A DNA stretch of 64,000 bases from assembly GCF_001590905.1 (NCBI RefSeq), contig NZ_BCTT01000005.1, positions 62,001 to 126,000 on the forward strand, given 5' to 3'. Below, one piece after another: positions 1-64,000 of the stretch (the first letter of the stretch is position 1; every line of letters begins with the position of its first letter). The position numbers and the translations under genes are program-made. The notes below the pieces were generated by a model. The model did not search any database and was not told the DNA's origin. It saw nothing but the letters and a program-made list of their open reading frames with translations. The stretch comes from Serratia grimesii NBRC 13537 (GTDB lineage: Bacteria > Pseudomonadota > Gammaproteobacteria > Enterobacterales > Enterobacteriaceae).

Positions 1-370
1 ATTTATCGGTAATCAGGTGCAGGACAGGGTGGTTGCGCTGGCGCGCCAGTTGCACGATGGCTGCCTCCAGACGCTGAGCAATACCTTGGCGTCTGTGGTC
101 TGGGTGAACAAATACGCCTGCCAGCCAAGGGGAAAGATCCATCCGGTGATGATCGTCACTTGGCCATAGGCTAGCCATACCTAACGGGCATTCTCCCTCT
201 AGCACCAACAGCGTGGTGTAGTCTTCACTGGGTTGCGTGCATTGGGCAAAACGTTGGCGTGTGCGTTCCAGTGAACCACCGCGCTGTGAGCCCCATTGAC
301 CAAATGCCCATGCGGCACAGACGTCGCTAAAGTGGGGACATTCCACCAATGGAATAATACGTTGGGTCAT
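1..370 (-). CDS. GNAT-family N-acetyltransferase (3' end outside window)
   Basis: Reading the minus strand from the ATG at 370 gives an open frame of 123 codons that runs off the left edge. It starts MTQRIIPLVECPHFSDV and contains GVFVHPDHRRQGIAQRL at about residues 88-104. That is motif A of GNAT acetyltransferases, the acetyl-CoA pyrophosphate-binding Q/R-x-x-G-x-G/A loop. Members transfer an acetyl group from acetyl-CoA to an amine; the substrate cannot be told from sequence. A good Shine-Dalgarno (AGGAGA) lies about 7 bases before the ATG. The gene is divergent from the iron-uptake pair to the right. The C-terminal part of the domain is missing only because the window ends. Confidence 0.8.
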   Translation of the reverse strand, partial: MTQRIIPLVECPHFSDVCAAWAFGQWGSQRGGSLERTRQRFAQCTQPSEDYTTLLVLEGECPLGMASLWPSDDHHRMDLSPWLAGVFVHPDHRRQGIAQRLEAAIVQLARQRNHPVLHLITDK

Positions 371-528
371 TTCTTCATCTCCTGGATTACCTGCCACTCT
401 AGCCCACCTTTTATTGGATTATCGACCGATTTTTTAACTTTATAAAACCGGATTTACAGCGGTTTTGCATGTATCAGCGTCGAAACAGCGTAATTGAGCG
501 GATTTGGCTCGTCCGGCGTGCGTTGTGA

Positions 529-557
529 TTGAAAGTGCTAATGAGAGTGATTATCAT
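529..557 (+). promoter_or_regulatory. Promoter of the iron-uptake pair
   Basis: A -35 element TTGAAA (529-534) and a -10 element TATCAT (552-557) are separated by 17 bases, each one mismatch from the sigma70 consensus. The predicted start is near 564, upstream of the ATG at 591 but downstream of the earlier in-frame start at 504. This promoter overlaps the Fur box at 537-555. Confidence 0.6.
537..555 (+). promoter_or_regulatory. Fur box
   Basis: The 19-mer GCTAATGAGAGTGATTATC matches the classic Fur consensus GATAATGATAATCATTATC at 15 of 19 positions. It covers the spacer and most of the -10 of the predicted promoter, where bound Fe-Fur would block RNA polymerase. Iron repression of the downstream binding protein and receptor is the expected outcome (inference). 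Confidence 0.65.
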
Positions 558-590
558 GCGCGCATATTCTTACGTTTATCCGGCCCATTC

Positions 591-1706
591 ATGCGCAATC
601 CCCTCGTTTTACTGCTGCTTTCTCTGTTGCTCGGCGTTTTTAACGTTCAGGCGAAAATGGTGACTGATATCACTGGCCGTCAGGTCGAAGTGCCGGATAA
701 CCCGCAGCGCATCGTGTTGGGCGAAAGCCGTATGTTGTATACGCTGGCATTATTGGAGCCGGGGAACCCCGCTCAGCGTATCGTCGGCTGGCCGGAAGAC
801 ATGGCGCGTTTCGACGCGCAAAGCTGGCAGCTCTACACACAAAAATTTCCACAGATCAAAGCGATCCCTTCCATCAGCAAGGGGAATTTCCGCCAGGTTA
901 ATAGTGAAAACCTGATCAAGTTGAAGCCGGATTTGGTGATTCTTGCGCGTTATGCGCGTGAGGAAGGTGACAGTGATTTGTTACTAAAAACGCTAAATAA
1001 AGCCGGAATTGCTGTGATCTACGTCGATTTGCGGGTCGACTTGCTTAATAACACCGTGCCGAGTGTTCGATTGCTGGGCGAGGTTCTCAATCGTCAGCAG
1101 CGGGCGGAGCAGTTTATCAGCTTCTACCAGCAGCATATGGCGGTAATCCAACAGCGATTGGCGGGCTACCAGGGGCCAAAGCCCAAGGTGATGCTGCATC
1201 TGCACCTTGGGCGGCGCGAAACCTGTTGTACTACGGCGGCACATGGCAACCTTGGTGATCTGCTGGCTTTTGCCGGCGGTGACAATATCGCCAATGCCAG
1301 CATCAAAGGCGTTTATGGTGAGCTGAACCCGGAAACCATTCTGACTGCCAATCCTGACATCTACATTGCCACCGGTATGGCTGGGCCAGAGGGCAAGCGT
1401 TTTTCCGATCTGCGCCTTGGGCCATTGGTCACTCAGAAGGACGCTGACGAAAGCTTTCGGCAGATCATGCAAAAGCAACCAATGCTCGCCAACCTGAAAG
1501 CGGTAAAAAACCACCAAGCCTGGAGCATCTGGCACAACTTCTATCTCAGCCCTTACCACGTTGTGGCGGTTGAGATGTTCGCTAAAGCTTTCTACCCGGA
1601 TCTGTTTGCAGACATCAACCCGCAGCAGACCTTTAAGCAGTTATATCAACAATTTTTGCCGTTACCTTTTTCAGGGACCTATTGGAGTCAGTTAAATAAT
1701 GAATAA
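591..1706 (+). CDS. Periplasmic iron-siderophore/heme-type binding protein (TroA/FepB/BtuF superfamily)
   Basis: Periplasmic solute-binding protein of the class that hands ferric siderophores, heme or cobalamin to an ABC importer. The start at 591 gives a clean signal peptide, MRNPLVLLLLSLLLGVFNVQA, with cleavage after VQA. The mature protein opens with the typical DITGRQVEVPDNPQRIV strand-turn of helical-backbone metal-receptor proteins. Later segments such as LKPDLVILA and NPDIYIATG are the usual lobe-binding strands. The frame is open back to 504, but that extension contains the promoter and Fur box, so the shorter 371-aa form is preferred. It overlaps the receptor gene by 8 bases, implying translational coupling. 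No permease or ATPase gene follows, so the importer must be elsewhere. Ligand unknown. Confidence 0.85.
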   Translation: MRNPLVLLLLSLLLGVFNVQAKMVTDITGRQVEVPDNPQRIVLGESRMLYTLALLEPGNPAQRIVGWPEDMARFDAQSWQLYTQKFPQIKAIPSISKGNFRQVNSENLIKLKPDLVILARYAREEGDSDLLLKTLNKAGIAVIYVDLRVDLLNNTVPSVRLLGEVLNRQQRAEQFISFYQQHMAVIQQRLAGYQGPKPKVMLHLHLGRRETCCTTAAHGNLGDLLAFAGGDNIANASIKGVYGELNPETILTANPDIYIATGMAGPEGKRFSDLRLGPLVTQKDADESFRQIMQKQPMLANLKAVKNHQAWSIWHNFYLSPYHVVAVEMFAKAFYPDLFADINPQQTFKQLYQQFLPLPFSGTYWSQLNNE

Positions 1707-3822
1707 CACCCAGCGTGGCTGGTGGTGCGCATTGCCTCTGGCGGCCTGTGCATCGGCACCGGCGTTCAGCGCCGACAAAACAGCAGAAAAGAGCGAAACT
1801 CTGGTGGTGGTTGGTCAACCAGAATCGGACGGTGTGAAAAGCTATCAGCCGCTGACAAGCGTGACCGGCACCCGTACCGAAACCAGTCTGCTGAACGTGC
1901 CACAGGCTATCGATGTCGTTCCGCAACAAGTGATTACCGATCAGGCTGTTAGTAGCCTGGACGAGGCACTGTATAACGTTAGCGGCATCACCCAGGCAAA
2001 CACGTTGGGAGGGACTCAGGACGCGGTAATGAAACGTGGCTTTGGCGATAACCGCGACGGCTCAATTCTGCGCGACGGGGTGCGTTCGGTGCAGGCACGC
2101 AACTTTACTCCGACCACCGAGCGGGTTGAGGTATTGAAAGGTCCGGCCTCGATGCTATACGGCATGGGTGAACCAGGCGGAATGATCAATATGATCACTA
2201 AAAAGCCGCAGTTGCAGCAGCACACTCATGTGGAAGGTTGGGGTAGTAGCTTTAAGGGCGGTGGCGGCCAGTTGGACGTTACCGGGCCACTGGGGACTTC
2301 AGGTTTTGCCTATCGGATGATTGTCGATCACGACGAGACTGACTACTGGCGCAACTTTGGACGTAATCGCCAAACGGTGATCGCGCCATCGCTGATGTGG
2401 TACGGCGAAAGCACTACGGTACGCGTGGCTTACGAACATATGGAATATTTGGTGCCCTTTGATCGCGGGACCATCATTGATTCACGCACCGGTAAGCCGG
2501 TGAATACGCCGCGCGACCGACGTTTTGACGAAAGCTATAACGCCACGCGTGGCGATCAGGACAGCGTTACGCTGCAAGTTGATCAAGTACTGAACGAGAG
2601 CTGGAAAAGCTCGCTGACCTACGCCTACAGCCGCAATAGCTACAGCGACAACCAGGCGCGCGCGTTGGCACTGAATCCTGATACGGGTGTGTTGTCACGC
2701 CAGGCCGATTCCACGGCCCATGCTGTCAGCCATGCCAACGCGGTACAGCTGACGGTCAATGGCGACGTCGACTGGGGAAAAACCAACCACCAGATGCTGT
2801 TCGGGTTTGATTTTGAAGATAACCGCACCTATCGCGGTGATATGATCCGCGGCAAAAAGAACAGCGATTTCAACATCTATAATCCGGTGTATGGTCTGAT
2901 GCCCACTTCGAATGCTGTCAGTGCTAAAGACAGTGATCAGCGTGAAAACCTCACCAGTTATGGCTGGTTTATGCAGGATTCTGTCCAACTGACCGAAAAG
3001 TGGCTGGTGATGGGCGGGTTACGTTATGACGCCTTTGACGTTTTTGCCGGGAAAGGGCGGCCATTTGTCACCAATACCGACAGTTCTGATAGCAAATTGA
3101 TACCGCGCGCCGGGGTCGTCTACAAGCTGACGCCTTATGTCTCGCTGTACAGCAGTTACACAGAATCTTTCAAACCGAATTCTTCCATTGCCAGCCAGAT
3201 TGATTCGCTGCCACCGGAACAGGGTAAGGCCTGGGAAGTGGGTAGCAAGGTTGAGTTACCCAACGGTATTACCGGGACTTTGGCGCTGTTTGATATCACT
3301 AAACGCAACGTGATGGTCAACGAATTGGTGAATGGTGAAACTGTCACCCGTACCGCAGGGCGCGTACGTTCCCAAGGTGTGGAGCTGGATGTTGCAGGCA
3401 ACATTACCGACTCATTGAGCCTGATTGGTTCTTATGCCTATACCGATGCACGCGTAGTGGATGATCCTGACAACAAAGGCAAAGAAATGACCAACGTGGC
3501 GCGTCATACTGCCTCGCTGTTTATGACGCAGGATCTGGGCTCTACGGGGTTATATAGCGGAGATAACGTACGAGTGGGCGCAGGGGCACGTTATGTGGGG
3601 CGCCGTCCAGGCGATGCCGCCAACAGTTTTAATCTCGACAACTACACTGTTGCCGACGCTTTTGCTGCTTACACTCTGCCGGTGAATGGCTATCGGGTGA
3701 AATGGCAGTTAAACGTGAAGAATCTGTTCGACAAAACCTATTACCCTTCCAGCGGCGGCAATTTGCGCGTTGCTGTGGGAGAACCACGTGAAGTGGTGCT
3801 GCGTGCCAGCGTCGACTTCTAA
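1699..3822 (+). CDS. TonB-dependent siderophore receptor
   Basis: Outer-membrane gated barrel importing a ferric siderophore with energy from TonB-ExbBD. The 707-aa protein has a signal peptide ending near AFSA (about residue 25) and a TonB-box-like ETLVVVG at about 33-39. A plug domain follows at roughly 55-165, including LLNVPQAIDVVPQQVI, ERVEVLKGPASMLYG and GGMINMITKKP, as in FhuA/FoxA-type receptors. The barrel ends in ASVDF, with the C-terminal Phe recognised by the BAM machinery. There is no N-terminal signalling (STN) domain, so it is not a transducer of the FpvA/FecA type. It is co-transcribed with the binding protein upstream from a Fur-box promoter. The siderophore cannot be inferred. 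Confidence 0.93.
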   Translation: MNNTQRGWWCALPLAACASAPAFSADKTAEKSETLVVVGQPESDGVKSYQPLTSVTGTRTETSLLNVPQAIDVVPQQVITDQAVSSLDEALYNVSGITQANTLGGTQDAVMKRGFGDNRDGSILRDGVRSVQARNFTPTTERVEVLKGPASMLYGMGEPGGMINMITKKPQLQQHTHVEGWGSSFKGGGGQLDVTGPLGTSGFAYRMIVDHDETDYWRNFGRNRQTVIAPSLMWYGESTTVRVAYEHMEYLVPFDRGTIIDSRTGKPVNTPRDRRFDESYNATRGDQDSVTLQVDQVLNESWKSSLTYAYSRNSYSDNQARALALNPDTGVLSRQADSTAHAVSHANAVQLTVNGDVDWGKTNHQMLFGFDFEDNRTYRGDMIRGKKNSDFNIYNPVYGLMPTSNAVSAKDSDQRENLTSYGWFMQDSVQLTEKWLVMGGLRYDAFDVFAGKGRPFVTNTDSSDSKLIPRAGVVYKLTPYVSLYSSYTESFKPNSSIASQIDSLPPEQGKAWEVGSKVELPNGITGTLALFDITKRNVMVNELVNGETVTRTAGRVRSQGVELDVAGNITDSLSLIGSYAYTDARVVDDPDNKGKEMTNVARHTASLFMTQDLGSTGLYSGDNVRVGAGARYVGRRPGDAANSFNLDNYTVADAFAAYTLPVNGYRVKWQLNVKNLFDKTYYPSSGGNLRVAVGEPREVVLRASVDF

Positions 3823-3843
3823 TGGTGTGAGAAGGAACCCGTT

Positions 3844-3878
3844 CCCGGCGGCGGGTATCTGCCGTCGGGATATTTTGG
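3844..3878 (+). terminator. Probable terminator after the receptor gene
   Basis: CCCGGCGGC (3844-3852) pairs with GCCGTCGGG (3861-3869) around an 8-base loop with one internal mismatch. It is followed by ATATTTTGG rather than a pure T tract, so efficiency is uncertain. Confidence 0.45.
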
Positions 3879-3912
3879 TTAAATAGCCGCCCCTCTCGTT
3901 AAGGAGATCACG

Positions 3913-4431
3913 ATGGGCCTGCAAATACGTTTGGCACAACAGCCGGATATTACTCAGATGATCGCCGTTGAGCGCTCGGCAGCGCAGCTCTTTCTGCAGC
4001 ATCCCGCCTGGTGTTTTATTGCCGAAGAACCCGGGATGAGTCCTCAGCAGCATGCTGATTTTATTCAGCGGCAACATACGTGGTTGATGGAAAGTGCAGC
4101 GGGGGAGGTGGTCGGATTTATTGCTGTCATACCGCAACCGCAAGATTGGCATATCGCCGAGCTGTCGGTCGCCGCAAACTGGCAACGTCAGGGTATCGGT
4201 CGTCGTTTGATCGCGGAAGTTGCCGCGCAGGCGGCATTGCAAGGTGCGCAGCGTTTAACGTTGACGACGTTTATTGATGTGCCCTGGAACGCACCCTATT
4301 ACCAGCGCCTTGGATTCAAACCGATCGCCGTCGAGCAACTCAGTGCAACATTGAGGCATCAGTTGGCTGAAGACAGCGCGCATGGCTTTGCTGCAGATAG
4401 CCGCTGTGCCATGGAATTTACACTATCGTAA
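3913..4431 (+). CDS. GNAT-family N-acetyltransferase
   Basis: A 172-aa single-domain GNAT protein. The core is visible as GFIAVIPQPQDWHIAELSV (strands 3-4) followed by the acetyl-CoA loop WQRQGIGRRLIAEV at about residues 94-107 and the late PYYQRLGFKPI motif typical of strand 6-7. The ATG at 3913 has a strong AAGGAGATCACG ribosome-binding site. Substrate unknown; small-molecule or antibiotic-type acetylation is possible but nothing specific supports it. It sits between the receptor operon and aroL on the same strand. The aroL promoter starts inside its last codons, so the two genes are independently controlled. Confidence 0.85.
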   Translation: MGLQIRLAQQPDITQMIAVERSAAQLFLQHPAWCFIAEEPGMSPQQHADFIQRQHTWLMESAAGEVVGFIAVIPQPQDWHIAELSVAANWQRQGIGRRLIAEVAAQAALQGAQRLTLTTFIDVPWNAPYYQRLGFKPIAVEQLSATLRHQLAEDSAHGFAADSRCAMEFTLS

Positions 4432-4444
4432 ATATTGAAATACA
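4427..4444 (+). promoter_or_regulatory. Candidate TyrR box upstream of aroL
   Basis: CGTAAA-TATTGA-AATACA matches the TyrR box TGTAAA-N6-TTTACA at 9 of 12 defined positions. It keeps the essential G-N14-C spacing. It overlaps the -35 of the predicted aroL promoter and the stop codon of the upstream acetyltransferase gene. In E. coli aroL is repressed by TyrR with tyrosine, so the position makes sense; the functional role here is inference. Confidence 0.4.
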
Positions 4445-4462
4445 GGTGGATGGCGGTATGAT
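4435..4462 (+). promoter_or_regulatory. aroL promoter
   Basis: TTGAAA (4435-4440) and TATGAT (4457-4462) are separated by 16 bases; each hexamer has one mismatch to consensus. The predicted start near 4469 leaves a leader of about 78 bases before the aroL ATG. An imperfect dyad TGCACGCC...GGTGTGCA (4488-4510) lies in the leader. Confidence 0.55.
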
Positions 4463-4546
4463 GCAGCAACTACGCCATCGCACGATCTGCACGCCGGATT
4501 CTGGTGTGCAAACGCAATCACGTCACCGTATAAGGGACAACCCGTA

Positions 4547-5071
4547 ATGACACAAACCATTTTCATGGTCGGCGCTCGCGGAGCCGGTAAAACCACGGTG
4601 GGCAATGCACTGGCGTTGGCACTGGGCTATCAATTTATCGATACCGATCTGTTTATGCAGCAGACCACGCAGATGAGCGTGGCGGAAATGGTAGAAAAAG
4701 AAGGCTGGCTGGGGTTTCGCCGCCGTGAAAGCATTGCGTTGCAAACCGTGACGCAACCGTCAACTGTAGTTGCCACCGGTGGTGGCGCAATCCTGGCAGA
4801 AGAGAACCGTCGCTTTATGCGTCAGCACGGTACGGTGATCTACCTACGCTCACCGGCTGACGTGCTGGCACAGCGACTGGAAGAATACCCACAAGACGCG
4901 CAGCGCCCAACATTGACCGGCCGTCCGATTGCCGAAGAGATGTTGGAAGTGTTGGCAGCACGTGAAACCTTGTATCAGGAAGCTGCGCATTACGTGATGG
5001 ACGGTACCGGCAACCCGCAACAGGTGGTGGCACAGATCCTGGCTGCTTTACAGCGTGAAACGGTAAAGTAA
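4547..5071 (+). CDS. aroL: Shikimate kinase II
   Basis: Phosphorylates shikimate to shikimate 3-phosphate with ATP in the cytoplasm, the fifth step of the aromatic amino acid (chorismate) pathway. The 174-aa length equals E. coli AroL. Visible motifs are the Walker A loop GARGAGKT (9-16), the shikimate/Mg-binding DTD (32-34), the FRRRE segment around Arg58, the GGG triplet (78-80) and the lid arginine in QRPTLTG (Arg120). Synteny with yaiA and aroM downstream, as in E. coli, supports AroL rather than the paralogue AroK. A TyrR-like box over its promoter suggests tyrosine-responsive repression. Confidence 0.95.
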
Positions 5072-5088
5072 TCCGTAGATGACATTGG

Positions 5089-5110
5089 CGGGCACAGTAG
5101 GTTGTGCCCG
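5089..5110 (+). terminator. Hairpin after aroL
   Basis: CGGGCACA (5089-5096) and TGTGCCCG (5103-5110) form an 8-bp perfect stem with a 6-base loop 18 bases past the aroL stop. There is no T tract, so it may be a processing or stabilising hairpin rather than an intrinsic terminator. Confidence 0.35.
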
Positions 5111-5206
5111 ATTCGCCTGCATTTCCCCTCTGTTCCCCCTCACTGTCGCTTTATTGTGCCTAACTGCATCGTTAGCTTCAGGTGCCTGCGGTTTGGGGTG
5201 GAAAGA

Positions 5207-5956
5207 CTAATCACGTCCCTGAACAGCTTGGTGCGACGTAAAATACAGCCCCGGAGTGATGCCAAAGCGTTGACGGAAAGCGGCAATATAAGCGCTGACA
5301 TTTTCGTAACCGTACTCACCGGCAATCCGATTGACGGATTCACCGCGCGACAATGGCTCCAGTGAGCGGATCACACGGGCTTGCTGACGCCAGCGGGCGA
5401 AAGTGACGCCCGTTTCGCCAATAAAGCGGCGGCTCAGAGTGCGGACGCTCAGTCCGGCCCAGCTAGCCCATTCAATTTGACTCCGGTTGTCAGCTGGCTC
5501 GTTCAGCAACGCACGCGCAATTTTCAACAACCGTGCGTCCTGCGGTAGCGGCAATTGCAGCGGAGTGCTTTCCTGCGTGCGTACCTCATCCAACAATACC
5601 TGTAATAGCCGCCGTTGCGGCGCGTTCAACCTTTGCCCAGCGAAGAGGGTAATGCGTTCCACTAACGCTTGAATTAATCCAGAGGCGGTGCTTAGACGCG
5701 GCTGTTCCGGTAGTCCACGACAGTAAGTTTCCGGCAGATACAAACTCCAGCCTGCAACATTGCCGCACGCCAGCGCCTGATGTGCGCAATGGGGTGGCAA
5801 CCAACCGATATTACCTGCGGTCATTGCCCATTGCCGCTCGTGGGTTTCCAACGCGATCATGCCATGGGTTAACAAATAGATTTGCCCGTCGGTATGTTGG
5901 TGCCACGGTGTCAGGTGCTTTTTTTCATGCCAAAGTCGCTCGCTTTGCAGAATCAT
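5207..5956 (-). CDS. AraC-family transcriptional regulator
   Basis: A 249-aa regulator with an N-terminal cupin-type sensor (HQHTDGQIYLLTHGMIALET, then GWLPPHCAHQAL) and a C-terminal double helix-turn-helix. In the DNA-binding part, GLSVRTLSRRFIGETGVTFA is the first recognition unit and YENVSAYIAAFRQRFGITPG the second. Architecture and motifs resemble the NimR-type AraC proteins that often control a single neighbouring transporter or enzyme. It is divergent from the SnoaL-like gene that starts 102 bases away, which is its most likely target (inference). The ligand is unknown. The ATG at 5956 immediately begins the cupin. Confidence 0.88.
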   Translation of the reverse strand: MILQSERLWHEKKHLTPWHQHTDGQIYLLTHGMIALETHERQWAMTAGNIGWLPPHCAHQALACGNVAGWSLYLPETYCRGLPEQPRLSTASGLIQALVERITLFAGQRLNAPQRRLLQVLLDEVRTQESTPLQLPLPQDARLLKIARALLNEPADNRSQIEWASWAGLSVRTLSRRFIGETGVTFARWRQQARVIRSLEPLSRGESVNRIAGEYGYENVSAYIAAFRQRFGITPGLYFTSHQAVQGRD

Positions 5957-6058
5957 AATGATTGGCCGATTTTCAGTATAAAAAGTCTGAGTACGGTTAT
6001 TATGCCATGCTCAGGCAACGCTATGATCTCCGCATCATGCAATTGTTGGAGAAGGCTG

Positions 6059-6463
6059 ATGACCTCGAATACCCCAACCGCCATAGTGCTCGACGCGTTG
6101 CAACAGATCGTTGCTTCCCCAAAACACCAGCCAGCGCTGATCGCTGAATTCTTCTGTGCGGATTACCAGCAGAAGGTGGATGGCAAAACGCTCGATTATT
6201 CGCAGTTTGTTCAGCATATGGCATTGCTGAAGCAACTCACCCGCAGCATGACTCTGACGTTTGTCGCGGTTGCTGAACAGGGCAATGCTGTGTTGACGCA
6301 CCATCAGGTGCGAGTACTCAAGCGGGATGGTAGCTACAGTCTGGTCAAGGTGCTGGCGCATTTCACTGTGCATGACGGCAAAATCAGCGCCTGCGATGAA
6401 TTGACACAATTGCTGGAAGGTGGTCACGACGATCGCGACCTGGGGTCACGCGTGTCGGTATAA
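6059..6463 (+). CDS. SnoaL/NTF2-like small-domain protein
   Basis: A 134-aa protein of the NTF2-like alpha+beta cone fold. Visible pieces are the helical N terminus (MTSNTPTAIVLDALQQIV), a middle segment YSQFVQHMALLKQL and strands VLTHHQVRVLKRDGSYSLVK and LAHFTVHDGKISACDELTQL, the last carrying the typical strand-turn-strand with acidic residues lining the pocket. The frame is open much further upstream, but the ATG at 6059 has GGAGAAGG seven bases before it and begins the fold. Function is unknown; such proteins are ligand-binding or isomerase-like. It lies divergent from the AraC regulator and upstream of yaiA. Confidence 0.75.
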   Translation: MTSNTPTAIVLDALQQIVASPKHQPALIAEFFCADYQQKVDGKTLDYSQFVQHMALLKQLTRSMTLTFVAVAEQGNAVLTHHQVRVLKRDGSYSLVKVLAHFTVHDGKISACDELTQLLEGGHDDRDLGSRVSV

Positions 6464-6509
6464 ATACCGCTGCTATACTTAAGCTTGTGGAATCACACGG
6501 GAGATCAGC

Positions 6510-6710
6510 ATGCGCGAAAATGACCGACCTGGTTATCCGAGAACCGCCCGAGTGGTCGCCGTTGACCGGGGCGATCCGAGTTTGCATATGCACCGTTTTG
6601 AGGTGCGAACCGATGACATTGAGCCGAACACGCTGCTCAGTGAGCATCCCACCGAGCAGGAAGCGCTTGATGCCAAGCATCGCTACGAAGATCCTGCGCT
6701 GGAAGATTAA
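6510..6710 (+). CDS. yaiA: YaiA family small protein
   Basis: A 66-aa soluble protein recognisable as YaiA, the small gene between aroL and aroM in E. coli. The C-terminal half, LLSEHPTEQEALDAKHRYED, is nearly the E. coli sequence ([20 protein letters not shown]). The N terminus adds an RENDRPGYPRTARVV stretch. Its role is unknown; no catalytic motif is evident. The start at 6510 has GGGAGA 7 bases before it. Unlike E. coli, aroL and yaiA are here separated by the AraC/SnoaL pair, and a strong terminator ends the transcript right after yaiA. Confidence 0.88.
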   Translation: MRENDRPGYPRTARVVAVDRGDPSLHMHRFEVRTDDIEPNTLLSEHPTEQEALDAKHRYEDPALED

Positions 6711-6721
6711 TTGATATCCCC

Positions 6722-6752
6722 AGAAACCGGCGTCAGGCCGGTTTCTTTATTC
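6722..6752 (+). terminator. Intrinsic terminator after yaiA
   Basis: GAAACCGGC (6723-6731) and GCCGGTTTC (6737-6745) form a perfect 9-bp stem with a 5-base loop, followed by TTTATT. It isolates yaiA from the IclR operon. The rest of the 6711-7016 gap is AT-rich and holds the IclR operator at 6990-7006; no other gene was seen. Confidence 0.9.
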
Positions 6753-6989
6753 ACTCCATTGTCCACACTCACTCATTTTCTCATTACGTGATGCAGAATT
6801 AGCATGACATGCTGGTTTATACCGCCATCATCGAATAATTGCGTGGTAATTAACGGGTTTTATCGGCGTTATTTTCTGCATTTAATTTAACAAAGGATCA
6901 TGCGCTGGTATTAATCGGCAGAATGAAAAATAAACTGCTTGACGATAAGTTGTACGAGTTTTAGTTTCTAATTATCAAACAGGAACTTG

Positions 6990-7006
6990 GTTCCATATAG
7001 TGGAAC
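6990..7006. promoter_or_regulatory. IclR-family operator (autoregulatory copy)
   Basis: The 17-mer GTTCCATATAGTGGAAC is a palindrome of GTTCCA/TGGAAC halves around five bases. It lies 10 bases before the regulator ATG. The same palindrome, GTTCCAAATAATGGAAC, precedes the transporter gene at 7900-7916. Short palindromes of this kind are typical IclR-family operators. Autorepression is inferred from the position. Confidence 0.7.
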
Positions 7007-7016
7007 AAGGCAAATT

Positions 7017-7790
7017 ATGACAACCCTGGAAAATGCTGCAGCGGTATTAAAATTATTTTCACAACAACAGATGATGCACGGTCAACCCGGTATTTCATTT
7101 AGCGATGTGGTAAATCAATTGGCGCTGCCAAAAAGTACCGTATCGCGCCTGCTGCAGACCATGGAAACCCAGGGCATGTTGGAGCGCGATCCTGACAGCA
7201 AGTTGTATAAAATCGGGCGTTTGTTGTTATCAGTATCCAGCCATTATTTGTCGACACCCTTGGTAGACAGTGTAGCCTCCAGCATGGTGCAGCTTAGCCA
7301 ACAGACCTACTGTACGGGGTATGTTTCAGTACTGGAGGCACAGGAGATCATGGTGATGCGCATGTTCCCTGGTCGCCAATTCCTGCAGGTGGTGACGCCA
7401 GCGGGCAGTCGTTCACCGGTGGCGGAAACGTCTGTGGGGCGGGCAATACTGGCGCGTGAGTGCGATGAGCAGGTGATTACACGTTTTGCCACTGGTTATC
7501 GCGCGGTCTCACCTAATGCTCCACAAACGTTGGATGCGCTGTTGAGCAAGTTGGCGCAAATCCGTCTGCAAGGTTGGTCCTTGGCACGCAACGAAACGCT
7601 GCATGGCATCAGTTCGCTGGCGACTGCGGTGACCAATAAACATCGCAATGAGACCGTAGGGCTATGTTTATCCTTCGCTACACAGGAGGAGGACAAACCG
7701 TTTTCTCCCAGTGTGCTCGAAGCATTGATGGCGGTATCACGGAAATTAGCAGAAAAATTTGGTGATGATTATTGGCAACAGATCAAATAA
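7017..7790 (+). CDS. IclR-family transcriptional regulator
   Basis: A 257-aa regulator with an N-terminal winged helix (about residues 8-65; recognition part NQLALPKSTVSRLLQTMETQ) and a C-terminal GAF-like effector domain (about 80-255) with the family features SPVAETSVGRAILA and GWSLARNETLHGISSLATAV. The ATG at 7017 is chosen over an upstream in-frame start at 6987 because the latter would translate through the operator palindrome at 6990-7006. It heads a same-strand cluster with an OPT transporter, DUF1177 protein and AroM, and matching operators precede it and the transporter, so it probably controls both. The effector is unknown; the usual IclR ligands are small carboxylates or their metabolites. 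Confidence 0.92.
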   Translation: MTTLENAAAVLKLFSQQQMMHGQPGISFSDVVNQLALPKSTVSRLLQTMETQGMLERDPDSKLYKIGRLLLSVSSHYLSTPLVDSVASSMVQLSQQTYCTGYVSVLEAQEIMVMRMFPGRQFLQVVTPAGSRSPVAETSVGRAILARECDEQVITRFATGYRAVSPNAPQTLDALLSKLAQIRLQGWSLARNETLHGISSLATAVTNKHRNETVGLCLSFATQEEDKPFSPSVLEALMAVSRKLAEKFGDDYWQQIK

Positions 7791-7895
7791 CGCACCGAAA
7801 ACAAGCCGCTAGCCCCTCTAATTAACGAAATCAACACCAGGGTATTCGTTAATTATATGAATTAGCGTTGTGGGTAATAAATAACGCAGTCAGCT

Positions 7896-7920
7896 CACAG
7901 TTCCAAATAATGGAACTGTG
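7896..7920. promoter_or_regulatory. IclR-family operator upstream of the OPT transporter operon
   Basis: A perfect inverted repeat with 10-base arms CACAGTTCCA and TGGAACTGTG around AATAA. Its 17-base core matches the palindrome before the regulator gene. It ends 66 bases before the preferred transporter start, within the expected promoter zone, so the IclR protein most likely represses or activates the operon from here. Confidence 0.72.
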
Positions 7921-7986
7921 ATGGGTGTCTTTCGCCATAAAAATATTATTGCCGTGCGCCAGTCAATATTCAGGGGAATGAAAAAG

Positions 7987-9552
7987 ATGAAAGAAAATAT
8001 ACCCATTAATCCATTGAAAGATATCGGTACGTTGCTGGTGATGGTGTTGCTGTCCATCGTTGGGGCTATTATTGGCGTACAACTGATTACCACGTTGGGT
8101 GTGACGCCCAATACGTCGATTATTGGTGCATTGCTCGCCATGTTGTTGGCGCGTATTCCGCTACAGATGTTTCAACGTTACCGTTCGGTACATACACAAA
8201 ACTTGGCGCAAACGGTGATTTCTTCCGCCACGTTTGGGGCTGCCAACGCATTGTTGATGCCGATTGCCGTACCCTATGTGATGGAACAACCGCAGTTGAT
8301 CTTGCCGATGTTTTGCGGGGTTGCAGTGGCGATGCTGCTCGATGCCTATCTGCTGTATCGCATGTTTGACACCAAAATCTTTCCCGCAGCCAATGCCTGG
8401 CCGCCGGGCGTTGCAGCAGCGGAGGCGATTAAGGCCGGCGATCGGGGTGGCAAGCAGGCATGGTTACTGGTGGTCGGCGTGGTGGTGGGTATCGCCGGTT
8501 CGATGCTTAAGATCCCAATGGCCGCATTCGGTACCGCGTTTATAGGCAATATTTGGGCATTGAGTATGTTTGGTGTGGGTCTGCTGTTACGTGCTTACGC
8601 AGAGCCAATGGCAGGGTTCGACATCAACGCTCATTTTATTCCCCATGGCGTAATGGTCGGTGCCGGGTTGGTGGCGTTGATCCAGGTCGTGCAGGTGATC
8701 CGCAGCAAACGAGCCGATACAGCCGGTTATAACCAGGCCGATACCGAGGTGCGTAAGGCTCTTGGGTTGGGCGCTGTGGGTTATATCGTTATTGCCGCAC
8801 TGTTGGCGTTGGCGGGGGGATTGTACAGCGAGATGTCGCTAACGATGTTGGTGCTGTTTGTGATTTACGCCGCGTTTGCTGCCTTTGTGCATGAGTTGAT
8901 TGTCGGTATTGCCGCCATGCATTCCGGTTGGTTCCCCGCTTTTGCCGTGGCACTGATCACGCTGATTATCGGCATTCTGATTGGTTTCCCACCGTTGGCA
9001 CTGTGCGTGCTAACCGGATTTACTGCTGCTACCGGTCCGGCGTTTGCCGATATGGGCTTTGATCTAAAAGCCGGTTTTATCTTGCGTGGCTACGGTAAAG
9101 ATTTGCAGCATGAGCTGTTGGGGCGCCGGATCCAGCTGTTCGCTGCACTGATCGCCTTTGTCATTGCTATTCCTGTGGTGTACTTCACGTATACCAGTTA
9201 CTTCCTGCAGGACTTGATCCCACCGGTCGCACGTGTGTACGCCAAAACGATCGAGGCGGGGGCTCAACCGGGTATTGCTTACAGTCTGCTGATCTGGGCG
9301 ATCCCTGGCGCCATCGTGCAACTGATCGGTGGGCCAAAACGCCAACTCGGCGTGTTGCTAGCCACAGGCCTGTTGATCAACAACGCGCTGGCGGGCTGGG
9401 CGGTGATTGTCGGCATTATTCTGCGGATCCTGATTATTCGGCGTTGGGGTGATAAGGGCCGCACGCCAATGGAGATCATGGCCGCCGGTTTTATCGCTGG
9501 TGACGCGCTGTACAGCTTCTTCAATTCCATATTTTCCAGCAAAGGGAAATAA
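7987..9552 (+). CDS. OPT/YSL-family transporter
   Basis: A 521-aa inner-membrane protein with a long series of hydrophobic segments (at least a dozen predicted by eye). It carries family features of oligopeptide/yellow-stripe-like transporters: an ANAWPPGVAAAEAI loop after TM4-5, FGTAFIGNIWALSMFGVGLL, and PHGVMVGAGLVAL. OPT proteins take up oligopeptides or metal-chelate complexes with protons. The ATG at 7987 follows AGGGGA by nine bases; starts at 7918/7921 would run through the operator. It is the first gene of the unit with DUF1177 and aroM, with gaps of 31 and 4 bases. The substrate is unknown, but the downstream proteins would act on the imported compound (inference). Confidence 0.9.
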   Translation: MKENIPINPLKDIGTLLVMVLLSIVGAIIGVQLITTLGVTPNTSIIGALLAMLLARIPLQMFQRYRSVHTQNLAQTVISSATFGAANALLMPIAVPYVMEQPQLILPMFCGVAVAMLLDAYLLYRMFDTKIFPAANAWPPGVAAAEAIKAGDRGGKQAWLLVVGVVVGIAGSMLKIPMAAFGTAFIGNIWALSMFGVGLLLRAYAEPMAGFDINAHFIPHGVMVGAGLVALIQVVQVIRSKRADTAGYNQADTEVRKALGLGAVGYIVIAALLALAGGLYSEMSLTMLVLFVIYAAFAAFVHELIVGIAAMHSGWFPAFAVALITLIIGILIGFPPLALCVLTGFTAATGPAFADMGFDLKAGFILRGYGKDLQHELLGRRIQLFAALIAFVIAIPVVYFTYTSYFLQDLIPPVARVYAKTIEAGAQPGIAYSLLIWAIPGAIVQLIGGPKRQLGVLLATGLLINNALAGWAVIVGIILRILIIRRWGDKGRTPMEIMAAGFIAGDALYSFFNSIFSSKGK

Positions 9553-9583
9553 CCATCCGGTTAAATTGTGAGGTCAGCCAATT

Positions 9584-10513
9584 ATGAGTTTGCAACAAAC
9601 GCTGCAGGTTTTTGAATTAATTGATAGTGCCTATGTGAACGGTCAGCAGGTGGTCGATCTATTCACGGCCTACCCCGGCATCCGCGCCAGCACGTTGCGT
9701 GCCAGTGGGCCGAAGGGCGCGACCGACTTCGTGCGTATCGAGATCCCTGGCAGCGCCGGTAAAAGCCAGGGGGGAAATGCGCCGACGTTGGGCATTATCG
9801 GCCGGTTGGGTGGTATTGGTGCACGGCCAACGCGTATTGGCCTGGTGTCTGACGGCGACGGGGCGATAGCCGCGGTAGCCAGTGCGCTGAAGCTGGCGGA
9901 AATGCAGCGCAAGGGCGATGTGCTGGCGGGCGATGTGATCATCACCACCCATATTTGTCCGGATGCCCCGACTCGTCCGCATGATCCCGTCGATTTTATG
10001 GATTCGCCGATCGACGACGTGACGATGAACGATAATGAAGTGGTACCGGAGGCCGATGCGATTTTGTCCATCGACACCACCAAGGGGAATCGCATCATTA
10101 ATCACAAAGGCTACGCGTTGTCGCCAACGGTGAAAGAAGGCTACATCCTGCGGGTGGCCGAAGATCTGCTGCGGATTATGGAGATGACCAGTGGACGACC
10201 GGCGGTGACCTTCCCGATCACGACGCAGGACATAACACCGTACGGTAACGGAGTGCATCATCTGAACAGTATTCTGCAACCTTCGACTGCAACGTCGGCA
10301 CCGGTGGTTGGCGTGGCGATTTGCACCGAGTCGGTGGTACCGGGTTGCGGTACCGGTGCCAGCCATGAAGTGGATATTGCGTTGACCGTCAAGTTCGCGG
10401 TGGAAGTGGCGAAAGAGTTTGGGCGCGGCACCTGTCAGTTTTACCAGACCGATGAATATGCGCAGCTGCTGGCGTTGTACGGCAGCCTGAGCCACTTGCA
10501 AAAAAGGAAATAA
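9584..10513 (+). CDS. DUF1177 family protein
   Basis: A 309-aa soluble protein of the uncharacterised DUF1177 family. The conserved core includes GRLGGIGARPTRIGLVSDGD (about 73-92), IITTHICPDAPTRPHDPVDF (about 119-138, with His123, Asp127, His133, Asp134 and Asp137 as possible metal or catalytic ligands) and VVPGCGTGASHEVDIALTVK. The SDGDG...ITTHICPDA layout is reminiscent of zinc aminoacyl-peptidase folds (M20/M42), but this is only an impression and needs a structure-level comparison. No signal peptide is seen, so it should be cytoplasmic. It sits between an OPT transporter and AroM in one operon, which suggests processing of an imported peptide-like or amino-acid-like compound. Confidence 0.85.
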   Translation: MSLQQTLQVFELIDSAYVNGQQVVDLFTAYPGIRASTLRASGPKGATDFVRIEIPGSAGKSQGGNAPTLGIIGRLGGIGARPTRIGLVSDGDGAIAAVASALKLAEMQRKGDVLAGDVIITTHICPDAPTRPHDPVDFMDSPIDDVTMNDNEVVPEADAILSIDTTKGNRIINHKGYALSPTVKEGYILRVAEDLLRIMEMTSGRPAVTFPITTQDITPYGNGVHHLNSILQPSTATSAPVVGVAICTESVVPGCGTGASHEVDIALTVKFAVEVAKEFGRGTCQFYQTDEYAQLLALYGSLSHLQKRK

Positions 10514-10517
10514 CCTG

Positions 10518-11195
10518 ATGAATGCCTCATTGGCTACGCTGACGATCGGTCAGGCACCACGCAACGACATCATGCCATTGTTGTCTGCTTATCTGCCTGC
10601 TGAACAGGTGAGGCATGTCGGATTGCTCGATGGGCTGAATGCTGCCCAGATTGACGAACGCTACAGGCCACTAGAGGGCGAGAAAGTTTTGGTGTCTCGC
10701 CTGCTGGACGGTACGCAGGTCATGCTGGCGGCTTCACGGGTCGAGCAAGGGTTGCAGCAAAAAATCAGTGAGCTTGAAGCAGATGGCTGTGAGGTGATTT
10801 TGCTGTTGTGCACCGGTGAATTCGGCCAACTGCACGCACAACAGGCGCTATTGCTGGAACCGGACCGCATTATTCCTCCACTGATTTCTGCCATTGTCAG
10901 CCAACATCGGGTGGGTATTGTGGTGCCGGTTGCAGAGCAAATCACCCAGCAAGCGAGTAAATGGCAATTGCTGGCGACGCCGCCCTGTTTCGCCGTGGCC
11001 AGCCCCTATCTGGCAGATGACGCTGCGTTGGCATTGGCCGCGTGCGAGCTACAGCAACAGGGGGCGCAAGTGGTGGTGCTCGACTGCATTGGCTATCACC
11101 GTCGGCATCGTGACTTCTTGCAGGCGCGGCTTGAAATCCCGGTGTTGTTGTCCAACGTATTGGTTGCCAAGCTAGCTGCTGAGCTAATTGACTGA
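10518..11195 (+). CDS. aroM: AroM family protein
   Basis: A 225-aa protein recognisable as AroM from ATLTIGQAPRNDIMP at the N terminus and the CTGEF and DCIGYHRRHRD motifs. In E. coli aroM lies downstream of aroL-yaiA and has no established function. The two cysteines in the LLLCTGEF (Cys98) and VVLDCIGY (Cys190) loops sit at the ends of buried strands, a layout like the catalytic cysteine pair of Asp/Glu and hydantoin racemases; a racemase-type role is inference. It starts 4 bases after the DUF1177 stop. The operon is under an IclR palindrome, not the aroL promoter, so the aromatic-pathway link implied by its name is not supported here. Confidence 0.9.
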   Translation: MNASLATLTIGQAPRNDIMPLLSAYLPAEQVRHVGLLDGLNAAQIDERYRPLEGEKVLVSRLLDGTQVMLAASRVEQGLQQKISELEADGCEVILLLCTGEFGQLHAQQALLLEPDRIIPPLISAIVSQHRVGIVVPVAEQITQQASKWQLLATPPCFAVASPYLADDAALALAACELQQQGAQVVVLDCIGYHRRHRDFLQARLEIPVLLSNVLVAKLAAELID

Positions 11196-11405
11196 TTTAA
11201 AAATAGAATAAAATCGCAGGCTGTTGTCTGAAGCCGCTGCACGGCGCGGTTTTGGGCACGAATCCAGAATGGCTAGCTGGTACTCAATCACCCAGCAGAA
11301 CTTTACTCTGCGCCACGATCGCATTTCGCGAGAAAAACCAGTGACAGATCAACCGCAATCCCCCAATATGGATTTCCCATAAAGTTGATTACGCGGGTGA
11401 CAGTT

Positions 11406-11696
11406 ATGCTGAAAGTGAACGAGTATTTTGCCGGAAAAGTGAAGTCTATCGGTTTCGATAGTAGCAGCATCGGTCTTACCAGCGTCGGTGTTATGGAAGA
11501 GGGTGAATACACCTTCAGCACTGCCCAGCCGGAAGAAATGACTGTGATTACCGGGGCATTGAAAGTGTTGCTGCCGGGCTCACCGGACTGGCAGGTGTTT
11601 ACGCCAGGAGAGAAATTCTTCGTACCGGCCCACAGTGAGTTCAACCTGCAAGTGGCCGACGCGACCGCCTATCTGTGCCGTTATTTAAGTAAGTAA
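11406..11696 (+). CDS. ppnP: Pyrimidine/purine nucleoside phosphorylase
   Basis: A 96-aa cupin protein, close to the 94-aa E. coli PpnP (formerly YaiE). The core [20 protein letters not shown] and [19 protein letters not shown] is almost identical in pattern to PpnP. PpnP phosphorolyses a broad range of nucleosides to the base plus ribose 1-phosphate. The ATG at 11406 begins [17 protein letters not shown], matching the E. coli start; the longer frame from 11385 adds seven unsupported residues. It is preceded by a 210-base gap with no gene and followed by an ERIC element. Gene order aroM-ppnP-rdgC is conserved with E. coli. Confidence 0.94.
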
Positions 11697-11697
11697 T

Positions 11698-11825
11698 CCA
11701 TACCCTTCTTACTTGAAGCTGCAGCGTTGTTGGCTGCGTGCACTCACCCCAGTCACTTACTTGAGTAAGCTCCTGGGGATTCTCGCACTTGCCGCCTGGC
11801 TGCAACTCCAATTAATTTGGGTATG
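11698..11825. repeat. ERIC element (full length)
   Basis: About 128 bases immediately after ppnP contain the hallmark core CACTTACTTGAGTAAGCTCCTGGGGATTC and flanking ACTTGAAGCTGCAGCG...GGCTGCAACTCC arms that pair with each other. This matches the enterobacterial repetitive intergenic consensus used for ERIC-PCR. Transcribed, it would form a long hairpin between the convergent ppnP and rdgC genes. Confidence 0.9.
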
Positions 11826-11867
11826 CGGTGTGTTTTGCAAAGGCGCAACAATTTGCGCCTTTGGCGA

Positions 11868-12779
11868 TTAACGCTGAGCTTCGCCACCCAGAGCTTCGAT
11901 GGTGTTCTTGATTAACGCTGCCAGTTCGCTGGTCATCAGGATAAAGTCGGCGTCAAAACGTTGAGCAAAGTCGTCACGATCGATGTCGTCATTCTGCTCA
12001 CGCAGCGCATCAGCAAACTTCAGACGCTTCAGCGAGCCGTCGTCCGCCAGTACCAGTTGAATACGCTCTTGCCAGTCCACCGCCAATTTGGTCACCAACT
12101 TGCCGGCTTCAATGTGCACTGCAATCTCATCGCTAATCAGGTTCTGTTTTTTGCAGCGAATAACGCCGCCGTCTTCCAGAATTGCCTTCAGTTCCGCTTC
12201 ATCCTGAATGATGAAACCTGCTGGCAGTTCGCCGGAACGCACCCATTCAGTCAGCGTCAATTCAATCGGGCTTTCCATGGTCAAGGGGACCACTGGCAAT
12301 GAACCCAGACTCTTGCGCAATAGCGCGAGTGTATCTTCCGCGCGTTTAGCACTGGCAGCATCAACCATGATCAGATCGTTGACGGTATCGATCCACATGA
12401 ACGTCTGGTTAAAGCGGCTGAAGGCACGTGGCAGCAGGCTGTGCAGCACTTCGTCTTTCAGCGCGTCTTTCTCGGTTTTCTTCAGTTTGCGGTGCTGTTC
12501 ACCTTCCAGGCGTTCAATCTTGGCCTGCAGCTCTTGTTTGATGACCGGCGACGGCAGGATTTTTTCTTCCTTGCGCGCGCAGATAACGATTTGGCCGTTA
12601 ACCGCGTGTGTCAGTGATTCGCTGTGGGAACCCATCGGGGAGACCCAGCCGGTTTTCGCCATGTCCTGGCTGCCGCACGGGGTGAAAGCAAAAGCGCTGA
12701 GTTGTTTTTCCATTTCATCCGCGTTTAGCGCAACTTCGCGGCTCAAACGGTAAACCATCAAATTCTTAAACCACAGCAT
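11868..12779 (-). CDS. rdgC: Recombination-associated protein RdgC
   Basis: A 303-aa protein, the exact E. coli RdgC length, starting [15 protein letters not shown] and ending ALGGEAQR as in E. coli. RdgC is a ring-forming DNA-binding protein that coats double-stranded DNA and restrains RecA-dependent recombination. The ATG at 12779 is chosen over an upstream in-frame start at 12812 because it matches the conserved N terminus. In E. coli it is divergent from mak; here about 10 kb of sugar-uptake genes separate them. The histidine kinase gene ends 88 bases upstream on the same strand. Confidence 0.97.
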
Positions 12780-12867
12780 AATGTTATCCCTGGCTGGGCG
12801 TGCATCTGGCACGCTTATTCATCAAAAGCAGGGCGGCATAATAACGAATCAGAGGCGAAAAATCGCC

Positions 12868-15480
12868 TCATTCCCTCTGAATTGCGTCGTCGACCGCGTT
12901 TGAGCGACGTGCCCGTTGCAGCGCTAACGCCAGCTGACGCTGGCTGAAAGGCTTGCGCAGCAATTCAACATTAGGCAGCGTATCTTCGTGATTACGACGT
13001 ATATCTTGACCACTGATCAGCAGGGCTGTGATGCGCGGATTAATCTCTCGCGCCAGCCCAATCACCTGTGCACCGTCCAGTTCACCCGGCAACATCAAAT
13101 CGCTTATCAGCACCCCAATATCTGGGGTTTGTCGCAACAATGCCAGCGCCTCATGGCTGTCCGCGCAGTCCAGCGTCAGGTAGCCGAGCTGGTGTAGATG
13201 TTCACACAGCGTATGGCGCACGTCGTTTTCATCTTCCAACACCAGCACCAGATTGTTGCTGCCGTCATTTTCCTCAGGTGTCAGGGGCGGTGCTTCAATC
13301 TGTGCTGGCGTAGGCGCTCGTGGCAACTGCAAGCGCACCAACGTACCTTGGCCCGGTGTGGTTTCAATCTGTACCCGGCCACCTGACTGGCGAACAAAGC
13401 CGTAAACCATCGACAACCCAAGTCCACTGCCGCTACCCACGGCCTTGGTGGTGAAGAAGGGTTCGAACACCTGCGCCTTGACCTCTTCCGACATGCCACA
13501 TCCGGTGTCGATCACCTCCAGCGTCACCATGTCCTGCTTCTTGCCGCCGCTGCGCACCACTCTTTGGTTGTAGGTCCGGATTTTCACTATTCCGCTGCGG
13601 CCCTCCATGGCGTCCCGGGCGTTGACCACCAGGTTGATTAGCGCATTTTCTAACTGATTAGCATCAACCCACGCTGGCCAGCCGGGATGCTGAGACTCAA
13701 TGACCAGTGAGAGCGTTGTGGGCAGTGAATGACGTAACAGCTCTTGCAGATTATCCACCAGAACGTGAAGAGTGATGGCCTGTGGATGCAGTGCCTGTTT
13801 ACGAGAGAACGCCAGCAGTCGCTGGGTGAGTTGCGCCCCGCGTTCAGCCGCTTTCAGTGCGCGGGCAATGCGCTGTTCGGTTTGTGCATCTTGGGTCTGT
13901 TGGGTCGTCAGTTCCAGACTGCCAATAATCACTGCCAGCAGGTTATTAAAATCATGCGCCAATCCGCCGGTGAGCTGACCGACAGCCTTCATTTTCTGAC
14001 TGTGCAGCAGTGCTTCTTCTAACGCTTTACGCTCAGTACGTTCCAGCACCACGTTGACCACACCTCGATTGGGTACCGGGCTAAAACGCAGCTCGACCGT
14101 ACGGCCATCACTTAGCCGGAGCTCCTGCGGCTGAGGCAGTTCACTGGAGAGATTAGCCAACACCGCATCCCAGCGTTGACCCGCCGGAGGTGTCACGTGT
14201 TGCAGCAGTTCGCGGTAGTGTTGGCCCCGGTGTAACTGGTGTTCGTTTAATCCCAACAAAAGAGGATATTGCGGGTTCCACACGACCAATTGGCCGTCGT
14301 TATCAAAGAGCGCGAAGCCGTCACGCATGGCCAGAAACGTGGTTTCCAACTGGGTACTTTTCTCCTTCAACAGGCGGGAGGTCTGTTCCAGCGAGGCGGT
14401 ATTACGTGCAAAAACGTTGAATGCGCGCGCCAGGTCGCCCAATTCATCGCGGCGTTGCAGCGCGGGTACGCTGACATCGCGCTCACCACGCGCCAGCCGC
14501 GTCATGGCGTTAGCGATTGCTGTCAGGTTCGAGCCAAGGTTGCGGTAGATATACAACCCAGCGAAGCCGGTAATCACCAACGCCAGCAGTGCGAACAGGC
14601 CAATAAATACGCTGATGGAACTGAGCTCATGGTGGGTTTGATGGGTTCGCAGCTCCGATTCGTCCGCCACCTTCTGTACGTAGAGATTAATGTCGTCATT
14701 GAGCATCGCCACTAACGCTTTGATATGGTAGGTATAATAGGCTAGGGCGAGATCGCTTTGTTCTAATTCCAGTGTTTCTGGCAGTAGCCGTTGTTCGTTT
14801 TCCCGAAACTGCCGCATTTTCTCATCCACTAACCCATTTGGGCTGTTTTGCGGCCAGTAAGCCATGACGCTATCAAGCTGTTGGGCCGCGGCCTTAGGCG
14901 TTGGGGTTTGAATGGCGATGGCCAACAGCCGGTCAATCTGACTCAGTAGCGGTTGCGAAGGTTGATTCAGGTTAAGGCGTTGGTTAAGGCTGGCGATATG
15001 TCGCAGCGTACTTTGTGACTGATACAAGCCGCTGAGCAGAATATTGCGTTGCAGGTGTCGTGCGTGGCCGAGATCCAGCATACGGGTCACACTGGTTTCT
15101 AATGCGTTACTGCGGCTGATGATGCGTTTGACCAGTGCGGGTTCACTGTGTGCCAGCGGCGCTTCTGCCAACCGGCTGAGTGAAGCCTGTAGTGCCAACT
15201 GAGTCTGTTTAAGCCGGGCGGATTCACTTTGATACTCCAATGCACCCACCACTTGCGAAAGCCGAATGGCAGCGGTCGCCACGTTTGAGGTGTCCCGGCT
15301 CAACGCCATACTGCCGTTCATCTCTTTCAGTGTCTGTGCCTGCACCTGTTCTTGCAGTTTGCCCGCATGGTTAAAGCCGACGATCGCTACCCCGCTGACC
15401 ATCAGCGTCACCGCCACCACCAGCAGGTTGAACATCAGCAAGCGCCCACGTGCGCCGGCAAGGAATGGCAATCTGCGCAT
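12868..15480 (-). CDS. Membrane hybrid sensor histidine kinase
   Basis: An 870-aa sensor kinase. By eye: TM1 at 13-35, a periplasmic helical sensor at about 36-288, TM2 at 289-312, HAMP about 313-365, a PAS-like segment about 378-480, HisKA with His509 in GGLAHDFNNLL, an HATPase domain with the N-box around Asn616/Asn620 and DTGCGM (658-663), and a C-terminal receiver with phospho-acceptor Asp794 in LISDLMLPG. There is no histidine phosphotransfer domain. It is divergent from the ABC transporter operon, 141 bases away, and the only response regulator of the cluster is at 21920-22660. The likely role is sensing a sugar and inducing the operon; the direct ligand is unknown. Confidence 0.9.
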   Translation of the reverse strand: MRRLPFLAGARGRLLMFNLLVVAVTLMVSGVAIVGFNHAGKLQEQVQAQTLKEMNGSMALSRDTSNVATAAIRLSQVVGALEYQSESARLKQTQLALQASLSRLAEAPLAHSEPALVKRIISRSNALETSVTRMLDLGHARHLQRNILLSGLYQSQSTLRHIASLNQRLNLNQPSQPLLSQIDRLLAIAIQTPTPKAAAQQLDSVMAYWPQNSPNGLVDEKMRQFRENEQRLLPETLELEQSDLALAYYTYHIKALVAMLNDDINLYVQKVADESELRTHQTHHELSSISVFIGLFALLALVITGFAGLYIYRNLGSNLTAIANAMTRLARGERDVSVPALQRRDELGDLARAFNVFARNTASLEQTSRLLKEKSTQLETTFLAMRDGFALFDNDGQLVVWNPQYPLLLGLNEHQLHRGQHYRELLQHVTPPAGQRWDAVLANLSSELPQPQELRLSDGRTVELRFSPVPNRGVVNVVLERTERKALEEALLHSQKMKAVGQLTGGLAHDFNNLLAVIIGSLELTTQQTQDAQTEQRIARALKAAERGAQLTQRLLAFSRKQALHPQAITLHVLVDNLQELLRHSLPTTLSLVIESQHPGWPAWVDANQLENALINLVVNARDAMEGRSGIVKIRTYNQRVVRSGGKKQDMVTLEVIDTGCGMSEEVKAQVFEPFFTTKAVGSGSGLGLSMVYGFVRQSGGRVQIETTPGQGTLVRLQLPRAPTPAQIEAPPLTPEENDGSNNLVLVLEDENDVRHTLCEHLHQLGYLTLDCADSHEALALLRQTPDIGVLISDLMLPGELDGAQVIGLAREINPRITALLISGQDIRRNHEDTLPNVELLRKPFSQRQLALALQRARRSNAVDDAIQRE

Positions 15481-15579
15481 CGTATCTCCCGTAACTGACT
15501 GTTCGCAGTATAGATCCTCGTTCCATTAACAATATGACAAAGATGAACAGCCGCTGACATTTTGCATTTATTTATGCGT

Positions 15580-15595
15580 GGTTAACTGCGCTTAA
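15580..15595 (+). promoter_or_regulatory. Shared motif upstream of the sugar operon
   Basis: GGTTAACTGCGCTTAA lies 27 bases before the ATPase start. A near copy, GGTTAACTGCTTAA, lies upstream of the response-regulator gene (22703-22716). It is a candidate binding site for the OmpR-type regulator, but the TTAA half-sites differ in spacing (6 versus 4 bases), so support is modest. Confidence 0.3.
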
Positions 15596-15621
15596 TCCGA
15601 ACCGCAACCTGAGGTATGACG

Positions 15622-17142
15622 ATGAGCGCAACCCCGATTCTGGAAATGCACAACATCGCCAAGAGTTTTGGTCAGTTTTATGCGCTGAAGGGCGTCAACC
15701 TGACGGTTTATCGCGGGGAGATCCACGCGCTGATGGGTGAAAACGGCGCGGGTAAAAGTACCTTAATGAAAATATTGGCCGGCGCGTATATCGCCAGCAG
15801 CGGGGAAATTTTTATCGATGGGCAGCCGTTTGCCATTAAAGGGCCAAAAGATGCCCTGGCGGCGGGTATCACGCTGATTTACCAGGAAATGAATCTGGCA
15901 CCGAATCTAACGGTAGCGGAGAACATTTTTCTGGGCAGCGAGATCCAGCGCGGCGGCCTGGTGAAGCGCCAGCAGATGTTGCTGGAAGCCCAGAAGGTGA
16001 TCGATCGTTTGGGCGCGCAGTTCAGTGCCGGCGATCGGGTGATGAGATTAACCATTGCCGAGCAGCAACAGGTGGAAATTGCCCGTGCGTTGCACCGCAA
16101 CAGCCGCATCCTGGTCATGGATGAGCCGACGGCGGCGCTTTCTTCGCGAGAGACGCAGCGGTTGTTTGAGTTAATCAAGCGTCTGCGCGATGAGGGGATG
16201 GCGATCATTTACATCAGCCACCGTATGGCGGAAGTCTACGAGTTGTCGGATCGTGTTAGCGTGCTGCGCGACGGGCAGTATGTCGGCAGCCTGATGCGCG
16301 ACAAACTGTCTGCCAGCGAATTGGTGCGCATGATGGTGGGCCGTCCACTGAGCGATTTGTTCAACAAGGAACAAGGTATTGCTGTGGGCGAGCCGCGCCT
16401 GACGCTACACGGCCTGACCGATGGCAAGAAAGTGAAACCGATCAGTCTACAGGTGCGTGCCGGAGAGATCGTCGGTCTTGCCGGGCTGGTGGGCGCGGGC
16501 CGTTCCGAACTGGCGCAGTTGATTTTCGGTGTGCGCAAGTCCAGCGGCGGTACGGTAGAAATTGATGGCAAACCGGCCAATATCCATTCACCGCGCGACG
16601 CCATTGCGCTGGGCATCGGTTTTCTCACCGAAAACCGCAAAGAGCAGGGCTTGTTCCTCGATCTGGCTGCGCATGAAAATATCGTTATGGCGACGCTGGA
16701 GCGCGACGGACGCTATGGCCTGCTTAACCGACGAAAAGCACAGCGAATTTCCAGTGACGCCATCGGCCTGCTGAATATCCGCGTGCCACACGCCCAGGTT
16801 CGGGCGGGTGGCCTGTCTGGCGGTAACCAACAAAAACTGCTGATTTCACGTTGGGTGGCGATCGGCCCGCGCATTCTGATCCTCGATGAACCGACACGCG
16901 GTGTTGACGTCGGTGCCAAGAGCGAAATTTACCGCATCATGAGCCAGATGGCGCAGCAGGGGGTAGCGATCCTGATGATCTCTAGTGAACTGCCTGAGGT
17001 CGTAGGCATGAGTGATCGGGTTTACGTGATGCATGAAGGTAGCATCGCCGGGGAGCTGAACGGCAGTGACATCAGCCAGGAAAACATTATGACGCTGGCC
17101 ACTGGCGTCGAACCCGTTTTGGAGAGCGCCAGCCATGAATAA
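15622..17142 (+). CDS. Sugar ABC transporter ATP-binding protein (RbsA/MglA type)
   Basis: A 506-aa tandem ATPase of the ribose/galactose importer class, providing energy for uptake from the periplasm. The first domain has Walker [10 protein letters not shown] (about 39-47), the signature region [15 protein letters not shown] and Walker [12 protein letters not shown]; the second has the degenerate GLVGAGRSE loop, LSGGNQQK and [13 protein letters not shown]. That one-intact, one-degenerate P-loop pattern is normal for RbsA-type proteins. The ATG at 15622 has CTGAGGT 6-7 bases upstream; the ATG at 15616 would abut it. It overlaps the permease gene by 8 bases. The substrate is predicted to be a monosaccharide from the downstream isomerase, aldolase and kinase. 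Confidence 0.93.
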
Positions 17143-18160
17143 TTCTACCCCTACGCTCAAGGAGCCTGCCATGACATCGAACTCGCTGCCGCCAGGTGCA
17201 AAGAATCCAACGCTAAAACGGGCATTGTTGGGCGATATGATGCAAACCGTCGGTATCTTGCCGATATTGATCTTGATCGTCGCTGTGTTCGGTTTTGTTG
17301 CGCCAAACTTTTTTACCGATGCCAACCTACTGAATATTGCCCGGCAGGCATCGATTAATATCGTGCTGGCAGCGGGCATGACCTTCATCATTCTGACTGG
17401 CGGTATCGATCTTTCGGTAGGTTCGATGTTGGGGACCACCGCCGTGGTGGCAATGGCTGTCTCATTGATGCCGGGCTTCGCCGGGATGTCGATTCCGCTG
17501 GCGCTATTGGCCGGTTTGGGCATGGGGCTGTTTAACGGCTTTTTGGTGGCCTACGCTGGCCTGCCGCCGTTTATCGTGACGCTTGGGACATATACCGCCC
17601 TGCGTGGTGCCGCTTATCTGCTGGCCGACGGCACCACCATTATTAATTCCAATATCAGTTTCGAATGGATCGGTAACTCCTATCTGGGGCCGATCCCTTG
17701 GCTGGTGATTATCGCCTTTGCCGTGATCGCGCTGTGCTGGTTCATCCTGCGCCGTACTACGCTGGGTGTACATATCTATGCCGTGGGCGGCAACATCCAG
17801 GCGGCACGCCTGACCGGAATCAAAGTCGGCGCGGTGCTGCTGTTCGTCTATGGCATGAGCGGTTTGCTGTCAGGGCTGGGGGGAATAATGAGTGCCTCAC
17901 GGTTGTACAGCGCCAACGGCAACCTCGGCATGGGCTATGAGCTGGATGCGATCGCTGCGGTGATCCTCGGTGGTACCAGCTTTGTCGGCGGCATTGGCAC
18001 TATTACGGGCACGCTGGTGGGGGCGCTGATTATCGCCACCCTGAACAACGGCATGACGCTGATGGGCGTCTCTTATTTCTGGCAGTTGGTGATCAAAGGG
18101 GCGGTGATCATCATAGCTGTGCTGATAGATAAGTACCGCACCCGCAACTACCAACACTAA
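17135..18160 (+). CDS. Sugar ABC transporter permease (RbsC type)
   Basis: A 341-aa inner-membrane permease with eight to ten hydrophobic segments and the family signatures [27 protein letters not shown] and [20 protein letters not shown]. The start at 17135 overlaps the ATPase stop by 8 bases. An alternative ATG at 17171 has a better ribosome-binding site (AAGGAG, six bases upstream) and would give 329 aa; sequence alone does not settle it. It pairs with the ATPase and the binding protein at 18370. Only one permease gene is present, as expected for a homodimeric RbsC-type channel. Confidence 0.92.
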
Positions 18161-18163
18161 TTT

Positions 18164-18292
18164 CTTACCCGTCGTCTTTCAAGCTGCAGCGTTGTTACCT
18201 GCACTAGCCCACCCCAGTTACTTAACTTTAGCAAGGGCCTGGGGATGAACTAGCTGGGCAGCCTGGCTGCAACTTGAAATGCATAGGTAAGG
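18164..18292. repeat. Diverged ERIC element inside the sugar operon
   Basis: Between permease and binding-protein genes lies TTCAAGCTGCAGCGTTG, then CACCCCAGTTACTT, CCTGGGGAT and GGCTGCAACTTGAAAT. This is the order of the ERIC consensus with substitutions in the core. It probably forms a long mRNA hairpin that could lower read-through or alter the ratio of binding protein to membrane components. Confidence 0.7.
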
Positions 18293-18369
18293 TTGAGTGA
18301 TAGAGATCAGTTGGTTGGCGCCCACCGGGGCAAGTTTTTCGTAGATCAGAAAATAATGAGGAAAACACT

Positions 18370-19311
18370 ATGCGTTTCAAGCCATTGATTACCGCTTTAC
18401 TGGTTACCGCTGCGCTCGGCAGTGCCTCGTTGGTGCAGGCGAAAGAGTTGAAATCGATTGGGGTTACGGTAGGGGATTTGGCCAACCCATTCTTTGTACA
18501 GATCACCAAGGGCGCTGAGCTGAAAGCGCGTGAATTGGCGGGCGATAAGGTTAACGTCACGCTGGTGTCGAGTGGTTATGATCTTGGCCAGCAGGTGGCG
18601 CAGATCGATAACTTTATCGCTGCCAAGGTCGATATGATCATTCTCAATGCTGCGGATTCCAAGGGCATCGGCCCGGCGGTAAAACGGGCCAAAGATGCCG
18701 GTATCGTGGTGGTGGCGGTTGACGTGGCGGCCGAAGGCGCGGATGCCACGATCACCTCGGATAACACTCAGGCCGGCGCCATGGCCTGTAAATACATCAG
18801 CGATCGCCTGAAAGAGAAAGGCAATGTGGTGATCATCAATGGGCCGCCGGTATCTGCCGTACAGAACCGGGTTGAAGGTTGCATGACCGAGCTGAAGAAA
18901 CATCCGGAGATCAAGCTGCTGTCTTATAACCAGAACGCTAAAGGCAGCCGTGAAGGCGGGCTGGAGATCATGACTGCGCTGTTGGCGGCCAATCCGAAGA
19001 TCGACGGTGTCTTCGCGATTAACGATCCGACAGCGATCGGTGCCGATCTGGCAGCGAAGCAAGCACAACGTAGCGAATTCTTTATCGTTGGCGTAGATGG
19101 ATCGCCGGACGGGGAAGAAGCACTTAAACGTGGTAACTCCTTGTTTGTGGCGACGCCTGCGCAGGATCCCCAGGTTATGGCGGCCAAGGCGGTCGAAATC
19201 GGCTACGACATTCTGCAAGGTAAACCTGCACCGACCGGCCCAGTGCTGATCCCGGTGACTATGATCGATAAAAACAATATCGGCAGCTACAAAGGCTGGA
19301 CGGTTAAATAA
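18370..19311 (+). CDS. Periplasmic sugar-binding protein (RbsB type)
   Basis: A 313-aa exported protein with signal peptide MRFKPLITALLVTAALGSAS ending near VQA (about residue 24). The mature part shows the type I periplasmic binding fold: SIGVTVGDLANPFFVQITKG, IDNFIAAKVDMIILNAADS, GIVVVAVDVAAEGADA and FFIVGVDGSPDGEEAL. It is the ligand-capture component for the upstream ATPase and permease. The gene is separated from the permease by a 209-base gap holding an ERIC remnant and followed by a stable hairpin (19324-19345), so it may be made in excess over its partners. The exact sugar is unknown; D-lyxose, D-mannose or a related aldose is suggested by the next gene. Confidence 0.92.
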   Translation: MRFKPLITALLVTAALGSASLVQAKELKSIGVTVGDLANPFFVQITKGAELKARELAGDKVNVTLVSSGYDLGQQVAQIDNFIAAKVDMIILNAADSKGIGPAVKRAKDAGIVVVAVDVAAEGADATITSDNTQAGAMACKYISDRLKEKGNVVIINGPPVSAVQNRVEGCMTELKKHPEIKLLSYNQNAKGSREGGLEIMTALLAANPKIDGVFAINDPTAIGADLAAKQAQRSEFFIVGVDGSPDGEEALKRGNSLFVATPAQDPQVMAAKAVEIGYDILQGKPAPTGPVLIPVTMIDKNNIGSYKGWTVK

Positions 19312-19323
19312 TCTCTTATCGGC

Positions 19324-19345
19324 GGGGCCTGTAATGTCAGGCCCC
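19324..19345 (+). other. Intercistronic hairpin
   Basis: GGGGCCTG and CAGGCCCC form a perfect 8-bp GC-rich stem with a 6-base loop, with no T tract. Placed directly after the binding-protein gene, it likely stabilises that transcript's 3' end against exonucleases while allowing some read-through to the isomerase. Confidence 0.55.
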
Positions 19346-19373
19346 ACATCCTTTCATCGCTTCCGGAGGTACC

Positions 19374-20060
19374 ATGAACCGTTCCGCCGTGAACCAAATT
19401 CTGCAGCAAACCCAGCACTTTTTTGCCCGTTTTGACGTTCAGTTGCCACCTTTTGCCCATTTCAGCCCCGCCGTTTGGCGGCAGCTTGATCACCAACCGT
19501 GGCAAGAGGTGTTTGACCTGAAGTTGGGTTGGGATGTCACAGCGTTCGGCGGCGATGATTTTGCCCGCCAGGGACTCACGTTGTTTACCTTGCGCAATGG
19601 CTCACCCGGTGGGCAACCCTACGCCAAATGCTATGCGGAGAAGATCATGCATTGCCGTGAAGCACAGGTAACGCCGATGCATTTTCACTGGCGTAAGCGG
19701 GAAGACATCATCAACCGTGGCGGCGGCAACCTAATCGTTGAGTTACACAATGCGGACTCGCAGGAAGCGTTGGCTGAGAGCGCTGTGACCGTAACGTTGG
19801 ACGGCTGCAAACAGACCCACGCAGCCGGTTCACGGCTGCGGCTGGCACCGGGAGAAAGCATTTGCCTGACGCCGGGTATCTACCACAGTTTTTGGGGGGA
19901 AGAGGGCTTCGGCGACGTGCTGGTAGGGGAAGTATCGACGGTAAACGATGACGACAATGACAACCGTTTCCTGACACCGCTCAGGCGTTTTAGCCAGATC
20001 GAGGAAGATCAGCCACCGCAGTGGTTGTTGTGTAACGAATACTTGCGCTTTATCGATTAA
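19374..20060 (+). CDS. D-lyxose ketol-isomerase family protein
   Basis: A 228-aa cupin enzyme. The D-lyxose isomerase family interconverts D-lyxose/D-xylulose and D-mannose/D-fructose with a divalent metal. The first cupin motif reads TPMHFHWRKREDII, with metal ligands His103, His105 and Glu110; the second supplies His171 in TPGIYHSFWGEEG. These are the four ligands expected for the proteobacterial enzyme. Length and sequence resemble enzymes described from E. coli O157 and Serratia. The start at 19374 follows GGAGG by a few bases. It lies in an operon with ABC uptake genes, aldolase and PfkB kinase, so it probably converts the imported aldose to a ketose; which sugar is used in vivo is not shown by sequence. 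Confidence 0.88.
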   Translation: MNRSAVNQILQQTQHFFARFDVQLPPFAHFSPAVWRQLDHQPWQEVFDLKLGWDVTAFGGDDFARQGLTLFTLRNGSPGGQPYAKCYAEKIMHCREAQVTPMHFHWRKREDIINRGGGNLIVELHNADSQEALAESAVTVTLDGCKQTHAAGSRLRLAPGESICLTPGIYHSFWGEEGFGDVLVGEVSTVNDDDNDNRFLTPLRRFSQIEEDQPPQWLLCNEYLRFID

Positions 20061-20071
20061 GGAGAACCACC

Positions 20072-20932
20072 ATGGCATTGATTTCATTGGCACAGGGGCT
20101 GGCACATGCGCGTCAACAGGGCTATGCGTTAGGCGCGTTCAATGTTCTCGACAGTCACTTCCTGCGGGCGCTGTTTGCGGCAGCGCAGGCGGCTCGGTCA
20201 CCTTTTATTATCAATATTGCAGAAGTGCACTTTAAATATGTCTCACTGGAGTCTTTGGTGGCGGCAATTAAAAGTGAAGTGGCACAGCATGATATCCCTG
20301 TGGTGTTGAATCTTGATCATGGCCTGCATTTCGACGCGGTGGTGCAGGCGTTGCGGCTGGGGTTCAGCTCAGTGATGTTTGACGGATCCGGTTTGAGCTA
20401 CGAAGAGAACGTGCGTCAGACGCAGGAAGTGGTTCGCATGTGCCATGCGGTCGGCGTTTCGGTAGAGGCTGAGCTGGGTGCGGTCGGCGGTGACGAAGGC
20501 GGCGCGCTGTACGGCGAAGCCGACAGCAATAAATTTACCGATCCGCAGCGGGCGCGCGAATTTGTCGAATTTACCGGTATTGATGCGTTGGCGGTGGCGA
20601 TTGGCAATGCTCACGGCAAATACAAAGGCGAGCCGAAGCTCGATTTTGAGCGATTGGCAGCTATCCAACAGCAGGCAGGGATTCCGTTGGTGCTGCACGG
20701 CGGTTCTGGCATCAGCGATGCTGATTTTAAACGGGCGATTGGCCTGGGTATTCACAAAATTAATTTCTACACGGGTATGTCACAAGCCGCGCTGGGGGCG
20801 GTTGAGCAGCGGATAACGCAACGTCACGCGATTTACGATGAGTTTGCCGAAGTGTTATTAGCGGTGGAACAGTCGATCAGTGAAGTGGTGCAACAGCAAA
20901 TGCATATTTTCGGCAGTGCCGGGCGTCTGTGA
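20072..20932 (+). CDS. Class II ketose-phosphate aldolase (FBA/GatY/KbaY family)
   Basis: A 286-aa zinc-dependent aldolase. Class II motifs are present in order: LGAFNVLDS, VVLNLDHGLHFD (zinc His in NLDHG, about residue 76), VSVEAELGAVGGDE, IGNAHGKYKGEP and LHGGSGISD, then KINFYTG in the phosphate site. Such enzymes split ketose bisphosphates or ketose 1-phosphates to DHAP plus an aldehyde. It starts 11 bases after the isomerase gene and is coupled to the kinase gene by a TGATG junction. The likely substrate is the product of that kinase: a ketose 1-phosphate or 1,6-bisphosphate (inference). Confidence 0.9.
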   Translation: MALISLAQGLAHARQQGYALGAFNVLDSHFLRALFAAAQAARSPFIINIAEVHFKYVSLESLVAAIKSEVAQHDIPVVLNLDHGLHFDAVVQALRLGFSSVMFDGSGLSYEENVRQTQEVVRMCHAVGVSVEAELGAVGGDEGGALYGEADSNKFTDPQRAREFVEFTGIDALAVAIGNAHGKYKGEPKLDFERLAAIQQQAGIPLVLHGGSGISDADFKRAIGLGIHKINFYTGMSQAALGAVEQRITQRHAIYDEFAEVLLAVEQSISEVVQQQMHIFGSAGRL

Positions 20933-21945
20933 TGACTCGCCGCGGCATTGTTTCGGCGGGCAACATGCTGGTGGATCATGTACATCAAATTGCCCACTGG
21001 CCACAGCCGGGCTGGCTGGTGGAAATTGAACACAGTCAGCGTGCCACCGGCGGCGCGCCACTTAATGTGTTGTTGACGCTGGCGCGTATGGAAACCGGTT
21101 TACCGCTGGCGGCGCTTGGGCTGATCGGTTGCGACGCCGATGGTGACTACATTTTGCAGATGCTGACGCAGCATCGGGTCGACAGCCGTTTCGTACAGCG
21201 CAGCGAGGTGGCAATAACGTCAATGTCACAAGTGATGACTGAACCGGGTGGGCAGCGGACGTTTTTTCATGCGCTCGGTGCCAATCGGCTGCTGGATCTG
21301 GCCCATTTTGACGCTTTGGACACCGAGCATAAAATTTTCCATCTGGGTTATCTGCTGCTGCTCGACAGCCTTGATCGCCCAGATGAGGAGTTCGGCACGC
21401 GCAGCGCACGTCTTTTGGCACAAATGCAGCAGCGTGGATACCAAACTTCATTAGATTTAGTGTCGCGCCAGGGTGATCCACGTTATCGGCCCTTGGTATT
21501 ACCGGCTTTGCGCTGGCTGGATTATCTGGTGATCAACGAACTGGAGGCCGGTGAGTTTACCGGACTGGCGCTGCGTGGGGCCGATAATAGGTTGCAACAG
21601 CCGTTGATGGCGCAGGCCGCAGAACAATTATTGCAGTCCGGCGTGCGGCGAAGAGTGGTGATCCACTGCCCTGAAGGTGCCTACGGGCTGGAAACGTCGG
21701 GTGAAGCACGTTGGCAGCCGTCGTGGTCTGTGAGTGAAGCCGAGATCGTCGGAAGCGTTGGTGCTGGGGATGCCTTCTGTGCCGGAGTGTTATACGCCAG
21801 CCATGAAGACTGGTCTTTGGTGGAGACGTTGCAGCTAGCGCATGCCTGCGCGCGTTTCAACCTCTTATGCGCCAACGCGATTGATGGCGCACAACCGTTG
21901 CCGGAATTGCTGGATTACATCAGGCGACAGCCACTGGCTGGCTGA
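20932..21945 (+). CDS. PfkB-family carbohydrate kinase
   Basis: A 337-aa ribokinase-superfamily kinase. The N-terminal substrate loop RATGGAPLNVLLTLARM and the C-terminal signature GSVGAGDAFCAGVLYASHE are present; GAGDAF carries the catalytic base Asp. These enzymes phosphorylate sugars with ATP. The ATG at 20932 shares its A with the aldolase TGA stop (TGATG), so translation is coupled; a GTG three bases earlier is less likely. The gene's last 26 bases overlap the convergent response-regulator gene. With the isomerase and aldolase it would complete a route from aldose to DHAP; whether the phosphate goes on C1 or C6 is not decidable by eye. Confidence 0.9.
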   Translation: MTRRGIVSAGNMLVDHVHQIAHWPQPGWLVEIEHSQRATGGAPLNVLLTLARMETGLPLAALGLIGCDADGDYILQMLTQHRVDSRFVQRSEVAITSMSQVMTEPGGQRTFFHALGANRLLDLAHFDALDTEHKIFHLGYLLLLDSLDRPDEEFGTRSARLLAQMQQRGYQTSLDLVSRQGDPRYRPLVLPALRWLDYLVINELEAGEFTGLALRGADNRLQQPLMAQAAEQLLQSGVRRRVVIHCPEGAYGLETSGEARWQPSWSVSEAEIVGSVGAGDAFCAGVLYASHEDWSLVETLQLAHACARFNLLCANAIDGAQPLPELLDYIRRQPLAG

Positions 21946-22660
21946 CGTCAGCAGCAAAGACATAACCCAGTCCGCGAATGGTGCGGATCAGTTCGGGCTG
22001 ATGTGGATTGTTTTCGATCTTACGCCGTAGCCGCATGATCAATACGTCGATGGTACGATCGAACACCTCCAGCGTTTCGCTGTGGGTGAGTTCCAGCAGA
22101 CGATCGCGGGTCAGCACTTTACGCGCATGTTGCACCAACGCCAGCAACAAGCCGTATTCGCCCTGGGTGAGATCAACCGGTTGTCGCTGTGGGTTATGCA
22201 ATGTGCAACGGCTCGTGTCCAGGCACCAACCATTAAACTGCCAGCCTTCGGGTTTACTGGGGGAAAGGGGAGCCGGTTCCAGCGCCAGTGCGCCGGTACG
22301 ACGTAATACGGCTTTGGCGCGGGCAACGACCACGCGTGGGTTGAAGGGTTTGGCGATGTAGTCGTCGGCGCCCATTTCCAGACCGACCACCACATCGGAC
22401 TCGGAACCGAGCCCCGTCAGCATCACTACCGGTAGATCCGGTCGCAGGCGATGGATCTGTTGTAGTACCAGCAAGCCATTGGTGTCCGGCAGGATCATAT
22501 CGAGCAGTACCAATGCAATATCCGGCTGCTGGTTGATTAAGGTTAACGCCTCACTGCCACGGTGGCAGACATGGACGGTAAACACGTGTTCATTGAGTAC
22601 GTCGCAAAGCACGTCACAGATAGCGGGATCGTCATCGACGATCAATATGGCAGGTTTCAT
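21920..22660 (-). CDS. OmpR/PhoB-type response regulator
   Basis: A 246-aa regulator with a receiver domain (Asp9-Asp11 acidic cluster, phospho-acceptor Asp54 in LVLLDMILPD, KPF at about 104-106) and a C-terminal winged helix (about 140-235) with the DRTIDVLIMRLRRKIE recognition helix. It closes the sugar cluster from the right, on the strand of the hybrid kinase at 12868-15480. No other kinase or regulator is in the cluster, so pairing is the simplest explanation. It overlaps the 3' end of the PfkB gene convergently. A motif in its promoter region resembles one upstream of the transporter operon. Confidence 0.92.
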   Translation of the reverse strand: MKPAILIVDDDPAICDVLCDVLNEHVFTVHVCHRGSEALTLINQQPDIALVLLDMILPDTNGLLVLQQIHRLRPDLPVVMLTGLGSESDVVVGLEMGADDYIAKPFNPRVVVARAKAVLRRTGALALEPAPLSPSKPEGWQFNGWCLDTSRCTLHNPQRQPVDLTQGEYGLLLALVQHARKVLTRDRLLELTHSETLEVFDRTIDVLIMRLRRKIENNPHQPELIRTIRGLGYVFAADVSQPVAVA

Positions 22661-22702
22661 CGCTGCTCTCCGGATTATATTATGCGGAAAATGTTATCAA
22701 TA

Positions 22703-22716
22703 GGTTAACTGCTTAA
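22703..22716 (+). promoter_or_regulatory. Shared motif upstream of the response-regulator gene
   Basis: GGTTAACTGCTTAA lies 43 bases upstream of the regulator's start (minus strand). It shares GGTTAACTGC and a following CTTAA with the site at 15580-15595 before the transporter operon. Possible autoregulatory site; support is limited to this resemblance. Confidence 0.3.
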
Positions 22717-22803
22717 GTGCAGTGTACCCGATGGCTAATTAATAAGCGGCAGACGGACGTGTTCGGATGTGGAAATTGCCATCACCGTCACACTCGACGG
22801 TCA

Positions 22804-22831
22804 TTGAGTGATCCTGGCAACTGAATATATT
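22804..22831 (+). promoter_or_regulatory. mak promoter
   Basis: TTGAGT (22804-22809) and TATATT (22826-22831) with a 16-base spacer, about 40 bases ahead of the GTG start. No operator was recognised. Confidence 0.5.
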
Positions 22832-22870
22832 AGGCTGTGGCAACGTTGTGGTGCATTGAGGAGAAAAATC

Positions 22871-23779
22871 GTGCGCATTGGTATCGACCTGGGTGGCACC
22901 AAAATTGAAGTAATCGCGTTGGCCAACGATGGGCAGGAGCTGTTCCGTCATCGTATTGCCACGCCGCGTCATGACTATCAGCAAACGCTGGATGCCATTA
23001 CCGGTCTGGTGATGCTGGCGGAAGAGAATACCGGCCAACAGGGGTCCGTTGGTGTCGGTATTCCCGGCACATTGTCGCCCTATACCGGTCTGGTAAAAAA
23101 TGCCAATTCGGTGTGGCTTAATGGCCAGCCTCTGGATAAAGATTTATCAAGAATGCTGGCACGCGAAGTGCGTATCGCAAACGACGCTAACTGCCTGGCG
23201 GTTTCTGAAGCTACCGATGGCGCAGCCGCCGGCAAACAAACGGTGTTTGCGGTGATTATTGGCACCGGCTGTGGTGCAGGGGTGGCAATCAACGGTCAGG
23301 CGCACTCAGGCGGTAACGGTATCTCTGGCGAATGGGGACATAACCCGCTGCCGTGGCTGGACGATGACGAACTGCGTTTTCGTGCAGAGGTCCCCTGCTA
23401 CTGTGGCAAACAAGGCTGTATCGAGACCTTTATTTCTGGTACGGGTTTTGCCACTGACTACGCACGCCTGAGTGGCAACCCGCTAAAAGGGCATGAGATT
23501 ATGACGCTGGTGGCGCAAGGCGATGCTTTGGCGGAGCAAGCTATCAGCCGTTATGAACTGCGGCTGTCGAAATCGCTGGCGCATGTGATCAATATTTTTG
23601 ATCCTGACGTGGTGGTGCTGGGCGGTGGTATGAGCAACGTGGACCGTTTGTATCAGCATGTGCCACAGTTGGTGAAGTCTTGGGTATTCGGTGGCGAATG
23701 TGAAACCCCGATCCGCAAAGCCGTGCATGGGGACTCCAGCGGTGTTCGCGGTGCAGCCTGGTTGTGGCCGCAGCAGTAA
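22871..23779 (+). CDS. mak: Fructokinase (manno(fructo)kinase)
   Basis: A 302-aa ROK-family kinase that phosphorylates D-fructose (and D-mannose) at C6. It begins at a GTG preceded by GAGGAG, giving [18 protein letters not shown], the ROK ATP-binding loop, and continues [14 protein letters not shown] and the zinc motif [17 protein letters not shown], nearly identical to E. coli Mak. The frame is open upstream to 22808, but the promoter's -10 lies there. In E. coli mak is next to rdgC. Here a two-component sugar island containing an isomerase that can make fructose from mannose sits beside it, so a functional link is possible but unproven. Confidence 0.96.
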
Positions 23780-23787
23780 CTGTTGCA

Positions 23788-23815
23788 AAAAAGCGCGGGC
23801 TTGCCCGCGCTTTCG
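23788..23815. terminator. Terminator between mak and the bglG-type gene
   Basis: AAAGCGCGGGC (23790-23800), a TT loop and GCCCGCGCTTT (23803-23813) form a perfect 11-bp stem. A-rich and T-rich edges let it act on both converging transcripts. Confidence 0.85.
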
Positions 23816-23857
23816 TCAATGCTCTGCACAAAAATAGACGCCGAAATTTTTCTAACG

Positions 23858-24700
23858 CTATTTCACTTCGCTTTCGCTACGCACCCGTTCGATATGTATA
23901 GTCAGAAACATCATCTCTTCACTGGTTAACTGATGCTGGTAGTTTTTTTCTATGTGTTGGTTGATTTTCCCCGCGCAGGCGAAGGACTCACGGTATTTCT
24001 CTTTCACCACCAGATAGAGCGAATCATCATCGCTGTCGACGTAGTTTTTCCCTAGCAGGCGCTGTGCGAAAAACTTGAGATGGGTGACAAAGCGATGATA
24101 ACTCAGGGCTTCTTCGTTATAGTCAAAACGAAAGTGGTATTTGACGATGTTGAGGATCTCCTGCATCACGCGGGTGATATGCAGGGTGTTGTGCATCTCA
24201 TCATTCAACTGCGCGTTGACCAGATGCAGGGCGATAAATCCTGCTTCGTCTTCCGGCAGGGTGGTGCCCAGCCGTTGGGCGATTAGCGCCAACGCCTCTA
24301 GCCCGACGGCAAATTCGCCCGGGTAGAGTTTTTTGATTTCCCACAGCAGCACGTTTTTAATGTCCAGCCCCTGTGCATGGCGTTGTAACGCAAAGTGGAT
24401 GTGATCGGTCAGTGTGATGTAGACGATGTTGTGCAGCTTGCCTGGAAGACGTTGGCGGGCGAGGGTGATGATTTTGTCGGCGGTGGTTACACAAGCCAAT
24501 GGGATCTCTGACAATAGCGTTTTAAAACGCTCAGCCATTTCGCTGCCGTTCAGCGTGAAGATCTTCTCGATCAAACTTTCGTCCAGCAGATCTCCAGCTT
24601 TCTTTTTAAAACCAATGCCTTTTCCCATCACGACAGTCTCTTCCTGACGGTCGTCCAGCGTAATCACCACGTTATTATTGAGTATTTTTGCGATCTTCAT
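23858..24700 (-). CDS. BglG/LicT-family transcriptional antiterminator
   Basis: A 280-aa RNA-binding antiterminator. Residues 1-56 are the RNA-binding CAT domain (MKIAKILNNNVVITLDD, then EETVVMGKGIGFKKKAGD). PRD1 (about 65-170) and PRD2 (about 172-277) follow, each with the conserved histidines phosphorylated by the PTS (H in TDHIHFALQRH; LHLVNAQ; FVTHLKFFAQRLL; FLTIHIERV). Such proteins stop termination in beta-glucoside or sucrose PTS operons when substrate is present. The gene's own leader contains a RAT and overlapping terminator, so it is autoregulated. No PTS permease or phospho-glucosidase gene is adjacent: a terminator and mak follow downstream, sbcC lies upstream. It is therefore an orphan, acting in trans or left from a lost operon. 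Confidence 0.93.
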   Translation of the reverse strand: MKIAKILNNNVVITLDDRQEETVVMGKGIGFKKKAGDLLDESLIEKIFTLNGSEMAERFKTLLSEIPLACVTTADKIITLARQRLPGKLHNIVYITLTDHIHFALQRHAQGLDIKNVLLWEIKKLYPGEFAVGLEALALIAQRLGTTLPEDEAGFIALHLVNAQLNDEMHNTLHITRVMQEILNIVKYHFRFDYNEEALSYHRFVTHLKFFAQRLLGKNYVDSDDDSLYLVVKEKYRESFACAGKINQHIEKNYQHQLTSEEMMFLTIHIERVRSESEVK

Positions 24701-24734
24701 GGCTATTCCCGGATGTTTCAGCGCGCTGAAAACG

Positions 24735-24776
24735 AAAAAACCTGACGCACGGGAGCGATCCTGTGCGTCAGGTTTT
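24735..24776 (-). terminator. Leader terminator of the bglG-type gene
   Basis: On the minus strand AAAACCTGACGCAC pairs with GTGCGTCAGGTTTT, a perfect 14-bp stem with a 12-base loop, followed by a T run (plus-strand A run at 24735-24740). Its 5' arm overlaps the 3' arm of the RAT, giving the mutually exclusive fold of a BglG-type switch. Confidence 0.88.
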
Positions 24777-24851
24777 GCCTGTATTGAGATATCTCTACCC
24801 TCGGTATTTTAAGCGGTGGCTTAAAAAGCGGCGGGCATACAGTAACAATCC
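24770..24851 (-). promoter_or_regulatory. Expanded ribonucleic antiterminator (RAT)
   Basis: On the minus strand the 5' arm AGGATTGTTACTG and the 3' arm CAGGCAAAACCT match the E. coli bgl RAT arms almost base for base. The normal RAT closes with a loop of a few bases. Here the arms extend by TAT/ATA and enclose 52 further bases (24785-24836). The insert holds a perfect 8-bp hairpin (TTTTAAGC, loop CACC, GCTTAAAA on the minus strand). The 3' arm overlaps the leader terminator. Confidence 0.8.
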
Positions 24852-24864
24852 TGTTATTAATAGC

Positions 24865-24892
24865 ATGATAACGCTTGTCCTCGGCGGCTCAA
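24865..24892 (-). promoter_or_regulatory. Promoter of the bglG-type gene
   Basis: On the minus strand TTGAGC (24887-24892) and TATCAT (24865-24870) are 16 bases apart. The predicted start near 24858 is only a few bases before the RAT, as expected for a leader dedicated to antitermination. Confidence 0.6.
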
Positions 24893-24957
24893 TGCTTTTC
24901 AGCGCGGACTGCCGCCGTGGTCACATTTATCCTCTGTTGCCTGCCAGTAACCTCGGA

Positions 24958-27900
24958 TTATTCTAATCGGAACTGCGATTCCAGCCGGCTGATGCCAAGC
25001 CCGTTAACCTTTTTCACTTTAATCTGCACCGGAATACGTTCTTTCATCGCTTCAACGTGACTGATCACGCCAATGGTTTTCCCAGAGGCATTCAGGCTGT
25101 CTAAGGCATCCAGCGCAGTATCGAGGGTTTCTGCATCCAGCGTGCCGAAACCCTCGTCGAGGAACAGCGAATCGATACTGGTCTTGTGGCTGACGAGATC
25201 AGACAGCGCCAGTGCCAGTGCCAGACTCACCAGGAAACTTTCGCCGCCGGATAGTGTACGAGTGTCGCGTAATGCATCTGCTTGCCAGGTATCCACCACC
25301 AGCAGTTCCAGCGCGTCGCTGGTTTTACGTTGCAGCAAATAGCGTCCATGCAGCCGGCCAAGTTGGTTATTGGCCAGATATACCAGGTGATCAAGGGTTA
25401 ATCCCTGAGCAAACTTACGGAATTTATCACCCTCTTTGGAGCCAATTAACTGATTGAGATAGCTCCAGTCGTCGTACTGCTGCTGGCTTTGGCTGATTTG
25501 CGCAAACAGCGACTGTTGATTGATGCGACGCATGGCGTCACTTTCTAACTGATTACGCACTTCACCCTGTTGTAGCTGCAAGGTTTTTAACTGTTGTGCC
25601 AGTGTTTCCAGACTCTGGCTCAGGATGTGAGGATCGGCCTGAGTTTCATCCAGCCCTTCTGGGCGCTGTTGTTGGTGTTGTTGCAGGCTGTCAACGGCCT
25701 GTGCCAATAGTGCACGGGCTTCAACGTGTCGCCGTTGTAATTGTTCTTTGCAGTGTTGCAACTGTTGGCGTTGGGCATCATCCAGCAATGCGGCACTGAA
25801 CGCGGCTTCGTCACTGAATTCACTGGCGGTGAGTGCCTGCAACCAGTCTTGTTCTGCCTGTTGCAGTCGCTCGGTTTGTTGCAATAGCTGTTGCTGCAAT
25901 CCGGCAAGTTGGCCGCTCAGACGATCGCGTTGTTCCTGTGCCTTTTGCCACTGTTCTGCTGCCTGATGGCTGGCCTGCTCAAAGGCCGTTTGTTGAGCGC
26001 GTAGCTGCTCGCGAACTTGTACGACCTGTTGTTCGCCAAACAATGCCAGTCGTTGCGCACGTTGTTCACCAAGCGTGTTTTCGCCTTGTTGCCACTGTTG
26101 GTACAAGTGTTGTTGCTGCAATTGAGCGTCGGCGTAGCTTTTCTCCAGTAAGGTGAAACGCTCATCCAGGCGCGCTTTTTCCTGTTGCGCTTGCTGCTGC
26201 TGCACCTGTAGTACGGCCAGCGCATCCTTGGCTTGCTGCACCGCCAGTGCCGCCTGTTCGTGCTGCGTCAGACGCTGCTGGCCTTCGCGCTCTTGTTGTT
26301 CGCAGTCGTTCAACCAGTCATGCAGACGTTCGGTATCCTGCAAGCCAAAATCAAATGCCAGCGGCGCCGTCAAACGTTGCCAATTTTGCAGATGTTCAGC
26401 TAATTGCTGTTCATCGTGTGCAATGGTCTGCTGTTGGCGCTGTAACTGTTGTTGCAGGCTATCGTAACGCGCCCGCAATTCGACGCCTTTCTTTTGTAAT
26501 GCTTCGGTCTGGATTTTCATTTCTTCCAGACGTTTTTCGGTTTCTGACAGCTTTACCGCTTGGTATTGCTCAACTGCCGGATGTGCATTTGAGCCGCACA
26601 ATGGGCAAGGCTCACCGGGTTGCAGACGCGCTCGCTCGGCTTCCAACCCCACGATCCGTTTTTCCAGCTCTACTGTTTTTTCAACGTCGGTTTGATGGGC
26701 TTTCTGTTGTTTATATTGTTGACGGGCGAGTTCCAGCTGTGGTTCCAACTGGGTCAGTTCGCTCTGGCCTGCACGTAGTTCTTGCCGTTGCTGTGTCAGC
26801 CGTTTGACGATTTGTTGTGACAGTGATGACAGGCTGAAAAGCTGTTGCCGCACGGGGCGCAGATCGGCCAACTCAGTCTGACGCTGGCGCAGTGCTGCCA
26901 GAGGTGCCTGCATTTCCAGCGTATGTTGCTGTTGTTGCTGCGTCGTCAGTGCGGCAGTGAGAACGTTAAGCTTTTCCTGGTGTTGCCCGGCCTGTGCGGT
27001 CAACTGGGTACGCTGAATGTCGAGTTGTTCCAGGTCCGCTTTTTGTTTCGTACATTGCTGTACCGCGGTATCGAACGCGTGTTGCCGTTCCGCCTGTGTT
27101 TTTTGCAACTGGGCGATCTGGTTATCAAGTGGAACGATTTGCTCGTCAATCAGCCGCTGCTGTGTTTGTTGCTGTTCGACATGCGCTTGCAACTGGGTAC
27201 GCGCTTTTTCCATCGCCTGATGCAACGGTTCCATTTGAGCCAGTTGTTGCGTCTGCTGCTGTGTTAACAGGGTGATTTGTTGTTGCAATGCCTGTTGATC
27301 GCTGCGGCAGCGGTTACGTTCGTTAAGCCGTGGCCGCAGTTTTTCTGCCGGTTCGCTGCGTGCCAGTTGCTGTAGTTGCGGTTCTGCCGCGGTTTGCTCC
27401 AGCTCCACAGCATTCAGCTGGCGTTGATATTCCTGCTGTTTTTGCTGCGTTTGTAGCCAAAACTGCAACCAGTTCAACGCTTGCTGCTGCTGGCGGGCTT
27501 GCCCGCTGAGGGTGCTTTCTTGTGCCCCTAATTCAACTAACTGGTTTTCCAGTTGTTGTCGTTGTTCATCATTCAGCAGTTCAATACCACTGGCACGTTG
27601 ATGCAGCGCGTCCAGTTCGATCTTGGCCTGTTTGTGTTGTTCGAAAACCCGCTCAGAAAGCTGACCGTAGATCTCGGTGCCGGTTAACTCTTCCAGTAGC
27701 TCGGCACGGTCATTGGCGTCAGCATTGAGGAAAGCGGCGAACTGGCCCTGAGACAGCATCATCGATTTGGTAAAGCGCCCGAAATCCAGCCCGGTAATAG
27801 CGGCGGTAAGATCCAGCTTGTCGCGTACTTTGTCCGCCAGGATCTTGCCATCCTCACGCAGTGCCAGCTCTACTTTAGGTGCCTGCAGATTACCGTCTGG

Positions 27901-28209
27901 CGCATTTTTGGCGCGTCGCTGGCTCCAGAAGGCGCGGTAGCCGACGCCCTTAACCTCAAACTCGACCTCTGCCAGCGACTCGGCTGTGTGACGCGTCATC
28001 AGTTCGTTTTGGCTCGGTGTGACGTTGAGGCGCGGTGTTTGGTGGTACAGCGCCAGACAAATGGCGTCCAACAGGGTAGTTTTACCTGCACCGGTGGGTC
28101 CGGTGATGGCGAACAGCCCATTGCTGGCAAAGGGCTCGGCGGTGAAGTCTATCTTCCATTCACCCTGTAGTGAGTTGAGGTTTTTTAATCTCAGGCTGAG
28201 GATTTTCAT
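24958..28209 (-). CDS. sbcC: Exonuclease SbcC subunit
   Basis: A 1083-aa SMC/Rad50-type ATPase. With SbcD it forms the nuclease that cleaves DNA hairpins and protein-blocked ends. Walker [21 protein letters not shown] is at about 38-57. Long coiled coils flank the zinc hook CPLCG (Cys535, Cys538), and the C-terminal ABC signature [20 protein letters not shown] and Walker [13 protein letters not shown] close the second half of the head. The coiled-coil arms are unusually rich in glutamine. The start overlaps the sbcD stop by 4 bases (ATGA-type coupling). Length fits the family's usual 1050-1100. Confidence 0.97.
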
Positions 28210-29438
28210 TGGCTCGGCTCCTGGTCGTTCTGCTGCACCGACTCGACCACCTGCTGGAACATCTGGTTCATGCGTTGCCGACGTTCTTCGTCCATTTCAG
28301 GCTCTTGTGCCAGCCGTCGCTCGAAGACCTCATTGACGCTCAGTTCGTTGAGCGTTTCTTTGTCCTGCTGTTCAATGGCCTGACGCCGCTGCTCTTTACT
28401 GCGGCGCAGTAACACCACCTCCACCGGCAGTTGATCGGCCAGTAACTGGATACGGCGCTGAATGTCGCTGAGATAATCCTGTGTCGCGACTTCGATATCT
28501 AACCACACTGGCAACTCGCCTTTATAATCGGCAAACTGCTGCAATTGTTGCTCTATCTGCGCCAAATCGCCCTTAATAAGCTGCATCGGCTGAAAGCTGG
28601 GAATGTCCAACGCGTTGACCTGTTGCAGGGCGCCTGCGGCGAAGTCCACCATAAAGACGCTTTTTGCTTTGCCCAATTCGTCGAAGCTGAGCGGGATCGG
28701 CGAGCCGCTATAGCGAATATGCTCGGATTTCGCGACGTTCTGCGCACGGTGAATATGCCCCAATGCGATGTAGTCGGCTGGCGGAAAAGCTTGGGCCGGG
28801 AAGGCGTCCAACGTACCAATATAGATATCGCGTACGGAATCGGAGGTGGTGACACCAACGGTCGTCAGGTGGCCCGTGGCAACGATAGGCAGTGCCAGAC
28901 CGAGTGCATCGCGGCGTGCACAGGCTGCGTGATAGAGCGTCTGGTAATGTTCTGCGATGGCTTCTTGCAGCGCCTGCTGTTTTTGTACGCCTGATTCACC
29001 GGCACGGCTGGTGAGCAGATCTCGCGGGCGTAGGAACGGGATGGCGCACAGTACGGCACCCGGTTGGCCGTCGCGTTGATTCAGGACCACGATTTGCTGT
29101 TCGGTTTCAGTCTGCGCGTTGGCGATCACGGTCGTATTCAGGCAAGACAGCAATTCACGCGATTCATTTAAGGTTGCCACTGAGTCATGGTTACCCCCCA
29201 GTACCACCAATTGACAGCCGGTGTGCTGTAGCTCCACCACGAAGCGGTTGTACAGTTCGCGGGCATAGCTGGGTGGGGAGCCGGTATCGAACAGGTCCCC
29301 GGCGACGATCAGTGCATCCACCTGATGTTGCTCGATTTGGGCGATCAGCCAGCGCAGAAAAGCCTGGTGCTCGGCGGCACGGCTTTTGGTAAAAAAGTAC
29401 TGGCCAAGATGCCAGTCAGAGGTGTGGATCAGGCGCAT
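28206..29438 (-). CDS. sbcD: Exonuclease SbcD subunit
   Basis: A 410-aa Mre11-type metallophosphoesterase, catalytic partner of SbcC. It begins [13 protein letters not shown] (phosphodiesterase motif I, DWH). It continues with [16 protein letters not shown] (motif II), VVLGGNHDS (motif III, GNHD) and [13 protein letters not shown] (GHIH). The C-terminal capping part binds the SbcC coiled coil. It is the first gene of the sbcDC unit, divergent from phoB with the Pho promoter between, as in E. coli. Confidence 0.97.
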
Positions 29439-29581
29439 GACACTCCCGGGGCGATAAGGTAATGGCGGTGATTATAAAGGGCACTGTGGCCGCTGTCGTG
29501 ACGGAATCATTATGACAACTGAATGATTTTTCTTTGACGTTGGAAATAATCGCTATGCTTACTGCCTATAACAGCCCGTTT

Positions 29582-29615
29582 TTTTCATAAAAGTGTCACA
29601 AAACTGACGCATAAT
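29582..29615 (+). promoter_or_regulatory. phoB promoter with Pho box
   Basis: Three 11-base repeats, TTTTCATAAAA, GTGTCACAAAA and CTGACGCATAA (29582-29614), form an extended Pho box very like the E. coli phoB promoter. The -10 CATAAT ends at 29615, putting the start near 29622. PhoB~P would bind the repeats and recruit sigma70 polymerase, giving autoactivation under phosphate starvation. Confidence 0.88.
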
Positions 29616-29627
29616 GGCGCCGCAATG

Positions 29628-29893
29628 AGGCTGTGCCCCGCCATTGGTCGTGGCGCCGGCGCAGACCCAAAAGCATGCTGTCAAGGCAGAGGAGGGGACA
29701 TAGCGGGATTATGTTCGAACCCGACAACGCAGGCAGCGAGTTTTTGAGGCGCGCCCCTTCGGGCTGGAGCCATTTAAGCGTGTTGCTGTGTTGCTCACCG
29801 CTTATTTGGCGCCACCAAACCTCGCGGTTTGCGCCTTGCTTCACGCTTAAATGACCGCCAGCGGTGCTCACGAGCAATGGCGGGACACAGCCT
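29628..29893. repeat. 266-bp inverted-repeat (MITE-like) element in the phoB leader
   Basis: The element is bounded by 26-base terminal inverted repeats (29628-29653 and 29868-29893) that agree at 23 of 26 positions, starting AGGCTGTG and containing CCCGCCATTG. An inner perfect 12-base inverted pair, CATTTAAGCGTG (about 29769-29780) and CACGCTTAAATG (about 29841-29852), gives a second stem. It has no transposase. A 73-codon frame inside is probably not a gene. It fills nearly the whole untranslated leader of phoB. No clear target duplication was seen. I infer it is a repeated, non-autonomous mobile element. Confidence 0.7.
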
Positions 29894-29925
29894 AATAGAT
29901 CGCTAACACATTGGCAGGATTGACG

Positions 29926-30615
29926 ATGGCAAGACGCATACTGGTGGTGGAAGACGAAGCGCCGATCCGTGAGATGGTGTGCTTTGTGTTGGAACAGAAT
30001 GGTTACCAACCGTTGGAAGCTGAGGATTATGACAGCGCAGTGACGCGCCTGTCTGAGCCGTTCCCTGATTTAGTGTTGCTCGACTGGATGTTACCCGGAG
30101 GTTCCGGCATTCAGTTTATTAAACATATGAAGCGTGAAGCACTGACCCGCGATATTCCGGTGATGATGTTGACCGCTCGTGGTGAAGAAGAAGATCGGGT
30201 ACGCGGCCTGGAAGTTGGGGCTGACGATTATATTACCAAACCCTTCTCACCGAAGGAGCTGGTAGCGCGTATCAAGGCGGTAATGCGCCGTATTTCACCG
30301 ATGGCGGTGGAAGAAGTGATTGAAATGCAAGGGCTGAGTCTGGATCCTTCTTCACACCGGGTGATGGCCAACGAGCAGGCGCTGGATATGGGGCCGACCG
30401 AGTTCAAACTGTTGCACTTCTTTATGACCCACCCAGAGCGAGTTTATAGCCGCGAACAGTTGCTTAATCACGTTTGGGGCACTAACGTTTATGTGGAAGA
30501 CCGCACCGTTGATGTGCATATCCGCCGACTCCGTAAGGCGTTAGAGACCAGTGGTCATGACAAAATGGTTCAAACCGTTCGGGGCACAGGCTACCGATTC
30601 TCAACGCGCTACTGA
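29926..30615 (+). CDS. phoB: Phosphate regulon response regulator PhoB
   Basis: A 229-aa OmpR-family regulator, the E. coli length. The receiver has the acidic pocket (Glu9-Asp10), phospho-acceptor Asp53 in LLDWMLPGG and KPFSPKELV. The winged helix shows [16 protein letters not shown]. It activates Pho-regulon genes under phosphate limitation. The ATG at 29926, with AGGATTGACG before it, gives [17 protein letters not shown] as in E. coli; the in-frame start at 29911 is not needed. It is followed by phoR after 24 bases. The leader is occupied by a 266-bp inverted-repeat element. Confidence 0.98.
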
Positions 30616-30639
30616 TCGCGCCGCGCTGGAGAATATGCC

Positions 30640-31956
30640 GTGTTAGAACGTCTATCCTGGAAGAGGCTGGCCCTGGAGCTGGCCCTTTTCTGCTTGCCTG
30701 CCTTATTGCTGGGGCTGATTTTCGGTTATCTGCCTTGGTTGCTGCTGGCCTCCGTGCTGGCTGCGCTGGTATGGAACTTCTACAACCAACTTAAACTTTC
30801 TCACTGGCTGTGGGTCGACCGCAGCATGACACCGCCACCTGGGCGCTGGAGCTGGGAGCCGCTGTTTTACGGCTTATACCAGATGCAACAGCGTAACCGT
30901 CGTCGACGTCGTGAACTGGCGTTGTTGATCAAACGCTTCCGCAGCGGTGCGGAGTCACTGCCCGATGCGGTAGTGATGACCACCGTTGAAGGTAACATCT
31001 TCTGGTGTAACGGTTTGGCGCAGCATCTGCTGGGTTTCCGTTGGCCAGAGGATAACGGCCAACACATCCTAAACCTGCTGCGTTATCCGGAATTCAGCCA
31101 CTATCTGCAACAGCAAGAGTTCTCTCGACCGTTAACGCTGCAGTTGAACAATGAGCATTATGTTGAATTCCGCGTGATGCCCTATTCAGAAGGGCAGTTG
31201 TTGATGGTTGCGCGTGACGTTACGCAAATGCGCCAGCTGGAAGGGGCACGCCGTAATTTCTTCGCTAACGTCAGTCACGAGTTGCGTACTCCGCTGACGG
31301 TATTGCAGGGTTACCTGGAAATGATGAGCGACGAAGAGCTGGACGGTTCGTTACGTGGCAAGGCATTGGGCACCATGCAGGAACAGACACGGCGCATGGA
31401 TGGGCTGGTCAAGCAGTTGCTGACATTGTCGCGTATTGAAGCCGCCCCAAATGTCGAAATGAACGAACGGGTCGATATTCCGTTGATGCTACGTGTGTTG
31501 CAACGTGAAGCGCAGTCACTGAGCGGCGGTAATCATGAGATTACTTTCCGGGTGAACGAACAGCTTAAGGTCTTTGGCAACGATGACCAGTTGCGCAGTG
31601 CGGTATCCAACCTGGTGTATAACGCGGTAAATCACACGCCAAAGGGCACCAATATTGAGGTGAGCTGGCAACAAACGCCAAACGGCGCGCAGTTCCAGGT
31701 CAGTGATAACGGTCCCGGTATCGCTGCTGAGCATATTCCTCGCCTGACGGAACGCTTTTACCGCGTTGATAAGGCCCGTTCACGCCAGACTGGCGGCAGC
31801 GGACTGGGGTTGGCGATCGTTAAGCATGCATTAAGCCACCACGATGCACGTCTGGAGATCCTCAGCGAGCAGGGCATTGGCACCCGATTCATTTTTACCT
31901 TGCCTAACCGGTTGATTGTTCCCGCAGCTTTATCAGAGAATGCGGTGAAAAATTAA
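30640..31956 (+). CDS. phoR: Phosphate regulon sensor kinase PhoR
   Basis: A 438-aa histidine kinase starting at a GTG, as in E. coli, with [14 protein letters not shown]. Two adjacent N-terminal membrane segments (about 10-50) have almost no periplasmic loop. A charged linker and PAS domain (about 95-195) follow, then HisKA with His213 in [12 protein letters not shown] and the ATPase domain ([34 protein letters not shown]). It phosphorylates PhoB when the Pst-PhoU system signals low phosphate. It is co-transcribed with phoB and a PstS-like gene 16 bases downstream. Confidence 0.98.
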
Positions 31957-31972
31957 CGCGCGAGAGGCTGGC

Positions 31973-32911
31973 ATGATCCGAATTACCCGAGGGCTACTGC
32001 TTTGCCTGGCGCTGCTGGCAAGCCGTGGCGCATTGGCGCAGCCGGACGGCATGCTGTCCGGCAACTTGTCGAGTGTCGGTTCAGATACGTTGGCAAATCT
32101 CATGGCGCTGTGGGCGCAGGATTTCAGTCAGCATTATCCCAACGTTAATTTGCAGATCCAGGCCGCGGGGTCCTCAACTGCACCAACTGCACTGGCGGCA
32201 GGTGCGGCGCAGCTTGGGCCGATGAGCCGACCGATGAAGGCGGCGGAGGTTTCGGCGTTCGAGCATCGCTATGGCTATGCGCCGCTGGCCGTGCCGGTCG
32301 CCGTCGATGCGCTGGTGGTGCTGGTCCATCAGGACAACCCATTGCGTGGGCTTAACCTGCAGCAGCTTGACCGAATTTTTTCCGCCACGCTGCGCTGTGG
32401 TGAAAACCAGCCGTTGACGCGCTGGGGGGAATTGGGATTGACCGGCGATTGGCAGCAGCGAACCTTGCAACGTTTTGGGCGTAATTCGGCCTCTGGAACT
32501 TACGGCTATTTCAAATTGCGTGCGCTGTGCGGCGGTGATTTTATGCCGCGCGTCAATGAATTGCCCGGTTCTGCATCGGTAGTGCAGGCCGTTGCCGGTT
32601 CACTAAATAGCATTGGATACGCCAGCATCGGTTTTCGGGCCAGTGGTGTGCGGCTATTGCCGTTGGCGGAGTCTGGGGAAAACTACATCACCCCCAATGA
32701 CACCAATGTACGCAATGGCAGTTACCCATTGTCGCGCTACCTGTATATCTACATCAACAAAGCGCCCAACCAGCCGTTGGAGCCGCTGACCGCTGCCTTC
32801 CTCGATCGTGTGCTGTCTGATACCGGGCAAAACCTGGTTAATCACGACGGCTATCTGCCACTGCCCCCCGATACCTTGCGTAAAACACGATTAGCATTGG
32901 GCTTAAAATAA
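31973..32911 (+). CDS. PstS-like phosphate-binding protein
   Basis: A 312-aa exported protein with signal peptide [20 protein letters not shown] ending at ALAQ (about 22). The PstS fold is visible in [18 protein letters not shown], the phosphate loop [36 protein letters not shown], the second anion loop [17 protein letters not shown] and the C-terminal [22 protein letters not shown]. It is not the PstS of the pstSCAB-phoU operon, which would have permease genes beside it. It follows phoR by 16 bases, so it is probably PhoB-induced through the phoB promoter. A role in phosphate scavenging or in signalling to PhoR is plausible but not shown. Confidence 0.87.
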
Positions 32912-33372
32912 GCGCCCAGGAACAACTATCATGATTTGGCGCTACGCGTGCGGCGATGAACCTGCCGCGTTCTGGGTCTTTTGACGACAGACGCAGTGGA
33001 ATAAGCTACAAAACGTAATGCGCGCCATTTGGCGGGTTTGCTAAGGGCAAAAACCTGTTCATACCGCGCGGAAACTGAGTGTTTATTGGCGTTTTCGCGC
33101 GACCAATAGCTTTATACTTCACGTTTTGTGAGATGCTTGCTCAAAAATGATACAAATCATGTATTGTATATTTATTGATAGCCACTATGATCGACTGGTG
33201 CTGAAAGATTATCTGGTCGATAGCTCTGCTTTTTGTCATGCGCCTTGCCTTTCAGCGCTATAAACGTTTAACTTAGGCCTCGTTGTCGGACTAAACCTCC
33301 ATTTATAACTCTTAAAACTCTGCCCATCATCATGAGTGGTCACTTTCGAATAAGGACAAAGCGCCGGACGTT

Positions 33373-33405
33373 ATGCGTTTTCTGCTCTTATTGGTCTCGC
33401 GATGA
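33373..33405 (+). CDS. Candidate Leu-rich leader peptide for brnQ
   Basis: Ten codons, MRFLLLLVSR, with four consecutive leucine codons (CTG CTC TTA TTG) followed by GTC, end 84 bases before the brnQ ATG. This is the layout of branched-chain attenuator peptides such as LeuL. A weak hairpin and a seven-T run follow. The ribosome-binding site is poor (GGAC four bases before the ATG), which lowers confidence. A different frame from 33331 overlaps it. Confidence 0.35.
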   Translation: MRFLLLLVSR

Positions 33406-33424
33406 AATGGCAAGCCGGCAACCG

Positions 33425-33463
33425 GGTGGGGCATAACGCCACCACGTATCGGGCACTTTTTTT
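33425..33463 (+). terminator. Possible attenuator hairpin before brnQ
   Basis: GGTGG (33425-33429) can pair with CCACC (33439-33443), with an outer CCG/CGG pairing, and a seven-T run at 33457-33463 follows. The stem is short and the T run is not directly adjacent, so termination is uncertain. Confidence 0.25.
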
Positions 33464-33489
33464 CATTTGAACAGGCAACACGACATCGT

Positions 33490-34809
33490 ATGAGTCATCG
33501 TTTAACGTCAAAAGATATTATCGCATTAGGTTTTATGACCTTTGCCTTATTCGTCGGCGCCGGGAATATCATTTTCCCGCCGATGGTCGGTTTACAGTCC
33601 GGTGAGCACGTCTGGACTGCAGCTATTGGCTTCCTGATTACTGCCGTCGGCCTACCTGTGATGACGGTGATCGCGCTGGCGCGTGTCGGTGGCGGCATTG
33701 ATGCTCTGAGCACGCCAATTGGCCGTCGCGCGGGTCTGCTGTTGGCGACTGTCTGCTATCTGGCTGTGGGCCCACTGTTTGCCACGCCGCGCACCGCGAC
33801 CGTCTCCTTCGAAGTGGGTATTGCACCACTGACCGGCGATGGTGCCATGCCGTTGTTTATTTATAGCCTGGTGTATTTCGCACTGGTGATCGGCATTTCC
33901 CTGTATCCGGGCCGTCTGCTCGATACCGTGGGACACGTGTTGGCACCACTGAAAATTGTTGCGCTGGGTGCGCTCGGCATTGCCGCGCTGGCCTGGCCTG
34001 CGGGTACGCCAATTCCGGCGACTGAGGTTTATCAGAACGTTCCGTTCTCTACCGGCTTCGTTAACGGCTATCTGACTATGGATACGCTGGGCGCGCTGGT
34101 GTTTGGTATCGTTATCGTTAATGCCGCGCGTTCCCGTGGTGTGAAAGATGCCGGTCTGCTGACGCGTTATACCATTCTTGCTGGTTTGATCGCCGGTGTG
34201 GGCCTGACGCTGGTTTACCTGAGCCTGTTCAAGCTGGGTTCTGGTAGCGGTGTACTGGTTCCTGATGCCACCAATGGCGCAGTGATTCTGCATGCCTATG
34301 TACAAAACACCTTCGGTGGATTGGGCAGCTTCTTCCTGGCAGCGTTGATTTTCATCGCCTGTATGGTAACAGCGGTGGGCCTGACCTGTGCTTGCGCCGA
34401 GTTCTTCGCCCAGTACCTGCCGTTCTCCTATAAGACGCTGGTGTTTATCCTGGGGCTGTTCTCAATGCTGGTTTCAAACCTGGGCCTGAGCCATCTGATT
34501 CAGATCTCTATCCCGGTGCTGACCGCGATTTATCCGCCGTGTATCGTGCTGGTGGTGCTGAGTTTCACCCTGCGTTGGTGGAACAGCGCACCGCGAATCA
34601 TCGCGCCGGTGATGTTAGTCAGCCTGTTGTTTGGTATCCTTGACGCGGTGAAAGCGTCCACCTTCCAGCATTTCTTGCCGGATTGGACCAATCACCTGCC
34701 ATTGGCTGATCAGGGACTGGCATGGTTGCCGCCGTCGCTGTTGATGCTGGTGCTGGTCGCAATTTATGACCGGGTTTGTACGCGCTCTGAAGTGACCGCG
34801 CACTCCTAA
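33490..34809 (+). CDS. brnQ: Branched-chain amino acid transporter BrnQ
   Basis: A 439-aa inner-membrane symporter of the LIVCS family with about 12 hydrophobic segments, importing Leu, Val and Ile with a cation. The N terminus [20 protein letters not shown] and [20 protein letters not shown] match E. coli BrnQ closely, and the length is identical. It lies after phoR and the PstS-like gene, in the E. coli order phoR-brnQ-proY. A strong terminator separates it from proY, so each likely has its own expression control. Confidence 0.97.
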
Positions 34810-34828
34810 TTCCCCGGCTAAATTTTGG

Positions 34829-34854
34829 GCCACGGACTTGTCCGTGGCTTTTTT
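34829..34854 (+). terminator. Terminator after brnQ
   Basis: GCCACGGAC (34829-34837), loop TT, GTCCGTGGC (34840-34848), then six T residues: a textbook intrinsic terminator only 27 bases before the proY ATG. Confidence 0.92.
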
Positions 34855-34880
34855 ACGTTTAAAAAACACGGGTTATCTTC

Positions 34881-36287
34881 ATGCAACAACAGTCACCCGC
34901 CGCCCCTGCGGCCAATAAGCTGAAACGCGGCCTCAGTACGCGTCACATTCGCTTTATGGCACTGGGCTCGGCTATCGGCACCGGTTTGTTCTACGGTTCG
35001 GCGGACGCCATTAAAATGGCCGGCCCGAGCGTTTTGCTGGCCTACCTGATTGGCGGTATTGTCGCCTTTATCATCATGCGCGCGCTGGGCGAGATGTCGG
35101 TCAACAACCCGCAGGCCAGTTCGTTTTCACGCTATGCGCAGGATTATCTTGGCCCGATGGCTGGGTATATCACCGGCTGGACCTACTGTTTCGAAATCCT
35201 GATCGTTGCCATTGCCGATGTGACCGCTTTCGGTATCTATATGGGCATTTGGTTCCCTGAAGTACCGCATTGGATTTGGGTGCTGAGCGTGGTGCTGGTG
35301 ATAGGCGCCATCAACTTGATGAGCGTGAAGGTCTTCGGTGAGCTGGAGTTCTGGTTCTCGTTCTTTAAAGTGGCCACCATCATTATCATGATTGCTGCGG
35401 GTATCGGCATCATCATCTGGGGGATTGGCAACGGCGGGCAACCGACCGGGATTCATAACCTGTGGTCCAACGGCGGTTTCTTCAGCAACGGCTTTATTGG
35501 CATGATCCTGTCGCTGCAACTGGTGATGTTTGCCTACGGCGGCATCGAAATTATTGGTATCACCGCCGGTGAAGCTAAAGACCCGAAAACCTCGATTCCC
35601 AAGGCCATCAACTCGGTGCCATGGCGTATTCTGGTGTTTTATGTCGGTACGCTGTTCGTCATCATGTCGATCTACCCGTGGAACCAGGTGGGGACTAACG
35701 GCAGCCCGTTCGTGCTGACCTTCCAGCATATGGGCATTACTGTGGCGGCGGGTATTCTTAACTTTGTGGTGATCACCGCATCGTTGTCTGCAATTAACAG
35801 CGATGTGTTTGGTGTTGGCCGCATGCTGCACGGTATGGCCGAACAAGGCCACGCGCCGAAGATGTTCAGCAAGGTCTCCAAACGCGGTATCCCGTGGGTC
35901 ACGGTTGTGGTGATGATGTTCGCGTTGCTGCTGGCGGTATACCTGAACTACATCATGCCGGAAAATGTGTTCCTGGTGATTGCCTCACTGGCGACTTTCG
36001 CGACTGTGTGGGTGTGGATCATGATTTTGTTCTCGCAGATTGCTTTCCGCCGGAGCCTGAGCAAAGAGCAGGTGAAGAACCTGGCCTTCCCACTACGAGG
36101 CGGCGTGTTCACGTCAGTGGTGGCGATCATCTTCCTGGTGTTTATCATCGGTTTGATAGGTTACTTCCCAACCACACGCGTATCCCTGTATGCGGGTCTG
36201 GTATGGGTCGTGGTGCTGTTGGCAGGGTATTACTTCAAGGTTAATCGTCAGAAAAAATTGACGGAGCTGGCACAACAGCAGGATTGA
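34881..36287 (+). CDS. proY: ProY-type amino acid permease
   Basis: A 468-aa APC-superfamily permease with 12 predicted membrane helices. [20 protein letters not shown] (after a short variable N terminus) and [20 protein letters not shown] carry the GSAIGTG substrate-binding signature of the amino acid transporter family. The sequence tracks E. coli ProY throughout. ProY is described as a cryptic proline transporter in Salmonella/E. coli; histidine uptake has also been suggested in relatives, so the substrate is not certain. The start 27 bases after a strong terminator means it relies on read-through or a promoter not recognised here. Confidence 0.94.
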
Positions 36288-36291
36288 AAAT

Positions 36292-36322
36292 AAAAACACC
36301 GGCCTTGCGCCGGTGTTTTTTT
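36292..36322. terminator. Terminator shared by proY and the small exported gene
   Basis: AAAAACACCGGC (36292-36303) pairs with GCCGGTGT and following T residues (36309-36322), with an A run on one side and a T run on the other, so it can serve both convergent transcripts. Confidence 0.88.
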
Positions 36323-36584
36323 ATCGCTTATCTTCCGGTTCGTCGTCACCAGAGGCGCGGGCTTCAATACGCAGACTACTGTCGTTCAATCGTTCTTCTT
36401 GCTCTTCGCCTGCTGCGCGCGACAGTATCTCACGGATATCCTGCATATTCCGGCTCAGGGTACTCAGTGCCGGTTGTAAGGTGCGGCTCATACGACTTTC
36501 GTCCAGTGAGGCGCTGTGCAGGCAGCTAACAAACATCAGGGCGGCCAACAGAGTAAACAGCCGATGGCGTAATGATTTCAGCAA
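36321..36584 (-). CDS. Small exported protein, possible lipoprotein
   Basis: An 87-aa protein starting at a TTG with AAGGA eight bases upstream. The N terminus MLKSLRHRLFTLLAALMFVSC is a signal peptide. The FVSC at residues 18-21 is a weak lipobox, so it may be a lipoprotein or simply be cleaved near HSA. The mature part is charged and helical (SRTLQPALSTLSRNMQDIRE), ending in an acidic/basic tail. I do not recognise the family. It is convergent with proY and divergent from nothing; the next gene upstream on its strand is the YbdG-type channel. Confidence 0.6.
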   Translation of the reverse strand: MLKSLRHRLFTLLAALMFVSCLHSASLDESRMSRTLQPALSTLSRNMQDIREILSRAAGEEQEERLNDSSLRIEARASGDDEPEDKR

Positions 36585-36715
36585 TCCTCTTTTCCTTCAG
36601 TGCGCGTTAATCAATGTATTAACGCTGTTTTCATGCCGAAAGAAAAGTGTACTGAGACATCTGTTGCCCCTGGGTTGAGAGTCATTACCGGCAGAAACAG
36701 TTACGTCAGTCTGCG

Positions 36716-37981
36716 TCAGGAAATCTCTGCGGTCTGCCGCATTTGGCTGAGCATGCTACGCATGTCGTTGCCAGTTGGCGTTTGATGCACCCGCAGATCG
36801 AATTCGTTAATGACCGCCAGAATATGGTCAAAGATATCAGATTGAATACTTTCGTATTCCGCCCAGACCGTGGTATTGGTGAAGGCATAAATTTCCAACG
36901 GCAATCCCTCTGGCAGCGGAGCTAACTGGCGCACCATCAGCGTCATATTTTGGTGAATATGCGGGTGGGCGCGCAGATACGCCACCAGATAAGCACGCAA
37001 TGTACCCAAATTGGTCAGGCGGCGGCCGTTGAGTGGAGAACTGAGATCTACGGCAATCTGCTGGTTATGCTGGCTTAACTCCTGCGTTTTATCGTTCAGA
37101 TAACGATGCAGCAGCGGATTGCGGTTCAGCCGCTGTTGCTCTTCATCCGACAAAAAATGCACGCTGGTAGTATCGATATTGATGCTGCGCTTAATGCGGC
37201 GTCCACCGGATTCCGACATTGAACGCCAGTTCTTAAAGGAGTCGGAGATCAGTGCGTAGGTCGGGATGGTCGTCACGGTATTGTCCCAGTTACGTACTTT
37301 TACCGTGGTCAGACCGATGTCGGTGACTGCGCCGTCCGCACCGTATTTTGGCATCTCCAACCAGTCGCCGATGGTCAGCATGTCGTTGGCGGAAAGCTGG
37401 ATACCGGCTACCAGCCCGAGGATCGGGTCTTTAAACACCAGCATCAGTACTGCGGTCATCGCCCCCAAGCCGCTGAGCAGCAGCAAGGGCGATTTGCCCA
37501 TCAGCAGTGACACAATCATGATGCCAATCAGAATGGCGGCGACCAGCTTCAGCCCCTGAAAAATACCGCGCAATGGCAACTGGTTTGAAATCGGGCTTTG
37601 ACGCAGCATTGCCAACAGCGTATCGAGCAAAGAAAACAGCGACAGCAGGGCGAAGCCCATGATCCACACCTGAGCAGCGGTGACAATAATCGCCTGTGTC
37701 TGGCTGCCTGCGTGGAGCCACAGTACCGCCTGCAAATTAATGATCACCCCTTGCAGTAGCAGAGCCACACGCTGGAATAGCTTGTATTGGGTAAGTGCTT
37801 GCTGCCATACCCGTTGCGATTGCTGACCGCGACGTTGGATCGCCGCCAATACGACGCGATGCAACACCAGGTGGATCACTACCGAGATGAGAACAATCAA
37901 TCCCAGCACCATCAGCAGAGACATCACTCCACTGAATTCCAGCCCAAACTTCTCCAGCCACAGGGTTATCTGTTGTTGCAT
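36716..37981 (-). CDS. ybdG: Mechanosensitive channel, YbdG/MscM type
   Basis: A 421-aa inner-membrane MscS-family channel aligning with E. coli YbdG (415 aa). Several N-terminal helices are followed by the pore-lining segment [20 protein letters not shown] and the beta-domain [20 protein letters not shown], then [20 protein letters not shown]. The C-terminal cytoplasmic part is conserved to SPTGND-like TPTGNDMRS. It opens under membrane tension to relieve osmotic downshock. In E. coli ybdG is at another locus (near nfsB), so its place between proY and malZ is a difference from that order. Confidence 0.93.
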
Positions 37982-38117
37982 TACTGCTCCTTAAAAAATG
38001 CGCAAAAAATATCCAATACACTCAAAAGACGTTAGCCTAATGGCTGCGGGCCATAATGTGCGCCTGTTTACCCTTTTTTACATAGGGTTGCCGCTGACTG
38101 ACGCTCTCCACCCCCCG

Positions 38118-38127
38118 GCTCCTCCCC
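38118..38127 (-). promoter_or_regulatory. Candidate MalT box upstream of malZ
   Basis: On the minus strand GGGGAGGAGC matches the MalT box GGGGA(T/G)GAGG at nine of ten positions, about 100 bases before the malZ start. A weaker copy (GGGGGTGGAG, 7/10) lies 12 bases away at 38106-38115 in the same orientation. malZ is a MalT-dependent gene in E. coli. Confidence 0.45.
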
Positions 38128-38228
38128 GAGTTTGCAGGCCAGAGAGGAGGGGGACTTGCACTCAACGTGGCATTGTTCGTGGCATTGAATAACGTCGTCG
38201 ATTTCGTTTTGTACAGCAGGAGAACAGT

Positions 38229-40052
38229 ATGCTTAATGCCTGGCATCAACCGGTCCCGCCCTTCGTGGTGAAAAAGGGACAACGCCTGGATATCACGCTC
38301 TGGTTACAAGGGGATGATCTGCCCGAGCGCGTGTTCTTACGCGCCGAGCCGGATAATGAAGAATGGCTGTTGATCATGAAAACGCAGTGCGTTGAAGGTA
38401 TGTCTCGCTATCAGGCCAGCCTGACGCTGAATGAAGGAGAGCCGACTCGCCGTTACTGCTTCAAACTGGTTTGGTGCGATCGGCAGCAATGGTTCGGGCC
38501 ACAAGGGTGGTCGGTGACGCCGCCGGGACAATTGGCACAGTTTGCGGTCGATGTACCTGATAGCAGCCCGGTCTGGGTGGCTGACCAGATTTTTTATCAA
38601 ATTTTTCCCGACCGTTTTGCCAGTAGCGGTGGCGGGCATGGTATTCAAAGCGGCAGCTATCGCCATCATGCTGCGGGTTGTGAAGTTGTACGCCATGACT
38701 GGCAACATCCGTTGGAAGACCGTCATGCCGCATCCACCTTCTATGGTGGTGATTTGGATGGTATCAGCCAAAAGCTGCCTTATTTGCAAGAGTTGGGCGT
38801 AACGGCGCTGTACCTGAACCCGATTTTCACCGCGCCCAGCGTGCACAAATACGATACCGAAGACTATTACCAGGTCGATCCCTATTTTGGTGGTAATGCT
38901 GCTTTGCAACGTTTGCGAGTGAGCACTCACAAGGTAGGGATGAAACTGGTGCTGGACGGGGTGTTTAACCATACCGGCGATTCGCATGCGTGGTTTGATC
39001 GCCACCAGCAAGGTGAGAACGGCGCTTGCCACCACCCAGAGTCGCCGTACCGTGGCTGGTTTAATTTCTACCCTGATGGCCGCGCGCTTGATTGGAAAGG
39101 CAATGCCAGCCTGCCAAAACTCAACTTTGCCGAACCGCAGGTCGCAGAGGCGATTTATCGCGGTGACGGCAGTGTGGTGCGCCACTGGTTACGCCCGCCG
39201 TACAGCATTGATGGTTGGCGACTGGATGTCGTGCATATGTTGGGGGAGAACGGTGGCGCAACCGGCAATTTGCAGCATTTGGCGGGGATTTATCAGGCGG
39301 TAAAACAGGAAAACCCGCAAGCTTACATACTGGGTGAGCATTTTGGTGATGCACGTCGTTGGCTGCATGCCGGTGTGGAAGATGCGGCAATGAACTATAT
39401 GGGGTTCGCTCTTCCGGTACGGGGGTTCCTTGCTGGGCTGGACGTAGCGCATCATCCGGTTCAGATGGATGCCGCGGACTGCGTCCAGTGGATGGATGAC
39501 TACCGGGCCGGGCTGCCACATGGCCGCCAACTGATTCAGTTCAACCAGCTTGATAGCCACGACACCGCGCGTTTTCTGACGCTGTTGCAAGGCAACCAAG
39601 CGCGGATGCGTATGGCAGCGGTGTGGCTGATGAGTTGGATCGGTGTGCCTTGTTTATATTATGGCGACGAGATTGGCCTTGATGGTGCTAACGACCCGTT
39701 CTGCCGTAAGCCGTTCCCGTGGGATGAAAGCCAGTGGGATCAGAGCCTGTTGGTCTTATTCCAGCGCATGGCGGCGTTGCGTAAACAGAGTCTGGCGCTG
39801 CGTCGTGGCGGCTGTCAGGTGTTGCATGCCACCGGTGAAACGCTGGCGTTTGTGCGCATCTATCAACAGGAACAGGTGCTGGTGGTGTTACAACGCGGAG
39901 GCAGAGGCGCAGTGACGTTGCCGCACAGTCCGCTGCTGGCCGCAGGTAAATGGCAACGGTTGGAAGGGAATGGCGAGTTGAATGACGAGCAGAGTGCTGT
40001 GTCCCTGCAACTGAACGAGGAGTCGGTAACCCTGTGGCGGCGAGTGGGCTAA
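38229..40052 (+). CDS. malZ: Maltodextrin glucosidase
   Basis: A 607-aa GH13 enzyme that removes glucose from the reducing end of maltodextrins in the cytoplasm. An N-terminal domain (about 1-110) is followed by the catalytic barrel: [41 protein letters not shown] (region II), GWRLDVVHM (catalytic Asp in the GH13 DV motif), ILGEHFGDA (acid/base Glu) and [12 protein letters not shown]. Length and sequence match E. coli MalZ (604 aa). It is preceded by a candidate MalT box. The convergent ggt gene follows after a hairpin. Confidence 0.97.
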
Positions 40053-40059
40053 GGGTGTG

Positions 40060-40083
40060 AAGGGGCCGATATACCGGCCCCTT
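40060..40083. terminator. Hairpin between malZ and ggt
   Basis: AAGGGGCCG (40060-40068) and CGGCCCCTT (40075-40083) form a perfect 9-bp stem with a 6-base loop at the malZ 3' end. The T tract is short (the TT inside the stem end), so efficiency is unclear. Confidence 0.6.
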
Positions 40084-40117
40084 AGTGGGTTAGTGGGCGT
40101 TCACACGCCCAGTTAGA

Positions 40118-41881
40118 TCAATAACCTACTGCGGAACCGGCTGGGCGGCGGACGTCATTCGCGCCATACAGGTAACCTTCGCGTACCTTGCCAGAAACTG
40201 CGGAGTCGTTTCCGGAGTTAGCAGGCGTAACGCCGACCGCGCCAGGTAAGCCAACCAGGATCAGTTCGGCGGCGCCCCATGGCGTTTGTTCTACCATCTT
40301 GTAGCCCATACCACTGAGCAGTTTCAGCGTATCGGCAGAAACCCCACGCTGTTCGTAGTAAACCTCATCCGGCAGCCACTGATGGTGGATCCGCGGCGCA
40401 TCTACGGCCTCTTGCGGCGCCATACCGTGGTCGATCACGTTCAGTGCGGTCTGCAAGGTAATCGTGATGATGCGCGATCCGCCTGGCGAACCTAGCACCA
40501 TAAAGATTTTATTGTCTTTGGTCACCAATGTCGGGCTCATTGACGATAGTGGGCGCTTACCGGGGGCAATGCTGTTGGCAGTGCCTTGCACCAGCCCATA
40601 GAGGTTTTTCTCCCCGACCTTGACGGTAAAGTCGTCCATTTCATCGTTGAGGAAGAAGCCGGTGCCAGGGGCAATCACCACCGCACCAAAGCGACCGTTG
40701 ACGGTATAGGTAGTAGAAACGGCGTTGCCATCATGATCGACAATCGAGTAGTGGGTTGTTTCCGGCTTTTCGTGGGGCTCCATACCGGGTTGGACATTCT
40801 CTGACGGTGTGGCTTTGTCAGCGACGATTTTCTTGCGGATCTCCTCGGCGTAGCTCTTGCTGACCAATCTGTCGATCGGGTTTTTGATGAACTCCGGGTC
40901 ACCGAGATAGGTATTACGGTCCATATAGGCGTGGCGCATGGCTTCGGTCATGGTGTGGATGGCCGCCGCCGAGTTAAAGCCCATGCTTTTCAGGTCGTAG
41001 CCTTCGACCACGTTAAGGATTTCGCACAGTGTCACACCGCCTGAGCTGGGTGGCGGTGCCGAAACAAATTTATAGCCGCGATAACTACAGGTAATCGGCG
41101 GGGTTTCGGTGACGTTGTAGTTGGTGAAGTCGACCGCCGTCAGAATACCGCCGCCCTGTTTGGCTGCCGCTTCTACCGCTTGCGGGATTTTACCTTTATA
41201 AAAGGCATCCGGGCCGTCTTTGGCGATGGCTTCCAGGGTATTGGCCAGGTCGCTTTGCACCAGACGATCGCCCGGCTGCAGCGCCGTGCCGTCTGGGCGC
41301 AGGAAAATCTTGGCGGATTCTGGATCCTGCTTAAAGCGTGCGACAGTGGTATCGAGGATGTCGGTATCGGCACGGGTCAGTACAAAACCCTCTCGCGCCA
41401 GTTTGATTGCCGGTTCCATCACCTGTTCACGGCTCAGTTTGCCGTATTTCTTGCGTGCGGTTTCCATGCCAAGCACGGTGCCTGGGACACCCGCCGCCAA
41501 ATAACCGTACAGACTGGCCCCTTTCTTCACGTTACCGTCAGCATCCAGGTACATGTTGGCGCTGGCCGCTGCCGGTGCGGTTTCGCGGAAGTTAATAAAG
41601 GTATCGGTGCCGTCGGCCAGGTGCACTGTCATAAAGCCGCCGCCGCCGATGTTGCCGCAACACGGGTTGACTACCGCTTGCGCATAGCCCACGGCTACGG
41701 CCGCATCAATCGCGTTGCCACCCAGTTTAAGGATATCGACACCGACCTGTGAGGCCAGATGTTGAGATGTCACCACCATGCCATTTTTGGCTTCGACAGC
41801 CGGATTGGATGCGGCATACAGGCTACTGCTGACGAGCAGCGCTGCCATGGTCAGCGGTTTGCTCCATTTTTGTAAAAACAT
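40118..41881 (-). CDS. ggt: Gamma-glutamyltransferase
   Basis: A 587-aa periplasmic Ntn-hydrolase that transfers or hydrolyses the gamma-glutamyl group of glutathione and related compounds. The signal peptide MFLQKWSKPLTMAALLVSSS ends near YAA (about 24). The large subunit starts AVEAKNGMVVTSQHLASQVG and contains GNAIDAAVAVGYAQAVVNP. Autocleavage is expected before Thr375 in ETTHYSIVD, making Thr375 the nucleophile of the small subunit; RPLSSMSPTLV and GSPGGSRII form the active-site strands. The protein is full length. In E. coli ggt is elsewhere, so its place next to malZ is not ancestral to that order. Confidence 0.95.
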   Translation of the reverse strand: MFLQKWSKPLTMAALLVSSSLYAASNPAVEAKNGMVVTSQHLASQVGVDILKLGGNAIDAAVAVGYAQAVVNPCCGNIGGGGFMTVHLADGTDTFINFRETAPAAASANMYLDADGNVKKGASLYGYLAAGVPGTVLGMETARKKYGKLSREQVMEPAIKLAREGFVLTRADTDILDTTVARFKQDPESAKIFLRPDGTALQPGDRLVQSDLANTLEAIAKDGPDAFYKGKIPQAVEAAAKQGGGILTAVDFTNYNVTETPPITCSYRGYKFVSAPPPSSGGVTLCEILNVVEGYDLKSMGFNSAAAIHTMTEAMRHAYMDRNTYLGDPEFIKNPIDRLVSKSYAEEIRKKIVADKATPSENVQPGMEPHEKPETTHYSIVDHDGNAVSTTYTVNGRFGAVVIAPGTGFFLNDEMDDFTVKVGEKNLYGLVQGTANSIAPGKRPLSSMSPTLVTKDNKIFMVLGSPGGSRIITITLQTALNVIDHGMAPQEAVDAPRIHHQWLPDEVYYEQRGVSADTLKLLSGMGYKMVEQTPWGAAELILVGLPGAVGVTPANSGNDSAVSGKVREGYLYGANDVRRPAGSAVGY

Positions 41882-42063
41882 AGTTATTCCTACCCTGTCA
41901 GTTTTCTTATTGTGTTTGGCTTGCCATTTTTGCAGTGCAAACTGCGGGCCAGCGTATTGATACTAGCTACAGTTAAGGGATTGCGCGGAAAACAGCCGGG
42001 GAAATGTGAGCGGAAACAAGGAAATGAAGCACGGAAAGGGGGCAGGCCGCCCTAATTTGGCGC

Positions 42064-42090
42064 AAAAAAAACCGGCCACAAGGGCCGGTT
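42064..42090 (-). terminator. Terminator of the peroxiredoxin gene
   Basis: On the minus strand AACCGGCC, loop CTTGT, GGCCGGTT then a run of T (plus A run 42064-42070): a strong intrinsic terminator 21 bases after the stop. Confidence 0.92.
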
Positions 42091-42110
42091 GATACACTCA
42101 CAGGCTGAAA

Positions 42111-42713
42111 TTACAGCTTGGAAGCGTTCTCGGACAGGTATTTAGCTACGCCGTCTGGAGATGCGCCCATACCTGCTTTGCCTTTTTCCCACTGAGCCGG
42201 GCACACTTCGCCGTGTTGCTCGTGGAATTGCAGTGCGTCAACGGTACGGATCATTTCGTCGATGTTACGGCCGATTGGCAGGTCGTTAACAACCTGAGCG
42301 CGAACCACACCGTCTTTGTCGATCAGGAAAGAACCACGCAGGGCAACGCCTGCTTCTGGGTGCTCGATGCCGTAAGCTTTCTGAATTTCACGCTTGATGT
42401 CAGCAACCATTGCGTATTTCACTTCCCCGATGCCGCCATTCTCGACTGGGGTTTTACGCCATGCGTTGTGTACAAATTCGGAGTCGAATGAAACGCCAAC
42501 CACTTCAACGCCACGCTTCTGGAATTCTTCATAGCGGTGATCGAAAGCGATCAGCTCAGAAGGACATACGAAGGTGAAGTCCATCGGCCAGAAGAACAGG
42601 ACAGCTGGTTTGCCGTTCAGGTGCTTCTTGAAGTTGAAGTTTTCAACGATTTCGCCGTTGCCAAGTACGGCAGCTGCGGTGAAGTCAGGGGCTTGACGAG
42701 TTACCAGGACCAT
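42111..42713 (-). CDS. Typical 2-Cys peroxiredoxin (AhpC/Prx family)
   Basis: A 200-aa thiol peroxidase reducing hydrogen peroxide and organic hydroperoxides. The peroxidatic cysteine is Cys50 in DFTFVCPSE and the resolving one Cys171 in GEVCPAQW; the GG(I/L)G-like loop and C-terminal helix suggest a peroxide-sensitive typical 2-Cys enzyme. The ATG at 42713 has AGGAGT upstream and yields MVLVTRQAPDFTAAAVLG; an in-frame extension to 42830 would cross the promoter. No ahpF reductase gene is adjacent, so the electron donor may be thioredoxin. An OxyR operator precedes the promoter, indicating peroxide induction. Confidence 0.94.
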   Translation of the reverse strand: MVLVTRQAPDFTAAAVLGNGEIVENFNFKKHLNGKPAVLFFWPMDFTFVCPSELIAFDHRYEEFQKRGVEVVGVSFDSEFVHNAWRKTPVENGGIGEVKYAMVADIKREIQKAYGIEHPEAGVALRGSFLIDKDGVVRAQVVNDLPIGRNIDEMIRTVDALQFHEQHGEVCPAQWEKGKAGMGASPDGVAKYLSENASKL

Positions 42714-42761
42714 AATTACTCCTGTAATAGGTGTTAAGGGGTTGATGTAAAAGCAAGGGCC

Positions 42762-42790
42762 AGTATAGGGGCCACGACTTGGTGAATAAA
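42762..42790 (-). promoter_or_regulatory. Peroxiredoxin promoter
   Basis: On the minus strand TATACT (42762-42767) is a near-perfect -10. The -35 TTTATT (42785-42790) is poor, 17 bases away. A weak -35 next to an OxyR site is typical of an activator-dependent promoter. Confidence 0.55.
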
Positions 42791-42812
42791 GGGTAAAAGA
42801 CCAATCAATGAG

Positions 42813-42827
42813 ATAGCTTTTACCTAT
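42813..42827 (-). promoter_or_regulatory. OxyR operator half
   Basis: ATAGGTAAAAGCTAT fits every defined base of the OxyR motif ATAGntnnnanCTAT. A degenerate second half (ATTGGTCTTTTACCC) follows after seven bases (42791-42805), ending directly at the -35, so a dimer of dimers could contact RNA polymerase as in class I activation. Confidence 0.7.
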
Positions 42828-42942
42828 CAAAGTCGGTGATTAAATTTAGCGAGCTTTAAAAATAACCTTTTCCCATAAAAGGGCAAGGCTTAAAAAGCAA
42901 TTTATTGTAAAGCGTCGCATTTTCAACGGTTTTGCTTGGGCC

Positions 42943-43524
42943 TCACAGCTTTTTATCTTTGGCTTGTTGCATCATCTGCGGATAAAACTGCCAAAATTGT
43001 ATTTCAAGCTGATGGTAGTTGCGCTCTACGTCGGCGAAGGATCCAGCCAGTGCCGCCAAACGTGGACGACGGCTAGCCATACCCGCCAGCACGTTGCCGA
43101 TAAACGGCAGTTCCGCGTAACGCTCCAACCAGCGTTCCGGCCATAAATAACCATTTAAATTCTGGAAGCGCGGTGGTGTCATTGGCAAATGCGGGGCGAT
43201 CTGGTTGCGGGCTTGCTGAGTAAAACCCTGTAGGCTGAGAGAAGGCTCCAGTTGCTGCCAGTGACGCGCCAGGAAGTGATCCCACACAACGTCGAGTGTG
43301 ATGGGGGCTACGCGCCGATGCTCATCAGTGAAATAGTCGCGACAGGCTTTTACCTGAGGCAGGCTATCGGTTAGTACGTCGACACGGCGGTGCATCATAA
43401 TACCGGCCACCACGTCGGGCTCGTACTCGCCTACAGGGTTGCCGCGCACGAAGTCGGCCAACAAATTGCCCAGTAATGAGCTTTCAGCCAGTGAGGCTAA
43501 ATGAAGATGAGCGAGATAATTCAT
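42943..43524 (-). CDS. acpH: Acyl-carrier-protein phosphodiesterase
   Basis: A 193-aa enzyme that removes the 4'-phosphopantetheine group from holo-ACP. The length equals E. coli AcpH (YajB). [46 protein letters not shown] and [15 protein letters not shown] carry the HD-like metal residues. The ATG at 43524 matches the E. coli start, so the longer frame from 43551 is rejected. It is divergent from queA, 120 bases away, as in E. coli. Confidence 0.95.
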
Positions 43525-43644
43525 CCGGCAACTATACCTGAAGTCATGCAAATCCTCCTTATTTCTTGCCGCTGACCGCCCGCAGCTTTAGACTAGGCCG
43601 CCTGTTTTTTACCAACCAGTCCTATATTGAAGAAGTGAATAGCC

Positions 43645-44724
43645 ATGCGCGTCGCCGATTTTTCGTTTGAACTTCCCGAGTCCCTGATTGCCCACTATCC
43701 CCAACCAGAGCGCAGCGGTTGCCGTTTGCTGCAGTTGGACGGGCCGAGTGGGGAGCTTAAGCATGGCGTCTTCACCGATCTGCTGGATAACCTGGAAGCC
43801 GGCGATCTGTTGGTGTTCAACAATACCCGAGTGATCCCTGCGCGTATGTTTGGCCGTAAGGTCAGCGGCGGCAAGATTGAAGTCCTGGTGGAACGGGTAT
43901 TGGACGATCATCGGGTGTTGGCGCATGTGCGTGCTTCTAAAGCCCCTAAGCCGGGCACCGACCTGCTGCTGGGGGACGACGAAAGTATCGCGGCCACGAT
44001 GGTTGCGCGCCACGATACCTTGTTCGAACTGCGCTTCAATGACGAGCGGGATGTATTCACTATCCTTAATGCTGCCGGTCATATGCCACTGCCGCCGTAT
44101 ATCGATCGCCCGGACGAAGATGCCGACCGTGAGCTTTACCAGACGGTTTACAGCGAAAAACCGGGCGCAGTAGCGGCCCCGACAGCCGGACTTCACTTTG
44201 ACGAGCCGCTATTGGCTGCGCTGCGCGAGAAAGGCATTGAGATGGCGTTTGTCACCCTGCACGTGGGTGCGGGCACCTTCCAGCCAGTGCGGGTGGAAAC
44301 CATTGAAGAACACGTCATGCATGCCGAATATGCAGAAGTGCCGCAGGAGGTGGTTGACGCCGTATTAGCCTGCAAAGCGCGCGGTAAGCGTGTGGTGGCA
44401 GTCGGCACTACCTCGGTGCGTTCGCTGGAAAGCGCCGCTAACGCCAGCAAAGAGGCGTTAATTGCCCCGTTCTTCGACGACACCAGCATCTTTATCTTCC
44501 CGGGTTACCACTATCAGGTGGTTGACGCGCTGGTGACCAATTTCCATCTGCCGGAATCGACGCTGATTATGTTGGTTTCCGCTTTTGCCGGTTATAAAAA
44601 CACCATGCATGCCTATCAGCAGGCAGTGGCCGAGCAGTACCGTTTCTTCAGCTATGGCGATGCGATGTTCATCAGCCGTAATCCGCAGGCGGAACAAGAG
44701 TCCGTCGGCGCAGATCCCCAGTAG
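43645..44724 (+). CDS. queA: tRNA preQ1(34) S-adenosylmethionine ribosyltransferase-isomerase
   Basis: A 359-aa enzyme that adds the ribosyl part of SAM to preQ1 in tRNA to make epoxyqueuosine. Typical segments are [50 protein letters not shown] and [14 protein letters not shown], and the length fits the family (about 350). In E. coli queA is followed almost directly by tgt in one operon. Here an ERIC-like repeat begins one base after the stop and a 2.8-kb AT-rich insert with a tailspike-like gene separates them. Confidence 0.97.
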
Positions 44725-44725
44725 A

Positions 44726-44836
44726 GTTCAAGACGTAGGGGGAGGTAAACGAACGAGGCCCTAGGCGCTTACTTAAGTAAACGTCTAGGGTGAGAACACG
44801 AAGTCAATATATCCGCAGCTTGAAGTATGACTATTA
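44726..44836. repeat. Diverged ERIC-like element after queA
   Basis: GAGGCCCTAGGCGCTTACTT, AAGTAAACGTCTAGGGTGAG and then CGCAGCTTGAAGTATGAC follow the order of the ERIC core and right arm, with many substitutions. It marks the left border of the AT-rich insert between queA and tgt. Confidence 0.6.
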
Positions 44837-44847
44837 TAATTATATTG

Positions 44848-44873
44848 AGTGATTTCCGTAGGTGGAAATCACT
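44848..44873 (+). terminator. Hairpin downstream of queA
   Basis: AGTGATTTCC and GGAAATCACT pair perfectly over 10 bp with a 6-base loop, followed by GCTTTCTGC and then ATTTTT. It could end queA transcription; the T tract is imperfect. Confidence 0.5.
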
Positions 44874-45525
44874 GCTTTCTGCATTTTTACTCTATATTCC
44901 TCTGGTACTATAATGCTCTCTGATATTATATACTTGGATGTTTTTTATATTCCAACGGGTTGTGTGTGTGCGTTTTAATAACATCGTGGCGTTTGGTTTA
45001 AATTAATTTCACTATTTTTTATTGTTTGTTTATATTTTTTAAAATTATCAATGCAAATAATTTGTATTAATTTTGATGTCAGTGGTTATTTTGTGATTTT
45101 CAATTACATGATTTTTGTTGTGTGGTGAATGCCACAAGATAAATCAATTACTATATATATTCACTGGTATTATAATCTTATTGGTCACTATGATTATGAA
45201 ACATTGTTAAATGCAGATGTTATAAAGTGTTGTTGTACCAACACCACTTAAAGGGATGTTTTTGAATATCGATAATGGATTGCATTAGCATGGGTGATGT
45301 TTTTATTTAGTTTAAAGATGACTTTTTTGATGGGAATAGAGTGATAACGGTTCGTATGTCACAGTGTCTAATCCGTTTATCAAAAAAATAATGACTATGT
45401 CATCTGCTGTAGAGGTGTCATTGTACAGTTACTGTTAGATAGCGCTTCATCGTTATTTAATGCTGAGATAAACGGGTTTTTACTTCATTAATCTATTTTT
45501 TAGATATAAATAAGGGTATTAATTT
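44874..45525. other. AT-rich gene-free region upstream of the tailspike-like gene
   Basis: About 650 bases, visibly very AT-rich compared with all flanking sequence. I see no reading frame with start, ribosome-binding site and protein-like composition, and no tRNA or transposase remnant. Multiple TATAAT-like strings make promoter choice impossible by eye. Such sequence is a typical target for H-NS silencing (inference). Confidence 0.5.
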
Positions 45526-47274
45526 ATGAGCAATAGCGAGGGTTTAAATTTAATCAGTCGATGCAAGGATATTGCAACACTTAGAACAATAAATCCAACG
45601 GAGAACTTACAGCTTATTGATGTTGCTGAATACACTATTGGAGGGAAAGTTGGGGGTGGTTATTTCGTTTATGATATTACAGACACCAATAGTATAGATG
45701 ATGGTGGTAGCGTGATTGTGGCTACCGGAGGTGCTCGTTGGAAGAGACGTACTGAGCAACTATTACCAGTTCATTTCGGTGCTGTGCCAGGAAATAGTGT
45801 TGATGCAACCGAGGCTTTGCGCCGCTATATATCTGCGTCAGAAAACCGAACTGTAGATTTCCGAGGAAGTTATTGGACGATATCAGGGACGCTTGATTTG
45901 ATGAAGGTTTCTGGGGTTATTGCTGATAATTCCTGCATATTCAAAGTAAATCCTAAGGAGTTTAACGGTGAGTGGGTAATAACAATTGGAGATCCAACAT
46001 TAAAATATAATCAAGGCCGTGCTAATCGTGTTGTAATTATTGGTAGTTTAATCGTCGATTCTACAAGTCGCGATGTTCCATTAAATGGAGTGTATTTAAA
46101 GGGGCAGTGGTTTAATATAGGGCATATTCGTGTTAATAATTTTAATGGTATTGGTATAAAACAGGAGGCTGTATGGGATTCAACAATTGATAGAATGTCT
46201 ATTGAACTATGTGGCAACTCAACTTCATTTGCATATTCTCAAGAGGGTGGAGGCGATACTCATAACACGACACATATAAAATCATTGCAAGTAGAACAGT
46301 CATATAATAAAGCAATTAAAATGACCGGTGCTAGAGATGTTATAAATAATGTCCATTGTGAAAGGACATATATTACAACGCTAGATGATGGTTCAAAAAC
46401 TACGTCAGGGCTTACATACATAACATGCTATTTTGGTCTTGGTAATTCAATAATAAACCAAGGGATCATTGATGCATATGCAGGACTGAAGGCACCAGAT
46501 GGAACCCCTTGTTTGACTGCAAGTACATCCATAGTCTTGGCAATGGATTTCTCTACAATGAATAATATTTCAGCGGCCGAGTCTGTTGTTTCTTGTGGCT
46601 TTGGACGCCAATCAGAATATAATGGTTTTACTGTCAAGGATATTTATATAGCAGAGCCGGCTGAAAAAATAACGTTACGTTCACCGAGAATTACTGGAAC
46701 TGTTTATTTGGGTTCGGAAGTTATTGTAGAGAATGGGGTTATAAACAAGTTAACACCAAGAAATAATGCGTATAATATTATTGTAAGTGGTGGTTCGATA
46801 GTTACGCTAGATTACACACAAAACATTAGAGGGATGATAACATTTAATAATGTGACAATTTCAGAAGATATCTTGGATTTACGAGCTCCGGCAGGCTCTG
46901 GTTCTGGAACCTCTATCGGTGCACTGTACTCTCCAACTATATTTAATAATTGCAACCTAAATAAAGTGATTGGTTATTTCGGCTCAAGGGCTATTTTCAA
47001 TGGTGGTCGTATTGCAACTGTTGCATTGGCATCTCAGTCTGCTTTTGAATTTTATAATGTTAAGGTTAATACTTTCGGCTACTCAGGTAACCGAGCATTT
47101 ATAACTCGAGGTGTGCAAGCTGATACGGTGATAGCTTGGTCGGCACCAACTCACTATATTTGGCCTGTCGGTACGATAACTGAGCGTGTGGGGGGGGCTG
47201 CAAGTGGAGTAGGAATTATATATGTAAACCGTGGCAGTTTGGCTCAAGATTGGATGGCAATAGTATCAGTTTAA
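45526..47274 (+). CDS. Phage tailspike-like beta-helix protein
   Basis: A 582-aa protein without signal peptide or membrane segment. Residues about 15-75, including LIDVAEYTIGGKVGGGYFVY and a GARWKR close, match the N-terminal module common in phage tailspikes (AEY/GLGGGYF ... DDGG ... RW). From about 85 on, short repeating strands (VRVNNFNGIGI, NIIVSGGSIVTLDY, TIFNNCNLNKVIG) look like a right-handed beta-helix, as in polysaccharide depolymerases. The C terminus, ending IVSV, resembles tail-fibre tips. No structural phage genes surround it. Codon use is AT-biased unlike queA and tgt, pointing to transfer. A capsule/O-antigen-degrading activity is possible; a catalytic residue cannot be picked. 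Start ATG 45526 follows TAAGGG. Confidence 0.7.
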   Translation: MSNSEGLNLISRCKDIATLRTINPTENLQLIDVAEYTIGGKVGGGYFVYDITDTNSIDDGGSVIVATGGARWKRRTEQLLPVHFGAVPGNSVDATEALRRYISASENRTVDFRGSYWTISGTLDLMKVSGVIADNSCIFKVNPKEFNGEWVITIGDPTLKYNQGRANRVVIIGSLIVDSTSRDVPLNGVYLKGQWFNIGHIRVNNFNGIGIKQEAVWDSTIDRMSIELCGNSTSFAYSQEGGGDTHNTTHIKSLQVEQSYNKAIKMTGARDVINNVHCERTYITTLDDGSKTTSGLTYITCYFGLGNSIINQGIIDAYAGLKAPDGTPCLTASTSIVLAMDFSTMNNISAAESVVSCGFGRQSEYNGFTVKDIYIAEPAEKITLRSPRITGTVYLGSEVIVENGVINKLTPRNNAYNIIVSGGSIVTLDYTQNIRGMITFNNVTISEDILDLRAPAGSGSGTSIGALYSPTIFNNCNLNKVIGYFGSRAIFNGGRIATVALASQSAFEFYNVKVNTFGYSGNRAFITRGVQADTVIAWSAPTHYIWPVGTITERVGGAASGVGIIYVNRGSLAQDWMAIVSV

Positions 47275-47461
47275 TTAGTAGGTAAATGTGTACGTAGATA
47301 TTTCTCTTTGCATCTAGAGAGAATGTAAATGTGTGAAGAATTTCTTCAAATTATCACGAAGTAGCATAATTAGTTGGTGATAGGTTGGACTAGAACTAGG
47401 CCAGAAAATTAACATAAATCCACAAAGACTGGCCGGTATACGTATATGGGTACTGGTTGGC

Positions 47462-48666
<1,205 letters not shown>

Positions 48667-48699
48667 ATTAATAATTGATAACTTAATGAGGGAATTTCA

Positions 48700-49032
48700 A
48701 TGAGCTTTTTCATTTCTGACGCCGTCGCATCCGCAGGAGCTCCGTCTCAGGGAAGCCCGTACTCTCTGATCATTATGCTGGTGGTTTTTGGTCTGATTTT
48801 CTATTTCATGATCCTGCGTCCACAGCAGAAACGCGCTAAAGAGCACAAAAAACTGATGGATTCGATCGGTAAAGGTGATGAAGTGCTGACCACGGGTGGC
48901 CTGATTGGCCGCGTAACCAAAGTGGCTGACACCGGCATCATCGCCATTGCGCTGAACGACACCACGGAAGTGATGATCAAGCGTGACTTCGTGGCGGCCG
49001 TTCTGCCGAAAGGTACCATGAAGGCCCTGTAA
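48700..49032 (+). CDS. yajC: Sec translocon accessory subunit YajC
   Basis: A 110-aa single-span membrane protein, the E. coli length. It has a short periplasmic N terminus, one helix ([20 protein letters not shown]) and a basic cytoplasmic tail ([20 protein letters not shown]). It associates with SecDF and the SecYEG holotranslocon. It lies 33 bases after tgt and 25 before secD in the conserved operon. Confidence 0.97.
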
Positions 49033-49057
49033 TTTTGTTTTCCCTAAGGGAATTGCC

Positions 49058-50905
49058 GTGCTAAACCGTTATCCTTTGTGGAAGTATCTGATGTTGATCG
49101 TGGTGATCATCGTCGGTCTGCTTTATGCGCTTCCCAACCTCTATGGTGAGGATCCGGCTGTACAAATCACTGGCGCGCGCGGTGTCGCCGCCAGTGAAAC
49201 TACGCTGGACCAAGTCCGTACCGTATTAGAAAAAGACAAGATCGCGAGCAAGTCGATTGCGCTGGAAAATGGCGCAATCCTGGCTCGCTTTAGCAATCCT
49301 GATATTCAGCTGCGCGCCCGTGAAGCCTTGATGGCGGAGTTGGGTGACAAGTTTGTTGTTGCGCTGAACCTGGCTCCGGCTACGCCAGCCTGGTTGGCCA
49401 TGCTGGGTGCAGAGCCGATGAAACTCGGTCTGGACCTGCGCGGTGGTGTGCACTTCCTGATGGAAGTGGACATGGACACTGCGCTGAGCAAGTTGCAGGA
49501 ACAGACAATGGATACCCTGCGCAGCGAGCTGCGTGAAAAGGGCATTCCTTATGCGTCTATCCGCAAGCTGGACAACAATGGCGTGGAAGTGCGTTTCCGT
49601 GACGATGCTACCCGCGATCAGGCTATCAGCTACCTTAGCCCGCGTCAGCGCGATATGGTGTTCTCTGCCAACGGCACCAACACCCTGAAAGCCAGCTTGA
49701 CGGATGCCCGTCTGAGCGAAGCTCGCGAATATGCGGTGCAACAAAACATCACTATCTTGCGTAACCGCGTTAACCAGCTCGGCGTTGCCGAACCGCTGGT
49801 ACAACGTCAGGGCTCTGACCGTATTGTGGTCGAGCTGCCGGGTATTCAGGATACTGCGCGCGCCAAAGAGATTCTGGGCGCTACCGCGACGCTGGAGTTC
49901 CGTCTGGTTAACACCAATGCGGATGCCACAGCGGCAGCCAACGGCCGTGTGCCGGGTGACTCAGAAGTAAAAGACACGCGTGAAGGCCAGCCAGTTGTGC
50001 TGTACAAGCGTGTGATCCTGACCGGTGACCACATCACTGACTCGACTTCCAGCACTGACGAATACAACCAGCCGCAGGTTAATATCTCTCTGGATAGCGC
50101 CGGCGGTACGGCCATGTCTAACTTCACCAAGGACAATATCGGTAAACCGATGGCGACCCTGTTTGTGGAGTACAAGGACAGCGGCAAAAAAGACGCCAAC
50201 GGCCGCGCAATTCTGGTGAAACAGGAAGAAGTGATCAACGTGGCTAACATTCAGTCGCGTCTGGGCAACAGCTTCCGTATTACCGGCATTGGCAACCCGA
50301 ACGAAGCACGCCAGCTTTCGCTGCTGCTGCGCGCCGGTGCGCTGATTGCGCCTATCCAGATCGTGGAAGAGCGTACTATCGGTCCAACCCTGGGACAGCA
50401 GAACATCACCCAAGGTTTGGAAGCCTGCTTGTGGGGCCTGGTGGCATCCATCGTATTTATGGTGGTTTGGTACCGTAAGTTCGGCATGATCGCAACCACG
50501 GCGCTGGTCGCCAACTTAGTGCTGATTGTCGGTGTGATGTCCCTGTTACCAGGGGCGACGCTGACCATGCCGGGTATTGCCGGTATCGTGCTAACGCTAG
50601 CGGTAGCGGTCGATGCCAACGTACTGATTAACGAACGTATCAAGGAAGAGCTGAAGAACGGACGTTCCGTTCAACAGGCGATCCATGAAGGCTATAAAGG
50701 CGCGTTCTCCAGTATCGTTGACGCCAACATCACTACCCTGATTACCGCGATCATTCTGTACGCAGTGGGCACCGGTTCAATCAAGGGCTTTGCGATTACC
50801 ACCGCAATCGGTGTGGCGACGTCCATGTTCACCGCAATTGTCGGTACCCGTGCCATCGTCAACCTGCTTTACGGCGGCAAACGCATTAACAAGCTGTCTA
50901 TCTGA
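49058..50905 (+). CDS. secD: Protein translocase subunit SecD
   Basis: A 615-aa RND-superfamily membrane protein starting at GTG, as in E. coli. After TM1 ([20 protein letters not shown]) comes a large periplasmic P1 domain (about 35-445) with [17 protein letters not shown], then five helices ending [15 protein letters not shown]. It uses proton motive force with SecF to pull preproteins out of SecYEG on the periplasmic side. It ends 10 bases before the secF GTG. Confidence 0.98.
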
Positions 50906-50915
50906 GGAGTGCGTT

Positions 50916-51884
50916 GTGGCACAGGATTATACTGTTGAACAACTCAACTACGGCCGTAAAGTCTATGACTTTATGCGCTGGGATTACGTGGCCTTCGGCA
51001 TCTCGCTGGTGCTGCTGATCGCGTCAATCGCCATTATGTCGGTGCGTGGTTTTAACTGGGGTCTGGACTTCACTGGCGGTACCGTCATTGAAATCAGCCT
51101 GGAAAAACCTGCCAACCTCGATCTGATGCGCGATACGCTGGAAAAAGCCGGGTTCCAGGACCCGGTTATTCAGAACTTTGGCAGCAGCCGTGACGTGATG
51201 GTGCGTATGCCACCAGCGACCGGCACTGCAGGCCAAGAACTGGGTAACAAAGTGATCGGCGTGATTAACGACTCAGTCGATAAAAATGCCACCGTGAAGC
51301 GAATTGAGTTCGTTGGCCCAAGTGTGGGCACCGAATTGGCGCAAAACGGCGGTATGGCACTGCTGGTCGCATTGATCTGTATTTTGATTTACGTGGGTTT
51401 CCGCTTTGAATGGCGCTTGGCGCTGGGGGCGGTTATCGCGTTGGCGCACGACGTGATCATTACCATGGGTGTGTTGTCGTTGTTCCGTATCGAGATTGAC
51501 CTAACCATTGTCGCTTCATTGATGTCGGTTATCGGTTACTCGTTGAACGATAGCATCGTGGTTTCTGACCGTATTCGTGAGAACTTCCGCAAGATCCGCC
51601 GCGGAACGCCTTACGAAATTATGAACGTGTCGCTGACCCAGACGCTAAGCCGTACGTTGATGACATCCGGTACGACCTTGATGGTTGTTCTGATGTTGTA
51701 CATCTTCGGTGGTGCGATGCTGCATGGCTTCTCTCTGGCGATGCTGATTGGTGTGTCTATCGGTACCGTATCCTCTATCTACGTTGCGTCTGCGCTGGCG
51801 TTGAAACTGGGTATGAAACGCGAACACATGCTACAGCAGAAAGTGGAAAAAGAAGGCGCAGATCAGCCTTCGATTATGCCGTGA
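50916..51884 (+). CDS. secF: Protein translocase subunit SecF
   Basis: A 322-aa partner of SecD with six membrane helices. It begins at a GTG with GAGGAG upstream ([20 protein letters not shown]), has the [20 protein letters not shown] periplasmic entry motif and the conserved [19 protein letters not shown] segment in the channel helix region. An overlapping frame from 50790 inside secD is rejected. A strong terminator follows. Confidence 0.98.
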
Positions 51885-51906
51885 TTTGCCCGTGAGTTGA
51901 AAATAC

Positions 51907-51941
51907 AATGCCGGTCGGTTTATTCCGACCGGCATTTTTTT
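51907..51941. terminator. Terminator after secF
   Basis: AATGCCGGTCGG (51907-51918), loop TTTATT, CCGACCGGCATT (51925-51936) and a T run. It separates the secDF operon from the convergent ttrR. Confidence 0.93.
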
Positions 51942-51965
51942 GCTTATAGATCGTGACTTTTTGGT

Positions 51966-52565
51966 CTACGAGCGTTCAATCGACGTCAGTTGGTTGAGTG
52001 AGTTCACCAGTTCTGCAAGACTGGTCGCCTGCATTTTTTCCATCACTTTAGCCCGATGAACTTCTACAGTACGAACCGCGATAAAGTGCCGATCGGCGAT
52101 CAGTTTATTTGTCATCCCTGCAGCTACCGCACGGGCGATCTCGCGCTCGCGCGGCGTCAGTGCGCTGAAACGCTGTTGCAGTTGGTGGCGTTCAACTTGG
52201 CGTTGAGAATGCGCTAATCCGCGTTCGAGTGCTTCAATCAGCGGAGCGGCGGCAATCGGTTTTTGCAAAAAATCCAGTGCTCCCAATTTCATTTCCGCTA
52301 CCGCCATAGAAATATCCCCGTGACCGGTGACAATCACTACCGCCAGCGTACTTTCCTGCCGACGCAGTTGCTGATGAACTTGCTGTCCGTCCAATCCAGG
52401 CATACGGATATCCAGCATGACTACGCCACATTGATAAAGATCGACCTTGTCGACAAAGCGTTGGCTGTCATGCCAGATTTGTACCCGATAATTCAGCCCT
52501 TCGAGTAAAAAGCGGCAGGCATCGGTAACGGCAAAATCGTCATCGACCAGGTGTATCAGCGCCAT
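51966..52565 (-). CDS. ttrR: Tetrathionate response regulator TtrR
   Basis: A 199-aa FixJ/NarL-type regulator. The receiver has acidic residues near Asp8-Asp10 and phospho-acceptor Asp52 in VVMLDIRMPGLDG. A LuxR-type helix-turn-helix at about 135-195 shows LTPREREIARAVAAGMTNKL and RTVEVHRAKVMEKMQA. It activates ttrBCA when TtrS senses tetrathionate. The ATG at 52565 lies within the last codons of ttrS (26-base overlap), so translation is coupled; the longer frame to 52637 has no conserved N terminus. Confidence 0.93.
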   Translation of the reverse strand: MALIHLVDDDFAVTDACRFLLEGLNYRVQIWHDSQRFVDKVDLYQCGVVMLDIRMPGLDGQQVHQQLRRQESTLAVVIVTGHGDISMAVAEMKLGALDFLQKPIAAAPLIEALERGLAHSQRQVERHQLQQRFSALTPREREIARAVAAGMTNKLIADRHFIAVRTVEVHRAKVMEKMQATSLAELVNSLNQLTSIERS

Positions 52566-54297
52566 GGCGAGTTTCCTTTTGAATAACAGGGAAGTGCAGG
52601 GTAACGCGTAGCCCTTGCCGTTGAGCAGGGGCAGCATAATTTTCCAGTGTCAGATCGCCACCCTGGCTCTTTAGCAGTTTCTGGCAGATCACCAGCCCTA
52701 ACCCGAGTCCCTCCTGTTTGGTACTGCGAAAGGGCACGAAGGGTAATGCCAGTTGTTCAGCGCTCAGGCCACCGCCATCATCCTCTATGAGTAACCGTTG
52801 TTGATGTTCGTCGGTTTCCTGCCGCAAGGTAATGTGTTGGGCACCGGCTTGCAGGCTATTACTCAATATATTGGTGAGCACTTGCTCCAATAACGTTGCC
52901 TGGCTGTACAACTGGCTTTGGGGCGGGATTGCAAGAGTTAAGCGACACTGTGGGTATTGTTGTTCGATCTGCATCAATTTTATAAGGTGTTCCACCAGTG
53001 GGCGTAGCAGGAGTGGCTGCGCGCTTTCATGTTGTGGGGTTTTACTTGCCCAGCGACGCAAATTGACAATGCTTTCCGCGCCACGTTGCGCCTGCTGGCC
53101 AATCTGTTCGAGTATCGGCAACAGTTCGTGCTGGCTATCGCTGCGCTCAAGACGAATACGGCATCCCTCCGCATAATGACGGATTGCGGCCAGAGGTTGG
53201 TTCAGCTCATGAGCAAAGCCTGAGGCCATCTCGCCCAGAGTGCTGAGTCTTTGCGCTTGAGCCAAGGCCGTTTCTCTGGCACGTAACGTCTGATGCATCT
53301 GTTCGATCTGACGTCCACGTCGGTGTACCAAATGCCCAATCCACAGATGGTTGGCTCCGAGCAACACCATCGCGCCGATAATGGCGCTGAGCAACAGCAA
53401 GTGCTGTTGTGCCCAAAGAGATATGTCCTGCCAGAGTGAACGTTGTGTTGGGTGAAGATTCAGGTCATGCAGCAGCTGATTGACCTGGCGGGAGGAGGCT
53501 GGGGCACCCCAAACAGGCAAACCGGGTATTTCCATTTGCAGTAACTGGCGGGCCAACTCATCGGCCAGTCGATCAGGCACATGGTTTAAGGCCGCAAATG
53601 ACCAATTAGGGTAAAGCTCCGTGCTGGTCAGGCAGTGCTGGTCGCTGTGTTTTTCCAGCAGGGCGCGATAGTCACTGGCTTGTAGCAGTCCTTCCGTTTG
53701 CATTTTTTCCAGCAGACAAACCGGCACAATCACGGCGTCCAGTGCGCGATCGCGCAACTGATAAAGCAAGGCATCTGCCGGGTAACCGCTGAAGTGCAGT
53801 GTCAGATCTTTTTCTGGGCGCAGACCCGCGCCAAGGAGTTCTTTATACCCCAACAGGTAACCGCCAAATGCGTCAGCGGCGACTGCCCCAACTTTTTGAC
53901 CGACGAGCTGGCTGGCGGTGGTGATAGGGCTATCGTGTCTCACCAATATGACACTGCCGACCACATTGTTTGATGCCTGTTGCGACTGTTGGGAAGAACG
54001 CAGTGAAACCAGCCAGCGCAATGGGTAGCGGTTATCCAACTGGACGTATTGTGCCGGGTTGGTGAGCAAAAAGTCGACGCGTTCACTGCGGACTGCGTCA
54101 CCCATACCTGACAGGTTCACCGGCGACAATTGGAAGTGATCGTCGGGAAACTGACGATTGAGATGGTCGACCAAGGGTTGCCACTGGGCCAGTGCATGAG
54201 CATCGCCGCGCAGCGCGAGCACCGCGATAGTCCATTGTCCCGCCCAGGCAGTGTTTAACCAACTGCTCAACAACAGGAATAGCACTGCTCTTTTCAC
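52540..54297 (-). CDS. ttrS: Tetrathionate sensor kinase TtrS
   Basis: A 585-aa sensor kinase. A signal peptide/TM (about 1-19, LFLLLSSWLNTAWA) is followed by a periplasmic PhnD-type binding domain (about 20-290) that recognises tetrathionate. A membrane helix lies at about 299-320, and HisKA carries His363 in GFAHELNQPLAAI. The ATPase domain shows LLIEDDGGGLS and GLGLGLVICQKLL. The layout matches Salmonella TtrS. It is divergent from ttrBCA, 153 bases away, with FNR-like sites between. Confidence 0.93.
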   Translation of the reverse strand: MKRAVLFLLLSSWLNTAWAGQWTIAVLALRGDAHALAQWQPLVDHLNRQFPDDHFQLSPVNLSGMGDAVRSERVDFLLTNPAQYVQLDNRYPLRWLVSLRSSQQSQQASNNVVGSVILVRHDSPITTASQLVGQKVGAVAADAFGGYLLGYKELLGAGLRPEKDLTLHFSGYPADALLYQLRDRALDAVIVPVCLLEKMQTEGLLQASDYRALLEKHSDQHCLTSTELYPNWSFAALNHVPDRLADELARQLLQMEIPGLPVWGAPASSRQVNQLLHDLNLHPTQRSLWQDISLWAQQHLLLLSAIIGAMVLLGANHLWIGHLVHRRGRQIEQMHQTLRARETALAQAQRLSTLGEMASGFAHELNQPLAAIRHYAEGCRIRLERSDSQHELLPILEQIGQQAQRGAESIVNLRRWASKTPQHESAQPLLLRPLVEHLIKLMQIEQQYPQCRLTLAIPPQSQLYSQATLLEQVLTNILSNSLQAGAQHITLRQETDEHQQRLLIEDDGGGLSAEQLALPFVPFRSTKQEGLGLGLVICQKLLKSQGGDLTLENYAAPAQRQGLRVTLHFPVIQKETRHGADTPGR

Positions 54298-54312
54298 ATC
54301 ATCTCCGCTTTT

Positions 54313-54326
54313 ATGATCCGTATCAC
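54313..54326. promoter_or_regulatory. Candidate FNR site 1 (ttrS-ttrB)
   Basis: ATGAT-CCGT-ATCAC matches the FNR consensus TTGAT-N4-ATCAA at 8 of 10 positions with the TGAT/ATCA core intact. It is 16 bases from the ttrS start and about 138 bases before ttrB. FNR control of ttr is known in Salmonella; here it is inferred. Confidence 0.4.
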
Positions 54327-54335
54327 CGGGTTGAA

Positions 54336-54349
54336 TTGTCCTGGATCAA
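54336..54349. promoter_or_regulatory. Candidate FNR site 2 (ttrS-ttrB)
   Basis: TTGTC-CTGG-ATCAA matches the FNR consensus at 8 of 10 positions, with one perfect half-site. If the -10 is TAAACC/CAATAT at about 54369-54381, this site would lie close to -41, the class II activation position for ttrBCA. Confidence 0.35.
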
Positions 54350-54450
54350 GCCGACGCCGGGAATGTGGTAAACCACAATATTGGCGATCGGTTACCGTTT
54401 TTACACTCCGTTGTATCAGTTCCCCGGCGAATACTTATTGGGAGAAATCA

Positions 54451-55185
54451 ATGGACAGTGGGAAACGGCAATTTTTACAACGACTCGGTGCGCTGACCGC
54501 CGGTGCCGCGCTGGTGCCATTGGCGCAATCAGGGTGGCAGTTGCAGCCGGCTCGGCGGGAGGGTGACAGTAAAAGGCGCATGGCAATGTTGATTGATCTG
54601 CGCCGCTGCATCGGTTGCCAGGCATGTACAGTCAGTTGCGCAGTAGAGAACCGGCTACCGCAGGGGCAATTCCGCACCAGTGTACAGCAATATCAGGTCA
54701 CCCTGGAGGGCCAGGATTCGACAACCAACGTGTTGTTACCGCGGTTGTGCAACCATTGTGATAATCCGCCTTGCGTGCCGGTTTGTCCGGTACAGGCAAC
54801 TTTCCAGCGTCAGGATGGCATCGTGGTGATCGATAACACCCGCTGCGTCGGTTGTGCCTACTGCGTACAGGCCTGCCCTTATGAGGCTCGGTTTATCAAT
54901 CACGAGACCCAGACTGCCGACAAGTGTACTTTCTGCGTGCATCGGCTTGATGCCGGCCTGCTGCCCGCTTGCGTTGAATCTTGCGTAGGCGGCGCGCGGA
55001 TGATCGGTGATCTTAACGATCGGCAAGGTGCACTAAGACGTGCTCTGGATGAACATCAGGCGCAGCTTAAGGTACTGAAACCGGAACAAGGGACCCATCC
55101 TCAGGTGTTCTATCTGGGGCTTGATGAGGCATTTGTCAGTCACGTTCGGGGACAACCGGCGCTGTGGCAGGAGGTGCATTCATGA
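54451..55185 (+). CDS. ttrB: Tetrathionate reductase iron-sulfur subunit TtrB
   Basis: A 244-aa periplasmic ferredoxin-like subunit carrying four [4Fe-4S] clusters. CIGCQACTVSC (Cys53, 56, 59, 63), CNHCDNPPCVPVCP, CVGCAYCVQACP and CTFCVHRLD...PACVESC give sixteen cysteines. It passes electrons from TtrC to TtrA. The Tat signal peptide has the variant GKRQFLQRLG, with Lys-Arg in place of the usual Arg-Arg, as described for Salmonella TtrB. The ATG at 54451, after GGGAGAAA, is chosen over an upstream frame start at 54313. It ends in ATGA overlap with ttrC. Confidence 0.95.
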   Translation: MDSGKRQFLQRLGALTAGAALVPLAQSGWQLQPARREGDSKRRMAMLIDLRRCIGCQACTVSCAVENRLPQGQFRTSVQQYQVTLEGQDSTTNVLLPRLCNHCDNPPCVPVCPVQATFQRQDGIVVIDNTRCVGCAYCVQACPYEARFINHETQTADKCTFCVHRLDAGLLPACVESCVGGARMIGDLNDRQGALRRALDEHQAQLKVLKPEQGTHPQVFYLGLDEAFVSHVRGQPALWQEVHS

Positions 55186-56240
55186 TCCGCGAAATTATGG
55201 CTCGTCCACAGGAAATCGCCTGGTTACCCTGGGCGGTACAGTACTTTTTCTTTATTGGCATGGCATGCGGCAGCATCATTATTGCCGTCTGGTTGCGCTG
55301 GCGCGAGCCAAATAAGACGTCACGTCTGGAACTGGCTGCTGTGTCGTTGGCAGTGGTAAGCGGTACCGTCGCACCGCTGGCTTTGAGTGCAGACTTGCAT
55401 CAACCCGCGCGTATTTGGCATTTCTACGCGTACTTCACCCCATGGTCATGGATGTCTCTCGGCTCGCTGTTTTTACCGCTGTTTACCCTATTAGTGGTCA
55501 GCTATTTCGTCTTGTTGCTGCGTAATCAGTTAAGACCGAAAACCTTGCCGTTTTGGGCGCGTTGGTTGATGTTCCGACCGGCATGGCGTGAGGAAACGTG
55601 GCTACGCTGGGTGGCGTTGGCCACCTTAGTGTCGGCGGCTAGCATCTTGCTCTATACCGGACGTGAAGTTTCTATTCTGCGGTCGCAGCCGCTGTGGTTC
55701 AGCCTTTGGCTGCCTTGGTTGTTGTTGATGACGGCCATGCAGGCCGTTTCGCCACTGCTGGCCTATTGGCTGCGTCAGGATGTTCAATGGCAACCACGTC
55801 TGGCACGTTATCAGGCCGTCACGCTTGTGCTGTTGTGTCTTTCTTGCCTTGGCTGGTGGGTGGATGGCAGCGCGTCTTCTTCTGCGTTACACCAGTTGTC
55901 GACTCAGGGCATGGTCTGGTGGATGGCTGGTATCGCTTTTGTCGCAATGACGTTATTGCTGTTGGTGTTGGCAGGGCGAATGTCCAACCAGCGGCTAAGT
56001 GCCAATGGGCTGCTGGGACAGTGCGTTGTGGCATTGTTGCTCTGCTGGGGTGTGCGTTGGATGTTGCTGATGCAAACCCAAACGCTGCCCAAATTCAATG
56101 TCGTGGCCAATCCCTATGTGTTGCCGCTTGGTAGCGAAGGGTTGCTGGCGATTCTGGGTACCCTGGGGTTGTGGATAGCGTTAATCATTGGAATTCGTGA
56201 ATTGCAGCACCGGCTGATGGAGAAAAAACACTATGGCTAA
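55182..56240 (+). CDS. ttrC: Tetrathionate reductase membrane subunit TtrC
   Basis: A 352-aa NrfD/PsrC-family membrane protein with eight or nine helices (e.g. YFFFIGMACGSIIIAVWLRW, LWFSLWLPWLLLMTAMQAV). It oxidises menaquinol and delivers electrons to TtrB. The ATG at 55182 overlaps the ttrB stop by four bases (ATGA); a start at 55164 inside ttrB is less likely. It overlaps ttrA by 8 bases, so the three subunits are translated together. Confidence 0.94.
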   Translation: MIREIMARPQEIAWLPWAVQYFFFIGMACGSIIIAVWLRWREPNKTSRLELAAVSLAVVSGTVAPLALSADLHQPARIWHFYAYFTPWSWMSLGSLFLPLFTLLVVSYFVLLLRNQLRPKTLPFWARWLMFRPAWREETWLRWVALATLVSAASILLYTGREVSILRSQPLWFSLWLPWLLLMTAMQAVSPLLAYWLRQDVQWQPRLARYQAVTLVLLCLSCLGWWVDGSASSSALHQLSTQGMVWWMAGIAFVAMTLLLLVLAGRMSNQRLSANGLLGQCVVALLLCWGVRWMLLMQTQTLPKFNVVANPYVLPLGSEGLLAILGTLGLWIALIIGIRELQHRLMEKKHYG

Positions 56241-59200
56241 GTCAACGCGGCGTCAGTGGTTAAAAGGCGGACTCGCACTGGGTGGATTGACGCTATTTGG
56301 TGCCAGTTATAGCGAGATGGTGCAAAAAGTCTTTACCGGCTTGCGAGACGGCAGCAGTGGTAAATTGACGCTGGACAGGATCAGCGCCAACGCGCTCCCG
56401 ACAGAAGGGATTCGACACCCTGATGGCTGGCAAGCTAATCCACAGCAGGCGGTGTCCATGACCCAATGTTTTGGCTGCTGGACGCTTTGTGGTCTGCGGG
56501 TCAGGGTTGATCGTGACAGCAACCAGATATTGCGGGTGGCGGGCAACCCCTATCATCCCTTGTCTCACGATCACCACTTTCCTTATCGTTTGCCGGTCAG
56601 TGACGCGCTCAACCGTTTGGGTGGCGATGAAGGCCTGGAGCAGCGATCGACAGCCTGCGCCCGCGGAGCGACTTTATTGGAAGGGCTGACCAGCCCTTAT
56701 CGGGTACTGGAACCGATGAAACGGGTAGGTCCGCGCGGCAGCGGTCAGTGGCAACGGATCAGCTTTGAACAGTTGATCCATGAGGTGGTCGAGGGCGGTG
56801 ATCTTTTTGGCGAGGGGGCGGTTGAGGGATTACGGGCGATCCGCGATCTTGATACACCACTCGATCCGAAACAACCTTCACTGGGGCCAAAGGCCAATCA
56901 GTTGCTGGTCACCAATGCCGGTGATGAAGGCCGAGACGCTTTTATTAAGCGTTTTGCACAGAATGCTTTTGGGACGCGTAACTTTGGCCATCACGGGGCT
57001 TATTGTGGGTTGGCCTACCGTGCGGGATCCGGGGCCCTAATGGGGGATCTGGAAACGAATGCGCATGTGAAACCCGATTGGGATCACTTGCGTTTTGGGC
57101 TGTTTCTCGGTACTTCGCCAGCGCAGTCCGGCAACCCGTTCAAACGACAGGGGCGGCAGTTAGCCAATGCCCGCATGCGCGATGAATTCCGATACGTGGT
57201 AGTGGCGCCAGCATTGCCCTTGACCACCACGCTGGCCAACGATCACAACCGTTGGGTGCCGGTGTTGCCGGGCACTGATTCTGCATTGGCGATGGGTATG
57301 ATCCGCTGGATTATTGAGCAAGAACGTTATAACGCCGACTATCTGACATTACCTGGCGAGGTGGCAATGCAGGCCGCCGGGGAAAAAAGTTGGACCAACG
57401 CCACGCATTTGGTCGTGATCGATGAGGATCATCCGTTGTGTGGGCAGTTTTTGCGTCAGGTGCATTTGGACGGTGTTACAACCGGGGAAGCTGAAAGCCC
57501 GTCTTTGGTCTGGGATGCACAGCGGGCTGAGCCGGTATCGTCGAATGAGGCTCTACAGGGGCAGTTGCGGGTGGAGCAACAATTACGGCTGGCTGATGGT
57601 TCGCAGGTTCAGGTTCGCTCGAGTTTCCTTTGCCTGCAACAGGCTGCTGAGCGTTTTACGCTGACTGAATACGGCAGCCGGTGTGGTGTCAATGCTGAGA
57701 CCATTGCGGCACTGGCCAAAGAGTTCACGTCTTACCAGCGGCAAGCGGCGGTGATTGCTCACGGTGGCATGATGAGCGGTAACGGTTTCTATAACAGTTG
57801 GGCTGTGATGATGCTCAATGCGCTGATCGGTAACCTGAACCTGAAGGGCGGCGTCTCGGTAGGCGGCGGTAAGTTCAAGGAGTTTGCCGATGGGCCGCGT
57901 TATAACTTGAAAACCTTCCCAGGCATGGTGAAACCGAAAGGGCTGGTATTGTCGCGCAGCAAACAGGCGTATGAACAATCAGACGAGTATCGTCGCAAGG
58001 TTGAACAAGGGGAGAAACCCTACCCGGCCCGTGGGCCATGGTACCCCTTTGTGGCGGGACAGTTCACCGAACAACTTGCTCCGGCGCTGATGGGTTACCC
58101 CTATCCGCTAAAGGCCTGGATCAGCCATATGGGTAACCCACTTTACGGTGTTGCCGGCCTGCGTGAAGTGATCGAAAGTCGCCTTAAAGATCCACGGCAA
58201 CTTCCGCTGTTTATTGCAGTCGATGCCTTTATTAACGAAACCAGTGCCTTGGCAGATTACATTGTGCCGGATACGCACAACTTCGAAAGCTGGGGGTTTA
58301 CGGCACCCTGGTCAGGCGTGATGGTGCGATCGAGCACTGCGCGTTGGCCTGTCGTCCCGTCGCGAACTGTGAGCACGGCTGAGGGGCAGCCGGTGGCACT
58401 AGAAAGCTTTGTCATTGCGTTGTCGAAGGCAATGGCGCTGCCGGGGTTTGGTGATGCCGCCCTACAGGATACGCAAGGCAATGCTTTTGGGTTGCACACT
58501 GCGGAGGATTATTACCTGCGTGCTGCCGCCAACGTGGCTTTTGCAGGAGAGCCATTGCCTGAGGCAACAGAAAGCGAGCTACGATTGACCGGCGTGGACC
58601 GCCTGCAACCGGCGCTAGACACGGTGCTGAAAGCTGATGAACGGCTGCGGGTAGGTTATATGTTGGCGCGTGGCGGGCGTTTTGCGCCTTACGAGCAAGC
58701 CTGGAAAGGGGATGAAACCGGTCCGCAATGGAAGAAGGGACTGAATATCTGGAATGAAGAGGTGGCACGTCACCGCCATGCGATGACGGGGGAGCGTTAC
58801 AGTGGGTGTCCGACGTACTATCCACCACGTTTTGCCGACGGCTCAGACGTGGGCAAACACTATCCACCGGATGTGTGGCCGTTCCGTTTGATGTCGTTTA
58901 AGTCGCATCTGATGAGCAGTTCGACAGCGCCGATTGACCGCTTGCGTGCGGTGAAGCCAGTTAATCTGGTGGCGCTTAATCCGGTCGATGCTGTGCGCTA
59001 TGCGTTACAGCATGGCGATCGGGTTCGGTTGCAGACCCCAGGTGGCAGCGTTGAGGCGCAAGTCAGCTTACTTGATGGCGTGATGCCGGGTGTTATTGCT
59101 ATCGAGCACGGATACGGTCATCGTGAGATGGGAGCACGTGCGCACTTGCTGGATGGGCAGCCGATGGCGGCAGACCCGCGTATTGCCGCCGGCATCAATC

Positions 59201-59316
59201 TCAATGATCTTGGGTTGCCCGACCCGACCAGAGAAATCAGTAATAGCTGGCTTGATTGGGTCAGCGGCGCGGCGGTACGTCAGGGATTACCGGCAAGGTT
59301 ACAACGGCTGGGATAA
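56233..59316 (+). CDS. ttrA: Tetrathionate reductase catalytic subunit TtrA
   Basis: A 1027-aa molybdopterin-guanine-dinucleotide enzyme reducing tetrathionate to thiosulfate in the periplasm. It has a normal Tat signal (STRRQWLKGGLALGG), a [4Fe-4S] site with Cys79, Cys82, Cys86 and Cys142, and a probable molybdenum-ligating Cys258 in HHGAYCGLAYRAG. The C-terminal MGD domain shows VALNPVDAVRYALQHGDRVR and GYGHREMGARAH. The length fits Salmonella TtrA (about 1020). A strong terminator follows directly, and the yajI gene converges on it. Confidence 0.95.
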   Translation: MAKSTRRQWLKGGLALGGLTLFGASYSEMVQKVFTGLRDGSSGKLTLDRISANALPTEGIRHPDGWQANPQQAVSMTQCFGCWTLCGLRVRVDRDSNQILRVAGNPYHPLSHDHHFPYRLPVSDALNRLGGDEGLEQRSTACARGATLLEGLTSPYRVLEPMKRVGPRGSGQWQRISFEQLIHEVVEGGDLFGEGAVEGLRAIRDLDTPLDPKQPSLGPKANQLLVTNAGDEGRDAFIKRFAQNAFGTRNFGHHGAYCGLAYRAGSGALMGDLETNAHVKPDWDHLRFGLFLGTSPAQSGNPFKRQGRQLANARMRDEFRYVVVAPALPLTTTLANDHNRWVPVLPGTDSALAMGMIRWIIEQERYNADYLTLPGEVAMQAAGEKSWTNATHLVVIDEDHPLCGQFLRQVHLDGVTTGEAESPSLVWDAQRAEPVSSNEALQGQLRVEQQLRLADGSQVQVRSSFLCLQQAAERFTLTEYGSRCGVNAETIAALAKEFTSYQRQAAVIAHGGMMSGNGFYNSWAVMMLNALIGNLNLKGGVSVGGGKFKEFADGPRYNLKTFPGMVKPKGLVLSRSKQAYEQSDEYRRKVEQGEKPYPARGPWYPFVAGQFTEQLAPALMGYPYPLKAWISHMGNPLYGVAGLREVIESRLKDPRQLPLFIAVDAFINETSALADYIVPDTHNFESWGFTAPWSGVMVRSSTARWPVVPSRTVSTAEGQPVALESFVIALSKAMALPGFGDAALQDTQGNAFGLHTAEDYYLRAAANVAFAGEPLPEATESELRLTGVDRLQPALDTVLKADERLRVGYMLARGGRFAPYEQAWKGDETGPQWKKGLNIWNEEVARHRHAMTGERYSGCPTYYPPRFADGSDVGKHYPPDVWPFRLMSFKSHLMSSSTAPIDRLRAVKPVNLVALNPVDAVRYALQHGDRVRLQTPGGSVEAQVSLLDGVMPGVIAIEHGYGHREMGARAHLLDGQPMAADPRIAAGINLNDLGLPDPTREISNSWLDWVSGAAVRQGLPARLQRLG

Positions 59317-59320
59317 TCTG

Positions 59321-59354
59321 AAGGCCCAGTCATCGATGATTGGGCCTTATTTTT
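59321..59354. terminator. Terminator between ttrA and yajI
   Basis: AAGGCCCAGTCAT (59321-59333) and ATGATTGGGCCTT (59336-59348) pair with one G-T, then ATTTTTG. Placed between converging genes. Confidence 0.87.
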
Positions 59355-59355
59355 G

Positions 59356-59910
59356 TCAGTTTTGCGCGGTAGCTACCGTAACAGGTTCTACGCTATGCAG
59401 CCGCACAAACCCCAGTTGTTCAGGTGCCAGGCCGCTGAAGCGTAGCTCAAAAGTATGCTCTGATTTAGGCAGCAGTGAGTCTGCACTGGCGATAGGTTGC
59501 GAAAGGGAATCTGTCGCCAGGGGTTTGCCGGTGGCAGGATCCAACTGGCCCCATTCCACCACTGCTTTGAACGCGGGCAGGGATGCCTGTGAAAGCGTGC
59601 GGACGTGCAATAAGGCTTGGGTGCCGTTAGCCTCGGTTTTCACGTGGCTCAGTGACACGCTCAGTTCGCCGAGGCTGCTCTGCAAGCGTGCGGCATTGTT
59701 GGCCGCTGGCAGCAGATAAACACCGCTGGTGGAGTTTTTATTCAGCTGGTTTTGCTGTTCCAACGCGGTAGCCTGATTAGTCAGGGTGGTTAACTGCTGA
59801 TTCAGCGCAACTACCTGATTGTGCAGTTTTGGCACCTCGTGGTTTTGTGCGCAACCTGTCAGCAGGGCCAGTGTGCTCAGCAGGATAATCTTGGGGTAAT
59901 GGGTTGTCAT
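59356..59910 (-). CDS. yajI: YajI lipoprotein (DUF3251)
   Basis: A 184-aa lipoprotein with signal peptide ending LALLTGC (Cys19 or 20 as the lipidated residue) and a helical linker (HNQVVALNQQLTTLTNQATA). The conserved domain (STSGVYLLPAANNAARLQSS, FKAVVEWGQLDPATGKPL, LAPEQLGFVRLHSVEP) matches E. coli YajI over most of its length. The function is unknown. It lies before nrdR, divergent, as in E. coli; there tsx and yajD occupy the space toward secF that the ttr genes fill here. Confidence 0.9.
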   Translation of the reverse strand: MTTHYPKIILLSTLALLTGCAQNHEVPKLHNQVVALNQQLTTLTNQATALEQQNQLNKNSTSGVYLLPAANNAARLQSSLGELSVSLSHVKTEANGTQALLHVRTLSQASLPAFKAVVEWGQLDPATGKPLATDSLSQPIASADSLLPKSEHTFELRFSGLAPEQLGFVRLHSVEPVTVATAQN

Positions 59911-60096
59911 CGCGGGGATTTCCTATTCAACATCTCCTTTTATCAGCTTAGTCCGCCTGGCGGGGAAAGTCATCCAAGCCCTTCTTCGGCCTGTCGTTCC
60001 GGATGCGGGCTCGCAACAAATGGCCGACGGCCTTTGTTGTGGCCGCACTTCGGGGTAAACTGCTCTTAACTATGAAAACGTTTATCAGGACGTGTT

Positions 60097-60546
60097 ATGC
60101 ATTGCCCTTTCTGCGCCGCTGTTGATACCAAAGTCATTGATTCCCGTTTGGTGGGTGATGGTTCGCAGGTGCGCCGTCGCCGCCAGTGTTTGGTTTGTAA
60201 TGAACGTTTCACCACCTTTGAAGTGGCTGAGCTGGTGATGCCACGGGTAATAAAAAGCGATGATGTGCGTGAGCCATTTAACGAAGACAAGCTGCGTCGT
60301 GGCATGCTGAAGGCGTTGGAAAAACGCCCGGTCAGTTCTGACGACGTGGAAAACGCGATCAACCACATTAAATCCCAATTGCGTGCCACCGGCGAGCGCG
60401 AAGTGCCAACCAAATTGGTCGGCAACCTGGTGATGGATGCGTTGAAAAAGTTGGATAAAGTCGCCTATATCCGCTTTGCCTCGGTGTATCGCAGCTTTGA
60501 AGATATTCGCGAATTCGGCGAAGAGATCGCCCGTCTACAGGATTAA
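60097..60546 (+). CDS. nrdR: Transcriptional repressor NrdR
   Basis: A 149-aa regulator, the usual length. It has an N-terminal zinc ribbon with Cys3, Cys6, Cys31 and Cys34 ([28 protein letters not shown]) and an ATP-cone domain (about 49-139; [20 protein letters not shown]). It represses ribonucleotide reductase operons according to ATP/dATP. It starts the rib-nus-thi run; ribD begins 10 bases after its stop. Confidence 0.98.
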
Positions 60547-60556
60547 GGGACCCTTC

Positions 60557-61666
60557 ATGCATAACGATGAATTCTACATGGCACGCGCCTTTGAACTGGC
60601 GCGGCTGGGGCGTTTCACTACCGCACCGAACCCGAATGTCGGCTGTGTTATTGTGCGCGATGGCGAAATCGTTGGTGAAGGTTACCACCTGCGAGCCGGT
60701 GAACCCCATGCAGAAGTCCATGCGCTGCGCATGGCGGGCGAAAAAGCACGTGGTGCCACCGCCTATGTTACGCTGGAACCTTGCAGCCATCATGGCCGCA
60801 CACCACCTTGCGCCGATGCACTGGTGGCCGCTGGGGTTGCCCGTGTCGTAGCTGCGATGCAAGACCCGAATCCAGAAGTGGCGGGGCGTGGCCTGTACAA
60901 ATTACAGCAGGCGGGGCTGGATGTACGTCATGGTTTGATGCTAGCCGAAGCTGAAGCGGTGAATCTGGGCTTTCTCAAGCGGATGCGCACCGGTTTCCCT
61001 TATGTACAATTGAAACTTGGCGCCTCTCTCGATGGTCGTACGGCGATGGCGTCCGGTGAAAGCCAATGGATCACCTCGTCCGAGGCACGCCAAGACGTAC
61101 AGCGGCTGCGAGCACAAAGCGCGGCGATTCTCAGTACCAGTGCCACTGTATTGGCTGACGATCCATCACTGACGGTGCGTTGGGATGAGCTGGATGCCGA
61201 GACTCAACGTATTTACCCACGAGAAAACCTGCGGCAGCCATTGCGCATTATCCTCGACAGCCAAAATCGCGTTACTCCGCAGCACCGGGTGGTGCAACAA
61301 CCGGGGCCAACCTGGCTGGCACGTTTGCAGCCGGATGACCAGGTTTGGCCACAGGATGTCGAACAACTGACCTTCCCGGCACATGGTGCGGGGATTGATC
61401 TGGTCGTGATGATGATGCAATTGGCGAAACGACAAGTGAACTCCATCTGGGTCGAGGCTGGCGCGCACTTGGCAGGAGCTTTGTTGCAGGCCGGGTTGGT
61501 CGATGAGCTCATTTTGTACATCGCGCCAAAATTGTTGGGCGATAATGGCCACGGTTTGTGCCACTTACCGGGCCTGGAGCATTTGGCGGATGCGCCGGAA
61601 TTCGTATTCAGCGAAGTGCGGCACGTCGGGCCCGATTTGCGGTTGCGATTGAAAGCAAAATACTGA
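60557..61666 (+). CDS. ribD: Bifunctional riboflavin biosynthesis deaminase-reductase
   Basis: A 369-aa enzyme. The N-terminal zinc deaminase (about 1-145) has PHAEVHAL (His51, Glu53) and CSHHGRTPPC (Cys76, Cys85). The C-terminal NADPH reductase (about 147-369) has GASLDGRTAMASGESQWIT and SIWVEAGAHLAGALLQAGLV. It converts the pyrimidine from GTP cyclohydrolase II to 5-amino-6-ribitylamino-uracil 5'-phosphate. The ATG at 60557 (MHNDEFYMARAFELA) is chosen over a start inside nrdR at 60476. A gap with an ERIC element separates it from ribH. Confidence 0.96.
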   Translation: MHNDEFYMARAFELARLGRFTTAPNPNVGCVIVRDGEIVGEGYHLRAGEPHAEVHALRMAGEKARGATAYVTLEPCSHHGRTPPCADALVAAGVARVVAAMQDPNPEVAGRGLYKLQQAGLDVRHGLMLAEAEAVNLGFLKRMRTGFPYVQLKLGASLDGRTAMASGESQWITSSEARQDVQRLRAQSAAILSTSATVLADDPSLTVRWDELDAETQRIYPRENLRQPLRIILDSQNRVTPQHRVVQQPGPTWLARLQPDDQVWPQDVEQLTFPAHGAGIDLVVMMMQLAKRQVNSIWVEAGAHLAGALLQAGLVDELILYIAPKLLGDNGHGLCHLPGLEHLADAPEFVFSEVRHVGPDLRLRLKAKY

Positions 61667-61749
61667 TTTTAATGTCTGAGTGTCGGGATTGTTGGTCTTT
61701 TACAACACCGACAGCACAGGCTGGTGCTCGTTAATAATTGGCGTTACAT

Positions 61750-61851
61750 CAAGGCGGCAAGCGCATGTATCCCGATGAGCTTACACAAGTAAGTGATTCG
61801 AGTAGGGGAGCGTAGCCAACACAGATGCAGCTTCAAGTATGACGGGTATAA
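61750..61851. repeat. ERIC element (partial, diverged) between ribD and ribH
   Basis: AAGGCGGCAAGCG, then GAGCTTACACAAGTAAGTGA, GGGGAGCGTAGCCAACAC and CAGATGCAGCTTCAAGTATGACGGGTAT follow the ERIC order to its right end. The right end supplies bases just upstream of the ribH promoter -10. Confidence 0.85.
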
Positions 61852-61866
61852 AGAATATGATAGAAT
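61839..61866 (+). promoter_or_regulatory. Extended -10 promoter of ribH-nusB
   Basis: TGA-TAGAAT (61858-61866) is an extended -10 with one mismatch. A weak -35 ATGACG (61839-61844), 16 bases upstream, lies inside the ERIC right end. The predicted leader is about 40 bases to the ribH ATG. Confidence 0.5.
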
Positions 61867-61909
61867 CCGCCCCCCTGCGGGGTACTGAACCCATTTTTAA
61901 GGAAAGCCC

Positions 61910-62380
61910 ATGAAAGTTATCGAAGGTGTTGTTGCTACTCCAAATGCCCGTGTGGCGATTGCAATTGCACGTTTTAACAATTTCATCAACGACAGCCTGC
62001 TGCAAGGTGCTATTGACGCACTCAAGCGCATTGGTCAGGTTGCTGACGACAACATCACTGTTGTCTGGGTCCCGGGCGCTTACGAGTTGCCGCTGACTGC
62101 ACGCGTGCTGGCTAACACCGGCAAATATGATGCAGTGATCGCACTGGGCACCGTTATCCGTGGGGGCACCGCGCACTTTGAATATGTCGCGGGCGAAGCC
62201 AGCTCTGGCCTGGGCAGTGTTTCTATGAACACTGAAATCCCGGTTGCCTTTGGCGTGCTGACAACCGAAAGCATCGAACAGGCTATCGAACGTGCTGGCA
62301 CCAAAGCAGGCAACAAGGGCGCTGAAGCGGCTCTGACCGCACTTGAAATGATTAATGTTATCAAAGCTATTAAAGCCTGA
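61910..62380 (+). CDS. ribH: 6,7-dimethyl-8-ribityllumazine synthase
   Basis: A 156-aa enzyme (called ribE in E. coli) condensing ribitylaminouracil with dihydroxybutanone phosphate, forming a 60-subunit capsid-like shell in many bacteria. The substrate motifs are [55 protein letters not shown] and [20 protein letters not shown]. The ATG at 61910 follows AAGGAAAG. It is followed by nusB after 20 bases. Confidence 0.97.
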
Positions 62381-62400
62381 ATTTAGTTAAGGGGAATTCC

Positions 62401-62817
62401 GTGAAACCTGCTGCTCGTCGCCGCGCTCGTGAGTGCGCTGTTCAAGCGCTTTACTCTTGGCAGTTGTCTAAAAATGACATTGCCGATGTTGAACACCAGT
62501 TCCTGTCGGAGCAAGATGTCAAAGATGTAGACATCGCCTATTTTCGGGAGCTGCTGTCCGGCGTGGCGGTGAATGCAGGTCTGCTGGATAGCCTGATGGC
62601 ACCTGTCCTGTCGCGCCAGCTCGAAGAGCTGGGCCAGGTAGAAAGAGCCGTTCTGCGTATTGCGCTGTTTGAGCTGAAAATGCGTGAGGATGTGCCTTAC
62701 AAAGTGGCAATCAATGAAGCGATCGAGTTGGCGAAAACCTTCGGCGCTGAAGACAGCCACAAGTTTGTGAATGGTGTGCTGGATAAAGTGGCACCAAGCA
62801 TCCGCAAGAAAAAATAA
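62401..62817 (+). CDS. nusB: Transcription antitermination factor NusB
   Basis: A 138-aa all-helical RNA-binding protein that, with NusE/S10, binds boxA of rRNA leaders. It starts at GTG with GGGGAA upstream and reads [20 protein letters not shown] as in E. coli, with [20 protein letters not shown] and [21 protein letters not shown] palindromic hairpin 3 bases after the stop may end the ribH-nusB transcript. Confidence 0.97.
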
Positions 62818-62819
62818 AG

Positions 62820-62850
62820 AATTAAGGCCGGTATCCCCGGCCTTAATTTC
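62820..62850 (+). terminator. Hairpin after nusB
   Basis: ATTAAGGCCGG (62821-62831) and CCGGCCTTAAT (62837-62847) form an 11-bp perfect stem with a 5-base loop, followed only by TTC. It is a possible weak terminator or processing hairpin before thiL. Confidence 0.6.
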
Positions 62851-62868
62851 ATCTATTGGAATATGACC

Positions 62869-63852
62869 ATGGCATGTGGCGAATTTGACCTCATTGCCCG
62901 CTATTTTGACCGGTTTAAGAGTCTGCGCCGGGACGTACAGTTGGGCATTGGAGATGACTGCGCACTTCTGACAGTGGCAGAAAAACAGCTTTTGGCCGTC
63001 AGTACCGACACTCTGGTTTCGGGCGTTCACTTCCTGTCGGATATCGATCCGGCCGATCTCGGCTACAAAGCACTGGCCGTCAATCTGAGCGATTTGGCCG
63101 CCATGGGCGCCGATCCCGCTTGGCTTTCACTGGCATTAACCCTGCCGGACGTGAATGAGCCTTGGCTGAAGGCGTTCAGTGACAGCCTGTTCGAACAACT
63201 TAATTATTACGGCATGCAGTTGATTGGCGGCGATACCACACGCGGCCCATTAAGCATGACGTTAACCATTCACGGCCTTATCCCAGCGGGTCGGGCGTTG
63301 ACCCGCAGCGGCGCTCGCATTGGTGACTGGATCTACACCACCGGTACGCTGGGTGACAGCGCCGCCGGTCTGGCTATTTTGCAGGATCGTCTGCAGGTGG
63401 TGGACGTTGACGCACGTAATTACCTGGTTGGTCGTCATCTGCGGCCACAACCACGTGTATTGCAGGGACAGGCGCTGCGCGATCTGGCCAGTTCGGCGAT
63501 TGATATTTCGGACGGTTTGATTTCGGATCTGAAACACGTGCTTAGCGCTTCCGAGTGCGGTGCGCGGATCAACCTCGATGAGCTGCCGTTGTCACAGGCG
63601 TTAAGCAGCAATGTGGACGTTGAGCAGGCATTGCGCTGGGCGTTGACCGGCGGTGAGGATTACGAACTCTGCTTCACCGTGCCGGAAATCAACCGTGGTG
63701 CACTGGAGGTGGCGTTAAGCCATCTGGGCGCTGACTATACTTGTATTGGTCAGATTGGCCCGCTTTCCGAAGGCATCAAATTCTACCGCAACGATGAAGC
63801 AGTGGAATTGCCATGGCGTGGCTTTGACCATTTCAGTGAAGGACAGGCGTAA
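62869..63852 (+). CDS. thiL: Thiamine-monophosphate kinase
   Basis: A 327-aa enzyme that phosphorylates thiamine phosphate to thiamine diphosphate, the last step of the pathway. The conserved [41 protein letters not shown] and [19 protein letters not shown] form the nucleotide and metal site. The ATG at 62869 matches E. coli MACGEF; an ATG two codons earlier is possible. It ends one base before pgpA. Confidence 0.96.
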
Positions 63853-63853
63853 C

Positions 63854-64000
63854 ATGGATGAAGCTAAACGCCGCTTGCGGATGAGTAATCCGTGGCACCT
63901 GCTGGCAACCGGCTTCGGCAGTGGTTTGTCGCCAGTCATGCCTGGGACGATGGGATCACTGGCTGCGATTCCGTTTTGGCTGCTGCTGATCCAACTGCCT
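63854..64000 (+). CDS. pgpA: Phosphatidylglycerophosphatase A (5' part)
   Basis: The first 49 codons run off the right edge. They read MDEAKRRLRMSNPWHLLATG and then FGSGLSPVMPGTMGSLAAIP, the unmistakable PgpA N terminus. PgpA dephosphorylates phosphatidylglycerophosphate to phosphatidylglycerol in the inner membrane. Only one base separates the thiL stop from the ATG, so the two are co-translated as in E. coli. Confidence 0.93.
   Translation, partial: MDEAKRRLRMSNPWHLLATGFGSGLSPVMPGTMGSLAAIPFWLLLIQLP

Follow-up and report, generated by a model that had tools for sequence, protein, structure and literature searches.

Background

Host-encoded tailspike-like enzymes are already known. The one with a solved structure that was met in this analysis is WceF from Pantoea stewartii (PDB 6tgf), an exported enzyme which has a neck domain at residues 166-229, a Tat signal and a P22-type head domain and is encoded in the stewartan gene cluster (PMC7949094). 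A phage-derived, detachable tailspike that degrades biofilm is described for the gene transfer agent of Rhodobacter under the name TspA (PMC13420450). A literature search, with subscription papers largely outside its scope, gave no account of such lone genes in Serratia or between queA and tgt, nor one of lone tailspikes that lack both a virion anchor and a signal and occupy numerous core positions within a single genus. Here we analyzed such a gene in Serratia grimesii NBRC 13537, within a stretch of 64,000 nucleotides (contig NZ_BCTT01000005.1, positions 62,001 to 126,000) that is referred to as the window.

A single gene inserted between queA and tgt

The features of the locus are as follows (window coordinates).

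43645..44724, + strand: queA (NCBIfam TIGR00113; comparison with 23 empty sites)
44722..44840, no strand: left junction, a degenerate intergenic repeat of ~115 bp (69-74% identity, E 4e-6 to 5e-4)
44841..45525, no strand: AT-rich stretch, 29% GC, without an ORF of at least 60 aa
45512..45516, + strand: putative RBS-like AAGGG 5' of the ATG
45526..47274, + strand: the whole lone tailspike gene, without a virion anchor or visible signal peptide
45532..45765, + strand: neck module, residues 3-80, as in CBA120 tailspike 2 (TSP2) and WceF
45766..47271, + strand: predicted enzymatic body, residues 81-582, beta-helix
47452..47510, no strand: arm common to the attR of two prophages (genomes G028 and G005) and to Brenneria pre-tgt DNA, holding a promoter-like TAGAAT
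47511..47532, no strand: tgt leader, corresponding to the 23-bp core present at both ends of the G005 prophage, single copy at this locus
47542..48666, + strand: tgt (NCBIfam TIGR00430)

The ORF at 45526-47274 (+) starts with ATG, encodes 582 aa without an internal stop, and lies 0.8 kb 3' of queA and 0.27 kb 5' of tgt. The original prediction described a 2.8-kb AT-rich insert carrying one 582-aa gene, in agreement with the 2,817 bp that separate the stop codon of queA from the GTG of tgt and with a GC content of 39% in the gene (GC3 27%) and 29% in the stretch upstream, against ~55% in the flanks. When compared with the 23 empty sites, the final codons of queA diverged from those of siblings at the point where the insert starts, and the degenerate repeat at this left junction has four more weak copies elsewhere in the genome. 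Promoter-like matches in 44841..45525 were no commoner than in shuffles, the Rfam search of the insert gave no RNA match, and a tRNA search of the whole window was negative. By hydropathy and sequence reading, no hydrophobic signal-like stretch was seen at the N-terminus of the protein, which upholds the predicted lack of a signal peptide at that level of analysis.

The neighboring genes named by NCBIfam were queA and tgt followed by yajC, secD, and secF; further neighbors were peroxiredoxin C and an AcpH-type protein that scores below the cutoff of the AcpH model. As had been claimed from the sequence, none of these seven named neighbors was an integrase, capsid, tail, lysis, or any other phage gene, so that the gene is without the phage structural neighborhood of phage tailspikes, and an active prophage at queA-tgt of the window is ruled out (0 of 7 phage genes). 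No invertase or recombinase was present among the named neighbors, and at its queA-tgt location the gene is not inside a polysaccharide cluster. The 0.8 kb upstream of the gene showed no convincing BLAST trace of anchor-coding or other prophage DNA, the best matches to the loci used in the comparison of the right ends having E values of 0.018 (blastn) and 0.026 (tblastx) and those to the prophage record IMGVR_UViG_2772190600_000003 being short and at chance level. An assembly or foreign-contig artifact is made less likely, at the level of the assembly, by the position of the locus, which is flanked by host genes on either side and lies well within a contig of 384 kb.

The protein is a tailspike by sequence and a beta-helix by modeling

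Searches with PHROG profiles matched the protein to an EPS depolymerase family at 1e-23 and to 13 more tail or unknown phage families below 1e-7, the tail-fiber and EPS depolymerase matches being confined to the N-terminal part, up to residue 283. Three PDB sequences, all of tailspikes, matched below 1e-6, and two of these were CBA120 TSP2 (2e-9). Tblastn retrieved 255 phage records, 21 of which span at least 80% of the query; the best 18 were Klebsiella phages, with 33-37% identity from residue ~80 to the C-terminal end. Pfam and NCBIfam assigned no family to the 582-aa protein, and scans with peptide patterns taken from this protein alone were negative for relatives, both among genomes and among viral contigs.

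The AlphaFold model, made from five sequences, exhibited a beta-helix body with a mean pLDDT of 76, while the neck was poorly modeled, with a pLDDT below 50 for nearly all of residues 1-77. Foldseek placed CBA120 TSP2 at the top (E 3e-5, TM-score ~0.33) and WceF at rank 35 (E 4e-3), and the TM-scores were low, 0.22-0.39 of the query, for matches below 1e-3. Among the best 50 entries of VIA-align, TSP2 (Z 24.5, rmsd 3.8, 338 residues) and the Sf6 tailspike (Z 24.5, rmsd 2.5, 327 residues) were tied by the alginate epimerase 5lw3 (Z 24.4, rmsd 2.7, 307 residues). Since non-tailspike beta-helices tie and the TM-scores are low, the fold alone is not tailspike specific; the modeled fold is a beta-helix, and the tailspike identity comes from the sequence. 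The original prediction of a tailspike N-terminal module followed by a beta-helix, for which a structure comparison was proposed, thus holds in the sequence matches and in a model whose top Foldseek match is TSP2, except that the module is the neck rather than the virion-binding head.

The acidic residues D93, D124, D134, D218, E227, D244, E257, E279, and D316 were invariant in both body alignments and may include the catalytic residues. Cleavage of a polysaccharide by the protein is a prediction from homology.

The window neck profile matched WceF residues 166-263, spanning the WceF neck domain, and the sequence-level match between the two proteins was limited to the neck. The window gene resembles wceF in being a host gene for a tailspike-like neck and a beta-helix. 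It differs in encoding neither a P22-type head domain nor, as judged by sequence reading and hydropathy, a Tat or Sec export signal, and in its location outside an exopolysaccharide cluster such as that for stewartan. It is likewise unlike TspA, a component of gene transfer agent particles that is equipped with an N-terminal domain of its own (PMC13420450).

The virion anchor is missing relative to the closest tailspikes

The closest relative found by profile search was a prophage tailspike, with 59% identity over residues 1-581. This 793-aa protein (L129, in IMGVR_UViG_2772190600_000003) has the same neck and body as the window protein but carries an extra 211-residue N-terminus with the T7 tail-fiber N-terminal domain (PF03906), which the window protein lacks. 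The L129 gene also adjoins a terminase gene and, by reading, lysis genes, whereas the window gene does not. An in-frame stop in the window leaves at most 8 residues possible ahead of the neck, and in six more phage records ~98 to 682 residues precede the neck match, as counted from the annotated start and the match position. From the extra residues of L129, the at most 8 residues of the window protein, and the longer fronts in phages, the window gene is, at the level of the sequence, a tailspike gene without the usual virion anchor that starts at a domain boundary. Short-fronted phage versions do exist, namely, phrog_23042, with the neck from profile position 27, and the tailspike of Klebsiella phage Emom, with the body behind a short N-terminus; a short N-terminus alone therefore does not exclude virion use.

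The body was 33-37% identical end to end in the tailspikes of five Klebsiella phages from three families (vB_Ko_K74PH129C2, vB_KpnP_2146-HW, Emom, vB_KpnS_2146-302, and K751). These tailspikes share the body with the window protein and differ in their N-termini and in being encoded in phage genomes. We take the names of these phages to denote capsule types (K26/K74-like glycan). The contig with the L129 prophage begins with a Wzy_C gene followed, by reading, by a gene for a 559-aa protein with the Tat-like start SRRNFLR, the body of which was 31-32% identical to the window protein over ~485 residues. The same enzymatic body is thus shared by tailspikes of lytic phages, by the tailspike of a prophage, by the product of a host gene of exopolysaccharide type, and by the product of the lone gene in the window.

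On that contig, the Wzy_C gene and the Tat-like enzyme (L135, 1-2960) lie near a prophage whose tailspike has the same body, and host and prophage may cut one polymer. A search of the 30 genus genomes for the Wzy of this related locus, run without a positive control, was negative.

queA-tgt is a prophage attachment site in two sibling species

The tgt gene was found in all 30 genus genomes, and queA-tgt was empty in 23 of them, with a gap of 75-83 bp, which rules out a long-standing host gene at this site. In genome G020 queA sits elsewhere, and in three small genomes it was not within 1.5 kb of tgt, the distance to which the search was restricted. It had been suggested that the same gene be sought at queA-tgt of other Serratia genomes; none of the other 29 genus genomes has an ortholog there.

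Two sibling species (G028 and G005, the latter a sequence match to S. bockelmannii) carry a prophage in queA-tgt. In both, the integrase gene is next to queA and a tape measure gene follows at a greater distance, so that integrase-bearing prophages use the site in 2 of 30 genus genomes. On the tgt side, the penultimate gene of the G005 prophage matched a PHROG tail fiber, while that of the G028 prophage matched a PHROG without an assigned function. The tgt leader forms a direct repeat at the two ends of each prophage, with a length of 23 bp in G005 and an exact 18 bp in G028. At the window locus this attachment core is present as a single copy rather than at both ends; no attachment repeat was found at the left end of the insert, where a degenerate genomic repeat is seen instead.

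The final 90 bp before tgt in the window matched the right end of each of the two prophages at 81%, a part of this match being the tgt leader that is common to all genomes. Beyond the leader, the arm was present in 7 of 7 non-empty sites, five being within one mismatch of its 14-base start and two diverged (by eye), and none of the 23 empty gaps, all read to their full length, contained it. When the genome collection was scanned for the exact pattern, the only carriers of the arm other than S. bockelmannii were two Brenneria species, one of which (Brenneria izbisi) has no gene-sized insert; the pattern was absent from viral contigs and from 393 other genomes of the order. Over ~60 bp, the window arm was 87% identical to that of Brenneria and 68% identical to the prophage arms. 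With an arm closer to Brenneria and no left repeat, descent from the G028/G005 prophage type is unproven. We read the window insert as a probable insertion at a prophage site, of prophage or similar origin, and the origin is likely a prophage end of which all but the tailspike body has been lost. As to origin, then, the prophage remnant offered among the original interpretations fits both the prophages at the site in two sibling species and the prophage tailspike as closest relative.

The arm, with its promoter-like TAGAAT, precedes the leader in all seven tgt genes that do not adjoin queA (window 47452-47510, L061, L062, L063, L058-L060, L120, and L121), and it is possibly an element-borne promoter that would keep tgt-yajC-secDF expressed. 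In Brenneria salicis (L120, ~0.5-1.2 kb in reverse-complement coordinates), a small RelE-like toxin-antitoxin-like pair lies between queA and tgt, by reading.

Lone tailspikes recur across the genus

A neck profile built from 12 rows matched 48 times among the 30 genus genomes; the matches were spread over 22 genomes, and the window's own genome had five. The gene was called a lone one from the sequence, and it is alone at queA-tgt but is one of five neck-module genes in its genome. The reading of the window gene as a unique, stand-alone curiosity is ruled out by the 48 neck modules in the genus. Elsewhere in the order, a match was present in 12 of 392 genomes outside the genus (14 of 394 when the window genome and one sibling are included), in a search that scored at most 12 candidates per genome and is hence less sensitive than the genus search.

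All matches but two weak ones, in G022 near 16.9 kb and in G011 near 3.95 Mb, were read in context (46 of 48), and nearly all of these were anchorless and without phage neighbors. The maximal extension ahead of the neck was at most 50 residues in 39 of the 46; the other seven comprised four with signal-like starts (L076, L077, L169, and L181) and three in which a start codon lies closer to the neck. Nine sites including queA-tgt accounted for 40 of the 46 matches, with 39 at the eight other shared sites:

cmoB-cutC, 9
LysR-gene neighborhood, 9 (five beside a flippase gene)
yciI neighborhood, 7
acnA-cysB, 4
copA-nfeD, 3
ycjX-pspC, 3
asmA-dcuC, 2
SSADH, 2
queA-tgt, the window gene

No phage family was present among the HMM-named flanking genes, which were named for one representative per site, the other loci being assigned by reading translations. 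By reading, the lone genes at cmoB-cutC, acnA-cysB, ycjX-pspC, and yciI start at or near the neck, are mostly signal-less, and have no phage neighbors; the window gene, which starts at the neck and has no phage neighbors, belongs with them. The lone genes at the other genus sites differ from it in body and site, and several are common to more than one species. The window body had no match above 26% identity among the other genus genes, in alignments of at least 250 residues (L177 left out), so that the window gene looks like an independent recruit. Ten proteins were compared with PHROG profiles, one of them without a match; in the lone or signal-bearing genes with a near end-to-end match, the match begins at profile position 96-141, indicating that the phage front is the missing part. 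The original prediction saw the lone tailspike but overlooked both the missing virion anchor and this recurrence across the genus.

There were exceptions. A transposase gene adjoins L068, L177 has a broken frame, and L072 looks shortened, while L075, L076, and L077 are in polysaccharide-type neighborhoods (L076 by reading only). L073 469-2424 encodes a P22-type tailspike with a Head_binding domain near a contig end. This tailspike gene is ~1 kb from a lone anchorless tailspike gene at cmoB-cutC, and the interval between the two holds, by reading, a fragment resembling CutC. At asmA-dcuC, in the window genome and one sibling, a lone tailspike has the Tat-like start NRRNLVK or NRRDLVK (L169 and L181).

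Sister genes at several sites are under purifying selection

The dN/dS ratio (Nei-Gojobori) was 0.072-0.174 in all 24 measurable pairs of lone orthologs, which came from cmoB-cutC, yciI, ycjX, SSADH, and copA-nfeD, the queA-tgt gene having no ortholog. There were 44 ortholog pairs, of which 20 had saturated dS and gave no ratio. Since dS exceeded 1 in 6 of the 24, only 18 pairs, from three sites, were well within range, and 15 of these were drawn from six cmoB-cutC genes; the measured pairs are not independent of one another. Lone orthologs at the measured sites are kept by purifying selection. The window gene and its L129 prophage relative differed at 0.33, 0.25, and 0.63 of first, second, and third codon positions, with no indel in 582 codons; as far as such a comparison reaches, this pattern shows constraint over their joint history, the phage part included. 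The suggestion of a depolymerase retained for a host use gains indirect support from the genus-wide lone genes, several of them under purifying selection, but not from the window gene itself, which has no ortholog at its site.

Interpretation

The explanation that we regard as the more probable is that the neck and beta-helix part of a prophage tailspike was left at the attachment site and now encodes a soluble, lysis-released depolymerase belonging to a recurrent lone class. The remainder of the prophage element would have been lost while the tailspike part stayed. As the gene starts exactly ahead of the neck, the product lacks the virion anchor, and the intact frame would yield a soluble polysaccharide depolymerase, trimeric by homology. 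Its substrate would be a glycan of capsule or exopolysaccharide type, related to the polymers degraded by the Klebsiella phages with the same body. Having neither an anchor for the usual virion seating nor a signal for Sec/Tat exit, the enzyme would act upon cell lysis, that is, after leaving the cell, most likely through the lysis of some siblings. TspA shows, by analogy, that a tailspike of phage origin is able to degrade biofilm once it has been set free (PMC13420450). Our reading is of a free polysaccharide depolymerase of a kind recruited repeatedly, the continued usefulness of the window copy being presumed. Points counted against this explanation were the lack of an ortholog at the site, a body at most 26% identical in the genus, the Brenneria-like arm, the lack of a left repeat, the epimerase tie, the low TM-scores, the short-fronted phage versions, the lack of an above-chance promoter, the failure to find the related Wzy (in the search without a positive control), and the poorly modeled neck.

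A broader form of this explanation is possible but held tentatively, namely, that Serratia-type bacteria have a type of free tailspike, a phage depolymerase that arose by repeated anchor loss at the same boundary and is placed singly at many core sites, under purifying selection, mostly without a visible export signal and with release by lysis, the queA-tgt gene being an independent recruit. A few lysed cells would then spread enzymes that cut the coats of rivals or siblings or strip the phage receptors of neighbors. It is from retention by selection that we infer such a lysis-released public enzyme.

It is rather unlikely that the gene is a plain prophage remnant, i.e., the last gene of an element integrated before tgt, drifting and functionless. 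The use of queA-tgt as an attachment site in two siblings, the attR-like arm with the left repeat gone, the singleton status at this site, and a GC content strongly unlike that of the host would all be expected of a remnant. However, the 582 codons are intact, the start is exactly at the domain boundary with an RBS-like site, all shared acidic residues are retained, and a like truncation is seen in dozens of lone genes with purifying selection where measurable. Still less likely is a host enzyme of the WceF type that trims the cell's own exopolysaccharide: the neck is the same as in WceF, which is also a Foldseek match (rank 35, E 4e-3), the Tat-like relative with the same body adjoins a Wzy_C gene, and the window genome has its own Tat-like lone tailspike at asmA-dcuC, but the window protein has no visible signal peptide, its gene is outside a polysaccharide cluster, and the genus search for the related Wzy (no positive control) was negative. 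A receptor-binding spare part, either an anchorless cassette for phage recombination or a protein docking to virions in trans via a short peptide, is very improbable, for while phages carry the same body on varied N-termini, Emom has a short-N-terminus version of it, and a Klebsiella plasmid gene starting at the neck adjoins a recombinase, no invertase or recombinase is among the window neighbors, no docking peptide was recognized in the first residues, and the dN/dS of the sister genes is unexpected for a passive reservoir.

A genus that has acquired anchorless, apparently unexported tailspikes at many core sites, at a dN/dS of ~0.1 where measurable, would make phage receptor-binding enzymes a standing source of bacterial genes, raising the question of how a cytoplasmic depolymerase pays its way. 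The lone genes would also amount to a natural library of pre-trimmed depolymerases.

Plasmid-borne relatives

Matches were found in 15 plasmid records. The Klebsiella plasmid pKPTCM2-4 carries a tailspike-like gene that starts at the neck and has a recombinase gene adjoining (L198, 3025-5001), and this gene may be a switchable cassette. Three Pantoea megaplasmids that were read carry lone versions (L195, L196, and L197), in which tailspike-like genes of ~617-619 aa lie directly 3' of an autotransporter gene.
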